Of a stretch of 58,770 bases of DNA, positions 1 through 58,770 are shown in pieces. The notes under the pieces are model-generated. The model saw only the letters and a list, made by a program, of their open reading frames with translations. It made no database searches and was not told the origin of the DNA. The stretch is from Acetobacterium malicum subsp. dehalogenans DSM 11527 (GTDB taxonomy: Bacteria; Bacillota; Clostridia; Eubacteriales; Eubacteriaceae). The DNA lies in the NCBI RefSeq assembly GCF_000472665.1, contig NZ_AXAC01000032.1:1-58770 (forward strand), in the 5' to 3' direction. A program made the position numbers and the translations under genes. The stretch's first letter is position 1. Every line of letters starts with the position of its first letter.

Positions 1-1
1 C

Positions 2-280
2 ACAACCATTGTTTTTACCCGATACATCCTGCTGGAATGGCTTCGCCGAAACGAAAATGATGATAAAACCTTGTGTGAGTTATTCTTCAGGCTTTGTGAT
101 GACATCCAGGATATGGCACTCTCAACCGCTCTTCAAAGTTTGATGAGCTTATTTGTTGAACAATTGAATTCGGTAGGCTCTAGAAAGTCTACTCTGTTAA
201 AAAATCAACTCCAGCAATGGATTGAATCTCAGGCCTCTTTTATCAAGGCTTTGTTTGGTCAATTGGGCTGGGAAAGTTGA
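2..280 (+). CDS. IS4-family transposase, C-terminal fragment (5' end outside window)
   Basis: The frame is open from base 2 and ends at TGA 278-280, giving 92 residues of the C-terminus of a protein that starts upstream. The pattern RYILLEWLRRNENDDKT, then ELFFRLCDDIQDM, then an L-rich helix resembles the C-terminal region of IS4-type DDE transposases (RYxLL...R..D.RT..ELF...DE). The DDE catalytic residues lie outside the window. The stop is only 35 bp from the convergent purL stop, so the right end of the insertion sequence must lie in or near 281-315. This stretch is very A/T rich and I could not identify a terminal inverted repeat. Family assignment rests on pattern recall. Confidence 0.65.
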   Translation, partial: TTIVFTRYILLEWLRRNENDDKTLCELFFRLCDDIQDMALSTALQSLMSLFVEQLNSVGSRKSTLLKNQLQQWIESQASFIKALFGQLGWES

Positions 281-315
281 GTTATTTATAATTAATTTAA
301 AATCATAAATCCAAT

Positions 316-3300
316 TTATTTAAAATAATTGACGCCGGCTTTAAAGATCTGCTGATCCATATTGCCAGGAATATTTTTATAGAGATTCTTGCCAATCCGT
401 TCGGAGTGACCCATTTTTCCCAAGACCCGGCCATCCCGACTGGTAATGCCTTCGACCGCATAAATTGAACCATTGGGGTTGAAGCGACCATCAAGGGTGG
501 CAGCTCCCTCAAAATCAACATATTGGGTGGCAATCTGGCCATTTTCAATGAGGGTTTTCAGTACCGCATCGCTGGCCACAAAGCGGCCTTCCCCATGGGA
601 CATAGGCATGCGGTGGATGTCACCGACACTGGTATGGGCCAGCCAGGGCGACAGTGTCGAACTGATCCGGGTCATCGGGATGGTGGACACATGCCGGCCG
701 ATGGTGTTAAAGGTCAGGGTCGGCATCTCCTCGGTGATATCACAGATTTCACCGTTGGGCACCAGTCCCAACTTGATCAGCGCCTGGAAGCCATTACAGA
801 TTCCCAGCACCAAACCGTCCCGATTATTGAGTAAATCCATGACTGCATCCATCATCTTGGGATTTCTAAACACCGAGGCAATAAATTTACCGGAACCGTT
901 GGGCTGATCACCAGCACTGAAGCCGCCGGGAATCATAATCATCTGGGATGCTCTAATATGGGCGGCCATTTCGTCAATGGACCGGCTTATATCCTGAGCT
1001 GACTGATTTCTGAAAATGGTGGTGACCGGTTTAGCGCCGGCGTTCTCAAAGGCTTTGGCCGAGTCGTATTCGCAATTGGTACCCGGGAATACCGGGATGA
1101 ATACCTGAGGTTTTGCCTGTTTTTCTTTGTTGTAAACAATCGGTGTGGCCTTAAAGCTTAGGGTTTCTACTGCACCGGTGGTTTCCGCTTTTTCCGGATA
1201 GACTGACCGCAGTGGTGCTTCCCAAACTTCCACCAGTTCATCGATCGCAATGACATCACGGCCATGAATAATTTCGCTGGTATCATTGGTTTTCCCGATC
1301 GGGGTTGATCCCTCCAGAATTTCAAAACTTTCGACTAGAATACTGCCATGCAGCGGTTTAAACAAAAAGGCTGGATCGATCCGGTCATTGAGGGTCACTC
1401 CGATGCCATTTCCAAAGGCCATTTTTGCCACGGCTTCTGCCAGGCCGCCGTAACCAATGGTTTTTGCACTTAAGATTTTGCCTTCCTGATTGGCCTTAAT
1501 GATACTATCATAAACGGCTTTAACCACCGTTAATTCCGGTATACCATTTTTGTTTAAAGGCAGGGTAAATAGTTGCACCAGGGACTCGGTTGACTTGAGC
1601 TCACTGGTGATCACCGCATCGACATGGGATGTTGCTACCGCAAAGGAAATCAGCGTTGGTGGTACGGTCAGTTCCCCAAAGGTACCCGACATACTGTCCT
1701 TACCACCGATGGCTGGAGTTCCCATCGCCGTCTGGACTTGATGGGCGCCTAAGAGTGCTGCGAAAGGTCGGCCCCATTTAAGCGGTTCTTTGCCCAATCG
1801 TTCAAAATATTCCTGGAAACTGAGGCGGGCCTTTTTATAATCACCCCCCATGGCAACCAATTTTGACAGGGATTCGAGCACCCCCATCATCCCACCTAAA
1901 AAGGGACTGTTTTTGGCAATAACCGGATTGTAGCCAAAGGTCATCATACTGCAGGTGGTGGTATCGCCATGAATCATCGGGATCTTGGCTACCATACCAT
2001 CCATTGGTGATAGCGCGTTTTTCCCGCCGTAGGGCATGGCCACAGTGCCGGCGCCAATCGTTGAGTCAAACATTTCCACCATGCCCCGCTGGCTGGCAAC
2101 ATTCAGGTCTTTGAGCGTTTCGGTCATCATATTAATAAAATCAAATTGTTCATCATTTATGGGATCTTGATCCGCTGTTTTTATTGCGCTATTTATTTGT
2201 ATTGGCGACTCAACTGCCACATCAATAAATTGCGGTGCGCCGTTGGTTTCCAGAAATGCTCGAGAGATATTCAGAACTTCTGCGCCCCGCCATTTCATGA
2301 TCAGACGGCCAGAATCGGTAACGGTGGCAACCGGGGTAATCTCAAGATTTTCAGCATGCCCCATGGCAATAAAAGCGGCCACATCGTTAGGATCAACCAC
2401 CACGGCCATTCGTTCCTGGGATTCGGAGATGGCCAGTTCGGTGCCATCCAAACCTTCATATTTCTTTGGCACCTTATCCAAATCGATTTCCAGACTGTCT
2501 GCCAGTTCGCCAATGGCCACTGAAACACCGCCGGCACCAAAATCGTTACAGCGTTTGATTAAATTAGCCAACTCTTTGCTTCGGAATAACCGTTGGATTT
2601 TACGTTCTTCCACGGGATTCCCTTTTTGAACCTCAGCACCGCTTTCCATAATTGATTCTTCGGTGTGGGCCTTGGACGACCCTGTGGCACCGCCACAACC
2701 ATCCCGTCCGGTTCGTCCGCCGACTAACAGTACCACGTCGCCGGGGGTGGGGCGTTCACGGATGACATTTTCTTTTGGTGCTGCTGCAATTACAGCACCA
2801 ACTTCCATCCGCTTGGCCAAAAAGCCAGGATCATAAACTTCAGTTACCTGACCGGTCGCCAAACCAATCTGATTCCCATAAGAGCTGTAACCGTGAGCCG
2901 CTTCCGTCGAAATTTTACGTTGCGGTAGTTTGCCAGGGAGCGTGTCTTCAATGGCTGCCCGGGGATCCCAGGCTCCAGTAACCCGCATTGCCTGATAAAC
3001 GTAGCTTCGTCCTGACAGCGGATCCCGGATGGCACCGCCTAAACAGGTGGCGGCACCCCCGAAAGGTTCAATTTCGGTAGGGTGGTTATGGGTTTCATTT
3101 TTGAACATCAGCAGCCATTCTTCATCAACACCGTCATGATCGACGACCATGTTGATGCTGCAGGCGTTGATTTCTTCTGATTCATCCAAATCCGCTATCC
3201 GTCCCTGTTTCTTGAGGGCTTTGGTGCCAATCACGGCCAGATCCATCAGGCTCATTGGTCGTTCGGTATTTTCACCGTATAGATCTGTTCTGGCCAGACA

Positions 3301-4065
3301 GTAATCATCATAGGCCCGCTTCATCGCCTGTGAAATAGGATCATCCCCCAGGAACTGTACCTGCTTGATCTGGGTCAAAAAGGTCGTATGACGACAATGA
3401 TCCGACCAATAGGTATCAATTACCTTTAATTCCGTAATGGTCGGATTTCGTTTTTCATCGATATTAAAATAATTTTGTACAAATAAAATGTCCTCGGTAG
3501 TCATAGCGAATCCATTCTCTACCCGAAACGCTTCTAATTGATCTGCCTTCAACGCAATAAAACAATCTAATGGCTTGATATCGGCAGGCTCCCGCACCTC
3601 ATCGACCAGGGTAACAAAAGGTTCCAGGCTGGCTTCCTGAGAATCCACCGGATTGATCATATAACGCTTGATACTGTCAAATTCCGTTTGTGTCAATTCA
3701 CCTGTGAGTACAACAATTTTTGCTACCTTAACCAGCGCCCGTTCGCCGGACACGATCTGAATACACTGAATCGCAGAATCGCCGTGCTGGTCATACTGGC
3801 CGGGTAAATAGGAAATCCCAAAAATCTTCTCGTCATCGTTAACCTGAAGGGTTCCTTCAAAAACCTGATCGACATTGGGTTCGGATAAAATGGTGCCAAT
3901 AATCTGATTAAACAAACCATCTGCCACGCCTTCGACATCATATCGGTACAGAATACGCATGGATTCAAGCTTCTGAATCTTTAAAATTCGTTGAAAGGTA
4001 TGTGTCAGCGATTTGGCTTCTACTTCAAACTTGTCTTTTTTTTCTACAAAAATTCGTTTTATCAC
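316..4065 (-). CDS. purL: Phosphoribosylformylglycinamidine synthase (single-chain FGAM synthase)
   Basis: This 1249-residue cytoplasmic enzyme of de novo purine synthesis converts FGAR, glutamine and ATP to FGAM. It is the long form in which the PurL synthetase and the PurQ-like glutaminase are one chain, unlike the PurS/L/Q complex of Bacillus. The N-terminal two thirds carries the AIRS-like synthetase repeats (FKNETHNHPTEIEPFGGAAT; GGKDSMSGT). From about residue 1000 a class I glutamine amidotransferase follows, with FPGTNCEYD, the nucleophile cysteine in GICNGFQ (about residue 1085) and His/Glu in SHGEGRF. The start is GTG at 4065, preceded by AAAGGTGG. The gene is monocistronic here, diverging from an MBL-fold gene with a PurR-type operator pair between them. 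Length and domain order are intact. Confidence 0.96.
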   Translation of the reverse strand: MIKRIFVEKKDKFEVEAKSLTHTFQRILKIQKLESMRILYRYDVEGVADGLFNQIIGTILSEPNVDQVFEGTLQVNDDEKIFGISYLPGQYDQHGDSAIQCIQIVSGERALVKVAKIVVLTGELTQTEFDSIKRYMINPVDSQEASLEPFVTLVDEVREPADIKPLDCFIALKADQLEAFRVENGFAMTTEDILFVQNYFNIDEKRNPTITELKVIDTYWSDHCRHTTFLTQIKQVQFLGDDPISQAMKRAYDDYCLARTDLYGENTERPMSLMDLAVIGTKALKKQGRIADLDESEEINACSINMVVDHDGVDEEWLLMFKNETHNHPTEIEPFGGAATCLGGAIRDPLSGRSYVYQAMRVTGAWDPRAAIEDTLPGKLPQRKISTEAAHGYSSYGNQIGLATGQVTEVYDPGFLAKRMEVGAVIAAAPKENVIRERPTPGDVVLLVGGRTGRDGCGGATGSSKAHTEESIMESGAEVQKGNPVEERKIQRLFRSKELANLIKRCNDFGAGGVSVAIGELADSLEIDLDKVPKKYEGLDGTELAISESQERMAVVVDPNDVAAFIAMGHAENLEITPVATVTDSGRLIMKWRGAEVLNISRAFLETNGAPQFIDVAVESPIQINSAIKTADQDPINDEQFDFINMMTETLKDLNVASQRGMVEMFDSTIGAGTVAMPYGGKNALSPMDGMVAKIPMIHGDTTTCSMMTFGYNPVIAKNSPFLGGMMGVLESLSKLVAMGGDYKKARLSFQEYFERLGKEPLKWGRPFAALLGAHQVQTAMGTPAIGGKDSMSGTFGELTVPPTLISFAVATSHVDAVITSELKSTESLVQLFTLPLNKNGIPELTVVKAVYDSIIKANQEGKILSAKTIGYGGLAEAVAKMAFGNGIGVTLNDRIDPAFLFKPLHGSILVESFEILEGSTPIGKTNDTSEIIHGRDVIAIDELVEVWEAPLRSVYPEKAETTGAVETLSFKATPIVYNKEKQAKPQVFIPVFPGTNCEYDSAKAFENAGAKPVTTIFRNQSAQDISRSIDEMAAHIRASQMIMIPGGFSAGDQPNGSGKFIASVFRNPKMMDAVMDLLNNRDGLVLGICNGFQALIKLGLVPNGEICDITEEMPTLTFNTIGRHVSTIPMTRISSTLSPWLAHTSVGDIHRMPMSHGEGRFVASDAVLKTLIENGQIATQYVDFEGAATLDGRFNPNGSIYAVEGITSRDGRVLGKMGHSERIGKNLYKNIPGNMDQQIFKAGVNYFK

Positions 4066-4103
4066 AATTTTTCCACCTTTTTTAATGATAAACTTATTTT
4101 ACT

Positions 4104-4147
4104 ATTTCCGAACAATAATATCAATAGAATTTAAAACGTTCGGATTA
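4104..4147. promoter_or_regulatory. Candidate PurR operator (two inverted PurBoxes)
   Basis: Bases 4104-4116 read ATTTCCGAACAAT, matching the Bacillus PurBox consensus AWWWCCGAACWWT at every position. Bases 4135-4147 hold a second box in inverted orientation (core GTTCGG, 11 of 13 positions), separated by 18 bp. Paired, oppositely oriented PurBoxes about 16-17 bp apart are the known binding arrangement of the PRPP-responsive repressor PurR. The position, 40-80 bp upstream of the purL GTG, fits. No purR gene is in the window, so regulation by PurR is inferred. Confidence 0.7.
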
Positions 4148-4302
4148 TTTTTTTATTTTACCGATAATTTCTTAGCCTTATCCGATTATTTTTAAGTTTT
4201 TCACGTTTCTAGTATATTTTAAAGTATAATTGAATAGTATTTGGGTAATATAATTTTATCCCATCATCAGGTATAAAAAAACGATCCACGAGAGGTAATA
4301 AT

Positions 4303-5001
4303 ATGAAAATTTTCCATTTGCATCATAGCGGCTTTTTAATTCAACTTGAGGACAAAACTCTGATCTTTGATTGCTTTACCCATATTCCAACCAGTCTCCT
4401 CCGCAAAGGAATTCCTCATTTTTTCTTTGTGTCACATGGCCATGGTGATCACTACACGGCCGATATTTTTTCGACCGATCGGATTTATCATCCTACCTAT
4501 ATCTTAAGTGATGATATTCCGAAGACATCCACCCACAAAACCCACGTTATCGGCCCCTACCAGCACATGTCTCTGGGCGGAATGGATATTAAGACCTTCG
4601 GTTCCACCGATCAGGGCATCTCTTTTTATATTGCCACCAATTCCCACCGAATTTTTCATGCCGGTGATTTGAACTGGTGGGACTGGGACACTAACGAAAA
4701 ACCAAACATTGATCCGGCCCAGGAAGAAAAAGACTTTAAATCCGAGCTGGAAAAAATGAAGAACCTGCCGATGGAATTCGCCTTTGTTCCAGTGGATCCC
4801 CGGCTGGGCGACTCTTTCTACAAGGCCGGTGCATACTTTATTGAAACCTTTCATCCCAAGGTCCTGATTCCCATGCATTTCAAAGATGATTTTGGAATCA
4901 TCAAACAGTTTAAGGACAAAGTCGGAAATACTAAAACCATTATCCCCGAATTTAAAGAGCGGAATGTTAAGATCAAAAACACCTGGTCCCCAGTAGTCTG
5001 A
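4303..5001 (+). CDS. MBL-fold metal-dependent hydrolase (UlaG-like)
   Basis: This is a 232-residue metallo-beta-lactamase-fold protein. The zinc motif SHGHGDHY (HxHxDH, about residues 46-52) is intact, and further metal ligands are plausible in FHAGDLNWW and in the late MHF segment. The N-terminus (HHSGFLIQLEDKTLIFD) is the typical first beta-sandwich of the UlaG/UPF0173-like branch of the superfamily. These enzymes hydrolyse diverse esters or lactones, and the substrate cannot be inferred. The start ATG is preceded by GAGAGGT. The gene shares a 237-bp divergent region with purL, so the PurBox pair might also affect it. An imperfect GC-rich hairpin follows the stop. Confidence 0.85.
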   Translation: MKIFHLHHSGFLIQLEDKTLIFDCFTHIPTSLLRKGIPHFFFVSHGHGDHYTADIFSTDRIYHPTYILSDDIPKTSTHKTHVIGPYQHMSLGGMDIKTFGSTDQGISFYIATNSHRIFHAGDLNWWDWDTNEKPNIDPAQEEKDFKSELEKMKNLPMEFAFVPVDPRLGDSFYKAGAYFIETFHPKVLIPMHFKDDFGIIKQFKDKVGNTKTIIPEFKERNVKIKNTWSPVV

Positions 5002-5028
5002 ACACCAACTTATCTGCTTATATCAGAA

Positions 5029-5059
5029 CACCCTCCCTCTCACGCGAGAGTGGAGGGTG
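5029..5059 (+). terminator. GC-rich hairpin after the MBL gene
   Basis: CACCCTCCCTCTC pairs with GAGAG-T-GGAGGGTG around an ACGC loop. The stem is strong, but no real T-tract follows, so intrinsic termination is uncertain. Confidence 0.4.
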
Positions 5060-5188
5060 CTTCTCAATTCTTCGGGACTAGCTCCTCAATATTATATAGA
5101 TAACTCTATTGCTTTTTGATAACATTTATACAAATATCCGTGCCTTTTGCAATCAAAACGGTTACCATAATTCGAAAGGAGTACCCTC

Positions 5189-7327
5189 ATGAATGATCTC
5201 TTTTCTCTCAACGAACAAAGTCGTCAGCAACTCGAAGGAATTTTTAACGTCAGTATGGAATTTCTTTGCATCACCAATGGACGGGGAGAAATTCTAAAGA
5301 CAAACCAGGTTTGGGAAACTAAACTAGGCTACCTGACCCCAGAACTTCTCGGTAAAAATCTCATTGACCTTGTCCATCCCAATGATGTGGCAAACCTGCT
5401 TCTTGCCCTTAAAAAACTCACCGCCGCAAACAAAATTCTGGCCTTTACCAGCCGTTTACGTTCTACTAACGGCGACTATCATTTTGTGACCTGGCAGTTT
5501 CAATGGATTGATGAATTGATTTACAGTAGTGCCAAAGATCTGACTGAACTCTATCATGCAAAAAAGGATGCTGAATCTGCCGAATTTTCAAAAAATCAAC
5601 TACTTTCTATTTTATCTAATGAAATTCATGAACCACTGGACAGTTTGTCCCTATTTTTGCAGTTAATTAGCAAAACCCAATCCATCTCGGAGCAGAATAT
5701 CTGTCTGGAAAACATCCGACTGTCCACAGAATTTCTGGCGAATCTGATCAATGGAATTCTGGCCACAGATAAAAGCAATCCGACCGTTCATGATGTGACT
5801 TCCTTTAATTTTCACGACACTATCGAAGATGCTATTATTCCTTTGATCGTCAGCGCCAAACGCCATAATATTACCATCGATTTGTCGATACATCCAAAGA
5901 TCCCGCCAACTGTTCAGGGCGATCCGCAACGACTCAAACAAATTATTTCATTTTTAGTCCTCAATGCCATCAAATGTCTGGAACGCGGTAAAATCAGTGT
6001 CGAGGCAACTCCCGAAAACACCGACAAAGCCGTTTTTAAGATTTATTTTAGTGTCAAGACTTCTGGCCTGACACACTCACAAGGCAGTGCCGATGATCCT
6101 TTTTCCAGCTATGATTCCCATGGCAGCACTCAAGAAAGCAACCTCAATTTTGGTCTGGAACTGGTGAAAAATCTAGTTGAAACGATGAATGGCAAATTGT
6201 CTGCCAGTCGCGACAATGAGAGCGGCTATGACTTTTCGTTTCATGTTCTATTGCTCAGAGACAATGCCCCGAATATCAAAAACGACCGCAGTATGGGCGG
6301 GCGAGTTTTACCCATGTATAATCAGAACATTCGCCTTAAAGCAGAAGAACTGCGGGCAATTGAACAACTCCGAAATGATCAGCCTAAATCCGATCGCCAG
6401 GCCATTGCGATAAAAAGAGAGCGGATCTTAATCGTTGATGATTCCCCTGAGAACACCCAATTACTTGCTCAGATGTTAGTCGAAAATTATGAAATTCTAG
6501 TCGCTAACAGCGGAAAAGATGCCTTGGCTATCGTTCAACAGGTTCCGGCCCCGGACCTGATTCTATTGGATCTGAGCATGCCGGACATGAGTGGCTATGA
6601 GGTCTGCAAACAAATTCAGCTGGAAGAAAGTACCATGGCCATTCCGATAATTTTCCTGACAATTCTGAGTGACCCGGAAAATGAAGCATCTGGCTTGCAA
6701 TCCGGCGCCGTAGATTTTATTTCCAAGCCCTTTGATCTCCCCAGGGTCGAGGAAAAAATCAAAAATCATCTGGCGCTTAAGCATTATCGGGAAATTCTAA
6801 GCACTACTGCCGATACCGACGCCTTAACGCAGATCCCGAACCGCCGCCGCTTCGAAGAAATGCTGGCCATCGAAATTCGCAAAGCACGGCGTAATAACAC
6901 CACCCTGTCGGTGATCAGAATTGATATCGACTATTTCAAACGTTACAATGACACTTATGGACATTTGGAGGGCGATGATTGTCTCCGGGAAGTTGCCGAT
7001 GCCCTTAAGAAAACACTAAAACGTGCCGGTGATCTGGTTGCCCGTTGGGAGGGCGAGGAATTCATCTGTCTGCTCCCGGACACAAATTTGAAGGGTGCAG
7101 CCCATGTTGCTGAAAATATCAGAAAAGCAGTTTTGAATCTGAGAATTCCCCACCAGTCCTCGCCAGTAGAAAAAGTTGTCACCTTATCACTCGGCGTCGC
7201 CAGCGGGACCAGGTCTCATGAAAATCAAGCCGAAGATTCTTTTGAAGCCCTGCTCGATCACGCCCAGATGGCTCTGACACAATCTAAGGATACCGGTCGA
7301 AACCGGGTCTTTGTGTACCGAAAATAA
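5189..7327 (+). CDS. PAS - degenerate histidine-kinase module - receiver - GGDEF protein
   Basis: This is a 712-residue predicted soluble diguanylate cyclase with unusual architecture. It has a PAS domain (about 10-120), a HisKA-like helix pair (about 130-195), a HATPase_c-like region (about 235-355), a receiver (about 410-530, phospho-acceptor Asp in LLDLSMP) and GGDEF (about 543-710). The H-box reads SNEIHEPL where kinases have SHEIRTPL, so the phospho-acceptor His is Asn and autophosphorylation is not expected. The GGDEF signature is EGEEF (first Gly replaced by Glu). The inhibitory RxxD site (RAGD, five residues upstream) and the DIDYFKRYNDTYGH metal region are intact. The start has a clear AAAGGAG. 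A paralogue at 24722-26107 lacks the kinase-like module. Domain identity is firm; activity is inference. Confidence 0.9.
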   Translation: MNDLFSLNEQSRQQLEGIFNVSMEFLCITNGRGEILKTNQVWETKLGYLTPELLGKNLIDLVHPNDVANLLLALKKLTAANKILAFTSRLRSTNGDYHFVTWQFQWIDELIYSSAKDLTELYHAKKDAESAEFSKNQLLSILSNEIHEPLDSLSLFLQLISKTQSISEQNICLENIRLSTEFLANLINGILATDKSNPTVHDVTSFNFHDTIEDAIIPLIVSAKRHNITIDLSIHPKIPPTVQGDPQRLKQIISFLVLNAIKCLERGKISVEATPENTDKAVFKIYFSVKTSGLTHSQGSADDPFSSYDSHGSTQESNLNFGLELVKNLVETMNGKLSASRDNESGYDFSFHVLLLRDNAPNIKNDRSMGGRVLPMYNQNIRLKAEELRAIEQLRNDQPKSDRQAIAIKRERILIVDDSPENTQLLAQMLVENYEILVANSGKDALAIVQQVPAPDLILLDLSMPDMSGYEVCKQIQLEESTMAIPIIFLTILSDPENEASGLQSGAVDFISKPFDLPRVEEKIKNHLALKHYREILSTTADTDALTQIPNRRRFEEMLAIEIRKARRNNTTLSVIRIDIDYFKRYNDTYGHLEGDDCLREVADALKKTLKRAGDLVARWEGEEFICLLPDTNLKGAAHVAENIRKAVLNLRIPHQSSPVEKVVTLSLGVASGTRSHENQAEDSFEALLDHAQMALTQSKDTGRNRVFVYRK

Positions 7328-7336
7328 AAAAAAAGT

Positions 7337-7386
7337 AAAGAACCCCTGTCGATTGATACCAAACTCTCTCGGATCAGGGGTTCTTC
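7337..7386. terminator. Bidirectional intrinsic terminator
   Basis: AAAGAACCCCTG pairs with CAGGGGTTCTTC (11 of 12). It is flanked by an A-tract on the left and T-rich sequence on the right, between the convergent ends of the PAS-GGDEF gene and the EFR1 gene. Confidence 0.8.
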
Positions 7387-7387
7387 T

Positions 7388-8272
7388 TTATAATTTGAAG
7401 CAATTGCTTTCAATCAGATAATCTCTCACACCGCGAAGCGAAGCATGACTGGTAGCCTGACTGATTCTGGGATATACAGTCAAATGATCCATGCGGTTTT
7501 CGACCTTACTCAGATTATAGCCTTCCGGCAGCACCACAAATTTTCCAAATCCCGGTTCAATAGCCCCTTGGGGGCAGCCATAGACGCAGCGCAGACAAAT
7601 CACACAGTCATTTCCAAAGATATGCTTGCCATCAATGATTTTGATATTATCCCGGGGACACAGTTTTTCACACCAACCACAATCGACACACTTATCATTA
7701 ACCTTAAGCCGGCGACCAAAAAAACTTCCCCCTAAAACTTCAAAATAGCCAAGTTTTGAAGCAATCCGATCAATTCCATAAGGTGCTGTTCGATGTCGTT
7801 TCCCTGCCATGATTTCCACTACCACCTTATCCACAATCACCGGGGTGGCATGGAGTACCATGGCACAGAGGCTTTCATCAAAACCAACTAAGAAATTTGA
7901 CGGCATCACGACCATTTTTTCATATATCACATTGTATCCTTTTTTCTCAAGGTGACGAATTGTGGCCGTTCGACAGGCCGTATTGGGCGATATTTCTCCG
8001 CCGCCGGACACTGAAACAACCACAGCCGGCCGGCCCTCGACCGGCGGGATTTTTTCCAGCCATTCCACAATTGGTTTGGGGGCATTAAACGCATACACCG
8101 GAAAAAGCAAGACCAGCACATCGCCAAAAACAACCGGAATTGTCCCACCTTTTAATTCTGTCCGTTGAACGGTTATCGATCTTTCCATAAATGAACGTTC
8201 AAATGCATCTGCAACCCGGGCAGTTCCTCCAGTACCCGTAAAATATACAAGATTCGCGCTTTTAAAATCCAT
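7388..8272 (-). CDS. EFR1-family ferredoxin-flavodoxin fusion protein
   Basis: The 294-residue product joins an N-terminal flavodoxin-like domain (VYFTGTGGTARVADAF as FMN phosphate loop, then LLFPVYAFNAPKP) to a C-terminal ferredoxin with two [4Fe-4S] motifs: CVDCGWCEKLCP and CVICLRCVYGCP. Such EFR1 proteins are frequent in Clostridia and are presumed to pass electrons between ferredoxin-type donors and flavin; the partner is unknown. The chosen start is the ATG at 8272, five bases after GAGGG. A further in-frame ATG at 8320 has no ribosome binding site. The gene is convergent with the PAS-GGDEF gene and shares its terminator. Confidence 0.85.
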   Translation of the reverse strand: MDFKSANLVYFTGTGGTARVADAFERSFMERSITVQRTELKGGTIPVVFGDVLVLLFPVYAFNAPKPIVEWLEKIPPVEGRPAVVVSVSGGGEISPNTACRTATIRHLEKKGYNVIYEKMVVMPSNFLVGFDESLCAMVLHATPVIVDKVVVEIMAGKRHRTAPYGIDRIASKLGYFEVLGGSFFGRRLKVNDKCVDCGWCEKLCPRDNIKIIDGKHIFGNDCVICLRCVYGCPQGAIEPGFGKFVVLPEGYNLSKVENRMDHLTVYPRISQATSHASLRGVRDYLIESNCFKL

Positions 8273-8591
8273 TTTTCCCTCACAATCTATACTGTTGCCA
8301 ATTTTATCTAAATGAACCATTACATGTATTACTATGCTTTGATCTTGTCTTTATCTCAAATATTTCCGTTTTTGTAACTTTTATACGCTATTTTTATTCA
8401 TTTAGGTATCCCAAGGATCGCAGTTTATCAATATGACTTCATTCTGATAATTTTTACCCTCTTTCTTTTTGTTTAAACACCCTCTGCACAGATCGATTTA
8501 TGATTAAAAAGCTTTACAGCCAGCCCAAATCAAGTATAGAATATAAAAAACAATTACACGCTTTCGATAAACTGGAAAGGAAACCCCGAAC

Positions 8592-9164
8592 ATGAATAAA
8601 TTTTGCGATCCATACTGCGAAGATGACATGAAAAAGGACGTTTCAGCAATAAATAGTAACAACCTGGATACACTGACCCAGATTGCCAACCGCCAAAATT
8701 TTGATGTGATGTTCACCGCGGCGATAAACAAAGCTAAAACAACAGTGTGCTATTTATCAATCCTGATGATTGAGATTGATTATTTTAGAAATCGTTATGA
8801 CAACGATGGTCAACTGTCCGGAGACGACTGCCTGCGCCTGATAGCGTTTACGCTAAAAGACACCTTGAAACGCTCTGGTGATTTGGTCGCCCGATGGAAT
8901 GATGAAAAATTCGCCTGTATACTCTCAGACACCGACCCTGCTGGTGCTGTTGAAATGGCCGAAAAAATAAGAACAAAAGTTTTAGGTTTAGCCATCCCCA
9001 ACTCGGCATCGACAATAGCTGAAGCTGTGACCGTTTCCATTGGGGTAGTTACGTCCATTCTCACTGATGAGACCTCCTATGATACACTTTTGAAAAAAGC
9101 AGAACTTGCATTATCAACTGCCAAAGAACTGGGTCGAAACCAAATTGTTGTCAGTACCAACTAA
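8592..9164 (+). CDS. Stand-alone GGDEF protein with degenerate active site (putative c-di-GMP receptor)
   Basis: The 190-residue product is almost entirely one GGDEF domain without sensor or membrane segment. The start of the fold (LDTLTQIANRQNF) and the first metal Asp (IEIDYF) are recognisable. The signature is NDEKF (about residues 103-107) instead of GGDEF/GGEEF, and the usual NDTYGH reads RYDNDGQ, so cyclase activity is unlikely. The RxxD inhibitory site (RSGD, five residues before the signature) is preserved, as expected of a c-di-GMP-binding effector. It is related in sequence to the GGDEF part of the 5189-7327 protein and may be a decayed duplicate. The 270 bp upstream is A/T rich with no clear signal. 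Confidence 0.85.
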   Translation: MNKFCDPYCEDDMKKDVSAINSNNLDTLTQIANRQNFDVMFTAAINKAKTTVCYLSILMIEIDYFRNRYDNDGQLSGDDCLRLIAFTLKDTLKRSGDLVARWNDEKFACILSDTDPAGAVEMAEKIRTKVLGLAIPNSASTIAEAVTVSIGVVTSILTDETSYDTLLKKAELALSTAKELGRNQIVVSTN

Positions 9165-9187
9165 AAGTCCGGTTTTCAGCCTGGTTT

Positions 9188-10951
9188 TTATTTGGTTATC
9201 ACACAGTTTCGGCCACTAATTTTTGCTTCGTAGAGTGCTTTATCAACCCGATCGATAAAATCCTCAAAGGATTCACCCTTTATATATGCGGTAACACCAA
9301 AACTGCAGGTTTGTCTGAGTCCACTTGTAAACTGGGTCTGTTCCACAACAATTCGGATCCGTTCAGCTGTTATCGTTGCCCCATCACTGTCAGTCATCGG
9401 CATGATGATCAAAAATTCCTCGCCTCCCCAGCGACTTAGCATATCAATTTTTCGAATTTCCAGAGATAGCAATTTTACCAGATAAATGAGAATTTCATCG
9501 CCAAGATTATGTCCGTAGGTATCGTTCACCTTTTTAAAATAATCCATATCGAGCATAATAATCGAAAACTCCAACCCGTAGCGATCACATCTTTTCATTT
9601 CATTTTTTATAAATTCATGGGCCTTCATGCGATTATAAGCCTGGGTCAGATAATCCCGTTCTGCCAGGCGTCTGGCTTCCCTGTTAGCTTCCTCCAGCTC
9701 TGCAGTAACCACTTTGATGAAATTAACCAGCCGGGAAATAATCCGGGTGTGCTGACTGGTAAAAGGATCCAGTGATCTTGGTTTTTCAATCCGTTTCGCT
9801 ATTCCTTCTTCCGTTTTCTGTCCATCCCGCTCTTTCATACTGACTGCCACCATCGTGGCGTTGAGCAGCATCACATGTTTACCCTGAGAATAAATTTCGC
9901 CATAGGTATAAAATCCTGATGTAGGAGCAATGGTTTCGAAGGGCCGGGTTTCCAGATCCACCTCACGCTGTAACAAAAAACGCCGACAAATGCAAGAATA
10001 AAGAAATATAGCCTCCGGATTAAAGATCTGAATACGATTTTGAATATCATTGGCTTTTTCAATCATTACCGCAGGATTACCATAGCCAATGCATACTTTT
10101 TCACCTTCTCTCAGATCTGTGATAAATTTAATGGCATTTTGGTCATTTACCACCATCGGAGCTTTGGCATACTGAATCCCATTGCGTTCGAGCAATAGCG
10201 GAAATTCCAGTACATTCAGAAAAAAATCCCGGTCATTCTGAATATCCAGATAACGGTTGAACACATTAAAAGCGGGCTCATCATCGATCTTCTTCACCCA
10301 AAGACCATCGGTTTCAGTAATGATCATTTCTTTGCTTAATGGTTGCCACCCCAAATAGGTATGCATATCAATCTGGATGTCATTGCCCATGAACACAACA
10401 GCCAGTACCCCTTTTGACGTGTAGTTTTTATTTAAAGTAATCAGTGGTCTTTGTTCGGCTTCATAATCACCTGCACCACCTCCAAAGACGGGATAGGTAC
10501 CGCTTCGAGCCGCTGAAAAACCTTTTAAAAAATCAGAAACATCCATCGTAAAAGGGGTTGTCAGGAGCATGACCCCAGCGATTTGCTGGCAAGACATTTC
10601 TATTTTTTTCGCGAAGTGATTTCCTGAATCGAATTGGCTTCCGTCGACACCTTCGAGTAAAAACCCTTGAATTCGGGTTTTTTCAAAAAAAGCAAAGGAA
10701 ATCACCGTGGTATTAATAAGCAGACGTCCTTCGGCAATTTCTCCCATGGTGGTCGCCCCCGTTATCACGCCTGCGGGCATCATCTCCCGAATGGTTGATT
10801 CGATAGCCATCAGCCATTCGGGATCTCGCTCGGATGAGAAAATTTGTATAAATACTGAAACCGCGCAATTCAACCGATCTTTGCATTCATCAGTCAACAG
10901 GTATTGATTTAACATTTCGATAGTATTAATTGTTATTATTTTGCTGATCAT
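9188..10951 (-). CDS. FIST sensor - GGDEF diguanylate cyclase
   Basis: The 587-residue protein begins with a FIST N/C sensory unit (about 1-390; GVITGATTMGEIAEGR, then FGGGAGDYEAE, then FLYSCICRRFLL, and SGFYTYGEIY near its end). A coiled linker and a C-terminal GGDEF domain (about 420-587) follow. FIST domains are thought to bind small ligands such as amino acids. The cyclase site is canonical GGEEF (about 508-512), with an inhibitory RxxD (RKID) five residues upstream, so an active, feedback-controlled enzyme is expected. The start is the ATG at 10951 after AGGGG; an in-frame TTG 36 bp upstream lacks a ribosome binding site. It is convergent with the degenerate GGDEF gene and divergent from the first chemoreceptor. 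Confidence 0.9.
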   Translation of the reverse strand: MISKIITINTIEMLNQYLLTDECKDRLNCAVSVFIQIFSSERDPEWLMAIESTIREMMPAGVITGATTMGEIAEGRLLINTTVISFAFFEKTRIQGFLLEGVDGSQFDSGNHFAKKIEMSCQQIAGVMLLTTPFTMDVSDFLKGFSAARSGTYPVFGGGAGDYEAEQRPLITLNKNYTSKGVLAVVFMGNDIQIDMHTYLGWQPLSKEMIITETDGLWVKKIDDEPAFNVFNRYLDIQNDRDFFLNVLEFPLLLERNGIQYAKAPMVVNDQNAIKFITDLREGEKVCIGYGNPAVMIEKANDIQNRIQIFNPEAIFLYSCICRRFLLQREVDLETRPFETIAPTSGFYTYGEIYSQGKHVMLLNATMVAVSMKERDGQKTEEGIAKRIEKPRSLDPFTSQHTRIISRLVNFIKVVTAELEEANREARRLAERDYLTQAYNRMKAHEFIKNEMKRCDRYGLEFSIIMLDMDYFKKVNDTYGHNLGDEILIYLVKLLSLEIRKIDMLSRWGGEEFLIIMPMTDSDGATITAERIRIVVEQTQFTSGLRQTCSFGVTAYIKGESFEDFIDRVDKALYEAKISGRNCVITK

Positions 10952-11135
10952 TGAATCATCCCCTATCCACTGGCTTAGACATAGCAATATCTATCTGGTC
11001 TATATTGTATCAAGATCAGCTTCGTTTAACCAGCGTTTTCATCTCAAAATAAAAATACTGAACTAAATATCCATTTTTTTATCTCATCAGCTACTATAAT
11101 CGACTCAGAAATGATAAATTTTAGTTATTATACAG

Positions 11136-11164
11136 TAGATATTTGCTGTGAAAAGAGCTATAAT
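11136..11164 (+). promoter_or_regulatory. Candidate promoter of the first chemoreceptor gene
   Basis: TAGATA, a 17-bp spacer and TATAAT. It predicts a leader of about 125 nt that contains the large hairpin at 11217-11266. Confidence 0.4.
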
Positions 11165-11216
11165 AATACAGCATGCATCCATTCATGATGCCTGTAAGCA
11201 CTTATACTTTTCTAGT

Positions 11217-11266
11217 GATATCCAGCTGTCAAATTTCTATTTTCAGAATTTCGACAGCTGGATATC
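11217..11266 (+). repeat. Long inverted repeat in the leader of the first chemoreceptor gene
   Basis: GATATCCAGCTGTC (11217-11230) is perfectly repeated in inverse at 11253-11266. The inner AAATT/AATTT extends the stem to 19 bp with one bulged C. It lies 18 bp upstream of the GAAAGGGG ribosome binding site and has no T-tract, so it looks like an RNA structure or an operator rather than a terminator. The rest of 10952-11294 is A/T-rich intergenic DNA. Confidence 0.75.
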
Positions 11267-11294
11267 TGAATAATTACAATTGAAAGGGGTTATT

Positions 11295-14200
11295 ATGAAT
11301 GAAAATCAAGAACCGAAGCAGGCTCCGGTAGCAAGCCATGTAACTGATGCAGTACCCGAAAGCGCTGTGCATCCAGCTGGATTTATCCCGGCTCAAGCTC
11401 ATCGCAAATCCCGAATCTCCACAAAGCTGCTGGTGTTTACCGTTTCTCTGATCGCACTGGCGGTGCTGGCTCTGGGGATTATCGCTGTCAATCTGGGCTC
11501 ATCGGCGTTAACTAACCAGGCCAATACCGATGCCCAAAAGTACACCATCGAAGGTGCTGCGCATGTTGGTGCCATTATTACTGGAAACTTGTCTACCCTC
11601 AGTGAAGTGGCTTCCCGGGCCCGGGTCACCACCATGGATTGGCAAACTCAGGTCGATGCTGTTGCTGGAGATGTGGAACGGTTGGGTTATCAGGATATTG
11701 CGGTCATGGATCTTGCCGGTCATGCCAAGTACATCAAAGGCGGCGGTGAATTTGATTCCTGGGGCGAATTCTGGTATGAAGATGGATTCAAAGGTGAACT
11801 TTCTATTTCTGATGTGGCCATCAGTAAAGTTACTAAGGAACCGGTTGTCTTTGACGTGGCTCCCATTAAAAGCAATGGTCAGGTCGTGGGCTTACTGGTT
11901 GGTCGACGTGACCCCACCTTCTTAAAAGATACCACCAATGCCATGGGCGATGGCGAGCGGCAATATGGTTTTGTTGTCAATGAAAACGGTGCCATGATGG
12001 CTCATCCTGATGATCAGATGATTCTTGATCAGGTTAACGTGTTTGACGATATTGAGAAAGATGGCATCTGGAAAAGTTTTGGTTTGGCCTTAAAAGAACT
12101 TGGCACCCAAACAACCGGGATGCTCACCTATACTGTTAATGGTGAGACTAAAATCGGCTCCGCTGCACCCATTCCGGGAACTAACTGGACCCTGATCGTT
12201 GCCCAATATGAAGACGATGTTTTGGCACCGATCACTAATCTGAGAAATTTGATTTTGTTAATCTCATTGATGATTCTTTTAATTGGCGGCATCGCTGCCT
12301 ATGTCATGGCACAAAAACTTGCCAAACCCATTATCAGGCTAAAAGAAGTGGCCGATCAGGTGGCAGTGGGAAAAGTCGATGTGGAAATTGAAGTGACCAC
12401 CTATGATGAAATTGGTGATTTAATGCTTTCCTTTGAAACCATGATCCAGAACAACAAAGGAATGGCAGGAGCTGCTCAACGGATGTCACAGGGTGATTTT
12501 GAAGTTGAAATCGTACCCCGTTCTGAAGATGATGTCATTTCCTATTCAATGGTTGCTGTTTTGGCAGAAATGAACAGAGTTCACGATGCCATTGTAAAAT
12601 TCGGTACTGCCGCATCAGAAGGTCAACTCAACTACCGGGGTAATACTAATGAATATACTGGTGCTTACAAAGACATGATTATCTCTTTAAATAATGTTAT
12701 CAATACCTTTGTGAAACCACTCAAGGTTGCCAACAAAGCGATTGAACGCATCGGTAACGGGTTGATACCACCAAAAATCACCACTGAATACAAGGGTGAT
12801 TTCAATGATTTAAAAAATAACATTAACGCCTGCATCGACGGTCTGGGCGCTTTAACGGAGACTGGTGAAGTACTCCACCGACTCTACGTCAATGACTTCT
12901 CTGCCAAAATGGAAGGAAACTATTTGGGCGTCTTTGGCGATCTGGCTACCTCAGTCAACGAAATTCATTGGAAGCTAAACTATATTCATGCCATTGTCAA
13001 TAATGTTTCTAATGGTAATATGAATGATTATGACGAGCTGGTGAATATCGGAAAACGGAGTGACGAGGATGAGTTTATTCCCAGTCTGATTCAAATGATT
13101 GAAAATATCCATTCCCTGGTCAGTGAAGCCGATGAAATGACTAAGTTGGCCGTTAAAGGCGATCTGGACCATCGGGGCGACCCCTCCCGCTTCAGGGGCG
13201 AATATGCCAAGGTTATTTCTGGATTCAACCAGACTCTGGATGCCGTTATCGAACCGATCCAGGCAACTTCGGCAGCTCTGAATGAACTTTCTAAAGGTAA
13301 TCTAAACTTCACCATGAATGGTGATTTTAAAGGTCAACACGGTCGAATTAAAGATGATATGAACCGCACCATTGACTTCCTTAAAAACTATGTAACTGAA
13401 ATCACAACGACGCTACAACAGATTGGCGAAGGAGATCTCAGCCAGGAAATCAAAACCTATTATCATGGCGATTTTGTCGCCATCAAGCTTGCCATTAACG
13501 GCATAACCACCCATTTAAGCGAGGTTATGAAAGAAATTGATGATGCCGCCGGACAGGTTGAAGCTGGTGCTATCCAAATCTCTGACGGTGGCCAGGCTTT
13601 GTCCCAGGGTACCACCGAACAAGCCAGTGCCATTCAGGAACTCACCGCTTCAATTGAAGAGGTCGCGGCAGAAACAAAACGAAATGCCAAAAATGCCAAC
13701 GAAGCCAATGAGCGGGCGATTGAGGTTCGAACCAACGCCGAAGTCGGGAATTCACAAATGTCAAAAATGGTCACTGCCATGGTAGAAATCAACGATTCAT
13801 CCAACAACATTTCGAAGATTATCAAGGTAATTGATGACATCGCCTTCCAGACCAACATCCTGGCTCTTAATGCCGCCGTCGAAGCGGCCCGGGCCGGACA
13901 ACACGGCAAAGGTTTTGCCGTTGTTGCGGAAGAAGTACGAACCCTGGCGGCACGCAGCGCCGAAGCCGCTAAGGAAACGACTGGTCTGATCGAAGGCTCC
14001 ATTGACAAGGTCGCAGTTGGCACCAAGATTGCTGATGAAACCGCCGAAAGTCTGCTTGAAATCCTCAGTGAAATAGAAAAAGTAACTGGTCTGGTCGGCA
14101 ATATTGCCCGGGCTTCCAATGATCAGGCTTCTGAAATCGCTCAAATTACTAAGGGGATTGAACAGGTCTCAAATGTTGTTCAAACCAACTCTGCCACTGC

Positions 14201-14414
14201 CGAAGAAAGTGCTGCCTCCAGCCAGGAACTTTCCGGTCAGGCTGAAGTCCTTAAGCATATGATGAGCACCTTTAAGCTCAAAAATCAAAACAGGAGCAGT
14301 TATTCGGGAAAAACAGAACCGATTGAAAAAGCGGCTTCAGTTGCACCCCGTGCCCCGGTTTCTCCGCCCGAACCATGGATCTCGCTGGATGATACCGAGA
14401 ACGATAAATACTAA
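11295..14414 (+). CDS. Methyl-accepting chemotaxis protein, Cache sensor with HAMP-like array
   Basis: This 1039-residue membrane chemoreceptor has a TM1 (about 40-60), a double-Cache-like extracellular sensor (about 60-310) and TM2 (about 315-338). A HAMP and a long chain of HAMP-like modules (about 340-750) follow, then the signalling domain with hairpin tip [18 protein letters not shown] (about 847-865). It ends in a proline-rich linker and the tail [10 protein letters not shown]. One cytoplasmic module contains IPPKIT...GDF, repeated in the two other receptors here. The ATG at 11295 follows GAAAGGGG. An in-frame TTG 15 bp upstream overlaps that site and is rejected. The ligand is unknown, and no che genes are adjacent. 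A strong terminator follows. Confidence 0.93.
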
Positions 14415-14463
14415 ACACGCTAAATAAAACCGCTCGATCAAACAACAAGCTTTTAGCAACCTT

Positions 14464-14505
14464 CCTGAAGACAATCATTGTTTATTGTCTTCAGGTTTTT
14501 TATTT
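14464..14505 (+). terminator. Intrinsic terminator after the first chemoreceptor
   Basis: CCTGAAGACAAT pairs with ATTGTCTTCAGG, followed by TTTTTTATTTT. Confidence 0.88.
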
Positions 14506-14631
14506 TCGAAAGCAATCATATCTTTTGTCGTTCCGTCAAGGGGTACTCAGAAAATTATTAATCCGTTTTCTTTTGCCACTATAATACATCTAAAATACCT
14601 CTTTTAAACTTCGAAGAGTGTTATAGACTTA

Positions 14632-14659
14632 TTGACATTTGATAACATTTTTGTATATA
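14632..14659 (+). promoter_or_regulatory. Candidate sigma-A promoter far upstream of the second chemoreceptor
   Basis: Perfect TTGACA, a 16-bp spacer and TATATA. It would give a leader of about 315 nt before the TTG start at 14984. In 14415-14983 I see only this promoter, the terminator at 14464 and A/T-rich DNA; no known riboswitch class was recognised. Confidence 0.45.
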
Positions 14660-14983
14660 TGGCATAAATATTTTAAGCATTTTTGAAAAAAACATAGTTT
14701 ATCCTGTTTTTTTTTGTTTCATTTTACAATATTATCCCTTATAATAACTATGGATTTGAATAAATTAAACTTTTCAAACAATATGATTATGTATTCAATC
14801 TGTAAGGTGGTGTTCAGAAAAATACAGCGATCCCCCAAATAGTCCCAACCAGGTCTGCTCAAGTTATTTGTGTGAAGAATCTTTTCTAATGCATTTTGGT
14901 TGTTTTTTTTGTCATCATACCTGTAAGTAAGGACTCCGTCCGCAATTTGTGTACCCCCAGATTAAAAACCGGAGGAAGATAAT

Positions 14984-17713
14984 TTGAATTGGTTTAAAAA
15001 TTTAAAAATTAAAACAAAACTACTGACATCTTTTATTCTTATTGCGCTACTCGTCGGCGTTGTTGGTTTCATCGGAATCTTGAACACCTGGTCGCTTCAG
15101 AAGTCTGATCAGGAACTTTATGAACATATGACTGTTCCCATTTCTCAGATCGGTCAAATATCCACCACTTTCCAGATGATGCGTGTTAGTCTTCGGGATA
15201 TGATTCTCGCTAACGACCCCGATCTGATTCAGTCAGTAAAGAAGAACATTGCTGCGGAGCAACTCAAAATTGACGAATTGGCCGGGGAATACGCAACAAC
15301 GATTCAGTCGGATGAAATGCAGCAGGCTTTTGAAACCTTTGAATCAGCCCGGACCGAATAAAATAAACATCTTGACTCACTGATGAACCTGGCTACCCTC
15401 AATCAGGACACCGAAGCCTTTAACCTGATGAGCCCAGAAGGCGCTGCCGGTAAAGCTACCGCCAACATGCAATCGGCTATCGATAATCTGTCAACTTTAA
15501 AACTTGCTGATGGATTGGCCAAATCCGAAAATAATATCGACCAGGCCGCTGCTGCAACGACGACGATGACAGTCCTTATGCTGATCAGCATGGTTTTGGC
15601 CGTGGCACTGGGATTATTACTCACTTCACTGATCTGCGGACCACTACGCAAGGCCAGTCACATGATTCATGAGATGAGCAAGGGCCATTTCGGGAACCGT
15701 CTGAATATGGACAGTACCGATGAGATCGGTGAAATGGCCGATGCCATGGATACTTTTTCCGATGAACTCCAGCAGGTTGTTATTGCTACTATGAGTCAGA
15801 TTTCTGAAGGCGATTTATCTGCCCATCTCGAAGTCAAGGATTCTAATGATGAATTGACCCCTGCTCTGAAGAAAACCATCGAAACCATCCGATCCCTGAT
15901 CACCGAAGCAAATACCCTTTCTCAGGCAGCTGTAGAAGGCCGTCTCGATACTCGGGGACATGCGGATGCCTTCAACGGCGGATTCCGGGAAATCGTTGCC
16001 GGGGTAAACAGCACTCTGGATGCGGTTGTCGGTCCTCTAAATGTAGCTGCTGAATATATTGAACGGATTGGTAAAGGTGAAATTCCACCCAAAATTACCG
16101 ATGAATATTATGGCGACTTCCGGGAAATTAAAAATAATCTAAACGCCTGCCTTGATGGACTAAGCGCCTTGACTGTGGCTGATCATACCCTTAAATTAAT
16201 GAATAAAAATGACTTGACCCAGCCGATTGAAGGTGAATTCGATGGGATTTTCGGAGAGATTTCCAAATCCATCAACGGCGTCCATGCCCAGCTTGGTCGA
16301 ATTGTCGATATTTCTACCATTATTCGCAATGGTGATTTAAGTGACCTGGACTTCCTCCGCAGTATTGGTAAACGTAGCGAAAATGATCATTTAGTACCTG
16401 CCCTACTGGGTATGACAGAAACGATTCTGATGCTGGTTGAAGAAACCAGAACCATGGCCCAGATTGCCATCGACGGTGATTTAAACAACCGTGGCGATAT
16501 TACAAAATTCCAGGGCGAATATGCAACGGTTATTGAAGGTTTCAACCAAACCCTGGATGCCATCATTGATCCGATCCAAGCTGCTTCAGCCACCCTAAAC
16601 GAGCTGGCCGAAGGTAATCTCAACATCACCATGGAAGGTAACTTTAAAGGTCAACATGGAAAAATCAAACATGACATGAATCAGACCATTGAATTCTTAA
16701 GAGCTTATGTTGAAGAAATAACCCAAACCCTAGAAGAAATGAGTCGCGGGAATTTTGATCTGGAAATTACTAACCTTTATTGCGGCGATTTCCTGGCGAT
16801 AAAAAAAGCCCTCAACCTGATTGCTTCCAGCTTAAGCGTCACGCTGTTCGACATCAATGTTGCGGCCAGTCAGGTGGAAATCGGCGCCCAGCAAATATCA
16901 GACGGTGGCCAGGCCTTGTCTCAGGGTACCACTGAACAGGCCAGCTCCATTCAGGAACTGACGGCTTCCATCGAAGAGGTCGCTTCGGAAACTAAACGAA
17001 ATGCCAAAAACGCCAACGAAGCCAACGAACTCGCCATCAATGTTCGTACTAATGCCGAAGTTGGTAATACCCAGATGGTAAAAATGGTTGCCGCCATGAG
17101 TGAAATCAACAACTCATCCAACAACATTTCTAAAATTATCAAAGTTATTGATGACATTGCTTTCCAGACGAATATCCTGGCCCTCAATGCCGCTGTCGAA
17201 GCTGCTCGGGCCGGACAACATGGCAAAGGCTTTGCCGTCGTGGCCGAAGAAGTCCGAACCCTGGCAGCCCGCAGTGCTGAAGCTGCCAAAGAAACCACCG
17301 GTCTGATTGAAGGCTCCATTGACAAAGTTGAGGTCGGTACGAAAATAGCCGATGAAACAGCTATTAGTCTGGCCGAAATTCTTAAGCAGATTGAAAAAGT
17401 CGCCGACCTGGTTGGCCGTATCGCCCGAGCCTCAAATGATCAGGCCTCTGAAATCGCCCAGATCAATCAAGGCATTGAAGCGGTTTCCCAGGTAGTACAG
17501 ACCAATTCTGCCACTGCCGAACAAAGTGCCGCCGCCAGTGAAGAACTGTCGGGACAGGCTGAGATGTTAAAGCAAATGGTAGATGCCTTTAAATTAAAAA
17601 ACACAAAAAAGCAGTCCGCCAAAGTCCCCGCTGATAAAGCTACAATAGCGCTCCCTGCTCCCCCACCATCGGCAGAAATCATCTTAGATGATCTGGACTT
17701 TGATAAATACTAA
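14984..17713 (+). pseudogene. Methyl-accepting chemotaxis protein interrupted by an in-frame TAA
   Basis: A single reading frame of 909 codons plus stop encodes a complete chemoreceptor, but codon 126 is TAA (15359-15361). The same frame continues without any shift on both sides (FESARTE, stop, NKHLDSLMNL). The first part has TM1 (about 12-34) and most of a four-helix-bundle sensor. The rest has TM2 (about 192-220), HAMP and the HAMP-like array, the signalling tip [18 protein letters not shown] (about 724-741) and the tail ILDDLDFDKY. The start is TTG at 14984 after a strong GGAGGA. A shorter product could begin at ATG 15383, but I see no ribosome binding site there. The rest shows no decay, so the stop is recent, a sequencing error, or read through. 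Confidence 0.85.
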
Positions 17714-17723
17714 AAAAGATAGC

Positions 17724-17766
17724 AAAAAATCCTGTCCAAGCCTTACAACGCGGACAGGATTTTTTT
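17724..17766 (+). terminator. Intrinsic terminator after the second chemoreceptor
   Basis: AAAAAATCCTGTCC pairs with GGACAGGATTTTTTT. It may act in both directions, as the convergent HD-GYP gene ends at 17854. Confidence 0.88.
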
Positions 17767-17853
17767 ATTATTATCTTTGTGTTACCCACTACGTTTGTCT
17801 TCACTGCTCCCAAACGCCAGTTCTTAAATCAGCAGTTACCTTCCATAGAAGTT

Positions 17854-19107
17854 TTATGAAGTCAATAGTTTTGCAAAATCATTGTACCGGGTTCTGGCCT
17901 TTTTCTGGGCTTTGATCCGGGCTTTGTTGATATCATGATAATTGGCAATGAGGATTATTACAATGTTGGCATCAATTTTGTTATCTTTGACCATTTGTTT
18001 CAGTACCTCAATCACTTTTTCCTTTTCCATTCCCTTGCGGTAGGGTCGATTCTCTGAAACCGCTGTGAAAATATCTGCTACCGCCATGATCCGGGCACCC
18101 TGCGAAAGTTCTGTTCCCTTCTTTTTAAACGGATAGCCGGTTCCGTCCAGCCGTTCATGATGCATCGAAGCATATTCATTTATTTCTTCAAATCCGGCGA
18201 TCTGAAACAGCAGGACATAGGTATGATAAGTATGTTCTTTCATCACTGCAAATTCCGCCTGAGTGAGTCCAGCCGGTTTTTCCAGAATTTCAGTGGGAAC
18301 TGTGAGTTTACCGATGTCATGAACATAGCCAGCCGCCTGAATTTTCTTGCAGGTTAGCTCATCGCATTTCAAGTGTTGTGCCAAACGCTTGGCTACTGCT
18401 GAAACCCCTTCGCTGTGAACCGCGGTAAAGTTGCTCCGAAAATCAATTACCCGGGCAAAAAGCTTGGTTATACCAATTAGCTCATCAATATTCAATCGTT
18501 GATCCTTGAACTTGATTTTTTTATAATAACGCCGGCCATTAGAAATAGATTCCAGATCATACCAAAAAAATTCCTTCTCTTTTAATTGTTCAAAAGCTTT
18601 TACATAGACGGGATTAAATTTTCGTCCGGAAGCACTTAAAATTTTTTCAAAAACTCGATCCTTCTGATCAATCATCTTGTCGTCCCGGGATATCAGAGTA
18701 GCAATCCGGTCCGCCAGATGGATAAGATGACTTTCTGGCATAACCGCTTCTTCACAAAACCTGAGACCTTCACCATTATTCCAATCCACGTGATGAAACT
18801 TAATTATTCTGGCTATTTCTGAAAACTCCCGGTAATCTTTTAGCAGCAGCCATCCAATCCGGGCATGCTGATGAGGATTGATGGCCTCAAACTTAAGCAC
18901 ATTTATCCTTTCCTGCATGCTTAAACCACCGATATCGTGCAAAACAGCGGCAACACAGACTTCATTCAGTTTCTTTTCTTCAAAGTTCAACGTTTCCCCC
19001 AGGTTATTGGTAATATAGGCGACGAGGCGTTGATGATGATTCAGTTCCGGGCTTACCATATCCGCAGCTCTTGATAATTGAAGCGTTAACTCTAATAAAG
19101 AAACCAT
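17854..19107 (-). CDS. Tandem-HD protein with C-terminal HD-GYP (putative c-di-GMP phosphodiesterase)
   Basis: The 417-residue protein has two HD folds. The first (about 1-190) has AVLHDIGGL and KFHHVDWNNGEG, where the GYP element is lost. The second (about 215-390) is a canonical HD-GYP: YVHDIGKL, KEHTYHTY, HHERLDGTGYP, ADIFTAVSENRPYR. HD-GYP domains hydrolyse c-di-GMP to pGpG or GMP, so this is the likely degradative counterpart of the nearby GGDEF proteins. There is no membrane segment. The start ATG follows GGAAAGGA. The gene is transcribed towards the second chemoreceptor. The 310 bp upstream (19108-19417), shared divergently with the threonine aldolase gene, shows no clear regulatory element. 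Confidence 0.9.
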   Translation of the reverse strand: MVSLLELTLQLSRAADMVSPELNHHQRLVAYITNNLGETLNFEEKKLNEVCVAAVLHDIGGLSMQERINVLKFEAINPHQHARIGWLLLKDYREFSEIARIIKFHHVDWNNGEGLRFCEEAVMPESHLIHLADRIATLISRDDKMIDQKDRVFEKILSASGRKFNPVYVKAFEQLKEKEFFWYDLESISNGRRYYKKIKFKDQRLNIDELIGITKLFARVIDFRSNFTAVHSEGVSAVAKRLAQHLKCDELTCKKIQAAGYVHDIGKLTVPTEILEKPAGLTQAEFAVMKEHTYHTYVLLFQIAGFEEINEYASMHHERLDGTGYPFKKKGTELSQGARIMAVADIFTAVSENRPYRKGMEKEKVIEVLKQMVKDNKIDANIVIILIANYHDINKARIKAQKKARTRYNDFAKLLTS

Positions 19108-19417
19108 TGTTTTTCCTTTCCGACAAAATATCCGTTTTTAAGTAGTATCTTGATATGATAGCATATTTTAATTACGATTGTAACATAAAACACCAGCATT
19201 TTTTTTGATTCAACTAACTTTTTTTCAGAAATTTAGATAAACGTAAAAAGGCTGCGATTAACGACGAATCCATCCGTCATTATATTATCATTTATCAGCT
19301 ACCTGACTATTTTAGGATTAACTGCAAACTTGCTTAAATTTTAGTCTGGTAAAAAAAGCCATAAAAACATATAATATCGATAGAGATTAAGTTTAGCAGA
19401 TATGAGGAGATATTGAA

Positions 19418-20449
19418 ATGATCATTGATTTAAGAAGTGATACTGTTACTCAACCAACCCCATCCATGCGGGTTGCCATGGCCAATGCACCGGTGGGCGA
19501 TGATGTCTATGGGGATGATCCCACTGTCAACCAACTGGAAAAACTGGCCGCCGAATTGCTGGGAAAGGAGGCTGCTTTGTTTGTCCCCTCCGGAACCTTT
19601 GGCAATCAACTGGCGATTATGACTCATACCCAAAGAGGAAACGAGGTCCTGGTCGGTGATGCCTGCCATATCCTAATGCATGAGGTGGGCGCAGCTGCTG
19701 TTCTTTCTGGCGTTCAGATCAGGACCTTCCCGGTTCTGGATGATGGCATCGATGTGGAAAAACTGGGGCTGATGCTCCGGGGCGATGACATTCACTTCCC
19801 GGATACCGGCCTGATCTGTATGGAAAATGCCCAATCATCAGGAAAAACTGTTCCCCTGGCCAATATGGAAGCGGTGTATGCGTTGGCTCAATCCCAAAAC
19901 ATCCCGGTCCATATTGATGGTGCCCGAATTTTTAATGCCGCCCTTGCCCTTGGTGTCGAGGCTAAAGAAATTGCGGCTCAGGGCGATTCGGTCAATGTCT
20001 GTCTTTCCAAGGGACTGTGCGCACCGGTAGGCTCGCTGCTGCTGGGAACCAAAAAATTTATTAAAAAAGCCCGCAAAAACAGAAAGCTGATGGGCGGTGG
20101 CCTCCGTCAGGCAGGCATTCTGGCCGCTGCCGGCATCATCGGTCTTACTGAGATGGTCTCACGACTGGAAGAAGATCACCAGAATGCCCGCTATCTGGCC
20201 AATCGGCTGGAAGAAATTGACTCCTGTTCGGTCCTGCGGAATCGTTTGGATATTAACATGGTCTTTTTTACGCTGCCGGAATCGGTTATCACTGAATCTG
20301 CTCTGGTCGCCGGTCTGTTGGAGAAGAATGTTAAAATCAGCGGACAGGAAGATGGCGAGTATCGCTTTGTTACCAATCACGGTGTCAGCTCTGACGACAT
20401 CGATTGGGTCATTGAAAGCATGAAGACTCTTGTTTCCCGATATTCCTGA
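19418..20449 (+). CDS. ltaE: Low-specificity L-threonine aldolase
   Basis: The 343-residue PLP-dependent fold-type I enzyme cleaves L-threonine or L-allo-threonine to glycine and acetaldehyde. Seen: the N-terminal [24 protein letters not shown], the PLP-contact region [12 protein letters not shown], and the Schiff-base lysine in [11 protein letters not shown] followed by GGGLRQAG. Length and motifs are complete. The start ATG follows a weak GAGGAGA. It stands alone between the HD-GYP gene and an unknown protein. Glycine from this reaction can feed one-carbon metabolism, a general expectation not shown by the context. Confidence 0.93.
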
Positions 20450-20545
20450 TTTTTACCCTTCATTTTCATGAGTCAATGCATCAAAATCCTTTTATAGTTG
20501 GACTTGACGTGGTATACTAAACTCACTACAAATGGAGGATTCTTT

Positions 20546-21664
20546 ATGACAACCACTTTCTACGGTAACCAAGGTGTTGTGAACAGCATCATACTTGATA
20601 TGGAAACCGATTTCGAAAAACAATTAAAGTTTTTAAACACAATTAAATTCACCGATGACTTCAAGCCTGAATGGCTGCCGGATATTGTCAAAATCAGCTT
20701 TATCATTGAACCGTCCCTGGGACAGTTCGGCAAACCTAATCTGGTCATCATTGCCGAAGAAAAAAGCCTCCAGCGGCATGTGATTTTTGTGGAATCAAAA
20801 ATTTCGGCTTATGATGACGCGTCGGAAAAACTGAATATAAAACTCTTTCCCAATAAATACAAAGATGTCGGTGATAAACTGAATATTCGTTTGGCTCTAA
20901 TGTACCGTTTGGCCAAAGCCTATCACTATCAAAAAGACGGCGGATTTATTGAAGATGTGGACGAAGCGTACAAACTCTATCACGACGTGCCTAAGGTACT
21001 CAAAAAACCCGTCATGATCAAACTCTGTATTGATAAATTCGGATACAATCCGGATTTTTTGTTTGTCGCCATGACCAACGACCCCACCGATATTCAACCC
21101 TTTAAAAATGCCAACTTCCTTCCCCCCATTGGCGTCAGTGGCTGGCGGGCCGAAAAACAATCCTTCGGCTTGATTTCTTTTGCCATGCTTGAGGAACAGA
21201 AGCTGGTTGATCCCCGAAAAGGATATTATACCACCGCAAAAGAGAACGTTTTACATTTACCGGCGGAAACGGGTTCCAGCAATAATGACCCCACCATTCG
21301 AACTATCGTTCTGGATCAATGGCACCCGGAACTAAAGCTGAATCTGGAGGAGTTTTTAGTATCGCTGGGTGATCGACTTACCACCAGCAAGGTTATCACC
21401 TTCAATGGTTCTTATAGTATTAAAGCTGAAGACGGACGGACCCTGGTGAAACTTTTTGCCGACAAGGAAAAAATGTATATTACCCTGAGAAACGACAATA
21501 TCCCGGTGGCCTTTATCGACAAGCCCCGAATAAAAATTGGCGTCGGTCTCAATGCCAAGTCTTTTGTTTTAATTTATTCAGGAACTGACGACCTCACTGG
21601 GGATCGTTACAATAAACTGGCTATGGACCTGATCGAAATCATTGTTGATTTTGTAGAACAGTAA
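20546..21664 (+). CDS. Uncharacterised protein, possible PD-(D/E)xK-like fold at N-terminus
   Basis: The 372-residue soluble protein starts at the ATG at 20546 after GGAGG; the longer frame from 20498 lacks a ribosome binding site. I do not recognise the family. Around residues 50-90 the pattern GKPNLVIIAEE...HVIFVESKIS resembles the PD...ExK core of restriction-endonuclease-like proteins, with Asn in place of the usual catalytic Asp. The C-terminal third (FNGSYSIKAEDGRTLVKLFA...IKIGVGLNAKS) looks like a separate beta-rich domain. There is no signal peptide or TM segment. A terminator follows, so it is transcribed alone. It could be a nuclease-fold protein or simply a Clostridia-specific hypothetical. 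Confidence 0.75.
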   Translation: MTTTFYGNQGVVNSIILDMETDFEKQLKFLNTIKFTDDFKPEWLPDIVKISFIIEPSLGQFGKPNLVIIAEEKSLQRHVIFVESKISAYDDASEKLNIKLFPNKYKDVGDKLNIRLALMYRLAKAYHYQKDGGFIEDVDEAYKLYHDVPKVLKKPVMIKLCIDKFGYNPDFLFVAMTNDPTDIQPFKNANFLPPIGVSGWRAEKQSFGLISFAMLEEQKLVDPRKGYYTTAKENVLHLPAETGSSNNDPTIRTIVLDQWHPELKLNLEEFLVSLGDRLTTSKVITFNGSYSIKAEDGRTLVKLFADKEKMYITLRNDNIPVAFIDKPRIKIGVGLNAKSFVLIYSGTDDLTGDRYNKLAMDLIEIIVDFVEQ

Positions 21665-21708
21665 AAGCTGCTTCTTGTCGATCATCCAAGCTGCTACGAC
21701 CGTCCACC

Positions 21709-21764
21709 AAAAGCAATTGTTAGCATTGTCGACCTGATCAGGCGGCGGCGACAATTGCTTTTTT
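21709..21764 (+). terminator. Intrinsic terminator
   Basis: AAAAGCAATTGT pairs with ACAATTGCTTTTTT around a 30-nt loop. Confidence 0.75.
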
Positions 21765-21799
21765 CTATTGATTGGACTATTTTTAACACGTTAATCATT

Positions 21800-21828
21800 T
21801 TGACTTAAAAGAAACCTCCATGTATAAT
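21800..21828 (+). promoter_or_regulatory. Promoter of the third chemoreceptor gene
   Basis: TTGACT, exactly 17 bp, then TATAAT. It would start a leader of about 65 nt before the ATG at 21899. Confidence 0.65.
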
Positions 21829-21898
21829 TGAAATAATATCAGAGGCCGTAAAGGATAAACTTTTCAGACCCAAACGCTATATAATGAAGGATGAACAG

Positions 21899-24646
21899 AT
21901 GAAAATGAACAAACAAACTACAAAAATGAAAAAATCTGACTCGATTCAGTTTAAACTGCTAATTGTCCCCCTGTTTTGCCTTTTTATGGGCATTGTTGCC
22001 ATTGGTGCCGTATCTTCTTATTTAATTCGCGACAGTCTGCTGGAAGAATTAAAAAATAATGGCTTTACAACTTCCCAGCGATTTGTCACCCAGCTGGAAA
22101 ACAACGCCAATGCCGTTGAAGCGTTGGCCGCATCAACTTCTGGGGTAACGGCCGAACAAAGAGAAAAATTCGAAGCTGAATTCAGTTATCAATCGCAGAT
22201 TGATAAAATGGCTGATGATGAAAGCATTGTCTATATCGCCATCATCGACAAGAATGTGATCGACATCGCCGATAGTATCAAAGAAGACATCGGCAACGAC
22301 TATTCCGATGATGACAGCATGAAAGCTGCTGCCCAGGATGGGATTGCCTCGGCATCGGAATACTATTATGAATCACAAGATGTAATCGTTTATGATGTGC
22401 TGTATCCCATGACAATTAATGGTGAACTAGTTGGGGCGATTGATATTGGCTACTCCATGGAAAATGTTTTTGCAGCTGTCACCAAAAATATTATGCTGAT
22501 CGCCGGGATTGGCTTGCTGGTGTTTTTAGTTCTGGCCCTGATCCTTTATAAACTATCACAGTCGATTACCAAGCCTATTTACCGGGTTAACCAGATGATT
22601 CAGGAAATGAACCAGGGCTATTTGGGGATCCGACTAAATATGAAACCGACCAATGAAATTGGTGAAATGGCGGTTGCCTTAGATAATTTTGCTGATACCC
22701 TTCAGCTGGTTCTGATTGGAACACTGAACCAGATTGCTGCCGGAGATCTCTCAACCGAGATTTCGCCCCAGGGTTCACGGGATGAAATTACCCCGGCACT
22801 TAAACAGACCATCGAAAATATTCGTGATCTGATTGTGGAAGCCAATCGCCTCTCTGTCGCTGCAGTGGCCGGACGTCTGGAAACCCGGGGCAATACTGAT
22901 AATTTCCAGGGCGGTTTTAAAGAAATCGTCCAGGGCGTTAATGACACGCTGGATGCTGTCATCAAGCCCCTACATGTAGCCGCCGACTATATCCACCGAA
23001 TTGGCAATGGTGAAATACCACCAAAAATAACCGCCCCTTATCAAGGTGATTTCAACACCATTAAAAACAACATCAATGCCTGCATTGATGGTCTGGGAGC
23101 TCTGGAAGAAGGGAATCAGATCCTAGCCCGGATCAGCGTCAATGATTTTTCCCAGTCCATCACCGGAAATTATTGTGGCATCTTTGCCGAAATATCCGAT
23201 TCCATCAACCGGGTCAACAACAAACTGGTTCATATTATGGAAATCATCAACAATATCGCCAACGGTGATATGCAGGATCTTGACGATCTCAGTACCACGG
23301 GCAAACGTAGCGATAACGATCAATTGATTCCCAGCCTGGTAGGGATGATACAGAATATCGTGATGCTCGTTAATGAGACCCAATCCATGGCCCGAATGGC
23401 CGTCGAAGGCGATCTTGACCATCGGAGCGATGCGACTCAATTTCCTGGCGAATACGCCCGGGTCATTGAGGGCTTTAATGATACTCTGGATGTGGTTATT
23501 GATCCCATCCGGGCCGCTTCAGCGACGCTGAATCAATTGGCTCAGGGGAATTTAACTATCACCATGAAGGGTGATTTCAAAGGGCAACACGGAAAAATAA
23601 AAGACGATATGAACCGCACCATCGCCTTCCTCAAACAATATGTTGACGACATAACTACTAACCTGGAACGGATTGGTCAGGGCGATCTGAGTCGGGAAAT
23701 CACCAATCACTATCGCGGCGATTTCATCGCCATTAAATATGCTATTAATGATATTACAACCCGCCTCAGTACGGTCATGGGTGAAATTAACGATGCTGCC
23801 GTTCAGGTCGAATCTGGTTCCCGACAGATTTCCGATGGCGGCCAGCAATTATCCCAGGGTACCACTGAACAGGCCAGTTCTATTCAAGAGCTCAGTGCTT
23901 CCATTGAAGAAGTAGCGACCGAAACAAAACGTAATGCCATTAATGCCAATGAAGCCAATGACCGGGCTATTGAGGTCCGCGTCAATGCCCAATCCGGCAA
24001 TCAGCAAATGAAAAAAATGGTCGCCTCCATGGCCGATATTAACGAATCCTCTCATAATATTTCAAAGGTCATCAAGGTTATCGATGATATCGCCTTCCAG
24101 ACGAACATCCTGGCCTTAAATGCTGCGGTGGAAGCTGCCCGGGCCGGTCAGCACGGCAAAGGCTTTGCCGTGGTCGCCGAAGAGGTTCGTACTCTGGCGG
24201 CAAGAAGTGCCGAAGCCGCTAAAGAAACTACAGTTCTCATCGAAGGTTCTATTACCAAGGTTGAAGCCGGTACAAAAATTGCTGATGAAACGGCCACTGG
24301 TTTAAAAGAAATTCTCAATCAAATCGAAAAAGTCGCTAGTCTGGTCGAGAGCATTGCCCGGGCTTCCAATGATCAGGCGTCTGAAATCGCTCAGATTACC
24401 ATGGGGCTGGATCAGGTTTCTCAGGTAGTCCAGACAAACTCAGCCACCGCGGAAGAAAGCGCTGCTGCCAGTCAAGAATTATCCAGTCAGGCCGAAATGC
24501 TCAAAGAAATGGTGGGCGCATTTAAACTTAAGCACGCTGCGTCAACAAAAACCAACCCTGTTCCACTTCCAAAAACGTTAACTGAAGGATTGCATCCAAC
24601 GGAACTGGTGATTGTTCTTGATGATTTGGATCATGATAAATATTAA
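21899..24646 (+). CDS. Methyl-accepting chemotaxis protein, single-Cache sensor with HAMP-like array
   Basis: The 915-residue receptor has TM1 (about 19-43), a small extracellular Cache-like sensor (about 45-195; [15 protein letters not shown], then [12 protein letters not shown]) and TM2 (about 197-222). HAMP, HAMP-like modules including IPPKIT...GDF, the signalling tip [18 protein letters not shown] (about 730-747) and the tail [10 protein letters not shown] follow. From HAMP onwards it is highly similar to the two receptors at 11295 and 14984, so only the sensors differ. The chosen ATG at 21899 follows AAGGA with a 7-base gap; an in-frame ATG at 21884 overlaps that site. The ligand is unknown. 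A GGDEF gene starts 75 bp downstream and may be cotranscribed, since I see no terminator between them. Confidence 0.93.
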
Positions 24647-24721
24647 TTTTTCTATCCACCTATAAGCGATGCGTGTTATAATTAATAAAATAAATTTAAT
24701 CATTGATTGGAATGACTGCCC

Positions 24722-26107
24722 ATGGAAGATTTTTTTGCCACGAACAGCCCACAGCAAATTCTCAACCGCATTTTCGCCCTGAGCCCTGGTCTTTTATGCA
24801 TCCTGAATATTGACGGATGGTTTGAAAAAGTCAACAGTTCCTGGGAAAAAACCTTCGGTTACACTGCCGAAGAACTGTCGGATACAAATATCATCGAATA
24901 CGCTCACCCTGACGATCGGGATGCCACCGCCTTCGTTTTTTCAGAGTTGCTGCACACCAGCCATCGGCTTACCTTTTCTAATCGTTTCCGTTCTAAAGAT
25001 GGCAGCTACCGATACGTCGACTGGGAATTTAACTGCCATGACAACTACGCCTATGTGGCTGGGGTCGATATCACCCACACAAAGCTCTCTGCCGCTGGAT
25101 TAAAAGAGATCCGAAAACACCTTGTACAAAACCCTCTCCAGAACGATCTGGAAGATCTCTGTCCGATCCGTCAGAAAATTCTGGTGGTTGACGACTCTCC
25201 GCTTAACACAAAAATAATGGAAGCCGCTTTGATCGAGGACTACGAGGTCCTTATTTCCCATAACGGCAAAGAAGCACTATCCATTTGCAATTCCAATGAT
25301 CCCCCGGATCTTATCCTATTGGATATTATCATGCCTGAAATCGACGGCTATGAGATTTGCCGACGACTGAACCGGGGTGCAAAAACAAAAGATATCCCAG
25401 TGATTTTTCTTACCTCCCTGACCGCCGCCAAGGACATTGAGTTTGGCTTAACCCTGGGAGCCATCGATTATATTACCAAACCTTTCAGCATTCCGATTAT
25501 CAAGGCCAAGATCAAGAATCATCTGGCTGTAAAATATTATCAGGACACCCTAAAAATCAATACTGATGTGGATCAGCTGACTCAGATCGCTAATCGCCGA
25601 CGTTTTGATGATACCATGACGCTGGAAATAAAAAAAGCCAAGCGAACTGGAACGATTTTATCCGTACTTTTACTTGATATTGACCATTTTAAATTTTACA
25701 ATGATACCTATGGTCATCTGGAGGGCGATACTTGTCTCAAAAAAGTCGCTACTGCCCTGTCTGCGACGCTTAAGCGCCCCAAGGATCTGGCGGCCCGTTG
25801 GGGCGGCGAAGAGTTCGTCTGCCTGCTCCCCAACACTAATACCAAAGGGGCTCAAAACGTCGCCGAAGCCTTGCGAGAGGCGGTTCAGAATTTGAGTATT
25901 CCGCACGAATCCTCTCCCGTCAATGAGGTGGTTACCGTCTCGGTTGGGGTTGTTTCTTCCAATCCGATGGATGAGAACTCTTTTGACAACCTGTTACGAC
26001 AAGCCGACGAAGCCCTTTACCAGGCCAAAGAAACCGGGCGAAACCGGATCTCTGTCTGGTCAGATTTGTCTTCAATAATATTTCAAAATAATCCTCATTC
26101 TTTATGA
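24722..26107 (+). CDS. PAS - receiver - GGDEF diguanylate cyclase
   Basis: The 461-residue soluble protein has PAS (about 10-125), a receiver (about 155-275; KILVVDDSPLNT, phospho-acceptor Asp in LLDIIMPE, about residue 200) and GGDEF (about 290-450). The cyclase signature is canonical GGEEF (about 361-365), with an RxxD inhibitory site (RPKD) five residues before it. DIDHFKFYNDTYGHLEGD gives the metal and substrate site. It is a clear paralogue of the protein at 5189-7327, which has a kinase-like insertion between PAS and receiver. Phosphorylation of the receiver by an unlinked kinase probably controls c-di-GMP output. It follows the third chemoreceptor by 75 bp. Confidence 0.92.
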   Translation: MEDFFATNSPQQILNRIFALSPGLLCILNIDGWFEKVNSSWEKTFGYTAEELSDTNIIEYAHPDDRDATAFVFSELLHTSHRLTFSNRFRSKDGSYRYVDWEFNCHDNYAYVAGVDITHTKLSAAGLKEIRKHLVQNPLQNDLEDLCPIRQKILVVDDSPLNTKIMEAALIEDYEVLISHNGKEALSICNSNDPPDLILLDIIMPEIDGYEICRRLNRGAKTKDIPVIFLTSLTAAKDIEFGLTLGAIDYITKPFSIPIIKAKIKNHLAVKYYQDTLKINTDVDQLTQIANRRRFDDTMTLEIKKAKRTGTILSVLLLDIDHFKFYNDTYGHLEGDTCLKKVATALSATLKRPKDLAARWGGEEFVCLLPNTNTKGAQNVAEALREAVQNLSIPHESSPVNEVVTVSVGVVSSNPMDENSFDNLLRQADEALYQAKETGRNRISVWSDLSSIIFQNNPHSL

Positions 26108-26176
26108 ATTTAGATTGATTCATATTTAATCCAAGTGTATAATGAATCAAAACTATTTGTAAGAGGAGGATTTGTA

Positions 26177-26425
26177 ATGAAAAAAATTATTGGAATCCAA
26201 GTAGGAAATCGTGAAAACGAGGCTTTAAAGGTTCAAGAACTGTTAACAAAAAATGGTTGTATCATTAAGACGCGTCTTGGCTTACATGAATCATCTGATA
26301 GTCTCTGTAGTACCAGTGGATTGATCATTTTAGAATTTCTGCCGGGTTCTGACGCCGAAATTGAAATCCTAGAAAAAGATTTATCAGCACTCGGTTCAGT
26401 TGTCGTCAGAAAAATGGAGTTCTAA
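26177..26425 (+). CDS. Small ACT-like protein (TM1266-type?)
   Basis: The 82-residue protein starts at the ATG at 26177 after GAGGAGG; an upstream in-frame ATG at 26135 has no ribosome binding site. The beta-alpha-beta pattern (MKKIIGIQVGNRE, EALKVQELLTKNG, TRLGLHE, GLIILEFLPGS, EIEILEKDLSALGSVVVRKMEF) and the length recall the ferredoxin-like TM1266 family, some members of which accompany iron-only hydrogenases. This is pattern similarity only, and no hydrogenase gene is nearby. It has its own bidirectional terminator downstream. Confidence 0.7.
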   Translation: MKKIIGIQVGNRENEALKVQELLTKNGCIIKTRLGLHESSDSLCSTSGLIILEFLPGSDAEIEILEKDLSALGSVVVRKMEF

Positions 26426-26430
26426 TTTAA

Positions 26431-26472
26431 ACAAAACAAAAAGCCACTCATTTGAGTGGCTTTTTGTTTTGT
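26431..26472. terminator. Bidirectional intrinsic terminator
   Basis: ACAAAACAAAAAGCCACTC pairs with GAGTGGCTTTTTGTTTTGT around a short ATTT loop. It ends both the small ACT-like gene and, on the minus strand, the pyr/DJ-1 operon. Confidence 0.9.
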
Positions 26473-26483
26473 AACTTATCTGC

Positions 26484-27005
26484 TCAATCCTGAGCTTTCA
26501 GGACTTTAATATAATCAATCATATATTCTGGCAGATCCGGGGGCCGGCGGCTTGACACGATGTGGCCGTCGATAATCGAAGGCGTATCATGCCAGATGGC
26601 CCCGGCGTTAGTCATATCATCTTTAATACCAGGAGTGCTGGTGACATTTTTTCCTTTGAGGATTCCAGCGGAAATCAACACCCAGCCGGCATGACAGATT
26701 TCGCCAATGACCCGTTTTCGTTTGTCGAGGTTGCGGATCATCTCCAGGACCACCGGGAAACGACGGATCGCATCGGGCGCCCAACCGCCGGGAACCAGAA
26801 TCCCGTCATAATCATCAGGATTGATGTCAGTATAGGCCAGGTCGGAGACGCAGGGCACACCGTATTTACCGATGTACTTTTTGCCAGCTTCCTCCCCTAC
26901 AACATGAACGGTAACCCCTTCTTCCCGTAGGCGCAGCACCGGGTACCATAATTCAAGATCTTCAAAATCATTACTGATTAACGCGATAATCTTTTTGTTT
27001 TTCAT
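26484..27005 (-). CDS. DJ-1/PfpI family protein
   Basis: The 173-residue class I glutamine-amidotransferase-like fold protein has the nucleophile elbow EICHAGW (Cys about 104, followed by His) and the early acid region SNDFEDLELWYPV, both typical of PfpI/YhbO-type proteins. Members act as proteases, deglycases or glyoxalases; the reaction here is open. The ATG follows GGAGG. Its start lies 30 bp after the pyrE stop with no terminator between, so it is probably the last gene of the pyr operon. The pairing with pyrimidine synthesis has no obvious biochemical reason. Confidence 0.88.
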   Translation of the reverse strand: MKNKKIIALISNDFEDLELWYPVLRLREEGVTVHVVGEEAGKKYIGKYGVPCVSDLAYTDINPDDYDGILVPGGWAPDAIRRFPVVLEMIRNLDKRKRVIGEICHAGWVLISAGILKGKNVTSTPGIKDDMTNAGAIWHDTPSIIDGHIVSSRRPPDLPEYMIDYIKVLKAQD

Positions 27006-27035
27006 CTTGTTTTCCTCCTGTTTTTGGTTTATTTT

Positions 27036-27611
27036 TTAGGCATTTCCTCTGGAACCGGGTTTAACCAGGGCAACTTGACCGGCTTTGCAGACGGGACAGT
27101 CGTCGGGGTCCCAGGCGGTGATTTCCAGTTTGATGGCGGAGTAAATGGGCATGTTGATTTCAACCCCAGCTGCCCGGCGGTCGGCGATGCAGGCCACACC
27201 AAGAACGACGGCGCCCAGCTCTTCCAGCACTTTTTTTGTTTCAATGGTTGATTTTCCGGTAGTGACGACATCTTCGGTGATGATGACCCGTTCGCCGGGT
27301 TTGATTTCAAAGCCGCGTCGCAGTTCCATCAGGCCATCTTTACGTTCGGTAAAAATGGATTCTTTGCCCAATTGTCGGCCGATTTCGTAGGATACGATGA
27401 CACCGCCCATGGCTGGGCCAACTACCTTGTCTATTTCCAGCGCTTTTAGCTGCTCGACAACCGGTGCCAGGACCTTGGCGGCAGCATCCGGAAAACGCAG
27501 CACCTTGGCGCATTGGACATACTGGTCGCTGTGCTTACCAGATGATAATAAAAAATGTCCTTCCAAAAAGGCATCGGTTTCTTTTAATACTTCTAATATT
27601 TCCTGACTCAT
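27036..27611 (-). CDS. pyrE: Orotate phosphoribosyltransferase
   Basis: The 191-residue cytoplasmic enzyme transfers the phosphoribosyl group of PRPP to orotate, giving OMP. The PRPP loop VIITEDVVTTGKST (about 110-123) is canonical, and GHFLLSSGKHSDQYVQC is the N-terminal orotate region. Two cysteines near the C-terminus (DDCPVCKAG) are typical of the clostridial/archaeal branch. The start at 27611 follows GAGG; an ATG four codons upstream overlaps that site. It lies 14 bp after pyrD and is followed by the DJ-1 gene. Confidence 0.95.
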   Translation of the reverse strand: MSQEILEVLKETDAFLEGHFLLSSGKHSDQYVQCAKVLRFPDAAAKVLAPVVEQLKALEIDKVVGPAMGGVIVSYEIGRQLGKESIFTERKDGLMELRRGFEIKPGERVIITEDVVTTGKSTIETKKVLEELGAVVLGVACIADRRAAGVEINMPIYSAIKLEITAWDPDDCPVCKAGQVALVKPGSRGNA

Positions 27612-27625
27612 ATTATTCCTCATTT

Positions 27626-28543
27626 CTATATTTTAAATTGAACAATTCCCCGGACTTCGCCGATATTGGCCAGTCCTTCGTGAATACAATAGGCTTCAAG
27701 TCCATCAATGATCTCAAGGGGCGCCATCGGGTTGTTGAAGTTGATGGTACCGATTTGAATACAGGTTGCCCCGGCCATAATAAATTCCAGGGCATCTTTC
27801 CAGTCGCTGATGCCACCCATGGCCATCACCGGAATTTTCACCGCCTGACAAACCTGATGGGTCATCCGCAGGGCAATGGGTTTCACCGCAGGGCCCGAAA
27901 GACCGGCATAGAGGTTGTCAAAGACAACTGCTTTTTTCTTGTAATCAATAGCCATTCCCTGTAGCGTATTGATCAGCGAAATACCCTGGGCACCGGCGGC
28001 TTCACAGGCCCGGGCAATATCGGCCACCGCTTCACCATTGGGCGACAATTTGACCATAATCGGATGACGGGAGAGTTCCACCACTTTTCTGGTGATCTCG
28101 CCAGCGGTTTCGGCCTTAATGCCGTAGGCCATGCCCCCGGCTTTGACATTGGGACAGGAAATGTTCAGCTCAATCAGCTGGGCATCGATGGCATTGAGTT
28201 TTTCAATCGCGGTGAGATATGATTCTTCATCCTTGCCGCCGACGTTAACAATCGTTACAGTATCAATTTCTTTAAGATGGGGCCATTCATTTTCGATAAA
28301 GGCATCGATTCCCGGGTTTTCCAGACCGATGCTGTTCATCAGCCCGGCCGGGGTTTCCCAGAGCCGCATCCCGGTATTTCCCGATTTGGGCTCTAAGGTC
28401 AGTCCCTTAGAGCAAAGGCCACCAAGTTTAGCCAGATCATAAAAGGCTTCATACTCCCGACCAAACCCGAAGGTTCCTGAAGCCGGAATCACCGGATTTT
28501 TAAAGAGGATGTCGTTAAATTTTGTTTCCAGATAGTTAGACAT
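27626..28543 (-). CDS. pyrD: Dihydroorotate dehydrogenase, catalytic subunit (class 1B)
   Basis: The 305-residue FMN enzyme oxidises dihydroorotate to orotate. Residue pattern NPVIPASGTFGFG, the catalytic cysteine in LNISCPNVK (class 1 enzymes use Cys) and the FMN phosphate site MGGISDW...MAGATCIQIGT are present. Pairing with pyrK identifies the NAD-linked class 1B heterotetramer. The chosen ATG at 28543 follows GGGAGGAGG and overlaps the pyrK stop by 8 bp. A longer in-frame start upstream lies inside pyrK and is rejected. Confidence 0.95.
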   Translation of the reverse strand: MSNYLETKFNDILFKNPVIPASGTFGFGREYEAFYDLAKLGGLCSKGLTLEPKSGNTGMRLWETPAGLMNSIGLENPGIDAFIENEWPHLKEIDTVTIVNVGGKDEESYLTAIEKLNAIDAQLIELNISCPNVKAGGMAYGIKAETAGEITRKVVELSRHPIMVKLSPNGEAVADIARACEAAGAQGISLINTLQGMAIDYKKKAVVFDNLYAGLSGPAVKPIALRMTHQVCQAVKIPVMAMGGISDWKDALEFIMAGATCIQIGTINFNNPMAPLEIIDGLEAYCIHEGLANIGEVRGIVQFKI

Positions 28544-29237
28544 TAAAGACCTCCTCCCGGCCAAACACAGGGCCGTCCTTGCAGACTTTTTTATTGCCAG
28601 AGCGGGTTTCGCAGGTACAACCCAAACAGGCACCGATCCCGCAGGCCATATGGGCTTCCAGCGAAACGTACACGGTATTCTCAGCCGGCACGGCTTTAGC
28701 CACCGCTGCCATCATAATTTCCGGCCCACAGGTCACCACCGTTTCACCCGGTAAAACGGTAAGTTTGTGGGTGATAATGCCCCCGACATCAAGCACCACC
28801 TCATCGGCCAGTGCGGCAAAGGCATCAACTCCATAGGCGATATCCCGGAAGCCCAGATAGACCCGGCACTTACCGGTGGGGTTTTGGTCCCGATAGTGTC
28901 TTACCAGATAATAAAGCGGCGCTGTCCCGATGCCGCCGCCAACTACGCACAGGTCGCCGGTGATTTCCGGAAAACCATTGCCGTAGGGACCTTGAATGGT
29001 CACCTCATCATCGGCTTGAAGCCGGGATAGTATTTCGGTGCCTTTTCCTACCACCTGGTATAAAAAGGTGAGCTGACCGGGTTCGTAATTATGAACACTG
29101 ATCGGACGGGACAGCAGCGGGTCCTTGTCCCAGGCGCGTAACATAAAGAATTGACCCGGTTTTACTACTCCGGTAAACGCCACGGTCATTTTAAATATCC
29201 CCGCTGACACAAGGGTATTACTTAGGATTACAGCCAT
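28536..29237 (-). CDS. pyrK: Dihydroorotate dehydrogenase, electron-transfer subunit
   Basis: The 233-residue subunit carries FAD (LLSRPISVH), the NAD-binding GGGIGTAPLYYL and a C-terminal [2Fe-2S] site with cysteines in CGIGACLGC, then C and C (ETRSGNKKVC). It passes electrons from PyrD to NAD. Its start follows GGAGGATATTC inside pyrF, with 10 bp overlap. Translational coupling to pyrF and pyrD is likely. Confidence 0.95.
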   Translation of the reverse strand: MAVILSNTLVSAGIFKMTVAFTGVVKPGQFFMLRAWDKDPLLSRPISVHNYEPGQLTFLYQVVGKGTEILSRLQADDEVTIQGPYGNGFPEITGDLCVVGGGIGTAPLYYLVRHYRDQNPTGKCRVYLGFRDIAYGVDAFAALADEVVLDVGGIITHKLTVLPGETVVTCGPEIMMAAVAKAVPAENTVYVSLEAHMACGIGACLGCTCETRSGNKKVCKDGPVFGREEVFNV

Positions 29238-30088
29238 TTAAGAATATCCTCCTGCATTGCCAGAGTGGCGTTTCTAATATGCTCGGCAAAGCCCTCATCT
29301 TCGCAGCCAGCCTTTTGATGACCGGTGATCAGTCCCCGGGATGAGTTAACCACCGCACACCGGGATTTTTTCAGAATATTGGCAATGTCCTCCCCGGTTC
29401 CACCCTGGGCACCGTAGCCTGGTACTAAAAAGAAGGTATGGGGACAACGGGCCCGAATCGCTTCGAACTCATCGGGACGGGTCAGTCCGACCACCGAGCC
29501 GATGGCCGAAAAGCCGTTTTCGCCGCGGAAAACACTTCCCCAGGCTTCGATTTTATCCCCCATAATTTCGTAGATGGTGTCAGCCCCTACCTGCAGATTC
29601 TGGAGATCCACCGCTGACGGGTTGGATGTTCGTTGCAGGACAAAAATGCCCTTGTTGTTTTCTTTTATATATTGATAGTAAGGTGATACGGCATCTTCGC
29701 CCATATAAGCGTTAACAGTCATGATATCGACTTCGAAATCACCCGTGAAGTGACCTTTGGCATACTGATCGCCGGTGGACGAAATATCGCCCCGCTTCAC
29801 ATCGCCAATCACGACAATGCCTTTGCTTCGGGCATATTTAACCGTTTCGCTATAGGCCTTCATGCCGTCCAGTCCCAGTGACTCGTAACAGGCAATCTGA
29901 ACCTTATAGGCCGCCGCCAGATCCTCGGTGACATCGATAGTTTTTTTATTGAATTCGGTTATTTTCTCACCATCGGACCAGTCCTTACTAAGCAGGTATT
30001 TTGGCAAAAATTTTAAGGTTGTATCCAGACCCACACAAATCGGTCCTTTTTTTACGGCTTCATTATAGAGCCGGTCCATTATCATCAT
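29228..30088 (-). CDS. pyrF: Orotidine 5'-phosphate decarboxylase (long form)
   Basis: The 286-residue TIM-barrel enzyme decarboxylates OMP to UMP. The catalytic motif DVKRGDI (about 107-113) and the N-terminal CVGLDTTLKFLP are intact. The ~280-residue length is that of the type 2 group rather than the ~240-residue E. coli type. The start ATG follows GGGAG inside pyrC, and the genes overlap by 26 bp. Two further ATG codons follow within four codons, so the exact start is not certain. Confidence 0.94.
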   Translation of the reverse strand: MMIMDRLYNEAVKKGPICVGLDTTLKFLPKYLLSKDWSDGEKITEFNKKTIDVTEDLAAAYKVQIACYESLGLDGMKAYSETVKYARSKGIVVIGDVKRGDISSTGDQYAKGHFTGDFEVDIMTVNAYMGEDAVSPYYQYIKENNKGIFVLQRTSNPSAVDLQNLQVGADTIYEIMGDKIEAWGSVFRGENGFSAIGSVVGLTRPDEFEAIRARCPHTFFLVPGYGAQGGTGEDIANILKKSRCAVVNSSRGLITGHQKAGCEDEGFAEHIRNATLAMQEDILKWL

Positions 30089-31235
30089 ATTTTATTTCTC
30101 CCTTCACCATGGTCATCATTACTTTTCCTTTTAGGGTCTCGCCGCCAAAGGGATTGTTTTTACTTTTTGAGACAAATTCTTTGGGATTGATTTTTCCTTC
30201 CCAGTTCAGATCCACCAGCACCAGATCCGCCGGGTAGCGTTCTTTAATTAACCCGGCTTTAAGACCCAGGCGTTTGGCTGGAGCGTTGCTGAGCATCTCA
30301 CTGAGCTTTTCCAGACTAATGCCGTTCTGCTCAAAGACCGTATAATACATCGCAAAGGCCATTTCAAAGTTGTTGATTCCCGGGGCCCCTTTTAGCTTAT
30401 CTTCTTCGGAATGGGGGGCATGATCCGTCCCACACATATCGATGATGCCGGCTTTGATCCCTTCGATTAGAGCCCGGCGGTCGGGATAAGTCCGAAACGG
30501 CGGATTGACCTTGTAGTCCATCGCCGAAGCAAAGATGTGATGGGGGGTTACTTCGCAGGTGATATCGAGACCCTTATTCTTGGCTTCTTCAATCAGCTCC
30601 AGAGTATCTTTTTTGCTGATATGGCAAACATGCAGATGACCACCGATTTCTTCCAGTAACTTAACATCTCGTCGCACCAGTTCAGTTTCCGGCTGGCAAT
30701 GGGTTAACAGAATAAAATCATGCTCAGTTGAAGCCTTAAGTCCCGCCACCATGATGTCCGGATTCATAATTGAAACCCCGTCGTTGGAAAAGACATTGGT
30801 CAGGGGCCGCAAGGATTCGATATCGACCAGATTTGAATCATTAAACTCTTTTGTCAGTGCCGCCACCTGGATCAGGTTACAAAGCTGCAGCGCTTCGGCT
30901 TTGTCCAGATTGGCATTAACAAGAGCGGCCTCATCCATAAAGGGTTTAGTATTGGCCATTGCTACCAGTGTCGTAAAGCCACCTTTTAGCGCCGCCTGCA
31001 TCCCAGTTTCGATGGTTTCTTTGTATTCAAAGCCCGGATCCCGCAAATGACAGTGCATATCAATAAACCCCGGCATCAGCAGATAACCCCGGCCATCGAT
31101 TTCCTGATCATATTCAGACTTGACGTTTCCTTTTTCTTTATACACTTTTTTTATTTTTCCGTCTTCAATCAATACCTTGCCAAACCGTCTTCCGTCGGCA
31201 TCAACCATTTCAACGTTCTTGATTAAGGTTTTCAT
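30063..31235 (-). CDS. pyrC: Dihydroorotase (class I)
   Basis: The 390-residue zinc amidohydrolase closes carbamoyl aspartate to dihydroorotate. Seen: DMHCHLRDPG (metal His pair and substrate Arg), ANTKP, the metal His in ILLTHCQ and HVCHISKK, and catalytic Asp in GTDHAPHS. The start is the ATG at 31235 after GGAGG; a longer frame to 31316 overlaps pyrI and is rejected. It lies 13 bp after pyrI and overlaps pyrF. Confidence 0.95.
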   Translation of the reverse strand: MKTLIKNVEMVDADGRRFGKVLIEDGKIKKVYKEKGNVKSEYDQEIDGRGYLLMPGFIDMHCHLRDPGFEYKETIETGMQAALKGGFTTLVAMANTKPFMDEAALVNANLDKAEALQLCNLIQVAALTKEFNDSNLVDIESLRPLTNVFSNDGVSIMNPDIMVAGLKASTEHDFILLTHCQPETELVRRDVKLLEEIGGHLHVCHISKKDTLELIEEAKNKGLDITCEVTPHHIFASAMDYKVNPPFRTYPDRRALIEGIKAGIIDMCGTDHAPHSEEDKLKGAPGINNFEMAFAMYYTVFEQNGISLEKLSEMLSNAPAKRLGLKAGLIKERYPADLVLVDLNWEGKINPKEFVSKSKNNPFGGETLKGKVMMTMVKGEIKYDDNGPAL

Positions 31236-31248
31236 CTTTCCTCCTTCG

Positions 31249-31683
31249 TTATTCTTCGTCAATAAAAGTGGTATAGGCGTCGCAGTACTCACAGCGGTAT
31301 TGTTTTTTATCTTCATTTACCAGAAAGAATTTAATTTCCTTCACATCCTCGTACTGGGTAATACAACGGGGATTTTTGCAGGTCATGATACCATTGACAA
31401 CCTTAGGCAAGGTCAAACTTATTTTTTTGTACAATTCGCCATTTTTGACAAAGTTAATGGTGACATTGGGATCGATTAGACCCAGAACCGTCATGTCAAT
31501 CTGCATATCGGTTTCGATTTTGATTAAATCCTTTTGCTTCATCTTTTTACTGGGAATATTTTTGAGTAGCACTACCACATCGTCAATGTCGTTGAGATGG
31601 AGTTCCTTGTAAATCTCAAACCCGTGTCCCGCTTCAATATGGTCGATGATGATACCTTTTTTCAGTTTCGATACGTTGATCAT
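31249..31683 (-). CDS. pyrI: Aspartate carbamoyltransferase regulatory subunit
   Basis: The 144-residue nucleotide-binding regulatory chain of ATCase has an N-terminal allosteric domain ([15 protein letters not shown]) and a C-terminal zinc domain with CKNPRC and CEYC supplying the four Cys ligands that contact PyrB. Its presence implies CTP/ATP allosteric control of the first step. The ATG follows GGAGGATAGAAA and overlaps the pyrB stop by 4 bp. Confidence 0.95.
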
Positions 31684-32606
31684 TTTCTATCCTCCACACC
31701 CAGAAGTTTGGCAATCAGAGCCATCCGTACATACATCCCATATTTGGCCTGGGCAAAATAAACAGCCCGGGGATCCGCATCTACCTCGGTGGCAATTTCA
31801 TTGACCCGGGGTAAGGGATGCATCACAATCATGTCCGGCTTGGCCCCCTTCATTTTTTTCTTATCCAGAATATAATAGTTTTTCAAACGCAGATATTCTT
31901 CCTCACTGACAAACCGTTCCCGTTGAACCCGGGACATATAGAGAATATCCAGTGAGTTAATGACCTCATCCAGGCTGGTGGTTTCCTGATAGCTTTTGGG
32001 ATCCAGCTGATTGAGAATATGGGCGGGCATTTTCAGTTCGGTGGGAGAAATAAAAACAAACCGGATGCCCTGGTAACGGCTCAGGGTTTTAACCAGCGAA
32101 TGGATGGTTCGGCCAAAAAGTAAATCGCCGCAAACGCCCACCACATGGTTGTCACAGCTGCCCTTGAATTTTCGAATCGTCAGCAGATCGGTTAAAGTTT
32201 GGGTGGGATGTTCATGGCCGCCATCGCCGGCATTGATAATCGGCATTTCGTTGGCGAATTTGGAGACCAGCCGGGCGGTTCCCTCCCGGGGATGTCGGAT
32301 TACTGCAATGTCTGAATAGCACTCAATGGTCCTTATGGTATCGCCCAGACTTTCGCCCTTGGACACCGACGAATTATTGGGATCATCAAAGCCGATGATT
32401 TCCCCGCCTAAACGCAGCATCGCCGCTTCAAAACTGAACCGGGTCCGGGTGGAAGGCTCATAAAAAAGGCTGGCTAATAATTTCCCCTTGCAAACCAAAG
32501 AATAACCCTCGGGGTCTGCAATAATATTATCAGCCAGCTGCATAATCGATTCAATTTCGTTTAGTTGAAAGTCTCCAGGCTCGATTAAATGTCTTCCTTT
32601 TAACAT
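31680..32606 (-). CDS. pyrB: Aspartate carbamoyltransferase catalytic subunit
   Basis: The 308-residue enzyme makes carbamoyl aspartate from carbamoyl phosphate and aspartate. Diagnostic: [16 protein letters not shown] (carbamoyl-phosphate site), [20 protein letters not shown] and [10 protein letters not shown]. The start ATG at 32606 follows GGAGG; a longer frame into the leader is rejected. It is the first gene of the operon and lies below a predicted attenuator. Carbamoyl-phosphate synthase (carA/carB) is not in the window. Confidence 0.96.
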
Positions 32607-32639
32607 AATGTTCCTCCTATCATAAACACAATTATGGGC

Positions 32640-32751
32640 AAAAAACAAGCCGCTTTATAAAAATAGCGGCATACTTTCTAACAGGCATTTTCCCTCATTA
32701 TATGTATCGTTCCTTTTGCACCTTTATGCCTCGCTTTACAAAGCCTGCATA
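32640..32751 (-). promoter_or_regulatory. Predicted transcription attenuator in the pyr operon leader
   Basis: In minus-strand RNA order, hairpin A is TATGCAGGCTTT...AAAGCGAGGCATA (32751-32725). A terminator with stem GCCGCT/AGCGGC (32670-32649) follows, then TTGTTTTTT. GGCATA of hairpin A can instead pair with TATGCC (32673-32668), which would block the terminator stem. This three-state layout (anti-antiterminator, antiterminator, terminator) is that of PyrR-type attenuation. The PyrR RNA motif (TCC.G.GAGG) was not found. A six-codon peptide (MRENAC) can be read in the leader. Confidence 0.6.
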
Positions 32752-32764
32752 CTTAATTACAATA

Positions 32765-32793
32765 ATCATAATTTAATTAGTCAAAATTGTCAA
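32765..32793 (-). promoter_or_regulatory. Promoter of the pyr operon
   Basis: On the minus strand: TTGACA, 17-bp spacer, TATGAT. Transcription should start near 32757, placing hairpin A at the extreme 5' end of a leader of about 150 nt. Confidence 0.75.
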
Positions 32794-32924
32794 TGAACTT
32801 TGATTAAAAGAAACCGTTATCTTAAGATAATATTTGGACTTTGAAGTCAATGGCCGCAACCTGAAGGATTTGACTGGAATTTCGAAGCAGATAATGGTAT
32901 GATAAGAAGAAAAAGGAGGGTTCT

Positions 32925-33818
32925 ATGTATTTCGTAACTTATCAATATAATGCATTTAGTGAAGGCGGCATTTTAACCGCCGATGAAACCAAGGTTTTAC
33001 CGATTACTACCATTGGTAAGCTGATGGGTCTCAAATTTCCCGAGCGTCTGATCGACTTTATTCCCCTGGCCACCGATGAACTGCTGGCAAACATCAAGAA
33101 AGTCATGACTGAGCATCAGAATCTGGGCATCAATCTGGGTTTGGTCAAGTTGTTGGCGCCAATTCCCAAACCGCCAAGAAATATTTTTTGTCTGGGTAAA
33201 AACTATGCGGATCACGCCAAAGAAATCAAGAATATTCCCTCCATGGGAGATGTGCCGGAAAATCCGATTTATTTTTCCAAACTGCCCACCTCAGTTACCG
33301 GGCCGGATACGGTGATTCTATCCCATGCCAAGGCCACCAAGCAAATCGACTATGAAGTGGAACTGGCCATTGTGATTGGCAAAGAGGGGGCCGATATTCC
33401 CAAAGGAGAAGCTGAAGATTACATTTTTGGCTACACCATTGCCAACGACATCACCGCCCGGGATCTCCAGAAAAAGCATTCTCAATGGTATAAGGGCAAA
33501 TCATTGGATACCTTCTGTCCCCTGGGCCCGCGAATCCTTCACAAAAACGATTTGAAAATTCCCTTTGACCTGGACATCACCTGTCGGATCAATGGCGAGG
33601 TACGTCAGCATTCCAATACAGCACGAATGATTTTTGACATCCCCTCCATTATCAGCGACCTGTCCCAGGGGATGACTCTGCTGCCGGGCGATATCATTCT
33701 CACCGGAACGCCTGCTGGAGTGGGCTTTGCCCTGGATCCACCACAATTCCTCAAACATGGGGATCAGATTGAAGCGGAAATCGAAAAAATTGGGATCCTG
33801 CGTAACACCATTGAATAA
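32925..33818 (+). CDS. Fumarylacetoacetate hydrolase (FAH) family protein
   Basis: The 297-residue protein has an N-terminal ~70-residue lead domain and an FAH-type catalytic domain. CLGKNYADHAKE, the metal ligands in DYEVELAIVIGKEG and NDITARDLQKKHSQW, and TGTPAGVGFAL near the end are present. Family members hydrolyse or decarboxylate 2-oxo acids such as acylpyruvates and oxaloacetate; the substrate is not determined. The start ATG follows AAAGGAGGG. It is divergent from the pyr operon and monocistronic, with its own terminator. Confidence 0.92.
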   Translation: MYFVTYQYNAFSEGGILTADETKVLPITTIGKLMGLKFPERLIDFIPLATDELLANIKKVMTEHQNLGINLGLVKLLAPIPKPPRNIFCLGKNYADHAKEIKNIPSMGDVPENPIYFSKLPTSVTGPDTVILSHAKATKQIDYEVELAIVIGKEGADIPKGEAEDYIFGYTIANDITARDLQKKHSQWYKGKSLDTFCPLGPRILHKNDLKIPFDLDITCRINGEVRQHSNTARMIFDIPSIISDLSQGMTLLPGDIILTGTPAGVGFALDPPQFLKHGDQIEAEIEKIGILRNTIE

Positions 33819-33829
33819 ATAGAATTTTT

Positions 33830-33886
33830 AAAAAAGCCAGCATTCTCTGGGGGTCTGGCCCCGAGATGATGCTGGCTTTTTTTTTA
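33830..33886 (+). terminator. Intrinsic terminator after the FAH-family gene
   Basis: AAAAAAGCCAGCAT pairs with ATGCTGGCTTTTTTTT. A second internal stem (GGGG/CCCC) extends the hairpin. Confidence 0.9.
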
Positions 33887-33948
33887 TAGAACTTGATTTT
33901 TGCGGATGAACGCGGTTTGACCGCTACCCACTCAAACTTTTCTGTGTT

Positions 33949-34749
33949 TTAAACAGGCAGTCGTTTCAAACTAAACACCCCGACAGCAGCGACAAACAAT
34001 ACCCCAATAAAAATCGCAAAGCCGCCAATGATCAGGGTAATGTTAGCCTGTCCATTGACAATGGCCAGACCGTCAAAAGCACTATATAGGGAAAATTTCC
34101 CTAAAAAAGCGGTCCGCTCTGACAACTTGCTGAGGGTATTCAAGATAAAGAATCCAATCGGAATCACGGCACCAAAGAACAATGCCGGTTTGGTGCTGTT
34201 AAATAAACAGGAAAAGAAAAAACAGAACATGCCGATGGTCATGGTCATCAGACAGGCACCTAAATTCAATTTCAAAAATACTTTAACTTCAAGCATTCCC
34301 GGAAAGAACTGTTCACTCATTCCATAACCGACTAAAAAAAGCACCGTAAATAACACCGCAATCGACGCCAGCAGATAGATACCCTGGGTCACAATGATTT
34401 TAATCCGGCTGTTTGGGGTACACAGCAAACTGGTAAAGGAACCTTCATAAACCCACTTCGCCACCAGCCGGTTGGCCAGAATAATACAGTAAACCATAGG
34501 AAACAGATAAATCAGAAAACCATAAAAGAGGCTGGCAATAAATCCGGTCAGGCCACTGTCGATGGTGCCAAAACCCATGGCATTAACCAGCACCGCCGGT
34601 AAGATCGACATCATATCCACCATTGCCCCAACCCCACTGGGGTCGTAGATATAGATAATAACAGCCAGATAAATGGACATCAGAGCGGCAAAAACCAGTA
34701 ACAGCAGGGTATTGTTTTTTATATTTTTCAGAAACAATGGTATACTCAT
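33949..34749 (-). CDS. ABC-2 type transporter permease
   Basis: The 266-residue protein has about six predicted TM segments (for example IKNNTLLLLVFAALMSIYLA near the N-terminus and IIGGFAIFIGVLFVAAVG at the C-terminus). The polar segment LLCTPNSRIKIIVTQ is typical of ABC-2 permeases. It overlaps the ATPase gene by 4 bp. Cargo is unknown; antibiotic or peptide export is common for this type. Confidence 0.85.
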   Translation of the reverse strand: MSIPLFLKNIKNNTLLLLVFAALMSIYLAVIIYIYDPSGVGAMVDMMSILPAVLVNAMGFGTIDSGLTGFIASLFYGFLIYLFPMVYCIILANRLVAKWVYEGSFTSLLCTPNSRIKIIVTQGIYLLASIAVLFTVLFLVGYGMSEQFFPGMLEVKVFLKLNLGACLMTMTIGMFCFFFSCLFNSTKPALFFGAVIPIGFFILNTLSKLSERTAFLGKFSLYSAFDGLAIVNGQANITLIIGGFAIFIGVLFVAAVGVFSLKRLPV

Positions 34750-35807
34750 GCTTTTTTCACCTCGCTGACTTTCTCTTCCTGATTGGGTAGGACTTTACTC
34801 TTCACTTCTTTTTTCTGGAACAATTTCGGTTTTTTTTCATTTGGTTTTACTTCTTTAGATTTTTCCTCTTTCGGTTTTACTTCTATATCTCTTACTTCTC
34901 TTTTGATTTCTTGAGGTTTTATTTCCTTCTGATAATGCTTTTGAAAAATTTCTTCCAAAGATTGATTTTTCGAATTAAACACTAGTACCTTTTCATGGGA
35001 TAATACCTTCATCAGAACGTCAATCCGATCACCGGGTGAAAAGATTTCATAGTCGCTCTGTGAAAACTGCTGATAGCCGAAACCATATTTTTTAATTTGT
35101 TCCAAATTCGGTGGTGCGGCAAATTTAACCAGATATGCCTTGGTTTCTTCGGCCCGGAGGCTGACAATATCCATATTTTCCACCAGATGGCCTTCTTTAA
35201 GAACCCCGACCCGATCGCAGGTTCGTTCCACTTCTTCAAATTTATGCGTCGACAACAAAACTGTTTTGCCCCGCCGCTTCTCTTCCAGAATAAGGTCTAA
35301 GAACCGGGACTGCATCAGCGGATCCAGTCCACTGGTGGGTTCATCCAGTACCAGGGTTTGAGGATCATGCATCAGGGCCGTGACAATGGCCAGTCTTTTT
35401 TTCATGCCATTTGACATATTTTCAATTTTCCCCCGGGTCTCCACCTCAAATCGTTCAATCAGTGAATCTCGGAGCTTGCTATCTTTCTGACCAAAGATTC
35501 CGCGCATCTGAGTGATAAAATTGAGGTATTCTTTGACCCGCATATTTTCAAAAAGAACCACATCTTCAGGCACATAACCAAGATGTTTTTGAATTGCTGA
35601 AGCCCTGGAAAAACAGTTTAATCCGTCGATGGTGGCGCTGCCCCGCCCAGCTCGGATCAATCCCATCAGCATCCGGATGGTGGTTGTCTTACCGGCATCG
35701 TTAGGCCCAACATATCCAAAAGCCTCACCTTTTTCAACATTAAAGTTTAAGTTGAAAATACCTTTTGTGCTTGAATATTTAAGGGTTACATCCTTTAACT
35801 CAATCAT
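34746..35807 (-). CDS. ABC transporter ATP-binding protein with charged C-terminal tail
   Basis: The 353-residue ATPase has Walker A GPNDAGKTT (the common GPNGAGKTT has Gly at the fourth position), the signature NMSNGMKKR, Walker B TLVLDEPTSGLDP and the switch His in STHKF. After the nucleotide-binding domain (about 1-220) and an accessory domain comes a Lys/Glu-rich repetitive tail of about 55 residues (units such as KEVKPKEEK and KEVKPNEKKP). This tail is unusual for the family and may be disordered. The start follows AAGGAG, 29 bp after rsmA, so the three genes may form one transcript. Confidence 0.9.
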   Translation of the reverse strand: MIELKDVTLKYSSTKGIFNLNFNVEKGEAFGYVGPNDAGKTTTIRMLMGLIRAGRGSATIDGLNCFSRASAIQKHLGYVPEDVVLFENMRVKEYLNFITQMRGIFGQKDSKLRDSLIERFEVETRGKIENMSNGMKKRLAIVTALMHDPQTLVLDEPTSGLDPLMQSRFLDLILEEKRRGKTVLLSTHKFEEVERTCDRVGVLKEGHLVENMDIVSLRAEETKAYLVKFAAPPNLEQIKKYGFGYQQFSQSDYEIFSPGDRIDVLMKVLSHEKVLVFNSKNQSLEEIFQKHYQKEIKPQEIKREVRDIEVKPKEEKSKEVKPNEKKPKLFQKKEVKSKVLPNQEEKVSEVKKA

Positions 35808-35836
35808 TTATTTCTCCTTAAAACAAATTATTCCTT

Positions 35837-36721
35837 CTAAACGATGGGTTCAACCAATGTGTCAACCCGTTTGTTCAATTCATTGGCAATTCGACCAAAA
35901 TCTGATCCAGTGAGCGTTTCCCCCCGGATCCCCGGTGCGATGTGACAAACCTCCAGAGCATCCAGTAAGACCGCTTTGTCAAAGGGGGTATTCATAGTCA
36001 ACCCATTGATCAGAGTTTTTCGTCGGTTCAGAAAACTGGCTTTAACAATCGATAAAAACAATTCCTTATTTTCCAATTCAATTTTGGGTGTTTTCAGTTT
36101 TTTCAACGTTACAACAATGGAGTCAACCTTGGGTTTGGGAATAAACACATGGGACGGCACATCGAAATCAATGGATATATCGGCATAAAACTGTGCCACG
36201 ATACTCAGTGATCCATAAGCTTTCGTTCCAGGAACCCCACACAGACGCTCACCTACCTCTTTTTGAATCAGGAAGGTCATGCTCTCAATGGGCAGATCGG
36301 ATTCCAGAAACCCCATAATGATGGGAGTGGTAATATAATAGGGCAAGTTAGCCACAATTTTAAGGGGCATCTTGCCAAGATGGTCACCCAGTATCGCCTT
36401 GACGTCAGTTTTTAAGATATCGCCCTGGATAATTTCGACATTGTCACATTCATTCAGAGTCTCGTGGAGCACTGGTATCAGTTTTTTATCTATTTCAACC
36501 GTAATTACTTTGCCGGCATGGTCACTGAGCGCCTGGGTCATGGTTCCAATTCCCGGACCGATTTCCAGCACCAGATCGCTTTCGCCCACATCTCCAGCTT
36601 TTACAATCTTTTGAACAATATTTTCATCAATTAAAAAATTTTGTCCAAATCGCTTATTGAAGTGGAGATCATATTTTTTTAACAATGATTCAATGACCCT
36701 TGGTGATGTTAATTTTTCCAT
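35837..36721 (-). CDS. rsmA: 16S rRNA dimethyladenosine transferase (KsgA/RsmA)
   Basis: The 294-residue SAM-dependent enzyme dimethylates the adjacent adenosines A1518/A1519 of 16S rRNA during 30S maturation. Seen: FGQNFLID, the SAM site LEIGPGIGTMTQ and the catalytic motif NLPYYIT. The start ATG follows GAAAGGA. It is first in an apparent transcript with the two ABC genes. Length and motifs are normal. Confidence 0.97.
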   Translation of the reverse strand: MEKLTSPRVIESLLKKYDLHFNKRFGQNFLIDENIVQKIVKAGDVGESDLVLEIGPGIGTMTQALSDHAGKVITVEIDKKLIPVLHETLNECDNVEIIQGDILKTDVKAILGDHLGKMPLKIVANLPYYITTPIIMGFLESDLPIESMTFLIQKEVGERLCGVPGTKAYGSLSIVAQFYADISIDFDVPSHVFIPKPKVDSIVVTLKKLKTPKIELENKELFLSIVKASFLNRRKTLINGLTMNTPFDKAVLLDALEVCHIAPGIRGETLTGSDFGRIANELNKRVDTLVEPIV

Positions 36722-36946
36722 TCATTTCCTTTCGTTTTACAACTATTTACGCTTTACGAAAGACCTCATGAGGCTTCGTTTCACAACTTAACTATTATAC
36801 ACTTTATTTAATCCCACGGGAAGACCTTATCACTAATTCGCTATTGAAAGACCCAGACTTTTACATTATTTGACATTATTTTAAAATAGACCTCCTTTTC
36901 CGGATTCCTATCACTTATGATATTTTCTGATTGAAGTAATAATATC

Positions 36947-36975
36947 TTGTAACCCGGCAGGTGGAAGTATATAAT
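36947..36975 (+). promoter_or_regulatory. Candidate promoter of the Cache-GGDEF-EAL gene
   Basis: TTGTAA, 17-bp spacer, TATAAT. Apart from this, the 331-bp divergent gap (36722-37052) holds only a short palindrome CCTCATGAGG at about 36766. Confidence 0.5.
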
Positions 36976-37052
36976 ACTTATAAGAGAATCATTCTAATTA
37001 TTGTCTGGTTAAAACCTTAAACTGCTGGAGCGACGCCCTGGCCAGGGAGAAA

Positions 37053-39467
37053 ATGATGTTTAAAAAAAACACCCTTCATTCAAAAATAAACCTGTTTATT
37101 CTCGGTATTATTCTTTTAATTGTCACCATTGGTTGTTTCGTTGCCATAAACATCTTTTTTTCCATTTACGAAAATGAAATGACCCGAATGGTTGCAACCG
37201 GAATTACTGAGTTTGAAGAAATGATCATTGAAGAAAACGAGGACTGGCTTCTTTCCTTCTCAGATGGGTTGGCTGATCCCGAAAATCATTTGCTTGTCAA
37301 AAACGATCCGACTTCAATCCAGGCACTTCATCAATATATTGGACACGCAAATAATGATGCTCTCGAGTTTGTCCAGATAACTTACCTGGACGGCAATAGC
37401 TACGAAGAAATTTTAACGGATCCGAGTATTATAAACCTGGCTTCCCAAAACGCCGTTTTATCAACAACAAAACCCTATTTCTGGATTGATGGAGATACCC
37501 AGCTGGGACTACATCTGTTCTGCCGCTACCCGCTGACAGGATCAGACCAGAGCCCTGCTGGCACGCTGTTGATGGGGATAAATCTGGCTGATCAAAAAAG
37601 AGTGGACTATATGAAAAATACAGCCGCTCTGGAAGCAACGGTATTTGCTGGTAATACCCGGATTGCCACCACGATTGTCAAAAACAATGAAAACCAGATT
37701 GGCACAACTCTGGATCCGTCCATCGCCGATATGGTTCTGGATCAGAAACTTGCCTATACTGGAAAGGCCGAAATCCTGGGAGACCCCTATCTGGTTGCCT
37801 ATACCCCGGTTTTAAATCCCCGTGATGAGGTCGTTGGAGTCCTATTTGTTGGTAAATCCATGGTCTCCATTTACACGATCCGGAACCAGATTATTCTCTA
37901 TATCGCGATTTTAGGCTTCCTCCTGCTGCTCTTTTTTTATGTAATCTCTAACCACTGGTTGAGAATCAATATTACCAATCCCATCCGTTGGGTTGCTGAT
38001 GCCATGAAAATGATCTCTCACGGTCAATACACGGTACTTGAAAATATGCCAAAGGCCAAATATGAAGAAATTGAAATGCTTCAAACGACTATGTATGACA
38101 TGATCAATGAATTGGTAACTGGCAAAAAAAATTTGGAAACAGCAGCTTATATTGATTCCATCACGGGTTTGCCAAATCGGGTCTCGCTATATAAAAAATA
38201 CCAGAACGTTCCCCTTACCGATAATAGCAACACCTTAAAACAGGTATATTATATTGATGTTGATAACTTAAAATACATCAACAACTTATTCGGTCACAAT
38301 GTCGGGGACAGTCTGCTCCTCCAAGTTGGGAAGATTTTAAAAGGGCTTTTCAGTCGCTACCCCAACTATGAGGTGTACCGGATTTCTGGAGATGAGTTCG
38401 CTATCTGCAAAAGCGGCAGCTATGATCCTGATGAAATTCAATATCTAGCCAAATCGATTATCAAAGAATTTGAGAAAGCCATCACAATTGGCGAGCAGAT
38501 TATCAGTGCCAGTGTCAGTATCGGGGTGTCCGGCAATGAATATTGCGACGGTAAAAAATGTAAAATCTGTACCAAAGAATGTCAGGATAATCTGGAACAA
38601 CTACTTAAGAAGGCTGAACTTGCCATGAATCAAGTTAAAATGAATGGCAAAAATAATTTTATGGTTTTTAACCCGTCCATGAATGAGATCATCCAGCGGA
38701 AAGCTTCATTGCAACAGGATTTAAAACAAGCTCTGAAGAACAAACAATTGGAGATCTATTATCAGCCAAAATTTGACCTGGCTTCAAACCGCTATGATGG
38801 TTTTGAAGCCCTGGTACGATGGAATCATGATGAGCGCGGATTTATCCCCCCACTTGAGTTTATTCGCATTGCTGAGGAATCCAACCTCATCATTGAATTG
38901 GGCGACTGGATTCTTGAAGAATCCTGCCGATTTATCCGAAACTATAATCTCACGCACCAATCCTGTTATTCCATTGCTGTAAACATCTCAACTTTTCAGC
39001 TTTTAAATGACGACTTTGAAGAGAAGGTAACCAAAGTACTGGAGGAAACAGGATTAGATCCGTGTCTTCTGGAATTGGAGATTACTGAAACCATGCTGAT
39101 GAACTCCATGTCAATAGCCTATGAGAAACTCAACTTCCTCAGAGAAAAAAACATCAGCATTGCGCTGGACGATTTCGGTACTGGTTATTCCTCCCTGACC
39201 TATTTAAAAGCACTGCCAATCACTACCGTCAAACTGGACAAGTCATTTATAGATGATATTGCCACGGATAAACTTTCTTTAAAAATCGTGGAAAATGTAA
39301 TTCAGATCGCCAAAAACATTGGACTTAAAATTGTGGTTGAAGGTGTCGAAACCATAGATCAGTTAGAAATCTTAAAGGACCTCCCCTGTAATAAAATACA
39401 GGGCTACTATTTTTCTAAACCCGTCTCAGAACTGAATCTCACCGCAGTTCTCAGCGAATATCCATAA
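37053..39467 (+). CDS. Membrane Cache - HAMP - GGDEF - EAL protein
   Basis: The 804-residue bifunctional c-di-GMP protein has TM1 (about 12-34), an extracellular Cache-like sensor (about 40-275), TM2 (about 279-300), HAMP, GGDEF (about 365-540) and EAL (about 555-804). The cyclase signature is SGDEF (about 445) without an RxxD site. EAL catalytic elements are all present: FEALVRW, LEITET, DDFGTGYSSL, VKLDKSFI, VVEGVE and QGYYFSKP, so phosphodiesterase activity is expected. The GGDEF part carries an extra CDGKKCKICTKEC segment (four Cys, about 498-510). The start is ATG 37053 or the adjacent ATG 37056 after AGGGAG. Confidence 0.93.
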   Translation: MMFKKNTLHSKINLFILGIILLIVTIGCFVAINIFFSIYENEMTRMVATGITEFEEMIIEENEDWLLSFSDGLADPENHLLVKNDPTSIQALHQYIGHANNDALEFVQITYLDGNSYEEILTDPSIINLASQNAVLSTTKPYFWIDGDTQLGLHLFCRYPLTGSDQSPAGTLLMGINLADQKRVDYMKNTAALEATVFAGNTRIATTIVKNNENQIGTTLDPSIADMVLDQKLAYTGKAEILGDPYLVAYTPVLNPRDEVVGVLFVGKSMVSIYTIRNQIILYIAILGFLLLLFFYVISNHWLRINITNPIRWVADAMKMISHGQYTVLENMPKAKYEEIEMLQTTMYDMINELVTGKKNLETAAYIDSITGLPNRVSLYKKYQNVPLTDNSNTLKQVYYIDVDNLKYINNLFGHNVGDSLLLQVGKILKGLFSRYPNYEVYRISGDEFAICKSGSYDPDEIQYLAKSIIKEFEKAITIGEQIISASVSIGVSGNEYCDGKKCKICTKECQDNLEQLLKKAELAMNQVKMNGKNNFMVFNPSMNEIIQRKASLQQDLKQALKNKQLEIYYQPKFDLASNRYDGFEALVRWNHDERGFIPPLEFIRIAEESNLIIELGDWILEESCRFIRNYNLTHQSCYSIAVNISTFQLLNDDFEEKVTKVLEETGLDPCLLELEITETMLMNSMSIAYEKLNFLREKNISIALDDFGTGYSSLTYLKALPITTVKLDKSFIDDIATDKLSLKIVENVIQIAKNIGLKIVVEGVETIDQLEILKDLPCNKIQGYYFSKPVSELNLTAVLSEYP

Positions 39468-39534
39468 AGCTAAGCCTTCACATTTAAATTGAACAGGAAA
39501 CGCCAGCGAATCAAATGTAATTCTCCCCTCCACA

Positions 39535-39569
39535 AAAACCGACGATTGAGTTTCAATTGTCGGTTTTTT
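39535..39569 (+). terminator. Intrinsic terminator after the GGDEF-EAL gene
   Basis: AAAACCGACGATTGA pairs with TCAATTGTCGGTTTTTT. The following DNA to about 40000 is A/T rich; I see no gene in it. Confidence 0.88.
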
Positions 39570-40014
39570 CATATTGATAATACCATCATGTCATTTTTTT
39601 GAAGCGAAAGAACCTTTTCTCAAAAAAGACTAACTATTTTTTATTCCCAACTCGTCTACCCCATCGTTTTTTTATTGCCGCAGATGCTCTTACACTGCCT
39701 CCAGAGCTTGTGCTGGGGCAACATTTCTGAAAATTCGAATATTTTTACTCGGATTTATTCGAAAATCAATGGCATTTAATTAAAAAAGAAAACGCAGTCA
39801 TGACTCATTCATGACTCTCATTTTTACTGATTGACAAGTTATTTCATTTTAACTTAAGCTAAAATTAATCGTTTTTACTGATTATTATGTCAGAGTTTAC
39901 AGTCTACTAAGCAGTCTTCTTACGCATTCCCTTTTTTAATGCCGTTTTTTTCATTTTAAGAATTTTAGCCACAACCCTACTGAGAAGTTTTCTTAAATAT
40001 GTTTAACCTCAAGC

Positions 40015-40043
40015 TTGCAAATTATCCGGGTCTATTGTATTAT
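40015..40043 (+). promoter_or_regulatory. Candidate promoter of the CHAP-protein gene
   Basis: TTGCAA, 17-bp spacer, TATTAT. A small hairpin (GTCAC/GTGAC) follows in the leader near 40093-40113. Confidence 0.45.
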
Positions 40044-40140
40044 ACGCATTGCCAATTTGTAAATAAATTGCAACAATCAATGATGCATTTAAGTCACACA
40101 CCATACAGTGACACCATCATGTTTTGACATTGGAGGTCAA

Positions 40141-41079
40141 ATGAAGAAAAACTTAATAAAAAACGCATGCGTGAGTCTTGCCTTTGTTTTATGCCTGGGC
40201 ATGGCGCCGGGCGCTGTTATGGCAGAAGAAGCCGAGGTGGATTTGACGCAAATCGCTCAGGCGGTAGAAACAGCTGAAGAAGCAGCACCTCTGCCTAAAT
40301 TGTTTTCAGCTCGAACGACAGGACCTGGCTCAGATAATGCCTATTACTTTGCCAATAATCCCTATTCACAAGGTGGCTATGGTTTGCCGAATTGTACCGC
40401 CTATGCCTTTGGTCGAGCTTATGAAATTTTGGGAAGTACCCCAAATTTAGCTATGGGTAATGCTAATTCCTGGTGGGCCTATAATCAAAGCACTGGCTAT
40501 TATCCATCCGGATCGACGCCAAAACTTGGCGCTGTTATCTGTTGGGGCGGCAGTTCAGATGGGCATGTGGCGATTGTTGAAGCCATCAACGGCAATACCG
40601 TCACCCTTTCCGAATCCACCTATAGCGGTATCTTTTTCCAAAATTACACCTATACCATTGGTGCTGAGGATGCCACCTCTGTCGGCGGTTTCCAGGGTTA
40701 TATCTACATCGGGGATTATATTGATGCCGCAGCGGATACAACTCCCCCAGCCTTATCAGATGTTCTCGTAACCGACTATCAAGGCGAAGGAATTAAGATC
40801 ACCGCTCTGGTTTCTGACGACTTAAGCGGTATCGGTCAGGTTTACTTTCCAGTCTGGACCGAAAATGGCGGACAGGATGATTTAATCTGGCATGAAGGAA
40901 CCGTTGAAGGCAATGTGGCCAGCTGTTTTATCCCTTACAGCGATCACAATACCGAACTTGGTGACTACAATGTCCATGTTTATGTGTATGACAATGCCGG
41001 TCACTATACAATGACTGGTACCGCCATCACCAAAGCTGACACCTTTACCAGCCTGGGTGAAGTTGCCCTTGAAAGCTAA
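40141..41079 (+). CDS. Secreted CHAP-domain cell-wall hydrolase with Bsp-like repeat
   Basis: The 312-residue precursor starts at ATG 40141 after GGAGG. A signal peptide (about 1-34, likely cleaved after AVMA) precedes a short linker and a CHAP domain with the catalytic pair Cys in LPNCTAYAFGRA (about 85) and His in SDGHVAIVE (about 142). A C-terminal module follows that resembles GBS Bsp-like repeats (PVWTENGGQDDLIW, then GDYNVHVYVYDNAGHY). CHAP domains cleave peptidoglycan stem or cross-bridge peptides, so a role in wall turnover is likely. It has its own terminator. Confidence 0.9.
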   Translation: MKKNLIKNACVSLAFVLCLGMAPGAVMAEEAEVDLTQIAQAVETAEEAAPLPKLFSARTTGPGSDNAYYFANNPYSQGGYGLPNCTAYAFGRAYEILGSTPNLAMGNANSWWAYNQSTGYYPSGSTPKLGAVICWGGSSDGHVAIVEAINGNTVTLSESTYSGIFFQNYTYTIGAEDATSVGGFQGYIYIGDYIDAAADTTPPALSDVLVTDYQGEGIKITALVSDDLSGIGQVYFPVWTENGGQDDLIWHEGTVEGNVASCFIPYSDHNTELGDYNVHVYVYDNAGHYTMTGTAITKADTFTSLGEVALES

Positions 41080-41100
41080 GTAACTTTTCCATCTAAAACG

Positions 41101-41144
41101 AAAAACCTTCCATTTGCATCTGTATATGCCCATGGAAGGTTTTT
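41101..41144 (+). terminator. Intrinsic terminator
   Basis: AAAAACCTTCCAT pairs with ATGGAAGGTTTTT. Confidence 0.88.
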
Positions 41145-41376
41145 ATATTTAACAATCGTTGAAATAACCACAACTAAAAATTACTTCAAAGTTCTCATTG
41201 GATTCGTTGAAGTGATTGATAGAATCCTCATATTTCTTTCAATTGCTTATGATATTCAAATAAATTATGGCTAACGATGTCATAAAGATCATATTTTTCT
41301 TGTCACATCGGTTAAAACGATATAAGATGAATATACAAATTACGTTTAACCATACCAAATTTCCAGGAGGTAGCTA

Positions 41377-41709
41377 ATGAAAACCCTTGAAACTCAATCT
41401 GGCCATTCAAATCTGCCAACAGATGACGGTTCGGTGATCGGAATTCGAGACGATCTTGATTTGATTAAAAACTACTTAACCCCAGCGTTTATGAAAAAAT
41501 ACACTGTCTTCTCCTGCCTTGAAGATTTTTTGCAATCCGCCGGATTTGCAGTTGCCACCCAGCAGGATTTTGAGCTTATCCCGGTTACTGCAATGGATGA
41601 CTGGGTTCAGCAAAACAGCAAATTTCTGAACTGGTCAGAAATGGTTTCGGCTGCTGGTGATTTCTACTTTGATACCCAGATGAAGGCCATAAAATTTAAA
41701 TCCATATGA
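41377..41709 (+). CDS. Hypothetical protein, 110 residues
   Basis: The ATG follows a strong AGGAGG and the gene is closed by a terminator, so it is real. The sequence (for example DDLDLIKNYLTPAFMKKY and FLQSAGFAVATQQDFELIP) has no motif I recognise, no signal peptide and no TM segment. Mixed helix/strand composition suggests a small soluble globular protein. Confidence 0.75.
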   Translation: MKTLETQSGHSNLPTDDGSVIGIRDDLDLIKNYLTPAFMKKYTVFSCLEDFLQSAGFAVATQQDFELIPVTAMDDWVQQNSKFLNWSEMVSAAGDFYFDTQMKAIKFKSI

Positions 41710-41711
41710 AT

Positions 41712-41745
41712 AAAAAAACAACGATGGCGACATCGTTGTTTTTTT
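41712..41745. terminator. Bidirectional intrinsic terminator
   Basis: AAAAAAACAACGATG pairs with CATCGTTGTTTTTTT around GCGA; it serves both convergent genes. Confidence 0.92.
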
Positions 41746-41750
41746 ACTTA

Positions 41751-42794
41751 TTATTGCGAAACAGCACTTAATTCAATGAGGTTATTCCGACAATAAGTCT
41801 CCAGCAGATCTTTGGCTAATTGGGCATCCGGAGTGTCTTGTTTAATCTTCATCAAATCCTGCAACAACGCAACGGCCTGGGTATCATCCATATATCGAAA
41901 CAAACCTGAGCCCCATTTTGCTGATGCTTTGCTTGTCGAATTAGCATGGTAATTCCAGAATGGCATATTTTTGGCTTCTTCAAGTGTCAGCGTGATTTTA
42001 TCCGTTGATTGAGTTGAAACATAACCTGACTCACGATCATTCCCTTCTAACACAGCATCAATAATAAATACGCCAAAAATGATTCGTTCCGCTTCCTTAG
42101 TATTTGGCAGCCGGGTGGTGAGTACTGCCAGACTGTTGCGCCGGGCACTCTTGATCTTTCTTGTTTTACCGTCTCCATCTTCGCCTGCCAGAATTTTCCA
42201 GCTTTTCAACAGCTGACTTTCATAGCAGCCAAAATTGTCATCCACTAATGAATCATCCAAAGTCGTTCGATCGATATCTCCAGCGAGGTATTGGGAGCAG
42301 AGGCATTCCTTGCTGCCGCACCAGATCCGTTTCTCTTTTTCGATATTATATCGAATCGTTGCATCACTGCAAATACCGTTAAACCCGATTTGTTCCGGGG
42401 CTTGTCCCCCATCACAATAGTTCAGTTTAAAGGCAATGTTCTGCCGGGTGTTGGTTTTTTTCGTCTTAGCTTTGGCAGGTAACTTTTTCTTCGCTTCTTC
42501 CAGCGCCTTTATGTGGGCTACTCTTTTTTCCCGTTTATCCTGTTCATTCAATTCCTGGCGTTTTAATTCCTCTTCATCATTGATTTTTATCAGGCTATCC
42601 ACCTGTTCAGCAATTGCCGGATCATTGATTTTCAAAAAATTTTTAAAGGCATCTGGATAGACAAACTTCTTTTCAGTAGGTTCTCCTGAATCACTCATTC
42701 CAAAATCAATTACGACGTGACCATTTTCTACTTCTTTAATCTTTCCAGTACCGAAGGTTTTATGGATAACCGCGGCTTTTATTAATTCAATCAT
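41751..42794 (-). CDS. Hypothetical protein with N-terminal Tudor/CarD-like strand motif
   Basis: The 347-residue protein starts at an ATG after AGGAG. The N-terminal VIHKTFGTGKIKEVENGHVV matches the V.H..FG.G.I pattern found in the C-terminal domain of UvrD-like helicases and in CarD-like domains that bind nucleic acid or RNA polymerase. A charged coiled stretch follows (about 70-110), then a cysteine-containing domain (IWCGSKECLCSQY). No catalytic motif is recognised. I cannot assign a function. Confidence 0.75.
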   Translation of the reverse strand: MIELIKAAVIHKTFGTGKIKEVENGHVVIDFGMSDSGEPTEKKFVYPDAFKNFLKINDPAIAEQVDSLIKINDEEELKRQELNEQDKREKRVAHIKALEEAKKKLPAKAKTKKTNTRQNIAFKLNYCDGGQAPEQIGFNGICSDATIRYNIEKEKRIWCGSKECLCSQYLAGDIDRTTLDDSLVDDNFGCYESQLLKSWKILAGEDGDGKTRKIKSARRNSLAVLTTRLPNTKEAERIIFGVFIIDAVLEGNDRESGYVSTQSTDKITLTLEEAKNMPFWNYHANSTSKASAKWGSGLFRYMDDTQAVALLQDLMKIKQDTPDAQLAKDLLETYCRNNLIELSAVSQ

Positions 42795-43037
42795 TTTTTC
42801 TCCTGTTCTTTATGACCACAACAGTCTGGTACGATTGTCTCTTCTCGTCCCCCTGAATCGGAATCAGATTGCCTCTGCCCACGGCTATTGTAATTAAATT
42901 ATACCATAAAAAAAATGAATCGTAAAACGGTTAAAAAAATTGACCCTCCCCGATTAAATTGGGTGGACCATTTCCTCTATTTACTCTTAACGAATTCAAA
43001 CCCCTGTTTTCCCATAACCAAACTGGAACATATTTAG

Positions 43038-43066
43038 TTGTGCTTAAATCATTGCTATAATATAAT
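43038..43066 (+). promoter_or_regulatory. Candidate promoter of the hydroxyacid dehydrogenase gene
   Basis: TTGTGC, 17-bp spacer, TATAAT (with an overlapping TATAAT 7 bp earlier). Nothing else is seen in the 302-bp gap 42795-43096. Confidence 0.35.
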
Positions 43067-43096
43067 AGAATCTATTAAAATAACGGAGGTAACAGT

Positions 43097-44086
43097 GTGA
43101 CAAAGGTACTGATTCTAACATCTACGAAACGCGTGGAAAAATTTTCTGATTTATCAGGCATCCCGAAAGACTGGGAACTTATTTTCGGTGAAAATCTGGA
43201 TACTGATGATGCGGTACTGCAAGCCGCCGGCGATGCTGATTTTATTTTTGCGGATGCCGTCCGGGAGATCAGCAAAACACTGATTGATGGTATGCCAAAT
43301 CTCAAACTCATCCATTCTGAAGGTGTAGGCTATAATAAAATTGATATACAGACCGCTAAAGAAAAAAACATCTATGTCTGTAATAATACCGCCGCCAACT
43401 CTGCGGCTGTGGCAGAGCAAACGATTCTGCTGATCTTGGGCCTGCAGCGACGGCTCCTGGAAGGGGATCAGATGGTGCGTAGTGGTCAACAGATCAAGGC
43501 CAAAGGTTCGTTTATTCTGGATGGTATTCCGGAACTGGGTTCCTGTCATGTGGGACTGGTCGGCATGGGTTCCATTGCTCTTGAGACCGCTAAACGTTTG
43601 AAGCCTTTTGGTGCACAGCTCAGTTATTTCAATCGTTCCCGAAAAAATACAGTTGAGAACGAATTGGGTCTTAGCTATCTGCCGCTGGAAGTACTCTGCA
43701 AACAGTGCGATATCATCAGTCTCCATTTACCGGTAACTCCGGAAACCACTGGCCTGATCAACGCAGACTTGCTATCACTGATGAAGCCGTCGGCTCTGCT
43801 GATCAATACTGCCCGGGGCGAGCTGGTTGTTCAGGAAGATCTGGTCGCCGCATTATCGGATGGACAGATAGCAGGAGCTGGTCTCGACACCCTGTACCCG
43901 GAACCGGTTATGTTGGATAATCCGCTGCTCAATCTTCCGGAAAACTGTCATTATAAACTGCTATTCAGCCCCCATATTGGTGGAACTACGAAACCGGCTT
44001 TCGAAAAAATGCATAAAACAGTCTGGGCGAATATTTTAGCGGTTTCAAAAGGTGCCCGCCCAATAAATAGTGTTAATGGTTTATAA
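43097..44086 (+). CDS. D-isomer-specific 2-hydroxyacid dehydrogenase
   Basis: The 329-residue NAD(P)-dependent oxidoreductase has the cofactor loop VGLVGMGSIA, the catalytic Arg in NTARGELV, Glu in the LYPEPV region and His in SPHIGG. The start is GTG at 43097, seven bases after GGAGG. The family includes glyoxylate, phosphoglycerate and D-lactate dehydrogenases; the substrate is not assignable. An 11-bp perfect hairpin (44069-44098) encloses its stop codon. Confidence 0.92.
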   Translation: MTKVLILTSTKRVEKFSDLSGIPKDWELIFGENLDTDDAVLQAAGDADFIFADAVREISKTLIDGMPNLKLIHSEGVGYNKIDIQTAKEKNIYVCNNTAANSAAVAEQTILLILGLQRRLLEGDQMVRSGQQIKAKGSFILDGIPELGSCHVGLVGMGSIALETAKRLKPFGAQLSYFNRSRKNTVENELGLSYLPLEVLCKQCDIISLHLPVTPETTGLINADLLSLMKPSALLINTARGELVVQEDLVAALSDGQIAGAGLDTLYPEPVMLDNPLLNLPENCHYKLLFSPHIGGTTKPAFEKMHKTVWANILAVSKGARPINSVNGL

Positions 44087-44098
44087 TCCATTAACACT
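44069..44098 (+). repeat. Perfect hairpin spanning the stop codon of the dehydrogenase
   Basis: AGTGTTAATGG pairs perfectly with CCATTAACACT; the TAA stop lies in the 8-nt loop. No T-tract follows, so it is more likely an RNA stabiliser or pause than a classical terminator. Confidence 0.6.
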
Positions 44099-44171
44099 GT
44101 ACCAGCTACCGATTCCTATTTCAATCAACCAAAATTAGTGAAATAAATTATTGAATGGAGGTTCTGCCCCG

Positions 44172-44549
44172 ATGGATACAAAAAATTCGGTTAACGACGC
44201 TTATCCCAACGTACAGATTCTGCAAGCCAGCCCTGAAGCCTATGAAAAAGCCGCCCAGGCAATCCGCGATGGTAAGATTGTTGTGATGCCAACCCTGACT
44301 ATTTATGTGGTGGTCTGTGATGCCTTCAACGCCTCAGCGCTACGACGATTAAGAGAAATTCGTCATAGTCCAGCAGTAAGTCCGCTCCAATATCATAATT
44401 TAAAACCAACTAGGCAACACAACATTCGTCTTAAAACGTGCTGCCTAAAACCCTATTTGAATTTGACTTGCTTTTTCATGGTGGCCACCCCGATATTTGC
44501 GATGATCCCCGCCACTCCGTTTTTAATGGGATTCACTCGGGTCGGATAA
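44172..44549 (+). pseudogene. Truncated YrdC/Sua5-like remnant
   Basis: A 125-codon frame starts at ATG 44172 behind GGAGG. Residues about 22-70 (AAQAIRDGKIVVMPTLTIYV, then CDAFNASALRRLREIRHSP) align with the N-terminus of YrdC/Sua5 threonylcarbamoyl-AMP synthases, whose signature is PTDTVYG. Here the Asp and Gly are lost (PTLTIYV). After about residue 75 the similarity ends, and the frame runs into the convergent flavoprotein gene. The other ~130 residues of the domain are missing. Either a degenerate fragment of a sua5-type gene or a small derived protein; the former is preferred. Confidence 0.6.
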
Positions 44550-45214
44550 AAATAAGCGCTTCTAGTTTGATAATATTCGTAATCTGCTGGCAGGTTGTGC
44601 TCAGAAAGACTGGCCATTTTTTTAAAGATCCGGAACCAGATCAGGTTACCCAGCGATGGTGAATCAAGCTTTTTGTTTTTCATGGATCGATAAAGACGAT
44701 CTGCAGCTTTTTCGATGTCTTTCTGAACCTGTTGCTCATAGTTTTTTGTGGCTTCCCATGGAGTGCTAGTGACCTTCAATTCACAAACCCTACGGCTGCC
44801 GCCTAAGGTCATCCCCATGGATGAATTAACCTTAGATAAGCCGGAACCACCATTTGCAACCAGCATCAATGATTGATTAAAAAACTTCGGACGATGCAGA
44901 CTGTGGGCAAAGCGATCAATAAAATTTTTCATCATCGCACTGACATTCATGGCATAACCCGGGGTACTGAGAATGACGCCGTCGGCGCTTAATATTTCTG
45001 CTTCGATGCTGTTTTTGTCATCCTTTAGTGGGCATAACTGCTCCCCTTTACCAATGCAGACAAAACAGCCCTGACACAGTTTTAAATCTGCGTCTTTCAA
45101 AAAAATGTATGAAAATTCAACCTCATCCAAACGTGAGAGTTCAGCCTCAATCTTCTGAACGATTTCATAACCTCTCCCTTTGTGAGGGCTTCCCATAATT
45201 GCAATAACTTTCAT
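44453..45214 (-). CDS. NADPH-dependent FMN reductase / iron-sulfur flavoprotein-like
   Basis: The 253-residue flavodoxin-fold protein has GSPHKGRGYE as FMN loop and the compact cysteine motif CQGCFVCIGKGEQLCPLKDD, as in iron-sulfur flavoproteins that bind a [4Fe-4S] cluster next to FMN. STPGYAMNVSAMMKNFIDR is the second FMN contact. A ~70-residue C-terminal extension with a hydrophobic stretch (GVAGIIANIGVA) is not part of the core fold. The ATG follows GTGAGG. An imperfect hairpin (44412-44446, AGGCA.CAC/GTG.TGCCT) lies just after its stop. Its 3' end overlaps the YrdC-like remnant. Confidence 0.85.
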   Translation of the reverse strand: MKVIAIMGSPHKGRGYEIVQKIEAELSRLDEVEFSYIFLKDADLKLCQGCFVCIGKGEQLCPLKDDKNSIEAEILSADGVILSTPGYAMNVSAMMKNFIDRFAHSLHRPKFFNQSLMLVANGGSGLSKVNSSMGMTLGGSRRVCELKVTSTPWEATKNYEQQVQKDIEKAADRLYRSMKNKKLDSPSLGNLIWFRIFKKMASLSEHNLPADYEYYQTRSAYFYPTRVNPIKNGVAGIIANIGVATMKKQVKFK

Positions 45215-45448
45215 ACTAACCTCACTTTACTTAATAATTTTGAATTTCATTGATTATTTTTACCAAATTGTCAAGCTGCGCCCTGACCTTTTTTATTGTT
45301 TTACGATGTTTATCATGATACAATCACAAAACACATACCGACGGTTCAGTTGACCGAAAGCCACATAGTTTTAAACGCGTTTATGATAGTCAAAAAGTTC
45401 ACTAGTTTCCTCAAGAATACTTATTCACACGAGAAAGGACCAATCATC

Positions 45449-47296
45449 ATGGCTAAAAAAAGATCTGTAATTTGGGGTCGTACTAAAGACATACTCACGC
45501 TTATTCAGTTTAATTTTCTACATCTGCTCTTTTTCGAAGCAATCTATACCGTTGTCGGTACCATGATTATTTATCCTGGCGGATTCTTTCTATTCAACAA
45601 AATCATGACCCTATTGGGTTTTCCGTATTTGAGCGGTTCTAATTTCGCTCAGGCAATGACCAATCCGCTTTGTCTGATAACCCTACTTTGTTTCGCTTTT
45701 TTTGTCGCATTTTTTGGGCTGCTGGAATTTACCACCTTGATCCTGATATTTAATGAGAGTCATTTCCACCGAAAAGTTCAACTGATGCCATTATGTAAAG
45801 AAGGATTTAAACGAGCGGTCAAAATAGTCAAAGCTAAAAATTTTCCATTCATCGTTTTTATTCTTATTATTATTCCCTTAACTGAGTTTTCATTATCTTC
45901 TAATTTCATTTCCGAAATATCAATTCCTGAATTTATTATGAGCTATATCACGGCCAGCCCGTTGTACTCAAGCGGCTTTACAGCAGTGTCGTTGTTACTG
46001 TTTCTGCTTTCAGTCATCTGGATTTTTTCATTTCATTATTTCACCCTGGAAAACAGTAATTTTTTTCAAGCGATCAAAAAAAGTAGAATCCTGATTAAAG
46101 GCCATTTCTGGCGGACTATTTTCTTTGTCTTATTTTTTAATCTCCTGATTCTGATGCTGCTGGTTATTGCTGTGATTGCGCTCGAAATAATCGCTTTCCT
46201 GATCTTGGGGCCGCTCCTGAACCATCCACTGGCTTTGTCCATTTTTATCGCTGCCTTCGGTTTTTTGGTGTCTGGTTTGTTTACCATCTTTCAGTTGCTT
46301 ACCACATCCCTCAATTTAGCGGTGGTCTCCGAGTTATATTATCGGTATTCAGCCTCAGCCAACTTGATCGTTAATCCCAAACCGCTGGCAAAAGATAAAT
46401 ATAAAATAAAAGTAAAACAAAAAACGATTGTGATCATCGGGATGATCACGGTTTTACTGTTTATTGCAATAAACAGTTTTGCGATTTTTAATACCTTTTC
46501 TGAGACCTTCAACGACCAGTTTTTAACAGGTCCGCAAATAACTGCCCACCGCGGCGGTTCCAACCTGGCTCCGGAAAATACCCTGGCCGCTTTGCAAAAA
46601 GCCATCGATGAGGGCGCCGATTATGCTGAAATCGATGTGGCTCAAACCAAAGACGGGATCATTGTGGTCTCTCATGATAATAACATCAAACGCATATCTG
46701 GCAAGGACTTGAATATCTGGTCCTCAAATTATGGGGATATCAAGGATCTGGATATCGGCAGTTGGTTTGATCCGCAGTTTAAAAACGAACATATCCCCAC
46801 CCTGGCAGAAGCGGTTGAGCTTTGTCAGGGCAAGATCCTTTTAAATATTGAACTCAAACCCACCGGCCATGAAGCCAGTCTGGTGGAATCAACTGTTGCT
46901 ATTATAAAGCAACATGATTTTTCTGACCAATGTGTCCTGGCATCCCTGGATTACCCCACCTTGGAAAAGGTTGGCTCGGTGGCTCCTGAGCTGAAACAGG
47001 CTTATATTACCGCTTTGGCTATTGGCGATATTCAAAAACTGCCGGTCGATATCTACAGCATCGAATCATCCTTCGTCACTCCGGAAATCGTTACTGCCAT
47101 CCATCGGGAAAATAAAGAAGTTTTAGCCTGGACCGTCGATTCTCAGGAAGCAACCGAGAAAATGGTGAAAATCGGCGTTGATAACATTATTACCGACGAC
47201 GTGGCGCAGACCCGGGAAATCGTTGATCAAATGATCAGACCACGGGAACTGATTGATCGCATCAATGATTATCTTTTTGCTGATCTGTTGTCATAA
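45449..47296 (+). CDS. Membrane glycerophosphodiester phosphodiesterase
   Basis: The 615-residue protein has a long N-terminal membrane domain (about eight TM segments, 1-345) fused to a GDPD catalytic domain (about 365-605). The catalytic motif TAHRGGSNLAPENT and the metal pair in YAEIDVAQTKDG, then VVSHD, are intact; PTLAEAVEL and NIELKP are typical. Such GlpQ/UgpQ-type domains cleave glycerophosphodiesters; the fused membrane part suggests action on lipids or teichoic acid units. The ATG at 45449 follows GAAAGGA; the longer frame from 45296 has no ribosome binding site. Confidence 0.92.
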   Translation: MAKKRSVIWGRTKDILTLIQFNFLHLLFFEAIYTVVGTMIIYPGGFFLFNKIMTLLGFPYLSGSNFAQAMTNPLCLITLLCFAFFVAFFGLLEFTTLILIFNESHFHRKVQLMPLCKEGFKRAVKIVKAKNFPFIVFILIIIPLTEFSLSSNFISEISIPEFIMSYITASPLYSSGFTAVSLLLFLLSVIWIFSFHYFTLENSNFFQAIKKSRILIKGHFWRTIFFVLFFNLLILMLLVIAVIALEIIAFLILGPLLNHPLALSIFIAAFGFLVSGLFTIFQLLTTSLNLAVVSELYYRYSASANLIVNPKPLAKDKYKIKVKQKTIVIIGMITVLLFIAINSFAIFNTFSETFNDQFLTGPQITAHRGGSNLAPENTLAALQKAIDEGADYAEIDVAQTKDGIIVVSHDNNIKRISGKDLNIWSSNYGDIKDLDIGSWFDPQFKNEHIPTLAEAVELCQGKILLNIELKPTGHEASLVESTVAIIKQHDFSDQCVLASLDYPTLEKVGSVAPELKQAYITALAIGDIQKLPVDIYSIESSFVTPEIVTAIHRENKEVLAWTVDSQEATEKMVKIGVDNIITDDVAQTREIVDQMIRPRELIDRINDYLFADLLS

Positions 47297-47374
47297 AACT
47301 TGCGCCGATAACTATTTCAACAGTCCTGAAATACTGTCGCTTTAGAGGGGATACCACCGCAATCGTTGCCGACT

Positions 47375-47632
47375 TTATTTCAAATTTTCTTTGTTTTTCT
47401 TGATGAGATTGACAAACAGCTTTTCATTTGGAGACATAGCTTCAATTTTAGCTGTTTTTAAATGATTGTAAAAAGCATCCATACTTTTTAATTGATCAAT
47501 CAGTCTCAATAAGCTGTTATGCGCTTCCTGATCTTCCGGTGTTTGCGGTTTAACTTGGTCAAAAATGGTCTCCAGATCTTTTTTAGCCTGATTCATAATC
47601 GTTTGTGCTTCAATGTATTCCTGATTTAACAT
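47375..47632 (-). CDS. Small helical protein, 85 residues
   Basis: The predicted all-helical protein (MLNQEYIEAQTIMNQAKKD, then FVNLIKKNKENLK) has heptad-like spacing and no recognised motif. The ribosome binding site is weak (GAAAGAAG). It lies alone between the GDPD gene and the ABC operon. The function is unknown; a real but unassigned gene is more likely than not. Confidence 0.6.
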   Translation of the reverse strand: MLNQEYIEAQTIMNQAKKDLETIFDQVKPQTPEDQEAHNSLLRLIDQLKSMDAFYNHLKTAKIEAMSPNEKLFVNLIKKNKENLK

Positions 47633-47747
47633 ATTATTCTTCTTTCTGATTTTATTTTGGACTGTTATATAATGCTATTCTAAAACATTACAAGTGAATA
47701 ATATCATAAAATCAGGATGGTTGTGAACTAAATCTAACTCTCCCATC

Positions 47748-47779
47748 AAAAAAGCGTATCAAACCTCGGTTTGATACGC
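47748..47779 (-). terminator. Intrinsic terminator of the TetR-linked ABC operon
   Basis: On the minus strand GCGTATCAAACC pairs with GGTTTGATACGC around GAGG-type loop bases, followed by TTTTTT. Confidence 0.88.
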
Positions 47780-47789
47780 CATCACAAGT

Positions 47790-48800
47790 CTAAAGTCTTC
47801 GGTATTTCTTTAACGCAGTCACATTTGCTAAAAACAGCACCCCAATAAAGACCACCGATCCCGCTAACCAGGGCCATATTTCGACAACCCCCTTACCTTG
47901 AATCATAATCATTTCCAGGGCTGTACAGCCATAATAAATTGGCGTGAGGTAACACAGGTTTCCCAGCCCAAAGGGAATGGTGTCAATCGGGATTAGTCCG
48001 GAAAAAAAGATCTGCGGAATGATGATCACCGGAATAAACTGAACCAATTGTAATTCATTGTTGGCAAAGATCGATACCAGCGCGCCCACCGAAACCGCCG
48101 AAAATGCCATCAGGATCATGACTAAGGTACACAAGGCTACCGATCCTTCCACCTGAAGCTGCAACACATAAACAGCGTACAAGATAATCACCACACTTTG
48201 AACTGCGGCCAGCAAACCATACCCCAGGGTATATCCGCCGATGACATCGATCCGTCTGATCGGGGTCATCAGCATCCGTTCCAGGGTCTGTCCAAACCGC
48301 TCGCGGACAAATGACATCCCCGAAAGAATAAAGACAAAGAAAAATGAGATCACGCCCAGAAAAACAAAGGACAGCGAATCGAGCTGATTATCCCCCGTTG
48401 ATTCATAGACATAATCAATAATCAGCTCCTTTTGGGTTGGCTGCAAAGCTTTATTGGTATCCTGAATGGCTTCCAGAGCGACGGCAGATTTGGAATTTTT
48501 CTCCAGCAATTCAATGTGCGTCCCCGCGCTGTCGCTCCAGATCAGCGCATCGATTTCATTATCCTCCAGATAATCTGCGGCCTCGGGTTTTTCTGTTTCT
48601 TCACTAACCGTGGCATGGTTCTCAAGCTCTGCGACAAATTTTTCGCTCATATCATAAACGGCCAGCTTCGGCACATAGCTGGAATCGCTGAGAATAAAAA
48701 ATAGCAACGTTAAAACCAATAGCGGCGCAAATAAAAGCAATCCCAATGATCGCTTATCATTTTTCATTTGACCCAGAATCCGTTTAACAATACTTAACAT
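47790..48800 (-). CDS. ABC-2 type exporter permease
   Basis: The 336-residue permease has one N-terminal TM (about 19-39), a large extracytoplasmic loop (about 45-170) and five C-terminal TM segments. FVRERFGQTLERMLMTPI is the typical coupling segment of the ABC-2 YhgE/DrrB-like exporters. It overlaps the ATPase gene by 7 bp. The divergent TetR gene suggests drug or toxic-compound export, but cargo is not known. Confidence 0.88.
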   Translation of the reverse strand: MLSIVKRILGQMKNDKRSLGLLLFAPLLVLTLLFFILSDSSYVPKLAVYDMSEKFVAELENHATVSEETEKPEAADYLEDNEIDALIWSDSAGTHIELLEKNSKSAVALEAIQDTNKALQPTQKELIIDYVYESTGDNQLDSLSFVFLGVISFFFVFILSGMSFVRERFGQTLERMLMTPIRRIDVIGGYTLGYGLLAAVQSVVIILYAVYVLQLQVEGSVALCTLVMILMAFSAVSVGALVSIFANNELQLVQFIPVIIIPQIFFSGLIPIDTIPFGLGNLCYLTPIYYGCTALEMIMIQGKGVVEIWPWLAGSVVFIGVLFLANVTALKKYRRL

Positions 48801-49525
48801 AATGGTGCCTCCGCTTCTGACTGATTGTCAATGAAAAATAATTCTTCAATATTACCATCGGGGGTCTGGGCGATTAAATTTTTAACCGTATCCCGGGCAA
48901 TGATATGACCATTGCGAAGTAAGGCGGCGTCATCACATTGGGTAACCTCATCCATGACATGAGTGGTCACCACAATGGTGGTTCCTTCATTTCGCAGCTG
49001 TCTGAGATAAAGCCATATTTTGCGGCGCAGCACCGGGTCAACCCCCACCGTTGGCTCATCGAGCACCAACAACTTCGGTTTGTGAATCAATGCAACCGCC
49101 AGCGATATTCGTTTTTTCATCCCCCCGGAACAATCACGGATCAGTTTATTTTTACACGCTGCCATATCGACAATCTCGAGTAGCGCTTCGGCATCCGCTG
49201 CAAATGTTTTACGACTTTGTCGCTGCAGCCCGGCAAAAAACTTCAGATTTTCCCAGGCCGATAACTCTTCGTACAGCGCTTCATTTTGTGGCATATAGCC
49301 CATCTCGGCTAGCAGTTGGCGGTTTGGTACGGCGATACCACCGACTGTGACGCTTCCACCATCAGCGGGTATCGCGCCCATCATAATTCGCAGCAAGGTT
49401 GTTTTTCCTGAACCGGATGCCCCCAACAAACAAAAGATCCGGCCCCCCGCAATTGTCAAACTGATCTGGTTGAGAACCTGTTGTTGTTTAAATGATTTAT
49501 TGACTTCACAGACTTCTATTTTCAT
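48794..49525 (-). CDS. ABC exporter ATP-binding protein
   Basis: The 243-residue ATPase has Walker A GASGSGKTT, Q-loop MPQNEALYEEL, signature DCSGGMKKR, Walker B LLVLDEPTVGVDP and the switch His in VTTHVMDE. It pairs with the overlapping permease. The 161-bp region to the divergent TetR gene holds a 7-bp inverted repeat. Confidence 0.93.
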   Translation of the reverse strand: MKIEVCEVNKSFKQQQVLNQISLTIAGGRIFCLLGASGSGKTTLLRIMMGAIPADGGSVTVGGIAVPNRQLLAEMGYMPQNEALYEELSAWENLKFFAGLQRQSRKTFAADAEALLEIVDMAACKNKLIRDCSGGMKKRISLAVALIHKPKLLVLDEPTVGVDPVLRRKIWLYLRQLRNEGTTIVVTTHVMDEVTQCDDAALLRNGHIIARDTVKNLIAQTPDGNIEELFFIDNQSEAEAPLC

Positions 49526-49589
49526 TTTCCGTTACCTCTTCTTTATTTTTGGTTATCCCCATTTTAGCCCTGATCCTTATTAAATTCAA

Positions 49590-49614
49590 CCAACAGACTT
49601 TTTCAAGCTGTTGG
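49590..49614. promoter_or_regulatory. Candidate TetR-type operator
   Basis: CCAACAG (49590-49596) and CTGTTGG (49608-49614) form a perfect inverted repeat with 11-bp spacing, between the divergent ABC operon and the TetR gene. Position and symmetry suit binding by the adjacent regulator. Confidence 0.5.
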
Positions 49615-49686
49615 ATTTTCTTGTTTATCCCAGCGGCTTCGTTTATAATCAAAATGAACGATCCTACTAAATGAGGTAAAACCAAG

Positions 49687-50286
49687 ATGACTACGACTTT
49701 ATCAAACACCGCCAAAGTTACCCGTCAAAACTTGATTGATTCTTTTTGGTTATTATATTGCAAAAAAAGCATTGAAAAAATTACCGTCAAGGAAATCTGT
49801 GACATAGCCGGCTACAATCGCTCGACTTTTTATGTTTATTTTAAAGATGCCTATGAAATTCCGGCAGAAATTGAAGAACAGACCATTACGGTGGAGGATT
49901 TTAAAAGCATTGTTATTAAGAACCTTTTTCACGGCAATCTTTTTCGTGATCATCGCAAAAAAGCCATTTTAAAATCAATTCTCGAATTTTTTGAAAAAAA
50001 TAAGACCTATCTCCCGGTTTTATTGGGGGAAAACGGCGATCCCCACTTCAGGCAAAAGGTCTTGAAGAAGCTCACCCCGACGGTGCTGTCGATGTATAAA
50101 AAACTGACACCCCAGGAACTGCTGGAAGTAAGCTATTTAATGGAATACCAGAGTGCGGCTATACTCAGTACGATTGCAAAATGGTATGCCAACGACAAAG
50201 ACCTGCCGACGGATCAGTTTCTGGAATTGCTTTTGGCCGTGACGACCAACGGCGTTCAATGCGAGCTATCAAAATACCGGCGCTGA
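49687..50286 (+). CDS. TetR family transcriptional regulator
   Basis: The 199-residue protein has an N-terminal TetR helix-turn-helix (ITVKEICDIAGYNRSTFYVY, about 32-51) and an all-helical ligand/dimer domain. The ATG follows GAGG. It is divergent from the ABC exporter and therefore its likely repressor. A terminator follows. Confidence 0.92.
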   Translation: MTTTLSNTAKVTRQNLIDSFWLLYCKKSIEKITVKEICDIAGYNRSTFYVYFKDAYEIPAEIEEQTITVEDFKSIVIKNLFHGNLFRDHRKKAILKSILEFFEKNKTYLPVLLGENGDPHFRQKVLKKLTPTVLSMYKKLTPQELLEVSYLMEYQSAAILSTIAKWYANDKDLPTDQFLELLLAVTTNGVQCELSKYRR

Positions 50287-50306
50287 ATTTAATCACTTAA
50301 CAAGCC

Positions 50307-50340
50307 AAACCGATTCTCATATGTGAGGGTCGGTTTTTTT
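50307..50340 (+). terminator. Intrinsic terminator after the TetR gene
   Basis: AAACCGA pairs with TCGGTTT, with inner stem CTCATATGTGAG, followed by a T run. From here to 50582 I see no further element in the A/T-rich upstream region of the malic enzyme gene. Confidence 0.82.
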
Positions 50341-50582
50341 ATTGCCCAGACAGAATATTCATGACAGCGCAGCGCTCATCTCGATGACCGAATCTCATTC
50401 AAATAACGTTAAATATTTATCAAAGTATTCTTTATGACCATAACTCTTTTTTAAATTTCATAATCTTCCCTTGCTAAAAATCCGGTGTTATCATGTGGCC
50501 ATCGGTTCGGTAGCAGAATTTTATCAAATTTTATCGTCCGATTATTTAGAAATTTATCTCTAAAAATGAAAGGGAAAAAGAA

Positions 50583-51755
50583 ATGAATTATTCAGAAGAA
50601 AGTTTAAAAATGCACGAAGTGCATTCCGGAAAAATTGAGGTTATCTCAAAGGTGCGCATCGAAACCCGGGATGATTTAAGTAAGGCTTATACTCCCGGCG
50701 TCGCAGAACCCTGTCGCCGCATTCATGCGGATGCTGAAGATGTTTATAAGTACACCTCAAAGGGCAATATTGTGGCCGTCGTCACTGATGGCACCGCTGT
50801 CCTTGGTCTGGGGGATATTGGTCCCATGGCAGGTCTGCCAGTGATGGAAGGTAAAGCCATCCTGTTTAAGGAGTTTGCCGGCGTGGATGCCTTCCCGATC
50901 TGTCTGGATACAAAAAACGTTGATGAAATCGTTAAAACAGTAAAACTCATCGCTCCTGGATTTGGCGGCATTAATTTAGAAGATATCGGTGCTCCGCGAT
51001 GCTTTGAAATCGAAGAGCGGTTAAAAAAAGAACTCGATATCCCGGTTTTTCACGATGATCAGCACGGCACGGCGATCATTGTTCTGGCCGGCATCATTAA
51101 CGCCCTGAAAGTAGTTGGGAAAAAGATTGAGGATGTAAACGTCGTCGTTAATGGCGCCGGTGCGGCCGGTACAGCCATCGCTAAGCTGTTGCTTTCTACC
51201 GGCGTAACAAACCTGATTGCCTGTGATAAACCGGGAATCCTTTACCGCGGCATGGCCGGTCTGGATGATGCCAAAAAAGAACTGGCTGAAATAACCAATC
51301 CAGATAATATCCAGGGAACCCTGGCGGATGCATTGGTTGGTGCCGACATCTTTATCGGCGTTTCGGCACCCGGGATTGTCAGCCAGGACATGGTCCGTTC
51401 CATGAATCCGGATGCGATTTTATTTGCCATGGCCAACCCCACCCCGGAAATTATGCCGGATGAAGCCAAAGCCGCCGGAGCCCGGGTCATCGGAACCGGT
51501 CGTTCGGATTTTCCCAATCAGGTGAATAATGTTTTAGCTTTCCCAGGTATCTTCAGAGGAGCGCTGGATGTCCGGGCCACCGAGATTAATGAAGAAATGA
51601 AGCTGGCCGCCGCCCATGCCATCGCGGCCATGATTAAAGATGAAGATCTATCGGAAAATAATATCATTCCCAATGCTTTAGACAAGTCCGTTGCCGGTAA
51701 TATTGCCAGCGCCATTAAAAAAGCAGCCAGAAAAACTGGCGTCGCCCGAATTTAA
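50583..51755 (+). CDS. Malic enzyme (malate oxidoreductase, decarboxylating)
   Basis: The 390-residue short-form bacterial malic enzyme converts malate to pyruvate and CO2 with NAD(P). Seen: catalytic Tyr in KAYTPGVAEPC, Lys in KAILFKEFAGVDAFPI, metal ligands in FHDDQHGTA and the dinucleotide loop VVNGAGAAGTA. Cofactor preference is not decided. The ATG follows GAAAGGG. It is 24 bp upstream of a KdgT-family transporter and probably forms an uptake-plus-catabolism operon, with a CitA/DcuS-type sensor pair downstream. Confidence 0.95.
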   Translation: MNYSEESLKMHEVHSGKIEVISKVRIETRDDLSKAYTPGVAEPCRRIHADAEDVYKYTSKGNIVAVVTDGTAVLGLGDIGPMAGLPVMEGKAILFKEFAGVDAFPICLDTKNVDEIVKTVKLIAPGFGGINLEDIGAPRCFEIEERLKKELDIPVFHDDQHGTAIIVLAGIINALKVVGKKIEDVNVVVNGAGAAGTAIAKLLLSTGVTNLIACDKPGILYRGMAGLDDAKKELAEITNPDNIQGTLADALVGADIFIGVSAPGIVSQDMVRSMNPDAILFAMANPTPEIMPDEAKAAGARVIGTGRSDFPNQVNNVLAFPGIFRGALDVRATEINEEMKLAAAHAIAAMIKDEDLSENNIIPNALDKSVAGNIASAIKKAARKTGVARI

Positions 51756-51779
51756 GAAAGGTAAATGAGGTGTAGAAAA

Positions 51780-52784
51780 ATGCAAATTCCAATTAAGAAA
51801 ACGCTGGATCGGATTCCCGGCGGGATGATGGTTGTGCCCCTGTTTTTAGGGGTGCTGGTCAATACCTTCTTCCCCCAATTTTTAGAGATTGGCGGTTTCA
51901 CCACCGCCTTATTCAGCCCCAAGGCATCATCAACTGTTTTAGCCTGTTTTATGTTTTTAATCGGTTCCCAGATTAATTTTAAACTGGCCCCCAAGGCGAT
52001 TAAAAAAGGCGCTTTACTGATTACCGGTAAGTTCATTGTCGGCGCCGGGATTGGTATCTTCGTTGGTTTAGTATTCGGCCCGGCTGGCGTCCTCGGCTTA
52101 TCCCCGCTGGCCATTTTGGCGGCCTTAACCAACTGTAATGGCGGTCTGTATGCCTCCCTGGCTTCCCAATATGGAGACGAAACCGATGTCGGTGCCTATG
52201 CGCTGCTTTCGATTAAAGATGGTCCCTTCTTTACCCTGGTGGCTCTTGGGGCCTCCGGTCTGGCCCAGGTTCCTTTTATGGCCCTGGTGGGTGTGCTAGT
52301 TCCCATTGTCATTGGGATGATTCTGGGAAATCTGGACTCAGATATGCGGTCATTCCTGGGCAGCAGTAAAATGCTGCTGATCCCCTTCTTCTCCTTCCCG
52401 CTGGGTGCCAGTATGGACCTGCAGACCATTGTCACTGCCGGAGGGCCTGGCATTCTGCTGGGCGTGGTTGCCGCCATCACGGGTATCGGCGCTTATGTCA
52501 TGCTGAAACTTTTTAAAGAAGAACCGATCATTGGTCTGGCAACCGGTTCAACCGCCGGCAATGCCGTTGCGACCCCGGCCGCTGTAGCCGCTGCCGACCC
52601 CACCCTGGCGGTAATTGCCACCGTGGCCACCGCTCAGGTTGCCGCTGCCTGTGTGGTCTCGGCCATCATCTGCCCCTTTATTGTCACCACGGCCTTTAAA
52701 CTATTGCGTAACCATCAGGAAAAAAAGGCCCGATCAGGTCAATTTGCCCGCCAAACGGTAACCTCCGAAGCCGAAGCCGCCTGA
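51780..52784 (+). CDS. KdgT-family (2-keto-3-deoxygluconate permease-like) transporter
   Basis: The 334-residue membrane protein has about ten TM segments. The N-terminus MQIPIKKTLDRIPGGMMVVP, then TNCNGGLYASLASQYG and FALGN-like SFPLGASMDL, closely follow the KdgT family. Because it is coupled to malic enzyme and a dicarboxylate-type sensor, the substrate here is more likely malate or a related acid than ketodeoxygluconate (inference). The chosen ATG 51780 follows GAGGTG; an ATG at 51765 (AAAGG, closer spacing) is the alternative. Confidence 0.85.
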   Translation: MQIPIKKTLDRIPGGMMVVPLFLGVLVNTFFPQFLEIGGFTTALFSPKASSTVLACFMFLIGSQINFKLAPKAIKKGALLITGKFIVGAGIGIFVGLVFGPAGVLGLSPLAILAALTNCNGGLYASLASQYGDETDVGAYALLSIKDGPFFTLVALGASGLAQVPFMALVGVLVPIVIGMILGNLDSDMRSFLGSSKMLLIPFFSFPLGASMDLQTIVTAGGPGILLGVVAAITGIGAYVMLKLFKEEPIIGLATGSTAGNAVATPAAVAAADPTLAVIATVATAQVAAACVVSAIICPFIVTTAFKLLRNHQEKKARSGQFARQTVTSEAEAA

Positions 52785-52802
52785 TCAATATTCCCCTGTA
52801 TA

Positions 52803-52896
52803 AAAACGCGGAAACTAAGACAAGTTCGAAAGTTTTGAGATATAATGTCATCAACAAAATCTTTCCTGAGCGACTGTCTGTTAGTTTCCGCGTTTT
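52803..52896 (+). promoter_or_regulatory. Long inverted repeat enclosing a candidate promoter for the sensor-kinase operon
   Basis: AAAACGCGGAAACTAAGACA (52803-52822) is repeated in inverse at 52875-52896 (TGTCTGTTAGTTTCCGCG...), with one 2-nt bulge. The 52-bp interior contains TATAAT at 52841-52846, with AAGACA 18 bp upstream inside the left arm. Read-through RNA from the transporter gene could form the full hairpin and end in TTTT, while RNA begun inside would carry only the right arm. Confidence 0.6.
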
Positions 52897-52938
52897 ACTG
52901 TTGTGTTTTTTGTCAATTGAAGAAACAGGTGAATTGAA

Positions 52939-54546
52939 ATGAGAAAAAAAATCAAACTGCATACCAAGATTGCCCTGCTGGTTACCACTGTGGTTATCAT
53001 TTCGATTTCCATTATTGTCGCTTTTGCGGTTTCCTGGATGACTAACATGATTGAGGATAAGGCCCGTACCAATCTGATGAATGTGTCGATGATGGTTGCC
53101 CATTCCGACGAGATTATCCAGGCCCTGGAAAATAGCGATCCGGACGGCCAGATTGCCAACTATGTCGACAACCTGCTCCCCGGTCTGGAACAGGTCGAGT
53201 ACATCATTGTCGTGGATAAAGAGGGCATCCGCCACTCCCACCCGAATCCGGCGATGATCGGCCAGGCCTTTGTCGGCGGTGATGAACAGCGGGCCGCTGC
53301 CGAAGGCGAAGCCTATATCTCCGAAGCCACCGGCACCCTGGGTAAAGCGCTCCGGGCTTTTGCCCCTATCTATGATTCTAAAAATAATCAAGAAATCGGC
53401 TTTGTGGCTGTTGGTACCCTCACCGACAATATTGAGTCCGCCAAGAATACTGCCCTTTTATATATTGTTCTGATCAGTCTTGGCGCTTTAGCCGTCGGAG
53501 TTAGCGGCGCTTTTCTGCTATCCAACAACATCAAAAAGATTCTACTGGGGCTGGAACCCGAAGAAATCAGCCAACTTTACACCGAAAAAACGGGGATGCT
53601 GGAAGCCATCCATGAGGGCCTAATTGCCGTTGACAACGCTGGCCGTATTACCCTGATCAATGATGCCGCCATCGCGATTCTAAAATTCGGAGCCGGGTTC
53701 GACAAAGCCAATCTTCTCGGTCAGCATGTCGAAGCGGTTATTCCCAATACCGGGATGCTCAAGATCCTGGAAACCGGACAGTCTGAATTTGACCAGGAAC
53801 AGCGCATTGATCATACCATCATTGTTACCAATCGCGTTCCAATCATGGACGGCTCTGCAATCATCGGTGCGATTGCCAGCTTCCGGGACAAAACCGAGGT
53901 GACAAAATTAGCCGAAGAACTGACCGGTGCAAAAAAATTGGCCTGGTCACTGCGAGCCCAGAATCATGAATTTATGAATAAGCTGCATACCATCTCCGGC
54001 CTGATCCAACTGGAAGAATATCATGAAGCCCTGGATTTTATTTCAGATGTGGCTAAAAGTCGCAATAACATCAGTGATATTTTAACCCGTAACATCCAGA
54101 ATCCCGCGGTCTCAGCACTGTTACTGGCTAAATATGCCAAAGCCGAAGAATGCCGGGTTAAGCTGGTTATTAATGCCGAATCCCGGTTGACCCGGCTGCC
54201 CCGGTACATGACTGCTGAAGACATTGTTTCCGTCATCGGCAACCTGGTCGAAAATTCTCTCGATGCGGTTAAAAACGATGGTACCGGCCTGATTGAGATT
54301 AGAGTCCTGCAAAATGATGCGACCTTAACCATCCAGGTCCGGGACAACGGCGGGGGCATTCCGCTGGCTGATCAGGACAAAATTTACACCCAGGGTTTTT
54401 CAACCAAAAAAGACCAGCGCGGCAACGGCATGTATATCGTCAAAAATATCATCGACGCTGGCGGCGGAACCATCAGCCTTAAATGTGATGGCGGTGTTTT
54501 CTGGGATATCAATATTCCCATGAATCGAGGTGAAAATAATGATTGA
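52939..54546 (+). CDS. CitA/DcuS-type sensor histidine kinase
   Basis: The 535-residue kinase has TM1 (about 10-33), a periplasmic-type PDC/Cache sensor (about 40-175, with GIRHSHPNPAMIGQAFVGGD as in the citrate/dicarboxylate sensors), TM2 (about 178-200), a cytoplasmic PAS (about 220-330) and the kinase core. The phospho-acceptor is His in RAQNHEFMNKLH (about 344); the ATP site has NLVENSLDAV and DNGGGIPL. Genes of this class sense citrate, fumarate or malate. The ATG follows CAGGTG, and the gene overlaps its response regulator by 8 bp. Confidence 0.94.
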   Translation: MRKKIKLHTKIALLVTTVVIISISIIVAFAVSWMTNMIEDKARTNLMNVSMMVAHSDEIIQALENSDPDGQIANYVDNLLPGLEQVEYIIVVDKEGIRHSHPNPAMIGQAFVGGDEQRAAAEGEAYISEATGTLGKALRAFAPIYDSKNNQEIGFVAVGTLTDNIESAKNTALLYIVLISLGALAVGVSGAFLLSNNIKKILLGLEPEEISQLYTEKTGMLEAIHEGLIAVDNAGRITLINDAAIAILKFGAGFDKANLLGQHVEAVIPNTGMLKILETGQSEFDQEQRIDHTIIVTNRVPIMDGSAIIGAIASFRDKTEVTKLAEELTGAKKLAWSLRAQNHEFMNKLHTISGLIQLEEYHEALDFISDVAKSRNNISDILTRNIQNPAVSALLLAKYAKAEECRVKLVINAESRLTRLPRYMTAEDIVSVIGNLVENSLDAVKNDGTGLIEIRVLQNDATLTIQVRDNGGGIPLADQDKIYTQGFSTKKDQRGNGMYIVKNIIDAGGGTISLKCDGGVFWDINIPMNRGENND

Positions 54547-55213
54547 GGTAATGATCGTCGAAGATGATCCGATGGTTCGGGATATTAATGCCAAATTTCT
54601 GGAACGGATTGACGGTTTCAAGCTCTGTGCCGCGGTGGCCAGTCTTGACAATGCGCGGAAGTACATTACCATTAAAAAACCGGATTTGATTCTGCTGGAT
54701 GTCTATCTGCCGAATGAAAACGGCATTGATTTTCTCAAATGGATAAGGGAAAAAAATATTGATGTCGATATTATTTTAATCACCGCCGATAAATCGATTG
54801 ACCGCATCCAGGAGGCCTTTCGCTACGGCGCTGTAGACTATCTGATTAAGCCCTTCAATTTTGAGCGGTTTAAAGAAGCCCTGCTGCAGTTTAAAAGCCG
54901 CCATGAGCAATTTAAAAAGAATCAGGAAATCGAACAACCGGATCTCGATCGGCTTATTTCAAATCCCGGTGCTGTTCCCCAATCCGACGATTTTGCCAAG
55001 GGCTTTAATAAATACACCTATCAGTCGATCTGGAATGAAATTGAAGCGCGTCACGTTGGCGACTTCACTGCCGATGTGTTAGCTGAAAAACTCGGTATCG
55101 CTCGGGTTACGGTACGGCGCTATCTGGAACATATGGAAAAAGAGAAAAAAATCAAAAAACAAGTTGAATATGGGAAGGTCGGCCGGCCCCAGTATCGCTA
55201 TCATAAACTGTAA
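54539..55213 (+). CDS. CitB/DcuR-type response regulator
   Basis: The 224-residue protein has a receiver with VEDDP and phospho-acceptor Asp in LLDVYLP (about 54), switch Thr in LITADK and Lys in YLIKPFNFERF, plus a C-terminal helix-turn-helix (LAEKLGIARVTVRRYLEHME) as in CitB/DcuR. The start ATG at 54539 follows GAGGTG; an in-frame ATG nine bases upstream is less well placed. It probably activates the malic enzyme/transporter genes. Confidence 0.94.
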   Translation: MIEVMIVEDDPMVRDINAKFLERIDGFKLCAAVASLDNARKYITIKKPDLILLDVYLPNENGIDFLKWIREKNIDVDIILITADKSIDRIQEAFRYGAVDYLIKPFNFERFKEALLQFKSRHEQFKKNQEIEQPDLDRLISNPGAVPQSDDFAKGFNKYTYQSIWNEIEARHVGDFTADVLAEKLGIARVTVRRYLEHMEKEKKIKKQVEYGKVGRPQYRYHKL

Positions 55214-55240
55214 GACCACCATTCCTCCCCGGAACTTAAA

Positions 55241-55276
55241 CAGCCCTTAAATAAGTCTTTGACTATTTAAGGGCTG
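55241..55276. terminator. Hairpin between convergent genes
   Basis: CAGCCCTTAAATA pairs with TATTTAAGGGCTG; it is followed by TTACTTT, so termination is plausible but weak in T content. Confidence 0.6.
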
Positions 55277-55303
55277 TTACTTTATGCTATTTTTAATGCC
55301 GCT

Positions 55304-56050
55304 TTAACGATTCTTTTTCTCCTGGGCATTTTTTAGGCTCATTGCTTTTTCTCGGCATTCATCTGCATAGTCTTCATAGGCTTCCAGATAATCTTCATAA
55401 TCGATGGTGCAATCGCGGTCTTCAAAAGATTTGCAGTATCCTTCCAGGGCTTTCCAATCCCGGCTGTAGGCATGAAAACTCAGGGCATGATGGGTATAGG
55501 AACCCAGCTCGTTGATCCCGGCTTCTCTGGCGATCGTTCTTGACAGTTCGATCAGGGCAAAAATATTCATGGCGACTGCCTTGACCCCATCATTGCTTCT
55601 AAATACTACGTCGGTATTTAATTTGCCGTCCTTAACAGTGTAATGAATGAGCTGCAGGCAGGGTGGATGATTTAGTCTGGCGGCCTCCTGATTGGCGACA
55701 TGGAGAGTCGCCTGTCTGGTTCCCGGATCTTCTTTCAGTCTATTGATCACAAAATCAATGTTTTTGGAAAACAGATCATGATAGGTATAACCATACATGT
55801 CCTTTTCAAAATCCTTGGTACCTTCAACAATTTCCAGGACATAGTCCACCAGGGTTTCCAGCCCGGTTGGCATCGCCATGGTAATTTTTATATCCTGCAC
55901 ACTGTCGATATCCATCAGCAGATGAATTTCTTTTAAACTGTCTTCCCGATCCTGATTCTTCCCGATGACGATGTCGGCCTGATTCAAAGCCTTCATCGCC
56001 GCCTCGATGCCCTTATGCAGTTCGGTTTCGTGAATGTAAGTAACCATCAT
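55304..56050 (-). CDS. Divergent thymidylate-synthase-fold protein
   Basis: The 248-residue protein shows the thymidylate synthase core in degenerate form: RQATLHVAN, the nucleophile-type Cys in NHPPCLQL (about residue 130; canonical PPCH...Q), FRSNDGVKAVAMNIFAL (canonical QRSxD...PFNIA), then GSYTHHALSFHAYSRDW (canonical H..GD.H.Y..H). The catalytic Cys, Arg-Ser-x-Asp and Asn are kept, but the folate-side Trp pair and the PPCHxxxQF glutamine context differ. It may act on a pyrimidine nucleotide with another one-carbon chemistry, or be a hydroxymethylase-like enzyme. The start is ATG 56050 or a GTG two codons earlier; neither has a good ribosome binding site. Confidence 0.7.
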   Translation of the reverse strand: MMVTYIHETELHKGIEAAMKALNQADIVIGKNQDREDSLKEIHLLMDIDSVQDIKITMAMPTGLETLVDYVLEIVEGTKDFEKDMYGYTYHDLFSKNIDFVINRLKEDPGTRQATLHVANQEAARLNHPPCLQLIHYTVKDGKLNTDVVFRSNDGVKAVAMNIFALIELSRTIAREAGINELGSYTHHALSFHAYSRDWKALEGYCKSFEDRDCTIDYEDYLEAYEDYADECREKAMSLKNAQEKKNR

Positions 56051-56256
56051 TTTCACATCGTATCAGCTGATCTCTAAATTTCAAACTGCTGACACGAGAT
56101 CCTTTCATTTAATAATAACGTCTCCGTTAAACTGTTGCCTAGATGATCATACCATATTTGGGGGCAAATTTCATCATTGCAAAGTCAAATTTGGGCCACT
56201 TTATCGCTTCAATTTTGCATCGCTGACCATGATATCACGGCGGGTCTAAGATCTCT

Positions 56257-56895
56257 CTAATAGCTTTCTAAAAATTCTTCCGTTACAGCACCTCTTTTTA
56301 TCGGCATCCCGTGGGAGGGGCAAATCCAATCGTATTGGAGCTCTTTGATGATTGAAATCGATCGCTTCGCTTCCTCTTGATCCCAGATTAAAAAGCGCGG
56401 CAACAGATCTAATTTGCCCCTGACCTCCTGAAATAAATCCCCAATAAACAATACATTTCGATATTGAAAAACTGTGTGTCCCGGTGTATGGCCCGGGGCA
56501 TGAATCACCCGAACCTCCCCAAAGCATTGATTGGCCTGATAGCTGCCTGAAATATTCGGTTTAGGTGGGCGAGCCATTGTTTGCAGAATTCGTTTGATTC
56601 CCGGTCGATTTTTTTTACCAATAATATAGGGCACATCTTCCTGGGGTGCCCAAACCTCAGCTTGGGTGGCTTCCTGCAAGGCTTTAGCATTGCCGATGTG
56701 ATCAATATCATGGTGGGTCAGCAGGATCTTTTTAATATTCTGAACCGCTCCGCCCAGCGCTTCCAGTTCTGCCAGAATCTTCTCTGCCAACCCTGGCATC
56801 CCTGTATCGATAAGGATCCCCTGATCTGACTGGATAAAAAACACATGACCGTGACTGGCACAATCAAGCTGATAAACATTTTCGATGATTTCCAT
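56257..56895 (-). CDS. MBL-fold hydrolase
   Basis: The 212-residue metallo-beta-lactamase-fold protein has the metal motif LLTHHDIDHIG, a variant in which the third position of HxHxDH is Asp, seen in a subgroup of the superfamily. It also has APGHTPGH (third metal His), FIGDLF and a final PSHGMP. The ATG at 56895 follows GGGAGGG. The frame extends 32 codons upstream, but that stretch contains the terminator of the neighbouring gene and is rejected. Substrate unknown; unrelated in detail to the hydrolase at 4303. Confidence 0.88.
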   Translation of the reverse strand: MEIIENVYQLDCASHGHVFFIQSDQGILIDTGMPGLAEKILAELEALGGAVQNIKKILLTHHDIDHIGNAKALQEATQAEVWAPQEDVPYIIGKKNRPGIKRILQTMARPPKPNISGSYQANQCFGEVRVIHAPGHTPGHTVFQYRNVLFIGDLFQEVRGKLDLLPRFLIWDQEEAKRSISIIKELQYDWICPSHGMPIKRGAVTEEFLESY

Positions 56896-56931
56896 CTTAT
56901 TACCCTCCCAAAGCAAATTTTTGTCAGATTC

Positions 56932-56960
56932 ATAAAAGAAAAGCGGCCAGAACGGCCGCT
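56932..56960 (-). terminator. Intrinsic terminator of the surface-protein gene
   Basis: On the minus strand AGCGGCC pairs with GGCCGCT around GTTCT, followed by TTTCTTTT. Confidence 0.85.
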
Positions 56961-57005
56961 GAACAGTATCACTAATTGTAGATTCTGTCATCTTCGCGTA
57001 AAATT

Positions 57006-58289
57006 TCAGGCCTGTGCCTCGCGTTTACTTACCACCAAAGCAAGTCCGATCAACATGATCAGGGCTGCTCCCGCCACGGTAGCTTCCGATGCAGTGGCAT
57101 CCACCCCGGTTTTGGGATTGGCTGAACTGGTATGATGTTTTTTGAATGTTTGCGTCGAAAGCGGTTCAAGATATAAACAGGCCGCATCACGATTCACATC
57201 CCCATAAATCGCACTGATATCAATGCTGCCTTCGGCCACAAGCGCCTTGGCGACGGCTCCGGATGTGCATAAATCAAGAATACCGTTATTTATGATAATC
57301 TTATTATAGGAGAACAACGCACCGGCATCACCATGATCAGCAATCGACTCGACAACCGTATAGCCGCCATTAAAAATCAGTTTGTCGTAAGCTCCGATAC
57401 CGCGGCTGTAACTCGTTGGACTATCGGTGAAAGCGTTAATAGCTCCGCCATTAACGACCAGATCGCCAAACGCAAATAAACCAAAGGCCCCGGCATAATC
57501 GCTATTATAAGCGGTCACATCGATGTTCCCACCGTTAATGGTGAGATTACCCATTGTCATAACTTCAGCATTATCACCGGCCAGTATTCCAACCGCTGAG
57601 CTGGAGCTTTCATATCCGACCGCTGCGATATCATAGGTCCCACTGTCAATCACTAGATTCCCAACCACGTTGATGCCACCTCCCATTAAATCAGGGGTGG
57701 CCTGCCCTTCAGCAATCAGCGTGCCCGTCCCGCTGGCATTCATATCACCTTCAAGTTTAACGGCAAAACCATTATCGGTTTTGATACTATTGGTACCAAG
57801 CAGGACCAATTTAAACGGAACCGCTGTCGATTTGACATCCAACTTTTCGCCGATAAAATTATTTAATGTCAGCTCGTTGGCTACTGAATCATATGCATAG
57901 TCGGACCCGGTATTGGTGACCAGGACATCTATGATCACACCATTCTGAGTTAAGCACAAATATGTGGCTGCCTGGGTTTCGATTGTTTCCGGTTCAATCG
58001 TTGATATAACCGGCTGCTCCTCAACAATATTGGTTTCAGGACTATTATCGGCCGGCACCGTTATTTCAGTGGCAGTAGGTAGCAGGGTAATATCGGTACT
58101 GGTTGCCATCGTTTCTGTCAAAACAATCTCTGGATCTGCTTCTTCTGCGGTTACTAAAACCAGACCTAATTCGCTAGCCGGTGCTTGGTCACTGACATCT
58201 TCTCCGGCGGCCAAAGCTGAGACCGGAATCAGCATCGACAACATGGCCACAACCATCAGCAGGGATAAGAATTTTGATATTCGCTTCAT
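57006..58289 (-). CDS. Wall-anchored surface protein with beta-repeat region and NPKTG signal
   Basis: The 427-residue precursor has a signal peptide (about 1-28, ending VSALA) and a Thr/Glu-rich spacer (about 30-110). A repetitive region (about 150-345) follows, with recurring short strands and turns such as LTINGGNID, LVVNGGAIN, LIFNGGYTV and IIINNGILD, suggesting a parallel beta-helix. The C-terminus is a sorting signal: NPKTG (about 391-395), a hydrophobic helix and KREAQA. NPxTG is the type recognised by the class B sortase of Clostridioides difficile; no sortase gene is present here. The ATG at 58289 follows GGAGAA. Possible role: adhesion or carbohydrate contact. Confidence 0.85.
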   Translation of the reverse strand: MKRISKFLSLLMVVAMLSMLIPVSALAAGEDVSDQAPASELGLVLVTAEEADPEIVLTETMATSTDITLLPTATEITVPADNSPETNIVEEQPVISTIEPETIETQAATYLCLTQNGVIIDVLVTNTGSDYAYDSVANELTLNNFIGEKLDVKSTAVPFKLVLLGTNSIKTDNGFAVKLEGDMNASGTGTLIAEGQATPDLMGGGINVVGNLVIDSGTYDIAAVGYESSSSAVGILAGDNAEVMTMGNLTINGGNIDVTAYNSDYAGAFGLFAFGDLVVNGGAINAFTDSPTSYSRGIGAYDKLIFNGGYTVVESIADHGDAGALFSYNKIIINNGILDLCTSGAVAKALVAEGSIDISAIYGDVNRDAACLYLEPLSTQTFKKHHTSSANPKTGVDATASEATVAGAALIMLIGLALVVSKREAQA

Positions 58290-58489
58290 TTTATTCTCCA
58301 TTTCTAACTGCAATTCGATGTATTGCTGGGATTGACAGTGTTTGTTAAATAACTGCTATTCTATCTTTCCGTTTTTATTGTTTACATCATTGGATATGTT
58401 TACGATATCACAATCCAAGAAAAATGTCGATCAATTATTCCATCTTTCTTAGATAGCAACTGCCTCTTAATCAAAAATCAAATGATCGA

Positions 58490-58770
58490 GTAGCTAGAAA
58501 TCCGGGTAATTAGTCCGGATTTCTTTGCTCTCACAGAACCGTGCTTACGTTTGCCGTACACGGCTCCTGAAATCTCTCACCGAATTAATAATAATTCGAC
58601 AGTAACCCAACTTTATATTGACATAAATCGATGAGTCCCAGATCTTCAAAGTACTGGTTTGGGAGTAACATATGGATGATATGGACATTTGAATTCTTCC
58701 ATTTCGTCACGGCCATCTTTTCACCACTACCTTTGATTCCCTGTTTTCTCATTGCCTTATGCATGGCTTT
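58490..58770 (-). mobile_element. Group II intron, 3' end (domains V and VI; 5' part outside window)
   Basis: On the minus strand the domain V core reads GAGCCGTGTACGG, AAACGTAAGC, then ACGGTTCTGTGAGAG (58566-58528), the highly conserved group II catalytic hairpin. Domain VI follows as GAAATCCGG/CCGGATTTC (58523-58497). The intron probably ends at an AC dinucleotide at 58490. The open frame of its maturase ends 19 nt before domain V. The region 58290-58489, between the intron and the surface-protein start, shows only A/T-rich DNA. Confidence 0.85.
58585..58770 (-). CDS. Group II intron-encoded reverse transcriptase/maturase, C-terminal fragment
   Basis: The last 61 codons and TAA stop are in the window. 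WKNSNVHIIHMLLPNQYFED, then LGLIDL, is typical of the C-terminal (maturase or DNA-binding) end of intron-encoded proteins (W.NS..H..LPN.YF...GL..L). The reverse transcriptase domain is beyond the window edge. Close linkage to domain V supports the call. Confidence 0.8.
   Translation of the reverse strand, partial: KAMHKAMRKQGIKGSGEKMAVTKWKNSNVHIIHMLLPNQYFEDLGLIDLCQYKVGLLSNYY

Follow-up and report, generated by a model that had tools for sequence, protein, structure and literature searches.

A divergent short-form clade of the thymidylate synthase fold in Acetobacterium, gut Clostridia and viral contigs, without a tie to dihydrofolate reductase

Introduction

There are two textbook routes to thymidylate, one through ThyA together with dihydrofolate reductase (DHFR) and the other through ThyX without DHFR. 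What is the role of a protein that resembles ThyA only in part, in a genome that already encodes ThyX? We meet this question in the window, by which we mean the whole 58,770-nucleotide stretch of DNA analyzed here (contig NZ_AXAC01000032.1 of Acetobacterium malicum subsp. dehalogenans DSM 11527). A sequence-only reading had described one of its genes as a degenerate enzyme of the thymidylate synthase (TS) fold beside a dicarboxylate module, perhaps with a one-carbon or deoxynucleotide chemistry that had not been described in this organism. Here we combine profile searches, predicted structures, a family tree and surveys of thymidylate genes across genomes, and ask which reaction the protein is likely to carry out.

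ThyA and ThyX are described as structurally unrelated (PMC3352284, PMC3498832). Two further papers describe ThyA and FolA as functionally coupled, since ThyA yields dihydrofolate (DHF), and folA as often missing from organisms with thyX (PMC9931769, PMC1971073); according to the latter, bacteria that lack DHFR must have a DHF-reducing activity, which has not always been identified (PMC1971073).

Results

A conserved gene in a distinct clade

The gene is read from the minus strand (ATG at 56050, stop at 55304, with an alternative GTG upstream at 56056) and encodes 248 amino acids; the plus strand of 55304-56050 contains stops. The three motifs that the sequence-only reading had listed as kept are all located on the minus strand: NHPPC at residues 127-131, RSND (its RSxD) at 151-154, and the Asn of the nucleotide site at 162. 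Comparing the window gene with nine orthologous loci in our collection (eight titled Acetobacterium, the ninth a Firmicutes MAG), we find an uncorrected pS of 0.27-0.79 against a pN of 0.02-0.12, and the gene is under strong purifying selection. Orthologues in these nine loci and in same-genus genomes are 79-96% identical. The label 'degenerate' is not supported, because selection is strong and the residues of the dUMP site are invariant across the family (see below).

PF00303 is the sole Pfam match of the window protein (44.9 bits, cut-off 24.3), which places it in the superfamily of TS and pyrimidine hydroxymethylases. The best NCBIfam match is the methanogen TS model TIGR03283, at 91.3 bits and thus short of the cut-off of 174.55, with window residues 32-201 aligned on model positions 27-200 of 201. 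Eight further family members score 104.5-139.4 bits against this model, all under 174.55, and the model matches all 67 members of alignment A2 (66 of the 80 collection loci plus the window protein); it is through this HMM only that the family was compared with methanogen TS. The canonical TS models of NCBIfam have cut-offs far above the window protein, which reaches 38.3 bits for TIGR03284 (equivalog cut-off 108.35), and no Thy1 (PF02511) match is listed for it up to an E-value of 10. The NCBI curated cut-offs, including that for methanogen TS, are missed by the members tested, and the window protein falls in a short-form TS clade that stands apart from canonical ThyA.

The tree agrees: all family members group together, apart from the seven rows of canonical ThyA (support 100/100). 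Within this clade, Acetobacterium groups with a small clade, Eub (93/88), and phage members are interspersed with those from the gut, with an inner order that is uncertain where, by the program's own warning, long branches meet. The gut clade is roughly 30-37% identical to the Acetobacterium protein. Among the best 80 of 86 confirmed loci in our collection scan there are nine Acetobacterium orthologues, the rest coming mostly from Lachnospiraceae, Oscillospiraceae and other Clostridia. IMG/VR adds 33 viral loci, of which seven lie on contigs 116-244 kb long, and a search of 325 phage records and 45 plasmid records found no homologue covering 80% of the query. The gene is present in 13 of 19 genomes of the genus Acetobacterium and absent from six (four 81-87% complete, two 98-100%), with no match among 18 genomes from other genera of the same taxonomic family. 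In an even sample of the class (293 genomes, completeness at least 95), nine genomes carry a family member; the five copies fetched (from G137, G198, G303, G338 and G382) are 41-72% identical to the family. Another divergent PF00303 protein (G275, locus L183; 83.7 bits), from a genome that has ThyX, was considered as a member and dropped from the counts, being nearer to canonical ThyA. A literature search found nothing on this TS-fold clade.

The dUMP site is invariant and the folate side is altered

Residues were mapped to canonical TS by an HMM-HMM alignment with Clostridia ThyA (probability 98), using E. coli numbering and residue roles that we take as standard. Counts refer to a family alignment of 97 rows, of which 22 are from Acetobacterium (13 and 9 rows that overlap, so that some genomes are repeated). 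All eight mapped dUMP-site residues, namely Arg112, Cys131, Arg151, Ser152, Asp154, Asn162, His193 and Tyr195 (E. coli R126, C146, R166, S167, D169, N177, H207 and Y209), show no variation across the 97 rows (Table 1). It was correct, as the sequence-only reading had it, that some canonical residues are changed, although Arg112, His193 and Tyr195 are kept as well. At the R127 position 75 rows have Arg and the 22 Acetobacterium rows have Gln; further changes are Lys157/Ala158 for L172/G173 and Leu132 for H147.

Table 1. Position of the gene and its mapped features in the window
Feature	Coordinates	Strand	Remarks
Divergent TS-fold gene	55304..56050	-	248 aa; ORF, PF00303/NCBIfam and predicted structure
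N-terminal region, residues 1-86	55793..56050	-	Helix 11-23, strands 27-31 and 36-48, helix 64-76
Tyr88-Thr89-Tyr90	55781..55789	-	97/97 rows
Arg112 and Gln113	55712..55717	-	E. coli R126 and R127 positions; Arg112 in 97/97 rows
Cys131	55658..55660	-	Catalytic nucleophile position, E. coli C146; 97/97 rows
Arg151-Ser152-Asn153-Asp154	55589..55600	-	E. coli R166/S167/D169; 97/97 rows
Asn162	55565..55567	-	E. coli N177, uracil-type recognition; 97/97 rows
His193 and Tyr195	55466..55474	-	E. coli H207/Y209, sugar binding; 97/97 rows
C-terminal helix, residues 218-247	55307..55399	-	Replaces canonical TS C-terminus

The N-terminal 110 or so residues had been called unusual; the sequence is indeed divergent, but the region belongs to the TS fold, with residues 1-86 TS-like in topology, the predicted model aligning with TS from about residue 10 and the methanogen TS match beginning at residue 32. 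Judged from aligned structural ranges rather than a residue alignment, Asp34-Arg35 would fall at the place of E. coli D20-R21. Tyr88-Thr89-Tyr90 likely contains the equivalent of Tyr94. The catalytic Glu of TS is E58 in E. coli; candidates for its equivalent are Tyr70 and Glu73, in a half of the protein that is unreliably aligned in the HMM-HMM alignment. The end of canonical TS forms the folate lid. The window protein ends in a helical ...AQEKKNR, whereas the 22 canonical ThyA compared (those of 31 loci that passed a motif filter) have V(A/S)V or VAI as their last residues.

Structural neighbors of the predicted fold

AlphaFold2, given 67 aligned members, predicts the window protein with a mean pLDDT of 92.7. 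Its best solved matches are the dCMP hydroxylase AfhB of phage HY126 (9iqu, Z 20.9; 9iqc, Z 20.7), followed by the CMP 5-hydroxymethylase MilA (Z 18.7-19.4) and canonical TS (Z up to 18.0, rmsd 2.7-3.0 over about 205 residues). The TS fold with conserved Cys and Arg, proposed from sequence alone, is thus borne out by a confident model, its TS matches and 97 of 97 rows. A gut member, L068 (pLDDT 97.1), gives the same order: AfhB 22.4 and 22.1, MilA 21.5-22.0 and TS 19.7. Since we treat Z differences under 1 as ties, L068 gives a tie between AfhB and MilA, and for the window model MilA is ahead of TS by a slight 0.7 to 1.4; the predicted ranking of AfhB over MilA over TS may be taken as suggestive only. 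For one of the two best matches the entry title names a riboflavin-dependent monooxygenase together with dCMP and FAD, and the viral predicted structures matched are TS and dCMP-hydroxymethylase-type proteins.

Other thymidylate routes in the same genomes

The genome of the window has a single PF00303 gene, the window gene itself, and one ThyX, so the search for other thymidylate genes turned up no canonical thyA and did turn up ThyX. Across the genus, ThyX is found in 18 of 19 genomes, and two of these genomes (G001, G003) have two ThyX matches each.

The relatives differ. We took 50 of the 71 non-Acetobacterium loci to genome searches; their titles are nearly all Clostridia, with one Acholeplasmatales. 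PF00303 is matched in all 50 genomes, by family members as judged by score and range, and PF02511 in two, both partial. Besides family members, G087 has a full canonical ThyA and G108 an N-terminal canonical ThyA fragment; G064 and G082 each have a second PF00303 copy, which also belongs to the family. In 47 of the 50 genomes (all except G087, G108 and G109) no TS outside the family was found, and the family therefore most likely makes dTMP. Thymidine kinase is found in 7 of the 50. In the Eub clade, the nearest relatives, it is mostly present (in G052, G059, G061, G063 and G073, and not in G064; G052 and G061 seem to be one and the same genome), so a TS is not forced there.

The class sample points the same way: of nine family carriers, six are without other TS, two (Acetobacterium) have ThyX and one has ThyA. 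Having no other TS is the case for 6 of 9 carriers against 30 of 284 other genomes (p = 0.00015), where six ThyX matches that fall below the cut-off are not taken as ThyX. That 30 of the 293 genomes have neither PF00303 nor PF02511 above cut-off is an observation in its own right. We searched 12 of these 30, nine of them chosen because of DHFR presence, for thymidine kinase (PF00265): it is present in two and absent from ten, so other routes or missed genes exist, and the absence of known routes is by itself no proof of a TS role. Six genomes of the sample, from one genus (G122, G149, G193, G259, G273 and G287; f17, g36), have no PF00303 match; all they carry is a ThyX-like protein of about 212-256 amino acids that scores below threshold and is possibly another divergent TS.

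The family is not tied to DHFR

In the class sample, PF00186 DHFR accompanies canonical ThyA in 131 of 132 genomes (124/125 and 7/7), ThyX alone in 27 of 121 and the family alone in 3 of 6. Among the relatives' genomes in which the family is the only TS, 20 of 47 have DHFR. Compared with canonical ThyA, Fisher's test gives 3e-18 for 20/47 and 0.0002 for 3/6, with related genomes treated as independent although they are not. On the tree, genomes without DHFR fall in clusters (6 changes, compared with 17 after shuffling and a forced minimum of 3; L079 was too short and is left out), and this clade-following pattern speaks against random gaps in draft genomes. In 19 of the 50 genomes DHFR, thymidine kinase, RibD_C, ThyX and canonical ThyA are all missing. 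RibD_C-type proteins were considered as a general DHFR substitute and rejected, as PF01872 is found only in G061, G098 and G107 of the 28 DHFR-negative genomes. The listed active-site positions are alike in DHFR-positive and DHFR-negative clades except for W or Y at 35, and a filter for positions that distinguish these clades passed, beyond the hand-listed ones, only position 92. In Acetobacterium, DHFR is found in 0 of 19 genomes; this fits organisms with ThyX and says only that a second, tetrahydrofolate (THF)-oxidizing TS would be awkward there.

No conserved partner genes

The dicarboxylate module does lie beside the gene in the window, but adjoins it in only two of nine orthologous loci (L024, L026); we reject the link, and the dicarboxylate genes are incidental neighbors. 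Nor is any operon or pathway partner conserved: counting up to six ORFs on each side, the largest neighbor cluster occurs in 8 of 69 non-Acetobacterium loci (L043 and L089, where the ORF caller missed the target, were dropped from the 71). At the Rfam gathering score no RNA element was found near the gene within 50000-58770; the sole match there is a group II intron (RF00029) near the contig end, at 58485-58568 on the minus strand (45.4 bits).

Within four ORFs of phage members we find, in some loci, dUTPase (4) and dCTP-deaminase-like proteins (3) among the 96 of 220 neighbor proteins scanned (with the first 25 of 69 families listed), and thymidylate kinase once (L149 and L151, with no called target, were dropped). 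Two near-identical viral contigs (L155:6587-7216, plus strand, and L156:3220-3849) carry a ThyX-like gene, small (210 amino acids) and divergent (Thy1, 23.4 bits, just under the 24.8 cut-off), that overlaps the family gene, placing ThyA-type and ThyX-type genes side by side. Three of eight annotated phage relatives of this ThyX-like gene are named ThyX. On L145/L146 the same gene is split into 6659-6856 and 8063-8470, with a gap of about 1.2 kb following residue 66; an intron or a mobile insert may be the cause.

Discussion

On balance we judge it probable, with considerable room for doubt, that the window protein is an active, non-canonical ThyA-fold one-carbon enzyme acting on dUMP, with dTMP as its most likely product, and hence a second TS beside ThyX. 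The phosphate of dUMP would be held by Arg112, Arg151 and Ser152, the uracil by Asn162 and the sugar by His193 and Tyr195. Cys131 would then attack C6, and a one-carbon unit would be placed on C5, most likely from methylene-THF, which should be plentiful in an acetogen; here we infer substrate, product and carbon donor alike. TS function is likely for the gut clade. For the Acetobacterium protein our confidence is moderate, because it is only about 30-37% identical to the gut clade and ThyX is present. Most of the genomes in which the family is the sole TS belong to that gut clade, and Gln at the R127 position and scores under the NCBIfam cut-offs weigh against a TS as well. The gene is not required in Acetobacterium, given ThyX in 18 of 19 genomes and its own absence from 6 of 19. 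The suggestion of a reaction not described for this organism remains plausible, but the likeliest reaction is the ordinary dUMP to dTMP, already expected of ThyX. What is doubtful is an ordinary THF-oxidizing cycle in Acetobacterium and the DHFR-less relatives, because DHFR is missing and features of the folate site and C-terminus are altered.

This doubt leads to a special form of the same explanation, which we regard as possible but rather unlikely: a THF-sparing TS on the ThyA fold, taking its hydride from a flavin or other reductant and regenerating THF as with ThyX. It would account for a family not tied to DHFR (20/47; 3/6), unlike canonical ThyA (131/132), for the clustering of DHFR absence on the tree, for the 19 genomes without any of the five genes, and for the 0 of 19 in Acetobacterium; the missing canonical C-terminus and the replacement of L172 and G173 by K157 and A158 are consistent with it, and an FAD-containing entry among the two best matches of the predicted model may be too. 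Against this, an unrecognized DHF reductase would explain the same pattern, the listed active-site positions do not differ between DHFR classes except at 35, the completeness of the 50 genomes is unreported, and AfhB only ties with MilA for the L068 model. We consider it unlikely that the family represents a widespread second ThyA-fold chemistry, in which dUMP becomes dTMP without THF going to DHF, for example with a flavin, so that FolA-type DHFR is dispensable and a third thymidylate route exists.

The protein might instead be a dUMP 5-hydroxymethylase, adding a one-carbon unit and water to give 5-hydroxymethyl-dUMP without redox chemistry, like MilA and the phage hydroxymethylases. We regard this, too, as possible but rather unlikely. 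DHFR would be unnecessary, the family has phage members, MilA follows the top match closely and outranks TS with both predicted models, and the best viral matches include phage proteins of the dCMP hydroxymethylase type. However, such an enzyme could not provide dTMP where the family is the only TS, and conserved pathway neighbors are found neither in Acetobacterium nor in gut bacteria. Hydroxymethylases of dCMP and CMP carry Asp at the N177 position, where the family has Asn in 97 of 97 rows.

A nucleotide-binding or regulatory protein without catalytic activity, or a paralogue undergoing decay, would fit the presence of ThyX and the absence from 6 of 19 same-genus genomes, and is very unlikely because Cys, Arg, Asn, His and Tyr do not vary and purifying selection is strong. 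Similarly unlikely is a hydroxylase or monooxygenase acting like AfhB on a pyrimidine nucleotide: AfhB is the top structural match (tied with MilA for L068) and the top PDB sequence match (family profile, E 1.7e-20), but oxygen chemistry is a poor fit for Acetobacterium, an obligate anaerobe, and AfhB aligns Asp with the family's Asn162.

How does the dUMP enzyme that we favor compare with known systems? It shares with canonical ThyA (TIGR03284, PRK01827 models, PF00303) the fold, the nucleophile Cys and the dUMP-site residues, and differs in Gln at R127 (in Acetobacterium), in K157/A158, in its C-terminus and in having no tie to DHFR. Methanogen TS (TIGR03283) is the best NCBIfam match over most of the length and is likewise a short form, whereas the present family is bacterial and viral, falls below the cut-off and has an extra C-terminal helix. 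The archaeal enzymes include the family's nearest curated relatives, and one paper describes archaeal thymidylate synthases as scarcely characterized (PMC9931769).

AfhB (9iqu, 9iqc), on which a literature search found no paper, is the closest solved structure and sequence, also with a short chain, but is 21% (window) and 28% (L068) identical over about 200 residues, its entry titles name dCMP, and it has Asp at the Asn162 position. MilA has the same fold (Z as given above), with CMP as substrate and Asp again aligned at Asn162; its gene sits in a nucleoside-antibiotic cluster, and the present family has no conserved neighborhood.

We are left with a ThyA-fold family that occurs in acetogens, gut Clostridia and viral contigs, often with no other TS found beside it, and that does not go hand in hand with DHFR. 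Should it act as a TS, the annotation of its carriers' genomes and the antifolate sensitivity predicted for these bacteria need revising. ThyX, present beside it in Acetobacterium, differs in family, the window protein having no PF02511 match, and would have a similar effect on the folate cycle if THF is spared; the family would then be a new solution for an essential reaction.
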